Virus record (IMG/VR): IMGVR_UViG_3300036792_000098
Span: 1-28,765 of that record
DNA: 28,765 nt
Origin: a virus
Direction: 5' to 3' (one strand)
The position numbers and the translations under genes are program-made. Shown here in pieces: positions 1-28,765 of this stretch. The notes beneath the pieces were generated by a model that was given only the letters and a program-made list of their open reading frames with translations, was not told the DNA's origin and made no database searches. Positions within the stretch are counted from its first letter, which is position 1. Each line of letters opens with the position of its first letter.

Positions 1-135
1 GCTACGACCGCGCTGGCTGCGACCGCTATGGCTACGACCGCGCTGGCTACGACCGCGCTGGCTACGACCGCGCTGGCTGCGACCGCTATGGCTACGACCG
101 CGCTGGCTACGACCGCGCTGGCTACGACCGCTGTG
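1..135. repeat. 15-bp tandem repeat array with 60-bp higher-order unit
   Basis: Nine consecutive 15-base units. The order is A B A A, A B A A, then a variant, so bases 1-60 are repeated exactly at 61-120. Unit B differs from A at a few positions. The unit length is a multiple of three, so every frame yields a periodic peptide. Frame 3 gives YDRAG/CDRYG, the phage-like reading. The exact 60-base duplication points to recent slippage or unequal exchange. The array touches the left edge, so its full length is unknown. Confidence 0.95.
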
Positions 136-164
136 GCAAGAAATTACAGCCTTTTGAAATCTAA
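3..164 (+). CDS. C-terminal end of a GYDRA-pentapeptide-repeat protein (5' truncated)
   Basis: Frame 3 is open from the window edge to a TAA at 162-164 and encodes repeated YDRAG units with CDRYG variants, then a short tail KKLQPFEI. Tyr-Asp-Arg-x-Gly pentapeptide tails of this kind (GYDRDG, GYDRNG) occur at the ends of phage and bacterial proteins, which is why this frame is preferred over frame 1, which reads ATTAL. It also stops four bases before the ATG of the next gene, fitting the tight packing elsewhere. There is no start codon inside the window, so the N-terminal domain and the function cannot be seen. The Tyr/Arg/Asp repeats could be a disordered or self-associating tail. Confidence 0.65.
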   Translation, partial: YDRAGCDRYGYDRAGYDRAGYDRAGCDRYGYDRAGYDRAGYDRCGKKLQPFEI

Positions 165-167
165 CCC

Positions 168-410
168 ATGCTCACCCAATCACAACTTTCCTCCATCGAT
201 TCCGCTATGGAGTTTGCTGAGACAGCGACACTTAATCCGAATGTCATGGCATCCGTCGCCACTGATTACGAGCGCCTCATTGACGACCTGAAAGACGAGC
301 ATCTCCTGAATTATTTCGATGAGCTGTTAGACCGCATGAATTTGACGCAGGAACAGCGCACGCCGCTCAAGTCCAGGGTCGCCCTCAAAATCCGCGAATT
401 AACCACCTGA
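168..410 (+). CDS. small hypothetical protein, helical, acidic
   Basis: An 80-residue protein, predicted to be mostly helical and acidic, ending in a basic helix (LKSRVALKIRELTT). It begins with ATG three bases after the preceding stop and has no clear Shine-Dalgarno sequence; translational reinitiation is likely. The central segment DLKDEHLLNYFDELLDRM is amphipathic and could mediate dimerisation. I do not recognise the family. No Cys, membrane segment or catalytic motif is visible. Codon phase and tight spacing support a real gene. Confidence 0.6.
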   Translation: MLTQSQLSSIDSAMEFAETATLNPNVMASVATDYERLIDDLKDEHLLNYFDELLDRMNLTQEQRTPLKSRVALKIRELTT

Positions 411-440
411 ATTTCCATTCAATAAACCAATAAAAAATCT

Positions 441-812
441 ATGCAAATTCAAAAAGAAGTCTTTGAGCACTGGTTATTCAGCCAGCCGAGGGAGCGGGAA
501 TTTCAATACTTGAGCAACACGGAATGCCTGTTGTGCGCCTTTATAAAAGAGACGACAAACCTCGCGCCGACCGTTGGTGGTTTTGGTATTTTTTGGATTT
601 GGCCGAGCGGAACTCCTTACGTTGGGGAGCTGGTGATTCATCAATCGTCGCTCGTGGGGGACATCTTTTCACGTCGGAAGGAATTCCGCCTAATTAGCAT
701 CGGAGAAGCGCAGGACATTTACATCTCTCTCTACGGCGACCCTCGAATCATCGAACCGGACAGTACGCCGATTCGCATTCCTGTTAACGCGCCGAACAAA
801 TTAATTTTATGA
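441..812 (+). CDS. hypothetical protein, 123 aa
   Basis: I do not recognise this protein. It has an aromatic-rich N-terminal half (HWLFSQP, then FGIFWIWPSG) and probably mixed alpha/beta structure. The WIWP segment is too short and too interrupted by Gly/Pro to be a membrane helix. The start is an ATG behind an A/T-rich leader (aataaaaaatct) with no Shine-Dalgarno sequence. The last codon overlaps the start of the following gene by four bases, so the two are probably co-translated. Confidence 0.6.
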   Translation: MQIQKEVFEHWLFSQPREREFQYLSNTECLLCAFIKETTNLAPTVGGFGIFWIWPSGTPYVGELVIHQSSLVGDIFSRRKEFRLISIGEAQDIYISLYGDPRIIEPDSTPIRIPVNAPNKLIL

Positions 813-1180
813 ATGATAAACCAAACAATGCGCTGAAGGGTGGGACGCCTAGGCCGTGGAGCTATCACAAGCTATCCAGCGGCGCATATTCAACCCATGA
901 AATATACGGAGATTCGACCGTCGCCTGTACGACTGGCCAATTAGCCGCAGAAAATGCCGCCCTAATCGTCCAAGCCGTCAACGACTTCGACCTTCTCAAT
1001 AACGTTGCGGTTGCGGCGAAAGCTCTGATTGACCAGGCCGATGAACCGATAGGCGATGAAGCCCACGAACCGCTTTGCAAGTGGGTGATGAGCGACGGCT
1101 TTCATGAATGCGACTGCGGAAAACCTTCCCGATTAACCGCCGCCCTTTCCGCCCTTCAAACCCACCGCCAAAAGGATTAA
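809..1180 (+). CDS. phage hypothetical with N-A-x-L-I-V-x-A-V-N helix
   Basis: A 123-residue protein of a type common in phages: a short N-terminal beta region (PWSYHKLSSGAYSTHEIYG), then a helix with the pattern AAENAALIVQAVNDFDLL. This resembles the 'NAxLIxxAxxLLxAL' helices of many early phage proteins. The C-terminal part holds Cys-x-Cys-x-Cys-like residues (C89, then ECDCG) that may bind metal. The start overlaps the preceding stop as ATGA. Function is unknown. Confidence 0.6.
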   Translation: MNDKPNNALKGGTPRPWSYHKLSSGAYSTHEIYGDSTVACTTGQLAAENAALIVQAVNDFDLLNNVAVAAKALIDQADEPIGDEAHEPLCKWVMSDGFHECDCGKPSRLTAALSALQTHRQKD

Positions 1181-1187
1181 AGGATTT

Positions 1188-1571
1188 ATGAAACCATTTG
1201 ATGCGACGAAACCAGTTCAAACCCGTGATGGCAGGCCTGCGAGGATTATTTGCACGGATAGGAAAGGTTCATATGGAGGATCCAATCAACCGATTATCGC
1301 ATTGATAAAACAAGCGAACGGAGACGAGGGGACAATCACCTACTGCTCAGACGGCAAATTCTGGAACCTCGCCGATTCTCATGCTTGCGACCTCGTAAAC
1401 ATCCCCACAAAGCGCAAGGTGTATGTCGTGATTTTCGACAGGGGTGACAGCACCGCATTACATTCGTCCATCTGTTCGGATTGCGCAGAAAAAGAGCGCG
1501 AGGCGTACCGAGTGAATCATGCGGGGTGGCGCATAATTTCCTGCTTCGAGCACGAGATAACCGAATCCTGA
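1188..1571 (+). CDS. conserved phage hypothetical (PFD...TRDGRPARI type)
   Basis: A 127-residue protein whose N-terminus, KPFDATKPVQTRDGRPARII, matches a widespread family of uncharacterised phage proteins that begin 'PFDLxxAxxGxPVxTRDGRxARI'. The first ~70 residues are probably a small beta-barrel. The C-terminal half (KRKVYVVIFDRG, then CSDCAEKEREAYR) carries one CxxC pair. An AAAGGA sequence sits about ten bases before the ATG. The function of the family is unknown to me; its usual place is among early, replication-linked genes, as here. Confidence 0.65.
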   Translation: MKPFDATKPVQTRDGRPARIICTDRKGSYGGSNQPIIALIKQANGDEGTITYCSDGKFWNLADSHACDLVNIPTKRKVYVVIFDRGDSTALHSSICSDCAEKEREAYRVNHAGWRIISCFEHEITES

Positions 1572-1572
1572 T

Positions 1573-1908
1573 ATGCCCCACGCCATAACATTCTGCCTTT
1601 GCTCCTTCGCGGGATTCTGCGTCTTTTTGGCTGGAATATTGCGCAGAGATACGGAGGACTGTGCTTCTGACTGCCGCGATGATGAATCCGGTAAACACGC
1701 TCGTATGGCCTCTGAAGATGCCTTAGCGCAAGTGCCTAATGGGGCGGCGGTCAATTTAGGTGGGCTCGAAAAGTCCAAAAATGTGGCCGGTTCTGGCGAG
1801 AACCGCTGGACGCTGTCAGATGCAAGCAAACGAAAGGCAGCCGAGCCCACCGTTCACCTTCACGAAATTACGGTTGAAACTTTTAAACAACTGAAAGGAA
1901 ACCAATGA
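1573..1908 (+). CDS. putative single-pass membrane protein, 111 aa
   Basis: The N-terminus contains an uninterrupted hydrophobic stretch at about residues 4-22 (FCLCSFAGFCVFLAGIL) followed by arginines (LRRD), consistent with one membrane helix or signal anchor with the basic side inside. The remaining ~85 residues are polar, low in order, and unlike anything I recognise. The gene starts one base after the previous stop and ends with an ATGA overlap onto the next gene, which supports it as coding. The role is unknown; a small early inner-membrane protein is plausible. Confidence 0.5.
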   Translation: MPHAITFCLCSFAGFCVFLAGILRRDTEDCASDCRDDESGKHARMASEDALAQVPNGAAVNLGGLEKSKNVAGSGENRWTLSDASKRKAAEPTVHLHEITVETFKQLKGNQ

Positions 1909-2204
1909 ACGTAAAAGACCTAATCGAAGAATTGAAGAAATTTGACCCCAGTGCGCCGATAGCGGATTTCGAATGCGTACGCGACGAGATTGAGTTTACG
2001 CACCGGACGCCCATGTATTGCGAGATGCGCATGGTCAACGACAACCGGGAGACGCTAATCGAAAACCTTCAAGACGAACTCAAGGCAATCGAAAAAACAA
2101 ACGACAAGCTTGAACTCAGGCTTTCGGATTTTAAGGACATCATCCTTGGCCACCTGAGCGACGATAAGAAGGTTCAAGAACTGGAAAAACTTTGCGACCA
2201 ATGA
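1905..2204 (+). CDS. hypothetical protein with N-terminal VKDLIEELKKFDP motif and coiled coil
   Basis: A 99-residue protein. The start MNVKDLIEELKKFDPSAPI matches the opening of many small phage and bacterial proteins ('MTVxELIxxLxxxDPxxPV'), which are otherwise uncharacterised. Residues ~45-95 form a long charged helix with heptad-like leucines (ETLIENLQDELKAIEKTND), probably a coiled coil. AAAGGA precedes the start, and the stop overlaps the clamp gene's ATG by four bases, so the two are probably translationally coupled. Whether it works with the clamp is not shown. Confidence 0.6.
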   Translation: MNVKDLIEELKKFDPSAPIADFECVRDEIEFTHRTPMYCEMRMVNDNRETLIENLQDELKAIEKTNDKLELRLSDFKDIILGHLSDDKKVQELEKLCDQ

Positions 2205-3334
2205 GCAAACTAACTACCACCAAATCAACACTGCTATCGGCGCTGAAACACGCCAATGCACCGACACGCAAGCGAACGCTCCCTATTTTATCCTGCGCGC
2301 TGCTGGCTGCCGAAAAGGATTCCGTTTCGATTCGCGGCACTGATTTTGATTCCGAAGCCATTGCGACATTCGAGGCAAAAACAGACAGGCCTTTTGTGGC
2401 TGCGATTCCGGCTCAAAAATTGATTGCCCTTATTTCGTCCATGCCAGAAGGGGATCTTTCGATTGAAACGGGCAAAACCCAAAGCGTCATTATCAAGTGG
2501 GGCGAAGGCTCGTATGAGATTTTTACGCTGAATCCCGATGAGTTCCCGCCGCCAATGAAGGCCGAGAATCCAAAAACGTTTTCGATGAAATGCGAGGAGT
2601 TGGCGACGCTGTTTCGAAAGACTGCCTTCTCCGCGTTCAGTGACCCTTCGGCGCGTCCAAATCTTTGCGGAGTGCATTTTTCCGCCGATGGCAAAAAGCT
2701 GGCACTTGAAGCGTGCAACGGTCACACACTGGCGCAGGCGTGGATTGAGTGCGCGGGCTGCTTGGGGGATTTTATCCTGCCAAGCGAAGCCGTGGCACTG
2801 CTGCGTGGCCAACTGTCAGACGACGGCAATGTTGCGCTATCATTTTCGGACAAGCTGGCCATCTTTGAGTTTCCGGCTGGCGACGTTTCAATGCGGGTGA
2901 CATCGAGGATAGTCGATGGGAGTTACCCAAACACAAAGCAAATTCCCCCGACTCAAATAAAGGGAAGCGTCCAAATGCCACGGCTTCAGCTTATCGAGAC
3001 ACTCACGCGGGTTGCGTTAATGGCCGACGAGAGTTTTGCTTCAGTGAAGCTCGAATTTTCCAAAAACAACCTCGCTATTTCTTCCGCGTCCCCTCGACTT
3101 GGTAACGCTTCTGAATCGGTGGCCATTAAATTCAACGGAAAGCCGCTGGCGATTGCATTTACGCCGGAATATTTGGTGAAGGGTCTAAACTCATTTGATT
3201 CGGACGATGTTGAATTTGGGTTTATCGACAAATTGTCACCAGCTGTCATGCGTGGCGAGCGTTCGCTTTATGTTCTGATGCCAAGGAATATTTCAGGGCT
3301 GGACGATTCCAAAACCGCCGAACCAACCCCTTAG
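2201..3334 (+). CDS. dnaN: DNA polymerase III beta sliding clamp (DnaN-like)
   Basis: The 377-residue length matches bacterial beta clamps (~366). Family signatures are visible: an early strand TRKRTLPILSCALLAAEKDS (like 'LPILSNVLLEA' of DnaN), internal domains of the three-fold repeated clamp fold, and near residue 235 RIVDGSYPNTKQIPP, equivalent to the 'RLVDGxYPNYxxVIP' motif. The C-terminus ends YVLMPRN plus a further tail, where bacterial clamps end YVVMPMRL. Two such chains would form a ring on DNA and tether a polymerase. The start is taken as the ATG overlapping the previous stop; a TTG nine bases upstream is possible but less likely. No polymerase or clamp loader lies in the window, so it probably uses or diverts the host replisome. 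Confidence 0.93.
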   Translation: MSKLTTTKSTLLSALKHANAPTRKRTLPILSCALLAAEKDSVSIRGTDFDSEAIATFEAKTDRPFVAAIPAQKLIALISSMPEGDLSIETGKTQSVIIKWGEGSYEIFTLNPDEFPPPMKAENPKTFSMKCEELATLFRKTAFSAFSDPSARPNLCGVHFSADGKKLALEACNGHTLAQAWIECAGCLGDFILPSEAVALLRGQLSDDGNVALSFSDKLAIFEFPAGDVSMRVTSRIVDGSYPNTKQIPPTQIKGSVQMPRLQLIETLTRVALMADESFASVKLEFSKNNLAISSASPRLGNASESVAIKFNGKPLAIAFTPEYLVKGLNSFDSDDVEFGFIDKLSPAVMRGERSLYVLMPRNISGLDDSKTAEPTP

Positions 3335-3373
3335 CCCAATGACCCTTTATTCGAAGCGGAGAAAATAAAATAT

Positions 3374-4126
3374 ATGAATGAAATGACACTTCAACCCACA
3401 ACGTCATCGGCCTTGACTGTCATCGAGCGGGCCGCGAAAGATGCGACAATCGACGTTGAAAAGCTTGAGCGGCTGTTCGCGCTTCAGGAGCGATTGTTGG
3501 CACGCCAGGCCGAGGAATCGTTCAACGCCGCCATGAAGGACGTTCAGGCCCAGGAATTGCGAATCGTGCGCGATGCGTCGAATCCGTCAACCAATTCCCG
3601 CTATGCACGCCTCGAATCGCTGAACAAGGCGATTGTTCCGATCTACACGAAAGCTGGATTTTCCATTTCGTTCGGGGCTGGTGATTGTCCGATTCCGGCA
3701 CATTACCGGATTACGGCCATTGTCTCGCACCAGGGTGGCCATTCCCGGCCGTATCAGTGCGACATACCGATTGACGATAAAGGCATGAAGGGAAGCCCGA
3801 ACAAGACAGCTACGCATGCCTTTGGTTCAACCATGAGCTACGGGCGGCGGTATCTGACGCTGCTGATCTTCAATATTGCCCTCGTTGGCGAGGATGACGA
3901 TAAGGCGACCGGCAAAAAATCGGCATCGGGCCGCACGGCAACCGAAGCAACGCGCAATTGGTTTTTGGAGCAGGCAAGGGAAATCCATTTGAAGCTCCAG
4001 GCGTATGCCATCGACAAAGGCATTATCATGCCGAACGAGGGGCTAGATCAATGGCCGCTGGAAAAGGTGCCGACAACCAAAACTGAATTGGCCGCATTGC
4101 GCCGGGAGGTTGAATCCCATGTTTAA
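3374..4126 (+). CDS. erf: ERF-family single-strand annealing recombinase
   Basis: A 250-residue protein of the ERF superfamily (P22 Erf type). After an N-terminal helix rich in Ala/Glu comes the core: NSRYARLESLNKAIVPIYTK, an extended beta region, then the hallmark THAFGSTMSYGRRYLTLLIF followed by an acidic GEDDDKA. These correspond to the family's 'Y...l..v...', 'qa.GSa.TYarRYaL' and 'DDDg' motifs. ERF proteins form rings that anneal complementary single strands in recombination-dependent replication and genome circularisation. The C-terminal ~60 residues look like a separate helical tail. The next gene overlaps by eight bases and is the expected exonuclease partner. Confidence 0.92.
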   Translation: MNEMTLQPTTSSALTVIERAAKDATIDVEKLERLFALQERLLARQAEESFNAAMKDVQAQELRIVRDASNPSTNSRYARLESLNKAIVPIYTKAGFSISFGAGDCPIPAHYRITAIVSHQGGHSRPYQCDIPIDDKGMKGSPNKTATHAFGSTMSYGRRYLTLLIFNIALVGEDDDKATGKKSASGRTATEATRNWFLEQAREIHLKLQAYAIDKGIIMPNEGLDQWPLEKVPTTKTELAALRREVESHV

Positions 4127-5156
4127 AAATTGCCGCATCGTCGCCAAAAACGTCAATTCGGACGCGTACCACGGCCAGGAGACGCCACGGGGCCACGACG
4201 AGTACATCATGTCACCCTCGTCCATTAAAGCGTTCATGGGCTGCCCGTCCCGCTGGATTGGCGGATATGAACCGCCTGAAACAGAAGCAAAGGATTGGGG
4301 AAATCTCGTGGACTGCCTGATTTTGACGCCGAGCCAGTTTAACGACCGTTACGCGGTGCGACCTGACACTTATGCAACGACGCGGATGGAGTGCCCCGTC
4401 TGCAAAAGTATGTCTGAATCGAAATCTTGCCGGAAGTGTAACGAGGAACGCAAGCCGGTGATTGTTGAGCTGCCGTGGAACGGTAACGCCACGAAATGCG
4501 AGGAATGGTTGGCCGGCCAGCGCGACGGCGTGAACGTCATCAGCAAGGACGAGGCGCTGAACGCGCAAGATGCCGTGCGGCGACTTTTGCTGGATGCAAC
4601 CATAGCCGCCTTCATTGCCGCCAGTGACACGCAAGTGCATGTAGCCGGGGAGTGGCACGATAAGGCCACGGGGCTGGTTATTCCCGTCCAATGCCTCATA
4701 GACCTCGTGCCGCGCCTTGATTCCGAATTTAGAAAGCTTTTGGGCGACCTGAAAACGACGCGCAACGCTGGCCAACGGCAATTTGCGCGCTGGTGCTTCA
4801 CCGCTGGTTATCACGTCCAGGCAGCATTTGACCTTGAGATTTACAAAGCTGCCACCGGTGAGGACAGAACAAATTGGGCGTTCATCCTCTCTGAAAACTT
4901 TCCGCCGTTCGAGCCAGGGAAGCGGATGCTGGCTGAAAGTTTCACGGACATTGGCAAGCTCGCTTTTGAGCACGCGCTGGCCAGATACGCCCGATGCCTC
5001 AAAACTGGCGAGTGGCCGAGCTACGACCCTGCGGACGAATTTTCGATGATTGAGGCCGAGCCGTACATGGAATTTGAATCGCTATCGTTAGCTATGGAGG
5101 CCGATCAACAGCAAGAATCCCAAGAATCCGAACCAATTGAGGAAATCTATGCCTGA
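4119..5156 (+). CDS. RecE-like PD-(D/E)XK exonuclease
   Basis: A 345-residue protein of the RecE/exodeoxyribonuclease VIII-like type. It begins its domain with SPSSIKAFMGCPSRWIGGYE (the family's 'Sxsslk.l..cP..y' opening), then KDWGNLVDCLILTP. The catalytic region reads CLIDLVP (D195), then GDLKTTRNA (D210, K212), and GYHVQAAFDLEIY, matching the D...DxK and 'Q...Y' motifs. Four cysteines at ~92, 95, 104 and 107 (CPVC, CRKC) form an inserted zinc-knuckle. It should resect double-stranded ends and leave single strands for the adjacent ERF protein. The ATG is chosen because GGGAGG lies 9 bases upstream; a TTG nine bases earlier is less likely. The Glu/Gln-rich C-terminal tail looks disordered. 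Confidence 0.87.
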   Translation: MFKNCRIVAKNVNSDAYHGQETPRGHDEYIMSPSSIKAFMGCPSRWIGGYEPPETEAKDWGNLVDCLILTPSQFNDRYAVRPDTYATTRMECPVCKSMSESKSCRKCNEERKPVIVELPWNGNATKCEEWLAGQRDGVNVISKDEALNAQDAVRRLLLDATIAAFIAASDTQVHVAGEWHDKATGLVIPVQCLIDLVPRLDSEFRKLLGDLKTTRNAGQRQFARWCFTAGYHVQAAFDLEIYKAATGEDRTNWAFILSENFPPFEPGKRMLAESFTDIGKLAFEHALARYARCLKTGEWPSYDPADEFSMIEAEPYMEFESLSLAMEADQQQESQESEPIEEIYA

Positions 5157-5196
5157 AGAATTATCAAAACCAAACAACCAAAAGGAATCAAAATGA
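5149..5196 (+). CDS. possible 15-codon coupling peptide
   Basis: A small frame, MPEELSKPNNQKESK, starts inside the last codons of the exonuclease gene and ends with a TGA that overlaps the ATG of the next gene. It would carry ribosomes without a gap from one gene to the next. Whether the peptide has its own role cannot be told. It could equally be chance in A-rich sequence. Confidence 0.25.
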   Translation: MPEELSKPNNQKESK

Positions 5197-5426
5197 GTGG
5201 AAGAATCGCAATACCGAATCCGATACAAACAGCAAAATCCGTGCACCTCTGGAACGATGCCCATGCCGTCGGCGCTAAAGTCGAAGTCACCCTTGATGAC
5301 GGCAGCCTGAAGGAAACCACTACCACGTCCGAAGCATGGCTCATGGGCGGTCACACTGCTGTTATCATGCTGGAAGGCATTTCGGGAGCCTATTCACTGG
5401 CACGCGTTCGTCCGTGCAAGCCATAA
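5193..5426 (+). CDS. small hypothetical protein, 77 aa
   Basis: An unrecognised 77-residue protein, probably beta-rich (GAKVEVTLDDGSLKETTTTS, then HTAVIMLEGISGAYSLARV). The pattern looks like a small SH3- or OB-like barrel with an exposed threonine loop. AAAGGAA lies eight bases before the ATG, a usable ribosome site. It sits between recombination genes and a PP-loop enzyme, so expression with the early operon is likely; function is unknown. Confidence 0.6.
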   Translation: MSGRIAIPNPIQTAKSVHLWNDAHAVGAKVEVTLDDGSLKETTTTSEAWLMGGHTAVIMLEGISGAYSLARVRPCKP

Positions 5427-5430
5427 TACA

Positions 5431-5637
5431 ATGGAACTCTCCCTCGCCTTCTCAAACCTGCTTTCCGTTAAACAAAAAGACGATGGAAGCCTCAACGCCG
5501 CGAGAGATATGCACTCAGCCGCATTGCAATTGTTAATCGCGGTTCAACTGGAGCAGGCGAAACGAGCGTACATCGAACTGGATGGCGACCACATGCACCA
5601 ACAAATTGCGGAACGGAAAGAGGGGGTGGCGGGGTGA
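5431..5637 (+). CDS. small helical hypothetical protein, 68 aa
   Basis: An unrecognised 68-residue protein with a long amphipathic helix (AARDMHSAALQLLIAVQLEQ, then AKRAYIELDG). It contains no Cys, and His residues cluster at DHMHQQ. Its stop overlaps the GTG of the next gene (GTGA), so the two are probably translated together. It could be a small partner of the PP-loop protein, but only adjacency suggests this. Confidence 0.55.
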   Translation: MELSLAFSNLLSVKQKDDGSLNAARDMHSAALQLLIAVQLEQAKRAYIELDGDHMHQQIAERKEGVAG

Positions 5638-6461
5638 GTGAACCAATACACATAATCAGTTTAGGAGCAGGTGTGCAATCATCAGCTATGGCGTTGATGG
5701 CCGCTAAAGGTGAAATAACGCCGATGCCAAAGGCGGCGATTTTTGCGGATACGCAGGCAGAGCCGCAGAGCGTTTATAAATGGCTGGATTGGCTGGAAAA
5801 GCAATTGCCGTTTCCGGTGCGTCGGGTCACAAAGGGCGACTTGGGCGCGGACTTTCTGAAAGCGTTGAGCATCCCCGGCGGTCGGTGTGGCCAGCCTCCA
5901 TTTTACATCAAGAACGGCAACGAGGACCGCGAAGGTATCCTATGGCGCAAATGCACTAAGGAATACAAGCTTAACCCGATTCGCAAAATGCTCCGCGAAA
6001 TCCTCAAGGAATATTGCGCGAGAGCCGCGATTCAATGGATAGGTATTTCACTGGATGAAGCGGCCAGAATGAAGCCATCGGGCGTCAAATTCGTTAAAAA
6101 CATTTTCCCGCTGATAGACAAACGAATGAGCCGTCATGATTGCTTGCGATGGATGGAGCGCAACGGGTTTCCGCAGCCGCCAAAATCAGCCTGCGTCTTC
6201 TGCCCGTACCACAATAACGCTTTTTGGCAGGCTTTGAAAACGAACGAACCGGATGAATTTGAGCGGGCGGTTCAATTTGAGCGGGCGGTTCAATTTGAGC
6301 GGGCGGTTCAAGGCCAGCAAAAGATCGTCCTGAATGGCGCTAGGATTTATGGCCAAATATTCCTGCATCGGTCATGCAAGCCGATAGACCAAGTGCAATT
6401 TGTTAAAGACAATGGCCCCGATTTGTTCGGCAACGAATGCGAAGGAATGTGCGGCGTATAA
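5634..6461 (+). CDS. PAPS-reductase-like PP-loop (adenine nucleotide alpha hydrolase fold) protein
   Basis: A 275-residue protein whose residues 8-19 read ISLGAGVQSSAM, a variant of the SxGxxS PP-loop that binds ATP or an adenylated substrate. WRKCTKEYKLNPIRKML matches the 'C(T/C)xxxKxxPl' motif of PAPS-reductase relatives. SACVFCPYHNNAFWQAL adds a CxxC pair, and more cysteines occur at GGRCGQ and ECEGMCGV, so a metal or Fe-S site is possible. Relatives annotated 'phosphoadenosine phosphosulfate reductase' are common in phages, but sulfate reduction is unlikely; DndC-like or tRNA/DNA-modifying chemistry are alternatives. The start is GTG, overlapping the previous stop, behind a GAGGG-type site. 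An 18-base triplication near residue 210 inserts FERAVQ repeats. Confidence 0.75.
   Translation: MSEPIHIISLGAGVQSSAMALMAAKGEITPMPKAAIFADTQAEPQSVYKWLDWLEKQLPFPVRRVTKGDLGADFLKALSIPGGRCGQPPFYIKNGNEDREGILWRKCTKEYKLNPIRKMLREILKEYCARAAIQWIGISLDEAARMKPSGVKFVKNIFPLIDKRMSRHDCLRWMERNGFPQPPKSACVFCPYHNNAFWQALKTNEPDEFERAVQFERAVQFERAVQGQQKIVLNGARIYGQIFLHRSCKPIDQVQFVKDNGPDLFGNECEGMCGV
6258..6311 (+). repeat. three perfect 18-bp in-frame repeats
   Basis: Three exact head-to-tail copies of an 18-base unit encode FERAVQ three times inside the PP-loop protein, just after the CPYHNNAFWQAL segment. Most family members appear to have a single such segment ending the 'EFERAVxFD' helix, so two extra copies probably extend that helix by twelve residues. 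The frame is preserved. Perfect identity suggests a recent expansion or an unstable locus. Confidence 0.95.
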
Positions 6462-6465
6462 CCCT

Positions 6466-6675
6466 ATGAAAAAACACGCCAAATATCGGTATTTTGCCCA
6501 TCCAGAGCGCGGTCTGTGTCTTTGGCGTCTTCGTAAAGCGACTGAAGCTTGGAGCACCGCCAAACCATTTTGGAAAAGGGCAATAGAAGCACCATCGCGG
6601 TTGAAGCGTTTTGGCATCCGCCCAATTTCAAAGCGTGCCGCCAAGTCCCGCTTCCCCTCAGCCTCAATAATTTAA
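6466..6675 (+). CDS. small basic hypothetical protein, 69 aa
   Basis: A 69-residue strongly basic protein (KKHAKYRYF, then WKRAIEAPSRLKRFGIRPIS and SKRAAKSRF), with several Trp and Arg residues. The ATG lies four bases after the PP-loop gene's stop; an upstream start at 6400 in the same frame would overlap that gene by 62 bases and is not preferred. There is no recognisable family. The charge would allow nucleic-acid binding. Support is moderate, resting on the open frame and tight spacing. Confidence 0.45.
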   Translation: MKKHAKYRYFAHPERGLCLWRLRKATEAWSTAKPFWKRAIEAPSRLKRFGIRPISKRAAKSRFPSASII

Positions 6676-6693
6676 GAAAGGAAATAACAAACC

Positions 6694-7116
6694 ATGAAAG
6701 TTACAGAAATAATAGTCAGTGCTGGTCGGACATTTAATCACCCCCACGAGCAATATTCTAACCTCAAGCCACAGGTCACGCTGAAAGCCACGCTGGACGA
6801 TGGCGACGACGCCGGAGCCGCCACGAAGTTGTTGCAGGCGCAAGCGGAAGGCTTGGTTGAAGACCATAAGAACGGGCTGCTCAAATCCATCGAAGACCTG
6901 TATCAGATGGCAGAGGCGAGATCCCGCCTCGTCGGTTTGGCTCGCCAGTTGCGCGAGGCCCAACGCGAAACCGATGGCTTGCGGCAGAAGTGGCCCGAAT
7001 TAGCACAGCTTCAGCTTGATAGCGGCGAACCGGCGCAACCGCCATCGGGCGGCGCGAAGCTCGGCGATATGTTGAGCTACATTTCCGACAAATCGGGCAA
7101 CGATTCACCGGATTAA
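6694..7116 (+). CDS. conserved phage hypothetical (MKVTEI..SAGRTFNHP type)
   Basis: A 140-residue protein of a type I have seen in phages and uncharacterised bacterial operons: an N-terminal strand and loop SAGRTFNHPHEQYSNLKP, then VTLKATLDDGDD, then a long coiled-coil helix (QAEGLVEDHKNGLLKSIEDL, then ARSRLVGLARQLREAQRETD). The C-terminal ~35 residues are Pro/Ser/Gly-rich and probably disordered. A good AAAGGA site lies upstream of the ATG. The family function is unknown to me; its location among nucleic-acid genes hints at a role there. Confidence 0.65.
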   Translation: MKVTEIIVSAGRTFNHPHEQYSNLKPQVTLKATLDDGDDAGAATKLLQAQAEGLVEDHKNGLLKSIEDLYQMAEARSRLVGLARQLREAQRETDGLRQKWPELAQLQLDSGEPAQPPSGGAKLGDMLSYISDKSGNDSPD

Positions 7117-7165
7117 CATGCCCAACCTCACAACAGCGGAATATCAGGGGATATGAAATAATTGT

Positions 7166-7543
7166 ATGCCAATCTCGTCATTTGAATTCGAACAGATGAA
7201 AGCGCGGGTTTCGCGTGGATTAAGCGATGGACTCGCTATGGAGGCTGACGACGGTCAAGAGAGCGAATTGCATCAAAAAATCATTTCCGAGTGTCAGACG
7301 CGCCGGTGGTACTTCATCAGGTCGAAGATGCACAAAAAGTCCACCATTAATCCCGGCGCTGCTGACTTCACAATTTTTGGCCAAAAGTTCGGCGCTCCGT
7401 TCGTCTATTCGGTCGAATGCAAGGCGAAGGGCAAAAAGCAGTCTCAAGAGCAGGTAATAGCCATGCACTCGCTGAAATCGACCGGCCACCATTACGCGGT
7501 CGTTTATTCATTCGCTGAATTCCTCAAAGAAATATCCCAATGA
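7166..7543 (+). CDS. VRR-NUC domain nuclease
   Basis: A 125-residue protein with the compact VRR-NUC form of the PD-(D/E)XK fold. Conserved parts in order are QESELHQKIISECQ (E34 region), SKMHKKSTINPGAADFTIFG (D67, the 'G..D' acid), then YSVECKAKGKKQSQEQ (E84-C-K86, the ExK pair, and downstream glutamines). The final strands TGHHYAVVYSFAEF match the 'G..y.vv.s.eea' end. Family members are structure-specific nucleases and include phage Holliday-junction-like resolvases. The start is ATG after an A/T-rich leader; a twelve-codon frame (MPNLTTAEYQGI) ends just upstream at 7156. Confidence 0.82.
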   Translation: MPISSFEFEQMKARVSRGLSDGLAMEADDGQESELHQKIISECQTRRWYFIRSKMHKKSTINPGAADFTIFGQKFGAPFVYSVECKAKGKKQSQEQVIAMHSLKSTGHHYAVVYSFAEFLKEISQ

Positions 7544-7571
7544 CCAACAAACCAATTAGGGGGAGGAAAAT

Positions 7572-8063
7572 GTGAAACGCGGAGAAAACTTATTCAAACA
7601 CGGATTAACGCGTTCGCCTGAGCATCGGTCGTGGCTATCAATGATGACAAGATGCGTTTGGAGCAACCCGGATAGAGACGATTGGCATCTGTATAAGGGC
7701 CGTGGAATTTCCGTGTGCGACCGCTGGCTGGAATTTAAAAACTTTTTATCCGACATGGGTCATAAGCCAACGCCACAGCACAGTTTGGACAGAATTGACA
7801 GCGACGGCAATTATGAGCCGTCAAACTGTCGGTGGGCCACATCAAAGGATCAGGCACGCAACTGGAAACACAGAAACCGCAAATATACGGTCAATGGCGA
7901 GACTAAAGTTCAGGCTGAATGGCTCGAATCGATAGGAATAACTGGTGCCACTTTTAGAGACAGGGTGAAAAATGGCTGGCCTCTCTCGAAGGCTCTAACA
8001 ACACCCGGCATCCGAAATCGAGAAAGGAGGACAAATGGGAGATTCGCGTCCGCTCGTATTTGA
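7572..8063 (+). CDS. HNH-type homing endonuclease-like protein
   Basis: A 163-residue protein matching stand-alone phage HNH endonucleases. HGLTRSPEHRSWLSMMTRC opens the domain, YKGRGISVCDRWLEFKNFL follows, then HSLDRIDSDGNYEPSNCRWA with an N near QARN, the family's H-x-x-D-R-I-D...N...N-C-R-W active-site region. The C-terminus (EWLESIGITGATFRDRVKNG, then ALTTP) resembles the DNA-binding helix-turn-helix that follows in this group. The start is GTG with GGGAGGA five bases before it; an ATG two bases earlier is immediately followed by TGA. It overlaps the methyltransferase start by 29 bases. Such genes often behave as selfish insertions, though some assist packaging. Confidence 0.8.
   Translation: MKRGENLFKHGLTRSPEHRSWLSMMTRCVWSNPDRDDWHLYKGRGISVCDRWLEFKNFLSDMGHKPTPQHSLDRIDSDGNYEPSNCRWATSKDQARNWKHRNRKYTVNGETKVQAEWLESIGITGATFRDRVKNGWPLSKALTTPGIRNRERRTNGRFASARI
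8023..8030 (+). promoter_or_regulatory. strong Shine-Dalgarno for the methyltransferase
   Basis: AAAGGAGG lies four bases before the ATG at 8035 and is nearly perfectly complementary to the 16S rRNA 3' end. It is inside the 3' end of the HNH gene and fixes the methyltransferase start. It contrasts with the A/T-rich, SD-less leaders of many other genes here. Confidence 0.8.
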
Positions 8064-9075
8064 TATGTTCGCAGGCCTCGGGGGCTGGTCAGAAGCTTTC
8101 ATCGCCGAAGGCTATACCGCCATCGGCTTTGACATCGAGGCCCATAATTACGGCAATGGCGGCTATCCCGGTAAGCTCATCGTAAAAGACATTCGGTCGA
8201 TAAACGGAGCCGTCCTCGTGGCTGCCTACGGCGTCCCTGCCTGCATCGTTGCCTCCCCGCCATGTCAGGAATTTAGCTACATGGCGATGCCCTGGTCGAA
8301 GGCCAAAGACAAAATGCGCAAGATTCTGGCGTCTGAGGCTGAACAGAAGCGACTATGCGAGCTATTCAACGAGTGCTTTCGAATCCAGCGCGAAGTGTCT
8401 GCCGCGGCTGGCCATTATGTGCCAATGGTCGTTGAAAACGTCCGTGGCGCCCAACGATGGGTAGGCAAAGCCCGCTGGAACTTTGGAAGCTTTTACCTTT
8501 GGGGCGATGTGCCGGCGCTGATGCCGATACCGGGAAAGGTTCGCAAGACGCCAGAAGGCTCGTGGGACCTGACGCGAGCCAATTACAATGGCGACCATGC
8601 TTGGAAAGATGAAGGCGTAAAGGCTGGCGACCGAAACAAAGGCGCAAAAGACGGTGAACATAAATGGTCAACCGATTGGAGCAATAAAGAGCGCGGTGAA
8701 GGCAGCAAAACAGTCGGCATGAATTGGAGCGACCAAACGAAGCGCGGACAGGATTTTACGCGGATTGCGGGTCAACAGGCGGGATTAAAGCTGGCTGGCA
8801 ACAATTCAGCGCGACGATGGGAGGATAGGCCGGTTCAGAGGCTTTGTGATGCTGGCGGAAAAGCGATGAACATAGCCATGACCTGCGCTGAATTGAAAGA
8901 GGCCACTGGCGGCAAAGGCTATGCGACTCGCCTCGGCGAGTCGCAGGTTTCGCGCATGTACTCGTCAAAATCCAAACAGCGCAAACAAGCCTCTGCCGAA
9001 ATCGCTAAAATCCCCCATCCACTCGCCCAATGGATAGCCCGATGTTTTAAACCCCAAACAACCCCACAACTTTGA
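8035..9075 (+). CDS. C5-cytosine DNA methyltransferase
   Basis: A 346-residue protein. Motif I FDMFAGLGGWSEAF (residues ~9-22) binds S-adenosylmethionine, GFDIEAH is motif II, ASPPCQEFS holds the catalytic Cys77 of motif IV, and VVENVRG (E134, N135) is motif VI. After NFGSFYLWGDVPAL comes a Gly/Lys/Trp-rich stretch of degenerate repeats around residues 190-260, probably the variable target region. SVS-like C-terminal SKSKQRKQASAEIAKIPHPL equals the motif X end. It should methylate cytosines in phage DNA, protecting it from restriction, or mark host DNA. No cognate restriction enzyme is visible, so it is probably an orphan. The sequence specificity cannot be read from sequence. Confidence 0.88.
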   Translation: MGDSRPLVFDMFAGLGGWSEAFIAEGYTAIGFDIEAHNYGNGGYPGKLIVKDIRSINGAVLVAAYGVPACIVASPPCQEFSYMAMPWSKAKDKMRKILASEAEQKRLCELFNECFRIQREVSAAAGHYVPMVVENVRGAQRWVGKARWNFGSFYLWGDVPALMPIPGKVRKTPEGSWDLTRANYNGDHAWKDEGVKAGDRNKGAKDGEHKWSTDWSNKERGEGSKTVGMNWSDQTKRGQDFTRIAGQQAGLKLAGNNSARRWEDRPVQRLCDAGGKAMNIAMTCAELKEATGGKGYATRLGESQVSRMYSSKSKQRKQASAEIAKIPHPLAQWIARCFKPQTTPQL

Positions 9076-9085
9076 ATTTTGAGAG

Positions 9086-9313
9086 ATGAGTGATATTTGG
9101 CAAAACCCCGGCGTGAAAGAGGCGTTGATTGATGGTCGAGACGCTGACGACATTTTGGTTTTGGATTGTCGCAAATGCGGCAAGGCTGGCTATTGGAATG
9201 AGGGACGCCACTTCAGCTGCTCCTATTGCGGCACGTGTTACGGCGTGACAAGCGAGATGGCCAGTGATGCCGTAACACTCGCTGATGCAGCCGAACCTTG
9301 GCCACCCTATTGA
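9086..9313 (+). CDS. small zinc-ribbon-like protein, 75 aa
   Basis: A 75-residue protein with a two-pair cysteine arrangement: LDCRKCGKAGYW, then FSCSYCGTCYG. This CxxC...CxxCxxC pattern is typical of a small zinc ribbon. The acidic N-terminus (ALIDGRDADDILV) and C-terminus are short. The ATG follows GAGAG directly, a weak site. It probably binds nucleic acid or a protein partner; no specific family is recognised. Confidence 0.6.
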   Translation: MSDIWQNPGVKEALIDGRDADDILVLDCRKCGKAGYWNEGRHFSCSYCGTCYGVTSEMASDAVTLADAAEPWPPY

Positions 9314-9329
9314 TTGGGCGAAATGAATA

Positions 9330-10106
9330 ATGAAATACCCTTGGATGCAATGGTGGGTAGAGGTTTGGCTTGCAGACCCTCAGGTGTCAGCTTGCGAACC
9401 GGCAACGAGAGGAATTTTGATGGACTGGCTCTGTAACATGCACCTTCTGGATCGCAGTGGCGTTATCACCGGCACGCGAGATGGCCTCGCCAAGCTTGGT
9501 CGTTGCTCTGCCGTCCATGTGGAGTCCGCGTTACAAGACCTCAGTCACACAAAAGCCGCCAATGTCACAGAGCGTAACGGCATTGTCACGGTCACAAATC
9601 GCCGGATGCGCAGGGAATATATTACCCGCTCCGGCAACAGGTTACGAAAACAAAAGCAGCGATGTACGCTAGACAGTCACGCTCCTGTCACGCCGTATAA
9701 GTCAGAAGTAAGAAGTAATAAGTCAAACACAGATAGTGAGCCGGTTTTTGTGTTGAAGGGGAAAATAGGGGAATTGTACAGGCGTCCGAATGAGGAACCG
9801 TGGCAATACATCGAAGAATCGCTGTTGGCTGAAGTTGCGCGCCGACCAAAAGCACTTGAGGAATTTGCTATGATTTTCGAATTACGACGCCGGATGCCGC
9901 CTGATGATCGTAAGCGGTTCTTTCCTCAGACGGTTGAATCGTTGTTGCAAAAATGGGCCGGTTCGTTGGACAAAGCCAGGACACTTGGAATCGGCGTGGA
10001 AAAACCAAAGCCGGTCGTCAGGCAAAAAGTCGAGCAAAAGCCTGAATTGACGGACGAGCAACGAAAACATTACGCCAGCGAATTGGCGAATTTACGGAAC
10101 AAATGA
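9330..10106 (+). CDS. putative replisome organizer / DnaD-like replication protein
   Basis: A 258-residue protein with an N-terminal winged-helix of phage replication initiator type: MQWWVEVWLADPQVSACEPA, then TRGILMDWLCNMHLLDRSGV, and LAKLGRCSAVHVESALQDL, ending VTNRRMRREYITR. This matches the 'W..dwl.Dp.v..Ls...RG.y.dLL..m...g.i' pattern of replisome organizers and helicase loaders. After a Ser/Lys linker (residues ~110-140) the C-terminal part is helical and basic (EFAMIFELRRRMPPDDRKRF). It would bind an origin and help load the host helicase. No matching origin repeats were found nearby. Confidence 0.65.
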   Translation: MKYPWMQWWVEVWLADPQVSACEPATRGILMDWLCNMHLLDRSGVITGTRDGLAKLGRCSAVHVESALQDLSHTKAANVTERNGIVTVTNRRMRREYITRSGNRLRKQKQRCTLDSHAPVTPYKSEVRSNKSNTDSEPVFVLKGKIGELYRRPNEEPWQYIEESLLAEVARRPKALEEFAMIFELRRRMPPDDRKRFFPQTVESLLQKWAGSLDKARTLGIGVEKPKPVVRQKVEQKPELTDEQRKHYASELANLRNK

Positions 10107-10339
10107 AAGTCGATTCCCGCCATTATCAGTTCGAGCGCGCGCCGGTTCACGCTCACAAATGGAAACTCGAATTCGATGAGCAGAACACGAAAATTGAGAA
10201 GCATCGACCAAAGGGCGGAGAGCAAGGCACGAACGGGTTTGTTAATTGCGTTATGCCGCGCTGTTACCGCCGCTGTGAATGCGGGGCGGTCGAAGAATTG
10301 ATTAGCGGAAGTTGGAACGAAATGGAGGAAAGAGCATGA
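10103..10339 (+). CDS. small Cys-containing hypothetical protein, 78 aa
   Basis: A 78-residue protein with cysteines at CVMPRCYRRCECG, which could form a zinc knuckle, preceded by a His/Lys-rich N-terminus (HAHKWKLEFDEQN). The ATGA overlap with the preceding stop and the ATGA overlap at its end support it. I do not recognise the family. It is probably co-expressed with the replication protein before it. Confidence 0.55.
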   Translation: MKVDSRHYQFERAPVHAHKWKLEFDEQNTKIEKHRPKGGEQGTNGFVNCVMPRCYRRCECGAVEELISGSWNEMEERA

Positions 10340-10644
10340 AATGTGAAAACGAAGAATGCGCGCGCGAAGCGGGCGAATCCGGCCTGTGTCAGAATTGCGA
10401 AAACAATCTACTGGCGTGGCAGCAACAATGCAGTTCCCCGCCGGTCAATTCCGACGAAGAACGCCTGCGGTTTTTGGCCAACAATGCCCATGACTTGCCG
10501 GATCTTTCCGGTCGTGAGGCCGCTCTCGTGGACGACATTTCACAGTTCGGAGAGCGGGAGCTTAAAGCCTTTGAGCGACATCTGGCTGATACGATGATGA
10601 AACGCCATAAAAGTCGTTTAGCGGCAATACGGAGGAAAGAATGA
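10336..10644 (+). CDS. small zinc-ribbon-like hypothetical protein, 102 aa
   Basis: The start is the ATG overlapping the previous stop, with GGAGG about 12 bases before it; an in-frame ATG at 10312 lies inside the previous gene and is not preferred. The N-terminus CENEECAREAGESGLCQNC carries four Cys in a zinc-knuckle arrangement. The rest is helical and charged (EERLRFLANNA, FERHLADTMMKRHKSRL). I do not recognise a family. A role in nucleic-acid metabolism is suggested only by position and Zn-type motif. Confidence 0.6.
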   Translation: MKCENEECAREAGESGLCQNCENNLLAWQQQCSSPPVNSDEERLRFLANNAHDLPDLSGREAALVDDISQFGERELKAFERHLADTMMKRHKSRLAAIRRKE

Positions 10645-10928
10645 AGACCAAAACCATGATTAAAAAGAGCATCGAAAAGACAGACGCCTTGCCAAAAGCA
10701 CACTGGAACGAAAAACAAAGCATCGACCTCGGGCTGGATATTTTGAGCCATTATGTGCGATTCGGGCAGAGAGTCGGCGCGCCAACAATAGCGGCTTTCT
10801 GCGGCTGCTCTGAAGCCAGGATACGCCAATACCAGCAACAGGCCTTAAAAAAGGTTCGTCAGCGGCTCCGCGCGGCATTTCAAATGGACGCTGGACAATT
10901 CGCTGCTGCGGTCACGAAAACCATTTAA
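10641..10928 (+). CDS. sigma-70 region 4-like helix-turn-helix protein
   Basis: A 95-residue protein whose residues ~50-80 read APTIAAFCGCSEARIRQYQQ followed by QALKKVRQRL. This parallels sigma-70 region 4.2, 'iAe.lGvS.erVRQie..ALkkLR'. There is no region 2, so it is not a full sigma factor. It might be a small transcription regulator acting at the late promoter, or a terminase-like DNA binder. A basic N-terminus (KTKTMIKKSIEK) precedes the domain. It overlaps the previous stop as ATGA. Confidence 0.55.
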   Translation: MKTKTMIKKSIEKTDALPKAHWNEKQSIDLGLDILSHYVRFGQRVGAPTIAAFCGCSEARIRQYQQQALKKVRQRLRAAFQMDAGQFAAAVTKTI

Positions 10929-10947
10929 CCCCCGATTTTTCAACGAT

Positions 10948-11265
10948 ATGAAAAGTGGTCGATTAAAGCGAATAGCGAAAGGTTTCAGGGATGAAATCGT
11001 CGGTGTGTTTGGCGGCGATGGCTCTGAAAACTATTGCTACATGGTTTCGATGCCCATCGAGGGCTATTTAAATGCACTCGGAGTTGAATGCCGGTGCGTG
11101 GAGGGATTTGTTAATGGCTCCCCGGTGCATCATTGGTGGGTTGAATTATCAGATGGCAGGATAATTGACGCCACAGCAGACCAGTTTACGGTCAATGGGC
11201 AACAATTACCCCCAATCATAGTTGGAACGCGTCCAGACTTTTATAAACCAAAGGAGCCAAAATGA
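10948..11265 (+). CDS. small putative Cys-His-Asp enzyme, transglutaminase/papain-like
   Basis: A 105-residue protein with a possible catalytic triad in the order of transglutaminase-like folds: C30 (SENYCYMVSMPIEGYLNALG), H61/H62 (VHHWWVELSDG) and D74 (RIIDATADQF). The Cys helix, His strand and Asp strand spacing fit the minimal core of that fold, and TADQF followed by PPIIVG.RPDFY resembles small uncharacterised members. It could cleave or form amide bonds; the substrate is unknown. The start has no clear Shine-Dalgarno sequence. The stop overlaps the next gene as ATGA. Confidence 0.5.
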   Translation: MKSGRLKRIAKGFRDEIVGVFGGDGSENYCYMVSMPIEGYLNALGVECRCVEGFVNGSPVHHWWVELSDGRIIDATADQFTVNGQQLPPIIVGTRPDFYKPKEPK

Positions 11266-11981
11266 TAACCAAACAACAGATTGACCACATGAAAATCGGC
11301 ATTGCTGATTTCGGGCAACGAAAAACTGGCCATCGCTTTGATTCTCGTCGGATATTCCGCTGGAAAATTAAAATTATGAACTCAACCCCAACCCCACCAG
11401 AAAACGTGCAGACGGCCCGCAAAGACATTGATGAAGCTACATTTAAAAAATGGGCCGGCCAATATTCGCATCGAGACTGGGTTTTTGAGAGCGAATGGAA
11501 AGCCGTCTTTGAAAGATTGGCTAAATCGTTTGACCTCGAACGCGAAGTCATTCGATTAAGGGGGTCAATGTTGAAAGCTGAAACTTTCGTTGCGCTTCAA
11601 AAAGAATCATTGATTGAGGCTATAACCGACCGCGACACTCTCCGCTCCGAAAACCAAAGCCAGAAAGAGTTAATTAGGCAGTTGAGGGAGGCGTGCAAGA
11701 TGTATGAGTGGCACGACGGCGAGCCGGATAAGATTTACCGCACGGAATGGTTTATTGCCAAATTGGATAACGGCGACAATGTTGTTTTGACTGCGTTGCC
11801 TGAGGCTTTTTCATACGACTACAAAACCGCCGATGACACCTATTACAGAGCGTGCCGTATCAAAAAATGGATGCAGTTCCCATCAAGTCAGTTTATTCCC
11901 TACGACGAGCGCACCAGATTTCCACAAGCCACTCCCACACTTTCCCCATCCACAGCAGAAATGAAAGGAGAGACGAAGTGA
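11262..11981 (+). CDS. coiled-coil hypothetical protein, 239 aa
   Basis: An unrecognised protein. From the ATGA-overlapping start it has a basic N-terminal ~38 residues (FDSRRIFRWKIKI). A second in-frame ATG at 11376, after aaaattaaaatt, would give 201 residues beginning MNSTPTPPENVQ. Residues ~85-145 form a long helix with heptads (LEREVIRLRGSMLKAETFVA, ENQSQKELIRQLREACKMYE), probably a coiled coil. The C-terminal domain is aromatic (EWFIAKLDNGDNVVL, then YYRACRIKKWMQFPSSQF). Both starts are possible. Confidence 0.55.
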   Translation: MITKQQIDHMKIGIADFGQRKTGHRFDSRRIFRWKIKIMNSTPTPPENVQTARKDIDEATFKKWAGQYSHRDWVFESEWKAVFERLAKSFDLEREVIRLRGSMLKAETFVALQKESLIEAITDRDTLRSENQSQKELIRQLREACKMYEWHDGEPDKIYRTEWFIAKLDNGDNVVLTALPEAFSYDYKTADDTYYRACRIKKWMQFPSSQFIPYDERTRFPQATPTLSPSTAEMKGETK

Positions 11982-12118
11982 AGGTATTTAAAGACCATCT
12001 TAAAACTTGTCATATAGGCTGGCAGCAGGGCAATTACATCAGCGTAATTTTCTTGTGGTGCACGCTGCCAGTCTCGCTACTAATTCATTGGGCCATGCGC
12101 CCGTTATTTAAGGACTAA
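11978..12118 (+). CDS. 46-aa single-pass membrane protein
   Basis: The GTG overlaps the previous TGA (GTGA), with AAAGGAGA 8-15 bases upstream. The 46-residue product reads KVFKDHLKTCHIGWQQGNYI, then a hydrophobic helix of about 20 residues (SVIFLWCTLPVSLLIHW), then MRPLFKD. That is one membrane segment between a positively charged N-terminus and a short C-terminal tail. No family is recognised; a holin or small inner-membrane accessory are both open, and the position away from lysis genes gives no help. Confidence 0.55.
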   Translation: MKVFKDHLKTCHIGWQQGNYISVIFLWCTLPVSLLIHWAMRPLFKD

Positions 12119-12122
12119 CCCC

Positions 12123-13073
12123 ATGCCCAACCCAACGCTAAAAGAAGTGATTGAACGGTGCGAAGACCAAGTAACTCGTGCCAATAATGCCGGTCACAAT
12201 TTCTGGAACATTTCCGTTTCTGACCTCTCCATCTTGATAAACGCGGCGAGGGAGAGAGAAAATCTAATCGACAACTTATTGGAGTTCGGCAGACCGCACG
12301 GGAGCGACCATTTTGGCAATGCGTGTGGATGTGACTGGTGCGAATGGTTTGACAGTAAAAAAGCAAAAGCCATTAGTGAACCAAAGCATCCTATTTCCGA
12401 AGCTCCGAAAGATGGTTCATCAATTCTCGGTATTTACGACGATGGAGCCGAGATTGAAATACGCTGGTCAGAGCAAAGACGGTGCATGTTAGCTGGTATC
12501 GGTGGTGGTAATGGTTTTTATGGTCCCGGCTGGGAAGATTGTGAAAATAAACTAATAGTTGATGAGCCGAAATTCTGGAAGCCATTTCCATCTATACTTT
12601 CCCCACCACACATTAACACTAGCAGTTTGGAGGGAGGTGATGAGAAAATGCAAATAGGCAGTAAACATAAGCCTCTTAGTAGAGAAGAAGAACTGACAAG
12701 CCCTGAACCCGAAACGGTTGGTAGTAGGGGCGATTCAAGACTAAACATCGAGGTCGAACGCGATGCCTTGCAAAAGGAACTTGAATACATTTCCGAACAG
12801 TTGTGCGGCGTCAAGGTCGAGAACGACGTTAAACATTCCGATGTTTATTTCTTTGTTGAGGGCAAGCTTCAAGAACAGTCCGAATTGCGCTCAAAGACCG
12901 AATCAGAACTCTCCACCCTCCGCTCGCAAAACGAGAGGCTGATTGGGGCGATGGAGAAGCTTCGACTAGAGCTAACGCCGCGTTCATTCTCCAATGACAA
13001 GGAATACGAAGCGGTTCAGCAATTTCTCGAACAAATAGCCAAAGAAGCTATTGAGGGGAGCCACACAGCGTAA
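12123..13073 (+). CDS. fused hypothetical: DUF551-like domain plus coiled coil
   Basis: A 316-residue protein of two unlike parts. Residues 1-157 contain Cys (CGCDWC near 68-73) and a domain reading ISEAPKDGSSILGIYDDGAE, then RWSEQ, GPGWEDC and PKFWKPFPS. This follows the 'PIseAPkDGt.Il....vrW....gW.d.....p..Wmpl' pattern of DUF551-like phage proteins. Residues 176-316 are a charged coiled coil (IEVERDALQKELEYISEQL, LSTLRSQNERLIGAMEKLRL). The junction (SILSPPHINTSSLEGGDEK) carries a strong internal ribosome site and an in-frame ATG at 12648. The frame probably arose by fusion of two genes and may still give a separate 141-residue product. Confidence 0.6.
   Translation: MPNPTLKEVIERCEDQVTRANNAGHNFWNISVSDLSILINAARERENLIDNLLEFGRPHGSDHFGNACGCDWCEWFDSKKAKAISEPKHPISEAPKDGSSILGIYDDGAEIEIRWSEQRRCMLAGIGGGNGFYGPGWEDCENKLIVDEPKFWKPFPSILSPPHINTSSLEGGDEKMQIGSKHKPLSREEELTSPEPETVGSRGDSRLNIEVERDALQKELEYISEQLCGVKVENDVKHSDVYFFVEGKLQEQSELRSKTESELSTLRSQNERLIGAMEKLRLELTPRSFSNDKEYEAVQQFLEQIAKEAIEGSHTA
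12633..12641 (+). promoter_or_regulatory. perfect internal Shine-Dalgarno (GGAGGTGAT)
   Basis: GGAGGTGAT is fully complementary to the canonical 16S 3' end (ATCACCTCC). The in-frame ATG at 12648 is ten bases after the GGAGG core. It lies inside a continuous frame at the boundary between two protein domains. It is stronger than the start site of any whole gene in this stretch, so internal initiation is likely if the host has the usual anti-SD. Confidence 0.65.
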
Positions 13074-13328
13074 CAATACCAACGACCGCCAGCATTACGG
13101 CGCGCTATTAGCCATGCTAATTGAATGGATACCTTCTTATAGGAAAATGGGAACAAGAAATATATTTACTTGCCCTCAAAATCCATGAAAAACGTTTTTC
13201 AAGATTCGCCAAAGAGATCAGGGCGGGCCGTCCGACGCGCGGACTCGCGACTACCTTGCGTTAAATACCTGTCAGGGGGTTGTAGGGGGATTTTGGCGTT
13301 CCGTCAAGCTTAATCGTATTTTTATTTT
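13074..13328. other. 255-bp non-coding gap before the packaging genes
   Basis: This is the longest stretch without a gene, placed directly before the small terminase, where cos or pac sites and late promoters often lie. It contains a 16-base perfect palindrome at 13186-13201, a GTCCG/CGGAC stem with a five-base loop at 13230-13244, and two GGGGG runs spaced ten bases apart at 13275-13289. No clear sigma-70 promoter or T-run terminator was found. The last 20 bases before the terminase ATG are very A/T-rich. A packaging site or regulatory region is inference. Confidence 0.5.
13186..13201. promoter_or_regulatory. 16-bp perfect palindrome, possible operator
   Basis: TGAAAAACGTTTTTCA equals its own reverse complement. 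It lies in the non-coding gap upstream of the late genes, with A/T arms and a central CG, like a binding site for a dimeric helix-turn-helix protein. No protein is known to bind it. A matched copy was not noticed elsewhere in the window. Confidence 0.4.
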
Positions 13329-13778
13329 ATGAATCATAAGAAACCCGAAGAAGCAGGCGATACAAGCGGACCCGCGACGACTCTCAATGCCTGGGCGGTC
13401 GTCAGCGGCATCGACCAGCAAACCTTACAGCGAAGGCTCGTAAAAGCCGGAATGAAAATTGAACCTCGCACACTGATTCCGGCGGCTGACATCTTCCGCG
13501 TTATGATCGGAGGCCGGGAAGAAGCGTTGACCCGCAAACTGAATGCCGAGGCGCTGAAGCTTGAGCGCGAGGAAAAAACCGCCGAAAAGGAACTCGTCTC
13601 AATCCCTGACGCCGAGCGCGAAATATGGCAAAAATGGATATTCCCCTTCTGGCAGGAAATCCAAGTCATGCCTCAGAAGCTCGCGCCATTAATTTGCCCA
13701 GAAGACCCGGCGCGCGCCGAGCGCATCCTGGACGACTGGAAAGAACAAACAAAAAAACTAGTGAAGGAGAGACAATGA
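13329..13778 (+). CDS. terminase small subunit (Nu1-like)
   Basis: A 149-residue protein placed before the large terminase. Residues ~15-60 form a helix-turn-helix (LNAWAVVSGIDQQTLQRRLV), IPAADIFRVMIGG follows, then a charged coiled coil (TRKLNAEALKLEREEKTAEK). This is the HTH plus 'a.kl.aEaeklelek' layout of lambda Nu1 and relatives. The C-terminal helices (WKEQTKKLVKERQ) may contact the large subunit. It would recognise the packaging site. The start is ATG after an A/T-only leader without a Shine-Dalgarno sequence. The ATGA overlap connects it to the next gene. Confidence 0.78.
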   Translation: MNHKKPEEAGDTSGPATTLNAWAVVSGIDQQTLQRRLVKAGMKIEPRTLIPAADIFRVMIGGREEALTRKLNAEALKLEREEKTAEKELVSIPDAEREIWQKWIFPFWQEIQVMPQKLAPLICPEDPARAERILDDWKEQTKKLVKERQ

Positions 13779-14041
13779 TAAATAGACCGTATTCGCCATT
13801 CCAGCCGCTCAGGCAGGCGGGTAACTCGCTCAACCTTAGCACCCGCCAATTGTTCGCGCTCAGGCGGCTAATTGAATCCGAAATGCAAAGCAAAAGACGA
13901 ACTAAGCTCAATCTGTTTTTACGGCTTTGCGATGTCGTTATCGATGTCGAAACAATGAATGTCCTCAGCGAAACCCATGAGGCCATCGTCCTCGAAATCG
14001 AAACGCGATACAATTATCCCGACCCTCCGAAAAAGCAATAA
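13775..14041 (+). CDS. small hypothetical protein, 88 aa
   Basis: The ATG overlapping the previous stop, behind GAAGGAGA, is chosen; a longer in-frame extension back to 13625 would lie within the small terminase gene. It is helical and basic (LFALRRLIESEMQSKRRTKL, then LCDVVIDVETMNVL). I do not recognise it. It is inserted between small and large terminase, where phages often carry HNH or small packaging accessories; here there is no nuclease motif. Confidence 0.55.
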   Translation: MINRPYSPFQPLRQAGNSLNLSTRQLFALRRLIESEMQSKRRTKLNLFLRLCDVVIDVETMNVLSETHEAIVLEIETRYNYPDPPKKQ

Positions 14042-14045
14042 TGCC

Positions 14046-14447
14046 ATGAAAACCAAAGATATAAAATCCGAACCGCCGCGATTCCAGCCGTGCTTTAAAT
14101 GTAGGCATATGCAATACCCGTCACTAATGGACGAACCCGAGAAGTTTAAGGCATATTACGACGCCCTTTGCGAATCCTGCCTCAACAACGCCCGTTACAT
14201 AAACACACTATCCTCTCAGTTGGCGATGTTTGAGGGAAATTCTGAATACGAGGTTCACGAAAGAAAAATCGTCCAATTTTTACCGGTCATCCGCGAATGG
14301 AGGCTTTCTAAAACGTTTCGTGCCCATGATGACGCTGAGTTTTACGTGAGGCACATGCAATCCGTGCGCGGGAAAACCTGCAAGATTGTGATGGTATCAA
14401 AGTTGGATTTGTGGACTCCGGCAACTATCGTATGGCCCAGCCGTTAA
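14046..14447 (+). CDS. Cys-rich hypothetical protein, 133 aa
   Basis: The chosen ATG lies five bases after the previous stop; an in-frame ATG at 13959 would overlap that gene by about 80 bases. Two CxxC pairs (PCFKCRHM, LCESCLNNARY) about 30 residues apart form a probable zinc-binding N-terminal domain. The C-terminal half is mixed (FLPVIREWRLSKTFRAHDDA, then MVSKLDLW). The protein stops directly at the large terminase ATG. Function is unknown. Confidence 0.55.
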   Translation: MKTKDIKSEPPRFQPCFKCRHMQYPSLMDEPEKFKAYYDALCESCLNNARYINTLSSQLAMFEGNSEYEVHERKIVQFLPVIREWRLSKTFRAHDDAEFYVRHMQSVRGKTCKIVMVSKLDLWTPATIVWPSR

Positions 14448-16352
14448 ATGCGCCCCGCTGACATCCAATTCGCCCAAACAATCGGCCAACGCTTTTGCCG
14501 TGAGCGCAACACGCAACCGGCAAGCGAATGGATTGAGGAAAACGTGAGCCTGAACGAGCCGAAGATAAAAGGCACGTTCTCATTCAAGGGTCGGGAATAC
14601 CTGCGGCAAATCGTGGACTCGTGGGGCCCGTTGCCTGAGTCGCTTAAGGGCGCTGAAGACTTCATTGGTTGCCTGGCGACCGGAGGCGGAAAAACCATCA
14701 GCACAATCGGCGGTTTAGCCTATCGCATCGCCAACGAGCCCATGCGGGCCCTGGTCGTGAAGCCGACACTGGACGGAGCCGCCGGCGCGCGCAATTATTC
14801 ACGTTCCCGCTTCATCCCGGCATTAGAAGCCAGCGAAGCGACAGAGGAATTGATACCGCGAGGGGCCAAACGGCACAATTTCTCAACAACAAACATGCTG
14901 ATTAATGGCAGCGTGATTGACTTCACCGGCAGTAATTCCGTTGGCCAATTAGCTGAAAATCGCTGCGATGTGACGTTGCAGGACGAAATTGACAAATATC
15001 CGCCGCAACGGGAAAACGCGAAAGAAGCCAACCCGATTTATTTGGCCGACGAGCGGACAAAGAATGTATCCGGCGCGCGCCGGTACAAGTTTTCAACTCC
15101 AACACTGGCTAATGGCGGAATCTGGGAATGGTTTTTGAAGGGCGACCAACGGCGGTATTTTGTGCCGTGTCCGCACTGTCAAAAGAAAGCTGTATTGGCC
15201 TGGTCAAAGCAATTCACTGTCTTCGCCATTCGCGGCGACGAAGCTTTCGTGCGCTGGTCAGACGAGGCGCGGAACGTTGACGGCTCATGGGATCTGGAAA
15301 AGGTCGTAAAAACCGCTCATGCCGTCTGTCCGCATTGCAACGGCAAGATTACCGACGCGCACAAGCCCGAGATGAACGCGCGCGGCGAATGGGTAGCAAC
15401 AGCCAAAGGCGCGCCAGGGATTGTCTCGTGGCACCTGCCGTCCATGTATTCCATCTCTCGGGATTGTAATTTTGGGCAGATGGCCAAAAAGTTCCTGCTC
15501 GCTAAAAAGTCCCTCGATGGCGTTAAAGGCTTCATCAATTCCGATTTAGCCGAGCCCGATGTTTCGCAGGGCATCAGCGTGAATCGTTCCGGCATCGTTG
15601 GCAAGCACATCGAAGTCACAGGCGAATGGCTAAAAATACTATCCCTTGATTATCACGCGCAAGCACCCTACTTCTGGTCCGTAGTTGGCGCGTGGAACGG
15701 AACAGATGAAGCCCACATCGTTGAATACGATTCCTTCAATAACTGGTACGAAATTGACGAAAAGCAGGCCGAGCATAAAATTATCAAGGAAGCGGTCATC
15801 CTCGACGCTGGCCACGAGCAGGCGGAAGTCACGCGGGAATGTTGCCAAGTCAATTCGTTGACTCGCTGCTCGTTGGCTGAAGCTGTGCAGGATGGCGTTC
15901 CCGAGGTCATCGGCTGGCAACCGGCCAAAAGTTTTGGCGGCAATAAGCTTTACCGCGTGGTCGAAAATGAGAGCGTCCTTTATCAGCCATTCCGCAAAGA
16001 CAAATTCATTGATCCGTTCGTCGGCACTGAATTAGCGCGGCAGATGAAAGTCTCGCTTCTGGAATTTCTCGAAAATCCATTCGAGGACATGCTGCAAAAT
16101 ATCATCGATGGTAAAACCGGCCTAAAATGGAGCATCTCGAAAGAGGCTGATACAGATGAATTTCACAAGCAAATGGCCGCGAAGGTTAAAAAGCCGTGGA
16201 AGAAAAACCCGCGAGATTTGCGATGGCAGACGATTCCGAATCGGGATGACCATATTCGCCTATGCTGCGTTTTGCAGCTGGTCCTCGCGGTCAGGCTGCA
16301 ATTGATTAGCTTTCAGTCGTTACAGGTAGTTGAACAAAAGGAACAAAAATGA
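14448..16352 (+). CDS. terminase large subunit (GpA family)
   Basis: A 634-residue protein close to the usual length of lambda gpA-type terminases. ATPase motifs: Walker A ATGGGKT at residues 77-83 and Walker B VTLQDEID with D179/E180. Between the ATPase and nuclease parts are two zinc-finger pairs, CPHC at 241/244 and 294/297, typical of GpA. The nuclease starts at ILSLDYHAQAPYFW (D401), with a second acid at LDAGHEQ (D453). It cuts concatemers and drives DNA into the prohead with ATP. The start directly follows the previous stop, without a clear ribosome site. Its end overlaps the next gene as ATGA. Confidence 0.93.
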   Translation: MRPADIQFAQTIGQRFCRERNTQPASEWIEENVSLNEPKIKGTFSFKGREYLRQIVDSWGPLPESLKGAEDFIGCLATGGGKTISTIGGLAYRIANEPMRALVVKPTLDGAAGARNYSRSRFIPALEASEATEELIPRGAKRHNFSTTNMLINGSVIDFTGSNSVGQLAENRCDVTLQDEIDKYPPQRENAKEANPIYLADERTKNVSGARRYKFSTPTLANGGIWEWFLKGDQRRYFVPCPHCQKKAVLAWSKQFTVFAIRGDEAFVRWSDEARNVDGSWDLEKVVKTAHAVCPHCNGKITDAHKPEMNARGEWVATAKGAPGIVSWHLPSMYSISRDCNFGQMAKKFLLAKKSLDGVKGFINSDLAEPDVSQGISVNRSGIVGKHIEVTGEWLKILSLDYHAQAPYFWSVVGAWNGTDEAHIVEYDSFNNWYEIDEKQAEHKIIKEAVILDAGHEQAEVTRECCQVNSLTRCSLAEAVQDGVPEVIGWQPAKSFGGNKLYRVVENESVLYQPFRKDKFIDPFVGTELARQMKVSLLEFLENPFEDMLQNIIDGKTGLKWSISKEADTDEFHKQMAAKVKKPWKKNPRDLRWQTIPNRDDHIRLCCVLQLVLAVRLQLISFQSLQVVEQKEQK

Positions 16353-16525
16353 AAAAGAACGCCCCGCAACTCATTTCAATGCGATACGTCAAACGCGGCC
16401 AATGGAAAGGATGGTGGGAAAAGCAGTGGAAATATCCCAATGGCCGAACCGTAATAGACCATGAAATTTGCGCCGGGGCGGCGACTGGAAATCATCCTGC
16501 GCTGAAACGCTTATTAAAACCATGA
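16349..16525 (+). CDS. small Trp-rich hypothetical protein, 58 aa
   Basis: A short frame overlapping the terminase stop (ATGA) and ending with an ATGA overlap onto the next gene. The 58-residue product contains RGQWKGWWEKQWKYPNGRT, an unusual run of tryptophans in a basic context, then ICAGAATGNHPALKRLL. The unbroken chain of stop-start overlaps is the main support. It belongs to an accessory cluster between large terminase and portal. Function is unknown. Confidence 0.5.
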   Translation: MKKNAPQLISMRYVKRGQWKGWWEKQWKYPNGRTVIDHEICAGAATGNHPALKRLLKP

Positions 16526-16764
16526 ACGCAACAGAATTCAATACTGAACTCGGCAAGCTCATAGAGCGGGCCGTCAACGAAGGCGTATCGGTCAATAACA
16601 TGACCGCGCATAACGTCCTTGGAATAATCGAAGCCCAGAAGCTCCATTTCTGGACTTGGCATCAAACGGCTACGGCGATGGCGGCAGCGGCCAGAGCGCA
16701 GGCGAAAAAACCGCCGCTCATTCAACCGGTGGATAATGGGTTTCAAATTCCTCCACGATCATGA
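16522..16764 (+). CDS. small hypothetical protein, 80 aa
   Basis: An 80-residue helical protein: EFNTELGKLIERAVNEGVSV, then MTAHNVLGIIEAQKLHFWTW and an Ala-rich helix (TATAMAAAARAQAKK). The first part resembles small phage proteins with 'elgklie.av..Gvs...miGaLe', which are uncharacterised. The start is the ATG in the ATGA overlap; the frame extends upstream only inside the previous gene. Confidence 0.55.
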   Translation: MNATEFNTELGKLIERAVNEGVSVNNMTAHNVLGIIEAQKLHFWTWHQTATAMAAAARAQAKKPPLIQPVDNGFQIPPRS

Positions 16765-17072
16765 GTAAAGCAATAAAGCAACTTCGAAACATGGAATGGA
16801 GTATGGGCAACGGTCAGTGTCCGCAGTGCCACGGTTGCCGCCCAAACAAAGGCTGGTGGACGAAAACTGTCGGCCATCAAAAGAATTGCGGAATTGCACT
16901 CGCCTTAAAAGAACTCGGGGCAAACGTTCAATTCGAAAAGATAAATAAATCGAAGAAAACGCGACCGTCTCCGGTTGAGCGGAAAATATACAAATCTTTT
17001 AGGGACGCCATTTGGGAGGCTTCACTTCCGATAATAATTGCAGAAACCAACAGGGAGATGCTGAAGCCATGA
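16761..17072 (+). CDS. zinc-finger-like phage protein (CPxCxG...GHxxxC), 103 aa
   Basis: The N-terminus holds GQCPQCHGCRPNKGWWTKTV, then GHQKNCGIALALKELG. This CPxC(x)G..P..GW.....GH...C..A..L..LG pattern is a recurrent small zinc-binding phage protein that I recognise but whose function is not known. The C-terminal ~50 residues are basic and helical (FEKINKSKKTRPSPVERKIY). The gene is chained by ATGA overlaps at both ends. Confidence 0.6.
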   Translation: MSKAIKQLRNMEWSMGNGQCPQCHGCRPNKGWWTKTVGHQKNCGIALALKELGANVQFEKINKSKKTRPSPVERKIYKSFRDAIWEASLPIIIAETNREMLKP

Positions 17073-17263
17073 AAACTGTAATTTGGCCAGATGATTCAAT
17101 CTTTGGCGTCGAAGTGGTTTACGATGATTCATTCATTGGGCCGGTCCCGCTGACTGCCGCCAAGCATTTTAATAAAGACTTCATTACGGTGCGCGAGATG
17201 TTTGAATTCTGCGGCGGTTATCGGCTTGGAAACAAAATCAAAGAGATCATTGGAGAATCATGA
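17069..17263 (+). CDS. small acidic hypothetical protein, 64 aa
   Basis: A 64-residue protein, probably alpha/beta: VIWPDDSIFGVEVVYDDSFI, then AAKHFNKDFITVREMFEFCG. The ATG lies in the ATGA overlap; an upstream in-frame ATG at 17012 is within the previous gene. No family is recognised. The acidic N-terminus contrasts with the basic zinc-finger neighbour, so pairing is possible but unproven. Confidence 0.5.
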   Translation: MKTVIWPDDSIFGVEVVYDDSFIGPVPLTAAKHFNKDFITVREMFEFCGGYRLGNKIKEIIGES

Positions 17264-17457
17264 ACCCAACCATCACCCGAAAAGAAATTGCAAAGGCCAC
17301 TGGCGTGAGTGAACGCACCGTAAAACGAAAAGAAAAAGAATGGGGTTTAAGCAAATGCCGCTCGAAGGCCAGCGAGCGCCCGCTGTTTTTCCTCGACCCC
17401 GCGAACCGCGAGCTTATGCAGCGTGGAATAATCTTGAGGCCGATTGTCACGGCCTAA
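17260..17457 (+). CDS. small helix-turn-helix DNA-binding protein, 65 aa
   Basis: A 65-residue basic protein with an N-terminal helix-turn-helix: ITRKEIAKATGVSERTVKRK followed by EKEWGLSKCRSK. 'Ei A...gvSerTvkR' is the usual HTH (MerR/Cro/excisionase-like). The remainder (ANRELMQRGIILRP) could be a second domain. It probably controls neighbouring genes or acts as a small accessory DNA binder; the target is unknown. Its last ten bases overlap, tail to tail, a minus-strand gene. Confidence 0.6.
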   Translation: MNPTITRKEIAKATGVSERTVKRKEKEWGLSKCRSKASERPLFFLDPANRELMQRGIILRPIVTA

Positions 17458-17671
17458 AGCCAGCACTCATGAGAGCGGAAAGGAAGCCCATGAACAATAG
17501 AGTCGGAATTAGCAGGAACAAAACCAGGCCTAAAACAAAAAAGAACGTGAGCTTAAACACGAGCGCGCCGAGGCCTTTCTGAACCGCTCCGCAGGCAGGG
17601 CAAAATAAAGCATTTCGACCGACAGTGCCCGTGCAGTCACGGCAACGATTCAGCATCGTTTTTTCGTCCAT
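17447..17671 (-). CDS. zinc-ribbon membrane protein, 74 aa (only minus-strand gene)
   Basis: On the minus strand: MDEKTMLNRCRDCTGTVGRN, then ALFCPACGAVQKG. CxxC...CxxC is a standard zinc ribbon. It is followed by a hydrophobic helix of about 25 residues (FFFVLGLVLFLLIPTLLFMG) and a short C-terminal tail. Zinc-ribbon plus one membrane helix is a common small bacterial design. The start is ATG with a weak ACGGA site. It runs against the late operon and sits in an accessory region, so it looks like a moron-type gene with its own promoter. The overlapping plus-strand frame at 17340 lacks any such pattern. Confidence 0.6.
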   Translation of the reverse strand: MDEKTMLNRCRDCTGTVGRNALFCPACGAVQKGLGALVFKLTFFFVLGLVLFLLIPTLLFMGFLSALMSAGFRP

Positions 17672-17786
17672 AATTCCGTTACGCTACTTTCCTTGTGTCA
17701 GTTTGTCTAGCTTTGTCCACATATGGCACCGTTTGCCGACATTTCAGAACTTTCAGAATTAACTGTTAAATGCGTAATTGCCTTCG
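17672..17786. promoter_or_regulatory. divergent intergenic region with short direct repeats
   Basis: About 115 bases separate the minus-strand gene from the plus-strand head genes. TTTGTC recurs at 17702 and 17712, ten bases apart, and TTTCAGAA occurs at 17742 and 17751, nine bases apart. Such spaced repeats suit binding of a regulator. No convincing -10/-35 pair was found on either strand, so calling a promoter is inference from divergent orientation. Confidence 0.35.
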
Positions 17787-18251
17787 ATGGATATAGGCAT
17801 CGAAGTTCTTCAGTCCTTTTTAGATGACGCATGGGACGCCGCGCCGAACAGCGGAAATTCCCTTCGTGACCAGCTTCGCGCCTTCGAAAAACAGGTAAAC
17901 GCGCTGTTCAACACTTCCGGAACTCTCGGCTCAGTCGCCAAAAATTCGGCCTCTCAATCCTATCGCGGGCCCGGTCTTGGCTCGTACACCGTTCCGCAGG
18001 TAGCCGCCGCGTGGCGTGTCCTGATAAACCTTTTCGATAAGGAGAAGTGCAGAGCTGACGCAATAAACGCCGCTGGCGTGGCGTGGTTCACTGCGAAATA
18101 TGGCGGATACGAGCAGGACGCGGATCAGGCGGTTTATGATTTCTGCGTCTCGTGGCTTCGGCGGGACTTCACTCAAACGCAAATCGACGTTTCAGAATTG
18201 CGGCTTCAGCCCACGGCGGCAGGCCTGCCAATCCCACTAGAAACATGGTGA
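17787..18251 (+). CDS. hypothetical protein before portal, possible head-tail component
   Basis: A 154-residue protein, helical at the N-terminus (IEVLQSFLDDAWDAAP) and polar in the middle (KNSASQSYRGPGLGSYTVPQ). Its position between terminase and portal is where lambda has gpW, but its length and sequence do not match gpW. The ATG is used; a TTG three codons earlier is an alternative. No Shine-Dalgarno sequence is evident. It ends in TGA that overlaps the portal start. Confidence 0.5.
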   Translation: MDIGIEVLQSFLDDAWDAAPNSGNSLRDQLRAFEKQVNALFNTSGTLGSVAKNSASQSYRGPGLGSYTVPQVAAAWRVLINLFDKEKCRADAINAAGVAWFTAKYGGYEQDADQAVYDFCVSWLRRDFTQTQIDVSELRLQPTAAGLPIPLETW

Positions 18252-19945
18252 TGAAAAGACCCTCGCCATTGTCCATTATTTGCGCTGCTCAAGCTCGGGC
18301 CTGGTTTCCGACCGTCTGCAATGGTATCAAGGGCACCCTAAAAGAGGTCGCCAACAATTTTCCAAAATCCTCCATTGCGAGAAAACTTTATCACGGGTTT
18401 TCCAACTGGTACGAAGCGGGTTGGCCCGTCTGGACGAATGGCGATTTTTCCCACCTTCCGGCACTCGTTCAAGATGCCCGATGGGACCAGAATTTTGTCA
18501 CCCGCCGCGAGATGCTACGGCGAATGCGCTATTGGTCGCAGAATTCCCCGATTGTCGAAGCCTGCCTTTCCGTTGGGGAGCGTTACACCGTTGGCACCGC
18601 TGGATTGCCCGTCTCTTTCTACCCCGGCGATGACGTAAGCGCGGACGCGGACAATTCGTGGTACGACCGCGCCGAGCAAGTGGTTTCCGAATGGCAACAA
18701 TCCTGTGGCTGGAATGGCGAATCAATGGCCGAGCTTCTTAAAATCGGCTATCGCTGTCAAAAAGTTGACGGCGAAATGTTCTATGTAAAAACCCGCAAAG
18801 CGATGCCCCTGGATTTGGGCGACCGCACTTTGCAGGTTCAAAAGCCCTGTTTGCAAATGGTTGAGGCCCACCGCTGCGAATCGCCGTGGAACCGATTTGA
18901 GCAAGAGGGCGATTCATTGGTTGACGGCGTTCAATTCAGCCGATCAACGCAAACCGGTTTAGCGAAGTACAACAAAGTCGGCTACTGGATGCGCGCCGGA
19001 CTGGCTTCGTTTGAGCAAAACGATTCATGGGAGCTCGTTGACAAGGACGATGTTTGGCATCTGTTTAATTCACATCGCGTCAACCAGTTTCGCGGGCTCT
19101 CCGATTTTTATTCCTGCGGCATCACCATTAACAAGCTGGATGACTTGTTGATGATTGAAATGAAGGCGGCGGCCACTCAGTCAAGCCGCGCTGTTCACAT
19201 CGAGAACAATGCAGGTGCGGCGAATCCAATCGACCCACGACTTGACGCCGTAGCGCAATGGCGTGGGACAAAGCCGCCCGCCAACGGCGTTGGCCCGTCC
19301 CCAGAACAGCGCAAGGAGATGTACGAAAAGACTACGGGCGCCTATCTCAATTATTTAAAGACCGGCGAAAAGGTTCATTTCGATACGCCCACCCGACCAA
19401 GCGAGGCAACGGTTACACTGTTCGAACTTTTCATAAACCTGATTTGCGCCGGATCCAAAATGCCGCGCTGCCTCGTCCTTCAAAAGCTCTCCGGCAATTC
19501 CGCACGCTCACAGGGCACGGAAGTACGCGCCGAACTGGATAACGCTGATTTGTATTTCAAGGGAGATTTCCAAAAGTGGAAGGCTTTCGTGCGTGAAGCA
19601 ACTATTTGGTTCATGGAATGGGCCGTCCGCAACGACCCGCGTGTCGCCGACCCGCCGGCCAATTGGCGCAATTGCCTTCACATTCACCAGCCCGAGGCCT
19701 GCTCTGTTGACGTTGGCTACGACACCAACGCCAAGATGATGATGCTCGCGGGCGGCGTCATGGATTACGACATGATTCTCGGGCCGATGGGCACAAACTT
19801 CATGGCCGTGGCAAAGCGGCTCGGGCGTCAACAGGCCTATCTGAAGTCCAAAGGCATCATGGTTTCGCTACCGGCTTTGATGGCGGGGCAAATTCCATTG
19901 AACGGCGAAAAAGCGCAACCAGAACGGGAGGCGGTCGCCGCATGA
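18251..19945 (+). CDS. portal protein (lambda family)
   Basis: A 564-residue protein from the ATG of a TGATG junction; an ATG two codons earlier and a longer frame back to 18152 are less likely. The sequence follows lambda-type portals: RMRYWSQNSPIVEACLSVGE, YTVGTAGLPVSFYPG, then DDVWHLFNSHRVNQFRGLSD. A late segment AGSKMPRCLVLQKLSGNSAR matches the family's 'g.P.....d.s..NySS.R'. Twelve copies would form the ring for DNA entry, the terminase docking site and the tail joint. The stop overlaps the next gene (ATGA), giving the usual portal-protease-capsid order. Confidence 0.9.
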   Translation: MKRPSPLSIICAAQARAWFPTVCNGIKGTLKEVANNFPKSSIARKLYHGFSNWYEAGWPVWTNGDFSHLPALVQDARWDQNFVTRREMLRRMRYWSQNSPIVEACLSVGERYTVGTAGLPVSFYPGDDVSADADNSWYDRAEQVVSEWQQSCGWNGESMAELLKIGYRCQKVDGEMFYVKTRKAMPLDLGDRTLQVQKPCLQMVEAHRCESPWNRFEQEGDSLVDGVQFSRSTQTGLAKYNKVGYWMRAGLASFEQNDSWELVDKDDVWHLFNSHRVNQFRGLSDFYSCGITINKLDDLLMIEMKAAATQSSRAVHIENNAGAANPIDPRLDAVAQWRGTKPPANGVGPSPEQRKEMYEKTTGAYLNYLKTGEKVHFDTPTRPSEATVTLFELFINLICAGSKMPRCLVLQKLSGNSARSQGTEVRAELDNADLYFKGDFQKWKAFVREATIWFMEWAVRNDPRVADPPANWRNCLHIHQPEACSVDVGYDTNAKMMMLAGGVMDYDMILGPMGTNFMAVAKRLGRQQAYLKSKGIMVSLPALMAGQIPLNGEKAQPEREAVAA

Positions 19946-22503
19946 ACAGGGTTCAAAAAATCACTCTCCTGAAATCGTGGAATATCGCCATTCCAGCGAA
20001 TAGCACGAATGAGCAATTGGATGCTCTAATTTCGCAGCATCGCAAGGAAAAACGGTCACTCAATTTCAAAGGTGGTTCAATGACCGTCACTTTCGACAAG
20101 GCCGATGAAACGCCGGTTGAATTGATGATTTATGAGGACATTGGCGACGACCCTTGGAGCGCGGGCGGATTTACCGCCAAAGATTTTGTCGATGCGCTGA
20201 AGGACATCAAGTCAACCCGCGCTTTGGATATTCGAATCAATTCTGCGGGCGGGTCCGTGTGGGAGGGGCTCGCAATCAAAACCAGAATTGACGAATGGAA
20301 GGGTAAAAAGACCGCCTCAATTGATGGCATGGCCGCTTCCGTCGCCTCGTGGCTTCCAATGTCCGTTGATGAAATCCGCGCGCCAAAACATTCCCAAATG
20401 TTCATTCACGATGCCTGGGGGATGACGATGGGCAATGCGGCTGACATGCGCACATCGGCCAATGAGCTTGATAAAACCTCCGACCAAATCGCGGAAATGT
20501 ATGCCAACCGTACCGGCATGTCTCAAACCGAATGCCGCGATCTGATGAAAACCGGAACGCTCATGACCGGTGAAGAAGCTTTGAAGATGGGATTCATCGA
20601 CCGCCTCACGGATGACGAGCCGGTTTCCAATTTCACAGAGAAACAAATTTCCAACATGCGGTCAAAACTGGCCGTTCTCAATTCGATAAAGCCCGCTCAA
20701 CAGGGCGGCACAACCAAAAACCAAACAAACAAAATGAACAGAAAACAGAAAATCGCCCTGTTAAATAAATTGGGCGTGTCGGTATCCAAAAACGCGCACG
20801 AGAGTGTCGTTGACGCGCTTCTCACAACGGTGCGAAACAGTTTCCCACAAAACGCCGCCAAATTCAAAAACGGCAAGGACGGCGATCACTCCGAAGATTG
20901 CGATTGCGCCGATTGCGCCATGAAGAACGCGCCAGAACCGGACGCGGAAGATCCTGACGCCGATGCGGACGATGGCGCGCCGGGCAAAGAGGGCGAATTG
21001 TTCAAGGCGGCTACGGAAAACAAGGCCACGCTCAAGCTGATGAAGAATTTCCTCGAACGGCAGCGGAACAAAACCATTGAGGAAAAAATGATGAAATACG
21101 TCGAGGAAGGCCGCATTGGCGGAAACGATGTATCGGACTGGATGAATTTGGCCATCGCTGCTACCGAGGACGCTAAAGGCAACAACCCGATTTTGAATCA
21201 ACTCGAAAAGCTACCAGTCCGCCTGCCGGGCCGCGACGCACTCAATCTCGAAGTCGTCAGCGATAACGAAGCTGAAACAATCCCAGGCCTTGAGCGCATT
21301 TGCAACAACCTCCGCGCTCCGCAGAATTATTACAATCGAAATGGCACGAAGGCCGAGAACCTGCACGAGCGCATGGTCATCGCTCAGAACTCGAAGCAGA
21401 TTGCCCGACATATCGGACGCCTGAAACAGTTCGACAAAACCGGGGAATTGATTGGGCCTATCCGTCAAGCATGGGACAAATTTGAGATGGGAAGTCCGCG
21501 CAATGCCAATACGATGACTACCGGGCTTCTGCGCCAGGTCATTCTCTCTGAAATCATGCGCGCATTCCGCCGCGCATTTACTCCGCTGACGTATTTCGCT
21601 CACAACTTCGGAAACGTGCCACTTGAAGGTACTGACGTGGTGCAAGTGCCGTATTATCCGTTGGCGACTCAGCAATCCACCGAATTCCTGTACGCCAATG
21701 GCTACCAGATCACGGCCAACGCGCAAACGCTGTCAAAAAACATAACCGTTGGCGGCATCGGAAACGGCGTTGCGACCCCCGGCAGTGGCCGAAAATATCA
21801 GCCGTTACAGTTCACGGCTTACGAAATCCGTCGCCAGCCTTGGTTGGATATTCAAAAACTGTCTGTGATGGCCGGTGAGCAATTGGCGCTGGACGTTCGC
21901 GCGGACATTATTGGAACTCAAATCTGTGCGGCCAATTTCGGAAACGCGGTATGGACCGGCCAACCCGGCGGATTTGACCACACCATTATCGGCGGCACGC
22001 TCATGCTCGCGGCTAATAACGCATTCTGGCCGAAACGTGGCCGGAACGTTGTTGTCGGGACGGCATACCATGCGAATGCTTCAATTGATAATGGGCTCTA
22101 TCCGTATCTCTACTCCGGCAGCACTGCCATTCTCGATCAGGCTGAAATCAAAAACAAATACCGCTTCGAGAACATCACGGAAGACCCGATTTTGCCTATT
22201 GGCAACTATATCCAAGGCGGTTCTGGGAATGTCGTACCCGGCTTGGACCCGTACCTCGCTGGCTATATGTGCTGGCCTTCGGCGGTACTGATTGCGACTG
22301 CGCCAATCATGCCATCCCCCGGCGTCTTGAAAAAGTTGCTCGCCTACGAACAAATCACAGACGACCAAACCGATCTGACATTTTCCTATCGGTTCATGGG
22401 CGCCGAACTCAATGACGCCGACCAGGAAGTTATTGAATCGGCCTACGGTTCTGGGCCCGGTGAATTGAAGGCGCTGTTCCGGCTCGCATCGCAGGGCAAT
22501 TAA
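19942..22503 (+). CDS. fused head maturation protease - linker - major capsid protein
   Basis: One 853-codon frame. Residues 1-45 are an SAP/HeH-like helix pair (LLKSWNIAIPANSTNEQLDA). Residues ~55-235 are an S14/ClpP-type protease: RINSAGGSVWEGLAIKTRID, DGMAASVASW (nucleophile S133), MFIHDAWG (H156) and EEALKMGFIDRL. Where ClpP has D185 the aligned residue seems to be Gly (MKTGTLMTGEEA). Around residues 265-298 MNRKQKIALLNKLGVSVS repeats the N-terminal motif. An acidic Asp/Ala-rich segment (320-350) looks like scaffold, then from ~420 comes the capsid part (YFAHNFGNVPLEGTDVVQVP, MAGEQLALDVRADIIGTQ). GGGAGG lies before the start. Normally these are two or three genes. Whether the chain is processed or internally started is unknown. 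Confidence 0.8.
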   Translation: MNRVQKITLLKSWNIAIPANSTNEQLDALISQHRKEKRSLNFKGGSMTVTFDKADETPVELMIYEDIGDDPWSAGGFTAKDFVDALKDIKSTRALDIRINSAGGSVWEGLAIKTRIDEWKGKKTASIDGMAASVASWLPMSVDEIRAPKHSQMFIHDAWGMTMGNAADMRTSANELDKTSDQIAEMYANRTGMSQTECRDLMKTGTLMTGEEALKMGFIDRLTDDEPVSNFTEKQISNMRSKLAVLNSIKPAQQGGTTKNQTNKMNRKQKIALLNKLGVSVSKNAHESVVDALLTTVRNSFPQNAAKFKNGKDGDHSEDCDCADCAMKNAPEPDAEDPDADADDGAPGKEGELFKAATENKATLKLMKNFLERQRNKTIEEKMMKYVEEGRIGGNDVSDWMNLAIAATEDAKGNNPILNQLEKLPVRLPGRDALNLEVVSDNEAETIPGLERICNNLRAPQNYYNRNGTKAENLHERMVIAQNSKQIARHIGRLKQFDKTGELIGPIRQAWDKFEMGSPRNANTMTTGLLRQVILSEIMRAFRRAFTPLTYFAHNFGNVPLEGTDVVQVPYYPLATQQSTEFLYANGYQITANAQTLSKNITVGGIGNGVATPGSGRKYQPLQFTAYEIRRQPWLDIQKLSVMAGEQLALDVRADIIGTQICAANFGNAVWTGQPGGFDHTIIGGTLMLAANNAFWPKRGRNVVVGTAYHANASIDNGLYPYLYSGSTAILDQAEIKNKYRFENITEDPILPIGNYIQGGSGNVVPGLDPYLAGYMCWPSAVLIATAPIMPSPGVLKKLLAYEQITDDQTDLTFSYRFMGAELNDADQEVIESAYGSGPGELKALFRLASQGN

Positions 22504-22512
22504 CATCACTTG

Positions 22513-22525
22513 GCCGCTAGGCGGC
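22513..22525 (+). other. GC-rich hairpin after the capsid gene
   Basis: GCCGC-TAG-GCGGC makes a five-pair stem with a three-base loop, ten bases after the capsid stop and ahead of the next ATG. There is no T-run, so it is not a standard terminator. It could stabilise the capsid mRNA end or act as a partial attenuator. It is short and might be chance. Confidence 0.3.
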
Positions 22526-22535
22526 ACAACAACAC

Positions 22536-23219
22536 ATGAGCGAACTAATAACAATCGCAAAGAGCCGAAAGACCGGCAAATGGGAGATTTTGGCGAGCCC
22601 TGACGATAGTTTCGATGTTCACAACAACATCTATCGAAAGCTCATCGCAACTCTGCCGGTAAACGATGAATATGAAAAGCTCGTTCCGTCGCGGATTCAA
22701 CCATTTCTGACATGCCGGACATTTATCACGAGCGGAGAGAACAAGACCAGGCTTGAGGCTCAGGCAAGTCTCGCGGACCGTGCCAAAAATGCCGGAACAG
22801 ATGCCGACGCTCGCCAAAAGCTGATTGACGAGGCGAATAGGGCTCGGATTGTCGATCTCCACGAGGCTGCATTGGATGAAAAGAATGCACTGGTGAACAA
22901 AATCAGGGACGACACAGGGCAGCCAAAATTCGACACAACGAAGACCGAGGCGGCGGCGGCGCAATTCGCGGAAAGGCTCAAGTCCGAAGATCCAACCCGG
23001 CCGTCTGACGTTTTAAGAGTCAAGCAAGCGCAGGCAAGCAGCGATGCCAAGGCATTGGCGGCAGTTCCAAAGACACACACGGAACTTCTGGCAGAGAAAA
23101 ACGCGCTCGTTGATAAAACGAAACAACAGGCGCAGGACATTTCACAACAACAAGAGCAGGCGCAGGCGGATAAGCAGGCTCGTGTTGACACCAAAAAACA
23201 ATCTTCCGCGAAAACTTAA
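22536..23219 (+). CDS. structural-region protein with Ala/Gln-rich coiled coil, 227 aa
   Basis: The first ~70 residues look folded (IAKSRKTGKWEILASPDDSF, then YEKLVPSRIQPFLTCRTFIT). The rest is highly charged and helical (ADARQKLIDEANRARIVDLH, AEKNALVDKTKQQAQDISQQ), ending with a Lys/Gln/Ser tail. The position directly after the capsid suits a head component. It is not a recognisable scaffold. The leader contains the capsid-end hairpin and no clean Shine-Dalgarno sequence. Confidence 0.5.
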   Translation: MSELITIAKSRKTGKWEILASPDDSFDVHNNIYRKLIATLPVNDEYEKLVPSRIQPFLTCRTFITSGENKTRLEAQASLADRAKNAGTDADARQKLIDEANRARIVDLHEAALDEKNALVNKIRDDTGQPKFDTTKTEAAAAQFAERLKSEDPTRPSDVLRVKQAQASSDAKALAAVPKTHTELLAEKNALVDKTKQQAQDISQQQEQAQADKQARVDTKKQSSAKT

Positions 23220-23221
23220 AC

Positions 23222-23908
23222 ATGAAAAAGTTCCTGTCAGTTTGCCTTTTCGCGGCTTTGGCAACCGCTGTCCACGCCGGACAATCAACGGCGACATTGA
23301 TGGCCGGTGCGACGAATACCATAGCCTATGACGGTACAACGTGGCAGGCGGGCACAATCGCCGCCGCCACGACACCCACTACGCCGATCACGAATTATTT
23401 CAACCTGACTATCGCCACGGCAACCGGCGGTTACTCGATTGTAAATTCAAACGCCGTAATTTCAACGTCCGTGGTTCAGAACGGCGGATTCACCATCTCG
23501 GGCGGGCAGGTGAACACAAACCAGTTGCCAGCTTACGCCATAAATTCATCGCCCGGCTATCCCGGCACAATTTACGGCTCCGCTAAAACGCTCGGCATTT
23601 ATGCTCAAGTCAATTTGCAGGCCGCTGCAACCACTCCCCGCACTTTCCAAATTAACTGGTATCAGTCGCCGGATGGCGTGAACGCTGTAGGCGTAGCAAC
23701 GAATTATACGCAAACGGTGGGCGTCCCCAATCTTACACCGGCATTCGTTGAATTTGTCACCGTGCCAGCAGGCGCGAGCGAGGGTTCATGTTTCAGCAAT
23801 TACGTTGTTGGAGCGTGCCAATATACACTTCTCGGCCAGATGGTGAATACCAACGAAGTAACCGGCACGAATATAACGCTTATACCGACGCAGCAACCAG
23901 GGCTGTAA
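23222..23908 (+). CDS. secreted or exported beta-rich protein with Sec signal peptide, 228 aa
   Basis: The N-terminus MKKFLSVCLFAALATAVHA is a textbook signal peptide: KK, a hydrophobic core of about 14 residues, and VHA|GQ as cleavage site (V at -3, A at -1). The Cys at residue 8 is not in a lipobox. The mature part is Thr/Ala/Asn/Gly-rich beta sequence (ATGGYSIVNSNAVISTSVVQ), with no catalytic motif. It sits between head and tail genes, so it might be a virion decoration, an envelope-located product or a misplaced moron. The start follows the previous stop by two bases without a Shine-Dalgarno sequence. I do not recognise the family. Confidence 0.55.
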   Translation: MKKFLSVCLFAALATAVHAGQSTATLMAGATNTIAYDGTTWQAGTIAAATTPTTPITNYFNLTIATATGGYSIVNSNAVISTSVVQNGGFTISGGQVNTNQLPAYAINSSPGYPGTIYGSAKTLGIYAQVNLQAAATTPRTFQINWYQSPDGVNAVGVATNYTQTVGVPNLTPAFVEFVTVPAGASEGSCFSNYVVGACQYTLLGQMVNTNEVTGTNITLIPTQQPGL

Positions 23909-23910
23909 CC

Positions 23911-24252
23911 GTGGGCTCGCTCTCTGACACCATGCTTGGTTCAGGTTTCGGCCTGACCCAGAGCGTTCACGGCGAGACGGTCACAATATTGACCGGAACA
24001 GAAGCGGGCAAAACGTACACGGCAACAATCCTGGTTGCGCCCGACGTGAGCTTTGAAGGGTTGGTGACAGAGGACAGGCGAGAAAAGTGCGTGGCTCATT
24101 TTCCAGACGATGCGTTTCCAGCAGTGACCGAAGGACAGGGCACAATGAAAGACAGTGGCGGGACTGTTTGGAAGTTCGTTAAGCGGACCAATAACCCGCT
24201 AGACACAACCGTGGATTTTGAAGTGATGAAGGTTTTGCCGAATAAAAATTGA
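23911..24252 (+). CDS. probable head-tail joining protein, 113 aa
   Basis: The GTG two bases after the previous stop is favoured; an ATG at 23932 would give a shorter protein, and an in-frame ATG at 23788 would lie within the previous gene. The sequence GSGFGLTQSVHGETVTILTG, then AGKTYTATI and GGTVWKFVKRTNNPLD follows the beta pattern of lambda FII-type head-tail attachment proteins. The gene position, after capsid and before tail genes, agrees. Family assignment is tentative. Confidence 0.5.
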   Translation: MGSLSDTMLGSGFGLTQSVHGETVTILTGTEAGKTYTATILVAPDVSFEGLVTEDRREKCVAHFPDDAFPAVTEGQGTMKDSGGTVWKFVKRTNNPLDTTVDFEVMKVLPNKN

Positions 24253-24256
24253 AATT

Positions 24257-24535
24257 ATGAAACAACTCGAACTTTTCAAATCAGCCAGTGATTTTGCTTA
24301 CGGCTCATTGGCCACCACGGATCCGGCGCAATTGGATATCGCCGCCGCCGAACAGTTTCAGGCGCTCAAATACGATTCCCGCGATTATTCGCTTTGGCGC
24401 GGATATGTGAACGCGCAGCGGCTCACGTTCGTGCGCCTTTCAGCCGTCCTCGCACCAAGCGCACAGGCTGAAACGAAGGCACAGAAACCAGCGCCCGCGC
24501 CAGTCCCGACCCCGGCAACCGCTCCCAAAGAATGA
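24257..24535 (+). CDS. small hypothetical protein with Pro/Ala tail, 92 aa
   Basis: A 92-residue protein. The first ~65 residues are helical (KQLELFKSASDFAYGSL, then LDIAAAEQFQALKYDS). The last ~25 are Pro/Ala/Lys-rich (KPAPAPVPTPATAPKE), probably a flexible linker-like tail. The stop overlaps the next gene (ATGA). It is in the head-tail connector zone, but no connector family can be named. Confidence 0.5.
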   Translation: MKQLELFKSASDFAYGSLATTDPAQLDIAAAEQFQALKYDSRDYSLWRGYVNAQRLTFVRLSAVLAPSAQAETKAQKPAPAPVPTPATAPKE

Positions 24536-25368
24536 CCACCGTAACCACAACCGTTGATTTGACTGGCCTTTCGAGCCTGCTGCGAAAGTTGCATGAGGCT
24601 CTGATTGGCTCGGGCCAAAATGGTGACTTGTCGGTTCTGGTCAAAGATGAGACGCGGCGGCTCGCAATGGAGTGTGCTCGCGTTCCGAATCCGAAGCAGC
24701 GGTTAAAGCTTCAACGTGCCATCAAGCGGGACATTGGAAGCGTATTTTTGGCCATGCCAAAAGACCCGCTGAAAGGCAAGGCTCGCCACGGACACGAAAT
24801 GGAATGGCTTGTGGCCGGGCCCAATTTCCTTTTTGGCGCTCCACCATCGCAGATTTTAACCGGACAGGAATCCAATGCGGTTCTCGCCGCCGGCGGCGTC
24901 AAAGCTTTGCTCTATAAACTTCGCGGTAAATTGCCCGAACACAAATACACGGAAACCGGAAGCCACGGAAAACAGAAAGTGCAGATTGCCAATCGCGTCA
25001 TCGTGGCGCGCGCCGTGCTGACCAGGCTTTTCAATTCCATCAAAAAGAACATCGGCAAGCGCGATGCTTCATTTGCGGAAACGGCAAAGCTATTGGGAGA
25101 GACTAAAATCCCCGCGTCCACGTCGGCGCATTTTCCAACGAAGCACAATATCACGCGGGCTGGCGAGCTAACCAATCCCGAAAGCCCCGCAATCACTTTC
25201 GGCAGCAATGCTCATGGCGTTCGTGGACTAAAACCGAAAGTCGAACGGGCCGTCAAAACTCGGCAACTCAAAATGTCTTCCAGAATTCGAATGATTCTAA
25301 ACGGCTACGCCCGAGACGGCGCGAATATCCGGCATCACGCCAAAGAGACAGGAGAGCATGAATCCTGA
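24532..25368 (+). CDS. hypothetical tail-region protein, 278 aa (possible tail completion)
   Basis: A basic, mostly helical protein. It opens with a Thr-rich segment (TTVTTTVDLTGLSSLLRKLH) and contains KARHGHEMEWLVAGPNFLFG, then VIVARAVLTRLFNSIKKNIG, ending in a basic region. Gene order (connector, this gene, terminator candidate, tail genes) suggests a tail completion protein of the HK97-gp10/gpZ type, but I see no decisive motif. It overlaps its neighbours by four and eleven bases. Confidence 0.4.
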   Translation: MTTVTTTVDLTGLSSLLRKLHEALIGSGQNGDLSVLVKDETRRLAMECARVPNPKQRLKLQRAIKRDIGSVFLAMPKDPLKGKARHGHEMEWLVAGPNFLFGAPPSQILTGQESNAVLAAGGVKALLYKLRGKLPEHKYTETGSHGKQKVQIANRVIVARAVLTRLFNSIKKNIGKRDASFAETAKLLGETKIPASTSAHFPTKHNITRAGELTNPESPAITFGSNAHGVRGLKPKVERAVKTRQLKMSSRIRMILNGYARDGANIRHHAKETGEHES

Positions 25369-25864
25369 CATCTACAAATTGCGCGAGCAGCTTGAGGACA
25401 AGGATGCGACCCAGAGCGGAGGATTGAATGCCATTTTGACCGGCCTTGGGTTCAGCGTCTTTACCCGGCTGAACGCTCCCGAAAGTTTCCAGACCACCAG
25501 GCCACGGTTGGAATTAAAGGCGGAAATTGGAACCGCGACCGGGCGGCGGTTTGTATGTCCTGACAACGTTTTGCGATTCGATGCGTTCAATTTCTCGTTG
25601 AAAGTTCAGGCGGTAACGGAGCCTCAAAATGATGCCGCTAACAATGAGCAGCATGAGGAATATTGCGGCCAAATTCGTGCGGCCATGTCCGGCATTGGAG
25701 GCAATGAATCTTTGGCCGATACGCTCAATTTCCCAAATATCTACATTGCGGAATATCTCCGCGACAACGGAACCTTTGACACCCTGAAGGAAACCGAAGG
25801 CCTTGAATATTCCGTTTTGGAATACGCTGGAATCGTCTGCATTCGACCGACCGCATTTAACTAA
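25358..25864 (+). CDS. hypothetical protein, possible tail terminator, 168 aa
   Basis: A 168-residue protein with helical start (YKLREQLEDKDATQSGG) and strands near DAFNFSLKVQAVTEPQND. The ending EYSVLEYAGIVCIRPTAF is a beta pair like those of lambda gpU-like terminators. Only position and this general layout support that role. It overlaps the preceding gene by eleven bases. Confidence 0.4.
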   Translation: MNPDIYKLREQLEDKDATQSGGLNAILTGLGFSVFTRLNAPESFQTTRPRLELKAEIGTATGRRFVCPDNVLRFDAFNFSLKVQAVTEPQNDAANNEQHEEYCGQIRAAMSGIGGNESLADTLNFPNIYIAEYLRDNGTFDTLKETEGLEYSVLEYAGIVCIRPTAFN

Positions 25865-25878
25865 AACCAAAAGAATTT

Positions 25879-26262
25879 ATGGCAACAGATGCATTTAATG
25901 AGGGAGTTGGCCACGGCGGCATAGCTGTGAACATGACCGGCGGCGCGGGTCAAACTGGCGTAATCATTGACCCGTGGAACCCAAACCGCGAGACGATGAA
26001 GATTTTGCAGCCGGACCAGTTCGGCACGAGCATCAAAAAAGCTGGCCGTATCAAAAACCTTTCCGCCACGGGCACGGCGCAATTGCCAACGATCATTTCA
26101 GGAAATGTCGTGGAGGCCAATCCGCTGATTGAGGGCCAATCGTTCACAGACCCGTTGAGCGGCATCACCTATTGGATTTCACACGCGGGCCAGGCATACC
26201 AATCCGGCCAATTTTGGAAACAGGAAATCGAATGCGAGCAGATGCTTAATCAAAACATCTGA
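25879..26262 (+). CDS. probable tail tube or small tail protein, 127 aa
   Basis: A 127-residue, Gly- and Thr-rich protein (HGGIAVNMTGGAGQTGVIID, then AQLPTIISGNVVEANPLIEG). In this gene order the major tail protein would come after the terminator and before the chaperone and tape measure. It is short for a tube subunit, so another small tail protein is possible. The ATG follows an A-rich leader (aaaaccaaaagaattt). Confidence 0.4.
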   Translation: MATDAFNEGVGHGGIAVNMTGGAGQTGVIIDPWNPNRETMKILQPDQFGTSIKKAGRIKNLSATGTAQLPTIISGNVVEANPLIEGQSFTDPLSGITYWISHAGQAYQSGQFWKQEIECEQMLNQNI

Positions 26263-26273
26263 CGCGATTTAAT

Positions 26274-26981
26274 ATGAACGGGATAGCCATAAATCGCATC
26301 CCCGGCTTTAAAGAGGCAATTGCGGAAGCGAGAGCCAAACAGGCGCGGGCACGCGAGAACGCTTGGAAAAATATCTCAACGGATATTTGCGGTTTCAAAA
26401 TCCTTCCCATGACCGTTTTGGACTTCGTGATTCTTGAGCAATTCGGCAGCCCTTTCATTAACCGCAAACCCCCGCAATTATGCGACGTTTGCTTTTTGCT
26501 GTGGGCCTTGAGCCGCAAATGCCGCAACTGGAACCTTGAACGCGGATGGCGGAAATTTCACCTTCCGTTTTCCCGATCTACGGAATCGTTTTTATATTCG
26601 GCGCGCATTCGCAGGTTCTTTTCCAAGCACCCTGATAAATTCGAATCGGCGGTCAAGGCCATCTTCGAATATGTGGACACAATGTTCATGGACGCGCCTC
26701 CGACCGTTCAGGCCAATAATTCCACGGGCATTTCGTATCTCACCGGATGGTTTGACCTGATGCAGGGTGAGCATCACATGAACGAGGACAAAATATGGCT
26801 GATGCCATTGCCTCAATTATTCCAAAGAGTGCTCGCCATTTACCGGCGCAAAGGAATCAAAGTTCCGGTTTTCAACCACATCGAGGACAAGCTGAAATCA
26901 TGGGTTCAAATGGGCATCGCTACCAAGCGTTTTACGTTCGATGACCTCGCAACCGGCAAGGTGAAATTCGGAGCCAACTAA
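26274..26981 (+). CDS. possible tail assembly chaperone, 235 aa
   Basis: A 235-residue basic protein rich in aromatic residues (RGWRKFHLPFSRSTESFLYS, then YVDTMFMDAPPTVQANNSTG). It is placed right before the tape measure gene, where siphoviruses encode tail chaperones (G/GT). No slippery heptamer or second overlapping frame that would suggest a -1 frameshift was noticed. It ends directly at the tape measure ATG (TAAATG). Assignment rests on position. Confidence 0.4.
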   Translation: MNGIAINRIPGFKEAIAEARAKQARARENAWKNISTDICGFKILPMTVLDFVILEQFGSPFINRKPPQLCDVCFLLWALSRKCRNWNLERGWRKFHLPFSRSTESFLYSARIRRFFSKHPDKFESAVKAIFEYVDTMFMDAPPTVQANNSTGISYLTGWFDLMQGEHHMNEDKIWLMPLPQLFQRVLAIYRRKGIKVPVFNHIEDKLKSWVQMGIATKRFTFDDLATGKVKFGAN

Positions 26982-28259
26982 ATGGATAACGTTGAACAAA
27001 TCCTTATTCGAATGGGCGTGGACGCCAAAGCCGTTGTCCTGGGCATGAACCAGGTGAGCGCGCTGGCGAAAGGTTGGGCTGCATCGCTGGTTGAAGAAGT
27101 GCAAGGCAAATTGGGCACGCTGTTTGCCGCCGGGGCTGCGATTGAAGGCTTCAACAAAGTGCGTGAGGAAATTCTGGAAATCTCCCGCCTGTCCGACGAA
27201 CTGGGCACTTCAACGAATTTTATTCAGTCGCTTCAACTGAAAGCACAGCAAATGGGCGTTGGTATCGAAACGCTGACCCGGCCACTGGTTCAGTTCAATC
27301 GACAGGTTGGAGAGGCGAAACGCGGCATCCCTGAAGCCATCGAGCAGCTAAAGGACATGGGCGTTATATCGGACAAAAATCAATTGGCCACGCTCACCTA
27401 TGCGCAGGCGATGGCCAGTTTAAAAGTTCAGTTCGATAAAATTGGGGACTCGGCAAAGCAGGACGCTTTACTTAATGAAGCATTCGGCAATTCCGCCTAT
27501 CGCGTGGCGTTCATATTCCGGCAGAGCATGGGTGAATTTCAGCAGATGAGCGAAGGGAATTTCTTCACGAAGTTTTCAACGGATTCAATCAATGATTTCC
27601 AGAGCCTTTGGAACGCCATCAAAGCCGGTTTTTATTCGGTGGGCGTTACGGTCACAAACGGTTTTGACAGGGCCATTTATCAGCCGGTCAAGGGCATTGC
27701 TCAGGAATTGGCGCTGATGGTCGAGAAACGCAAATTGTTTTTACGCAAGAGCGATTGGGACGAGCTTTTTCAGCGCGAGCAAATCAACGATTCAATCCAC
27801 GAAAGCGCGGCTTTGACGCAGGATGATATTGAAGTCCAACAAAAGAAGGCCGAAATCCTTTCGGAGCAAGCCGCATTGCTCGAACATCAAACAGAGCTTC
27901 AGGCCGAAATTGCCGACCGCGATAAGTCATCCATTTCCGAAATGGCGGAACATTACCGGCGCACGCTTGGGCTGCCACAGATTCGTGAATACGGCGTTTC
28001 AGGACGGGAAAAGCAGGCCTATCAGGTTCAAACGTTGGAGCAGCGTGCAGCCATCGCATTCAACCAGGGTAAGGACGATTTGTTTTTAAAGTTGCGCTCT
28101 GAAGCGGACCAACTTCGAGCCTCGCAACCGTGGTTAAAGCTGCAAGACCGCAATCCGCTTCAACGCACTGAGGCGGAACTTGACCGCGTAAACGAGCAGC
28201 TCGGGCCCGTCAAAGAGATGGCGAAACTCGTTTTGGAAACCCACAAGGGGCCGCAATGA
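26982..28259 (+). CDS. tail tape measure protein (short)
   Basis: A 425-residue protein. The first ~200 residues match the tape measure start: ALAKGWAASLVEEVQGKLGT, then ISRLSDELGTSTNFIQSLQL, AQQMGVGIETLTRPLVQFNR, LKDMGVISDKNQLATLTYAQ and AKQDALLNEAFGNSAYR. This pattern ('G.st...q.l..a....Gvs.etl...l..ln') is typical of lambda-like tape measures. The C-terminal half is a coiled coil (AEILSEQAALLEHQTELQAE). Tape measure length sets tail length; at about 1.5 angstrom per residue this would give roughly 60 nm, a short siphovirus tail. The stop overlaps the next gene (ATGA). Confidence 0.78.
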   Translation: MDNVEQILIRMGVDAKAVVLGMNQVSALAKGWAASLVEEVQGKLGTLFAAGAAIEGFNKVREEILEISRLSDELGTSTNFIQSLQLKAQQMGVGIETLTRPLVQFNRQVGEAKRGIPEAIEQLKDMGVISDKNQLATLTYAQAMASLKVQFDKIGDSAKQDALLNEAFGNSAYRVAFIFRQSMGEFQQMSEGNFFTKFSTDSINDFQSLWNAIKAGFYSVGVTVTNGFDRAIYQPVKGIAQELALMVEKRKLFLRKSDWDELFQREQINDSIHESAALTQDDIEVQQKKAEILSEQAALLEHQTELQAEIADRDKSSISEMAEHYRRTLGLPQIREYGVSGREKQAYQVQTLEQRAAIAFNQGKDDLFLKLRSEADQLRASQPWLKLQDRNPLQRTEAELDRVNEQLGPVKEMAKLVLETHKGPQ

Positions 28260-28765
28260 GCGCACCCTACACAGGCGGTTACGACCCCGGCGCCACACAG
28301 TTTGCCGTCGATGGCGATTTTACGTCCTGCGATCCATGCGGGCCTCCCAAAATAACATTCCCGTTCAAGGGGGATTCTGTGTTTAGCTCGCGGGACGTAT
28401 TATATTTAAATGCGGACATTGGCGATTACGCGCCAGTTGCCCTTGGCACTCAGCCAAATATCCAGCCTTGGAGCCCGAATCAGGCCGCTTTCGTCATTGA
28501 GCAAGACTTCATGGTTGCGCTGGAAGCCTACATTCCAATGCAGCTTAATTCCGCCTATTACGACGGGTGGGCAATTGGTTGGACCGCTGTAACGTCACAG
28601 GGCTACCCGTTGCCGGACTTGGGCCAAGCGGTTTTAGTCGAAGAAGGACAGCCCGTGGACATGGGTCAAGGCATCGTTAAAATCACTCGCCGTTTTGCCA
28701 CCATTCCGCCCACACGCAACGACGTTGAGCAATACGTCTATACGTTCCCCGGCTACAACAATGGC
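28256..28765 (+). CDS. distal tail-region protein, N-terminal part (3' truncated)
   Basis: The ATG overlaps the tape measure stop (ATGA) and the frame is open for 170 codons to the window's end. The visible part is beta-rich: SAPYTGGYDPGATQFAVDGD, CDPCGPPKITFPFKGD (one CxxC pair), then DVLYLNADIGDYAPVALGTQ. It sits where distal tail or baseplate hub proteins follow a tape measure. No family is named because the protein is incomplete. Confidence 0.6.
   Translation, partial: MSAPYTGGYDPGATQFAVDGDFTSCDPCGPPKITFPFKGDSVFSSRDVLYLNADIGDYAPVALGTQPNIQPWSPNQAAFVIEQDFMVALEAYIPMQLNSAYYDGWAIGWTAVTSQGYPLPDLGQAVLVEEGQPVDMGQGIVKITRRFATIPPTRNDVEQYVYTFPGYNNG

Follow-up and report, generated by a model that had tools for sequence, protein, structure and literature searches.

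A candidate dual-start protease-scaffold-capsid gene in the head module of an uncultivated virus

Described precedents for fused and nested head genes

Genes that join a head maturation protease, a scaffold and a capsid protein are already known, as are internal scaffold starts. The tripartite arrangement is established for Gifsy-2 (from a title cited in PMC8538268 and PMC3121763), and it also occurs in MD8 (PMC8508860). Internal starts have been described in Mu and PaMx73, where the scaffold is initiated in frame within the protease gene; PaMx73 uses a Val codon for this, preceded by a Shine-Dalgarno sequence (PMC4378225). In herpesviruses, UL26.5 is nested in-frame in UL26 and supplies scaffold alone beside the protease-scaffold protein (PMC12474303). 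The literature searched, outside of which lay the original Gifsy-2 paper, contained no report of an internal start in a fused protease-capsid gene.

The gene considered here lies in an uncultivated virus, IMG/VR record IMGVR_UViG_3300036792_000098, of which positions 1 to 28,765 (28,765 bases) were analysed and are referred to as the window. Gifsy-2, Fels-1, mEp460 and MD8 gp5 resemble it in that an S14 protease, a scaffold region and an HK97-type capsid share a single frame directly after the portal gene; they differ in having no repeated module and in possessing a leader of Shine-Dalgarno type, whereas that of the window is A-rich. Lambda C/Nu3 (according to the annotation of its record) and Mu gpI/scaffold are alike in their in-frame internal start, which yields scaffold lacking the protease, but in both the capsid protein is a separate gene, while in the window it would be part of both putative products. 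The herpesvirus capsid protein is separate as well, and one message with internal translation starts is not established there. The scaffold-capsid fusion of HK97 and T5 (the delta domain) resembles the shorter of the products proposed below, and the HK97 protease is a separate gene, unlike in the window. Finally, fusions of actinophages and RcBaka also place protease and capsid in one gene, although the N-terminal part of RcBaka is not S14-like by eye and the repeated module is absent from it.

The window's fusion is ordinary in kind, and its lineage appears to combine the two known features. The real finding is an apparent hidden second start, whose conservation extends to the nucleotides even between highly diverged genes.

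Organization of the locus and of the fused gene

The head module is lambda-like, with the terminase large subunit and portal genes preceding the fusion gene (Table 1). The initial annotation had proposed a protease, an acidic linker and a major capsid protein in a single open frame, and the frame is indeed uninterrupted from protease to capsid. A sequencing error that hides a stop was ruled out, as 24 relatives are open across the same junctions. In one near-identical extra copy (L007), the frame is broken by a one-base deletion, at a point where its sister, L002, is intact.

Table 1. Features of the head module and of the fused gene (positions in the window)
Feature	Position	Strand	Basis
Terminase large subunit, same head module	14448..16352	+	PF05876, E 2e-36
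Portal gene; its TGA stop shares 4 nt with the fusion ATG (ATGA)	18152..19945	+	PF05136, E 3e-30
Protease-scaffold-capsid fusion ORF, 853 aa, 93.8 kDa (product 1)	19942..22503	+	Open frame
First module copy (helix-extended-helix), residues 1-35, lineage-specific	19942..20046	+	In some relatives only
Domain of the head maturation protease, S14/ClpP type, residues ~45-235	20074..20646	+	PF00574, phrog_2976/94/133; S133 and H156 conserved
A-rich unstructured leader before the putative internal start, encoded in K/N/Q/T-rich linker codons	20704..20733	+	Silent-site A z 12-13; weakest local folding
Putative product 2 from the internal ATG: module, scaffold and capsid, 589 aa, 64.6 kDa	20734..22503	+	Start codon 25/25; separate gene in L058
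Second module copy, residues 265-300	20734..20841	+	Repeat statistics; two helices, pLDDT 84-91
Acidic linker, residues 301-350, pI 4.1, with HxxxCxCxxC motif	20842..20991	+	Composition
Helical scaffold-like region, residues 351-520	20992..21501	+	Long helices in model; phrog_2976 match reaches residue 423
Predicted HK97-fold major capsid domain, residues 521-853; mature N-terminus probably near NANT motif	21502..22500	+	Structural model; starts of unfused relatives

The N-terminal enzyme had been read as S14-like, and the Clp protease family PF00574 matches residues 86-224 (E 7e-25); phrog_2976 matches as well (E 9e-62). The proposed catalytic residues, S133 and H156, align to the Ser and His of ClpP and are invariant in relatives, while the position aligned to the third catalytic residue, the Asp of ClpP, is occupied by Gly203 and is variable among relatives. 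The acidic segment that had been noted follows the second module, and together with the long helices after it this middle region has the character expected of a scaffold, which is its probable function.

The assignment of the C-terminal part as major capsid protein was also borne out, although neither Pfam nor PHROGs gave a sequence match for residues ~525-853. As a direct sequence query the capsid part found nothing in phage records, and against the PDB it gave one weak match (8zdh, E 0.04). A full-length structural model built from 7 sequences was discarded as too poor (pLDDT 42). The usable model, based on 37 sequences, covers residues 265-853 at a mean pLDDT of 77.5, and in it residues ~525-853 match the mycobacteriophage Douge MCP (Foldseek E 4e-10) and the HRP29 procapsid protein 8em6 (VIA Z 16.8, rmsd 3.6 over 264 residues). 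By this model, the C-terminal part is an HK97-fold capsid protein.

The recurrence of the N-terminal module (MNRVQKITLL...) at residue 265 is a real, 35-residue repeat. The two copies align with a Smith-Waterman score of 61, against a maximum of 46 among 5000 shuffles, and a profile of six first copies matches one of 23 second copies at 99% probability (E 3e-18), which rules out a chance repeat. As originally described, the second copy begins exactly at the in-frame ATG at 20734, with the A-rich leader upstream. The label "SAP/HeH-like" does not hold, in that none of 23 module copies matches the SAP/HeH Pfam models, even though two helices joined by an extended link are predicted (pLDDT 84-91 in the second copy). 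The idea of a delivery tag is likewise unsupported, given the lack of a SAP/HeH profile match and the absence of the N-terminal copy from most relatives; that copy is present in the window, L002, L003, L004/L006, L013 and L056/L057. By comparison, nearly all fused relatives possess the junction copy, with two in tandem in L056 and L059, and three (L020, L067 and L069) are without the module yet keep the Met at the junction. The module appears instead to mark the N-terminus of translation products.

Evidence for probable translation initiation at the junction

Scans of IMG/VR yielded 24 further fused genes, less than 75% identical to one another and to that of the window, with identities reaching down to about 30% and protease and capsid in one frame in all. 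The suggested survey of split and fused relatives thus produced 24 more fused genes, one split locus (L058) and several unfused ones, and the 24 relatives together with the window gene make up the 25 used in the start tests. The junction carries a start codon in every case, ATG in 23 and GTG in two, and both GTG codons occur where the Met has been replaced by Val. Among Val codons, only GTG is in common use as a gene start.

Silent sites around the junction are strongly biased when the expectation is conditioned on each gene's codon use and its amino acids. In a first set of 16 genes, the ten codons upstream of the junction Met have A in the third position 83 times, against 28.9 +/- 4.3 expected, and G or T 27 times, against 77 +/- 6 expected. 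A scan along the gene in all 25 sequences gave a single peak of silent-site A, located at the internal Met, with z values of 12.8 at codons -10 to -1 and 13.3 at codons -5 to 4, compared with at most 3.9 elsewhere. The signal persists in 15 sequences less than 60% identical (z 9.5 versus 3.8 elsewhere) and in ten less than 50% identical (7.3 versus 3.3). Ten sequences that came to light only once the test had been set up show it independently but more weakly, with z values of 5.6 and 7.0 and a best value elsewhere of 4.1.

Other properties of the junction point the same way. The A content of the leader is 0.52, versus 0.25 at other in-frame Mets, and at the median the 51 bases around the internal ATG belong to the weakest 1% of the gene in mRNA folding, with L004, L046 and L051 as exceptions that are not unusually unstructured. 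A motif resembling a Shine-Dalgarno sequence precedes the junction start in 9 of 25 genes; of the other in-frame Mets, 515 in number, 54 have one (p 0.001). The window's own leader before 20734 has no such motif, and neither do the similarly A-rich leaders of the window genes at 441, 23222 and 25879. The annotated lambda Nu3 start, taken as a positive control, is not preceded by an A-rich leader and is not weakly folded, so the A-rich signature is not universal. On these sequence comparisons, conservation of a start codon and not merely of a residue is supported, with silent sites there apparently under selection.

The split relative, L058, presents the two halves as separate genes. Its S14 protease gene (3911-5368) ends and is followed by AAAACAAAAACAAAAAAACAAGGTAAACATAT and then by the ATG of a second gene, which opens with MRKKMEALLNSWQV and encodes module, scaffold and capsid apart from the protease. 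This ATG begins the counterpart of the residue-265 motif, and the A-rich leader before it is in the style of the fusion genes. Owing to the tandem copies in L056 and L059, the alignment is ambiguous, with the L058 start fitting the second tandem copy equally well, but it is a module start in either alignment. As the sole split example, L058 could also be a later fission.

The initial annotation left two options, a single chain that would keep protease, scaffold and shell in fixed proportion, or an internal start. The evidence supports the latter, and the fusion can best be read as a dual-start head gene that would encode a long protease-scaffold-capsid protein and an internally started scaffold-capsid protein, a reading to which we assign a probability of roughly 0.78. 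The start codon in 25 of 25 genes, the silent-site selection and the gene start in L058 all agree with the proposal that the fusion has retained the start region of its second gene. The same three lines favour the suggestion that this start could supply excess capsid in the manner of lambda C/Nu3, the abundance itself being something that we infer.

A single 853-residue chain, its parts separated by proteolysis only and the A-rich stretch serving as a flexible linker, would provide one protease per shell subunit. All intact relatives have an uninterrupted frame, and the nearest case in the literature, Gifsy-2, is described as one tripartite gene (in a title cited in PMC8538268 and PMC3121763); both points would suit such a chain. 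A flexible linker, however, leaves the silent-site A enrichment, the GTG codons and the split-gene start unexplained, and one protease part of ~29 kDa per subunit would have to be placed inside the shell. Moreover, a conserved internal start would be at odds with a 1:1:1 ratio and so speaks against a fixed one, and we regard the single chain as unlikely.

Less room is given to a different role for the A-rich site in the mRNA, such as RNase cleavage or slippage that lowers the amount of protease-containing products. A-rich, single-stranded RNA generally suits such uses, but they do not predict a conserved start codon, GTG at the lost Met, enrichment of Shine-Dalgarno-like motifs or the gene start in L058, and the window's leader contains no long homopolymer run. 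Still more improbable is a fossil, an internal ATG left over from gene fusion and now out of use. The existence of a split relative is compatible with a fossil, which would nevertheless have decayed, whereas silent-site selection is strong among relatives less than 50% identical.

Proposed assembly and the Gifsy-2 lineage

Under the dual-start reading, ribosomes that end the portal gene would start the full-length protein (93.8 kDa) on the overlapping ATGA. Among the 25 fused loci, 16 have a full-length ATG that shares 1 or 4 nt with the stop of the portal gene. Overlaps of this kind usually mean translational coupling, and portal is a low-copy protein; coupling would tie the amount of the protease-bearing form to that of portal. 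Other ribosomes would initiate independently at ATG 20734, aided by its A-rich, unstructured leader, and make a module-scaffold-capsid protein devoid of protease. This short product (64.6 kDa) is presumably made and presumably the more abundant of the two. Where the N-terminal copy is present, long and short products would both begin with the same module.

Since both products share the scaffold and shell parts, they would be expected to co-assemble into a procapsid, in which a few full-length subunits would bring the protease inside the shell. The protease would then remove the scaffold and itself. The maturation cut would probably fall immediately before the NANT motif, at residue ~521, and leave a capsid protein of 36 kDa; it is placed there because the unfused capsid genes of L060, L062 and L108 start at M.NTI, which matches NANTM at residues 521-525.

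In all heads of the HK97 type, a shell made up of hundreds of capsid subunits has to contain a little protease. Genes fused in the manner of Gifsy-2 seemed to be an exception, in that they would force a 1:1 ratio, and if the second start is true, the exception vanishes. Furthermore, the nesting of protease and scaffold seen in Mu, lambda and herpesviruses would then reach the shell protein itself.

A comparable signal is found in the Gifsy-2 type. In ten diverse genes of this type, a Met directly after the protease (Met221 in Gifsy-2) is preceded in every case, at a distance of 9-10 nt, by a Shine-Dalgarno-like motif. Nine further Mets are conserved in these genes; eight of them are without such a motif and the ninth has it in three of ten. 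Because the Met after the protease keeps its motif in 10/10, the dual-start design appears to be present in both lineages. The capsids of the window and of Gifsy-2 have no detectable relation in sequence (hhalign probability 0.3%, E 0.21) and only the fold type in common, and the window therefore represents a separate lineage of fused gene. It is tempting to suggest, and somewhat probable, that fused protease-scaffold-capsid genes are generally dual-start, with the tripartite form as the minority and an internally started scaffold-capsid protein as the main building block, in at least two capsid lineages whose sequences show no detectable relation.

Other members of the window's capsid family are unfused. 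In L049, L060, L061, L062, L064 and L108, an S49-like protease (typed by eye), a coiled-coil scaffold and the capsid protein are all separate. The fusion family itself had no member in the cellular genomes searched, where the only capsid relatives were distant and unfused; a Verrucomicrobiaceae MAG carries such genes, as do 25 of 388 genomes from the same phylum.

Cysteine motif and downstream repeat

A potential metal-binding motif of the HxxxCxCxxC-like kind, for example DHSEDCDCADC, is kept in the acidic linker of the fusion and in the relatives L002, L003, L010, L012, L013, L014, L015, and L044, and is absent from more distant relatives. Between the fusion ORF and the next gene lies a short inverted repeat, gccgc...gcggc, possibly a weak hairpin; some records of the Gifsy-2 type carry an annotated terminator at the matching place.

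Features of the window and of relatives' loci
Feature	Locus	Coordinates
Linker motif, residues ~314-326	Window	20881-20919
Inverted repeat	Window	22512-22535
Tandem module pair at junction	L056	5338-5445
Tandem module pair at junction	L059	5317-5424
Broken frame, near-identical to L002	L007	4624-7166
Separate protease	L058	3911-5368
642-codon frame, possible fusion	L125	865-2793
Annotated capsid-protease fusion, Rhodobacter phage RcBaka	L031	1026-3068

Variation among relatives

In both tandem module pairs, the first copy begins with GTG, and the L056 gene also has an N-terminal copy, making three in that gene. The frame of L007 is broken after the internal start by a one-base deletion; either a genuine lesion or a mistake in assembly could account for it. 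In the split relative L058, the protease bears a C-terminal extension of ~270 residues holding two similar stretches (QLVIQNQLLNxNENHDExGxF), and this extended terminus is perhaps the protein's own route into the head.

Other joined frames with an in-frame Met

The L125 frame, from a genome in the phylum of a Verrucomicrobiaceae MAG, is possibly another independent fusion: its N-terminal part resembles a Mu-type protease/scaffold, the part joined to it is distantly related to the window capsid, and an in-frame Met188 lies where the two meet. In RcBaka, AGGA precedes the in-frame Met214, a candidate for another internal start.
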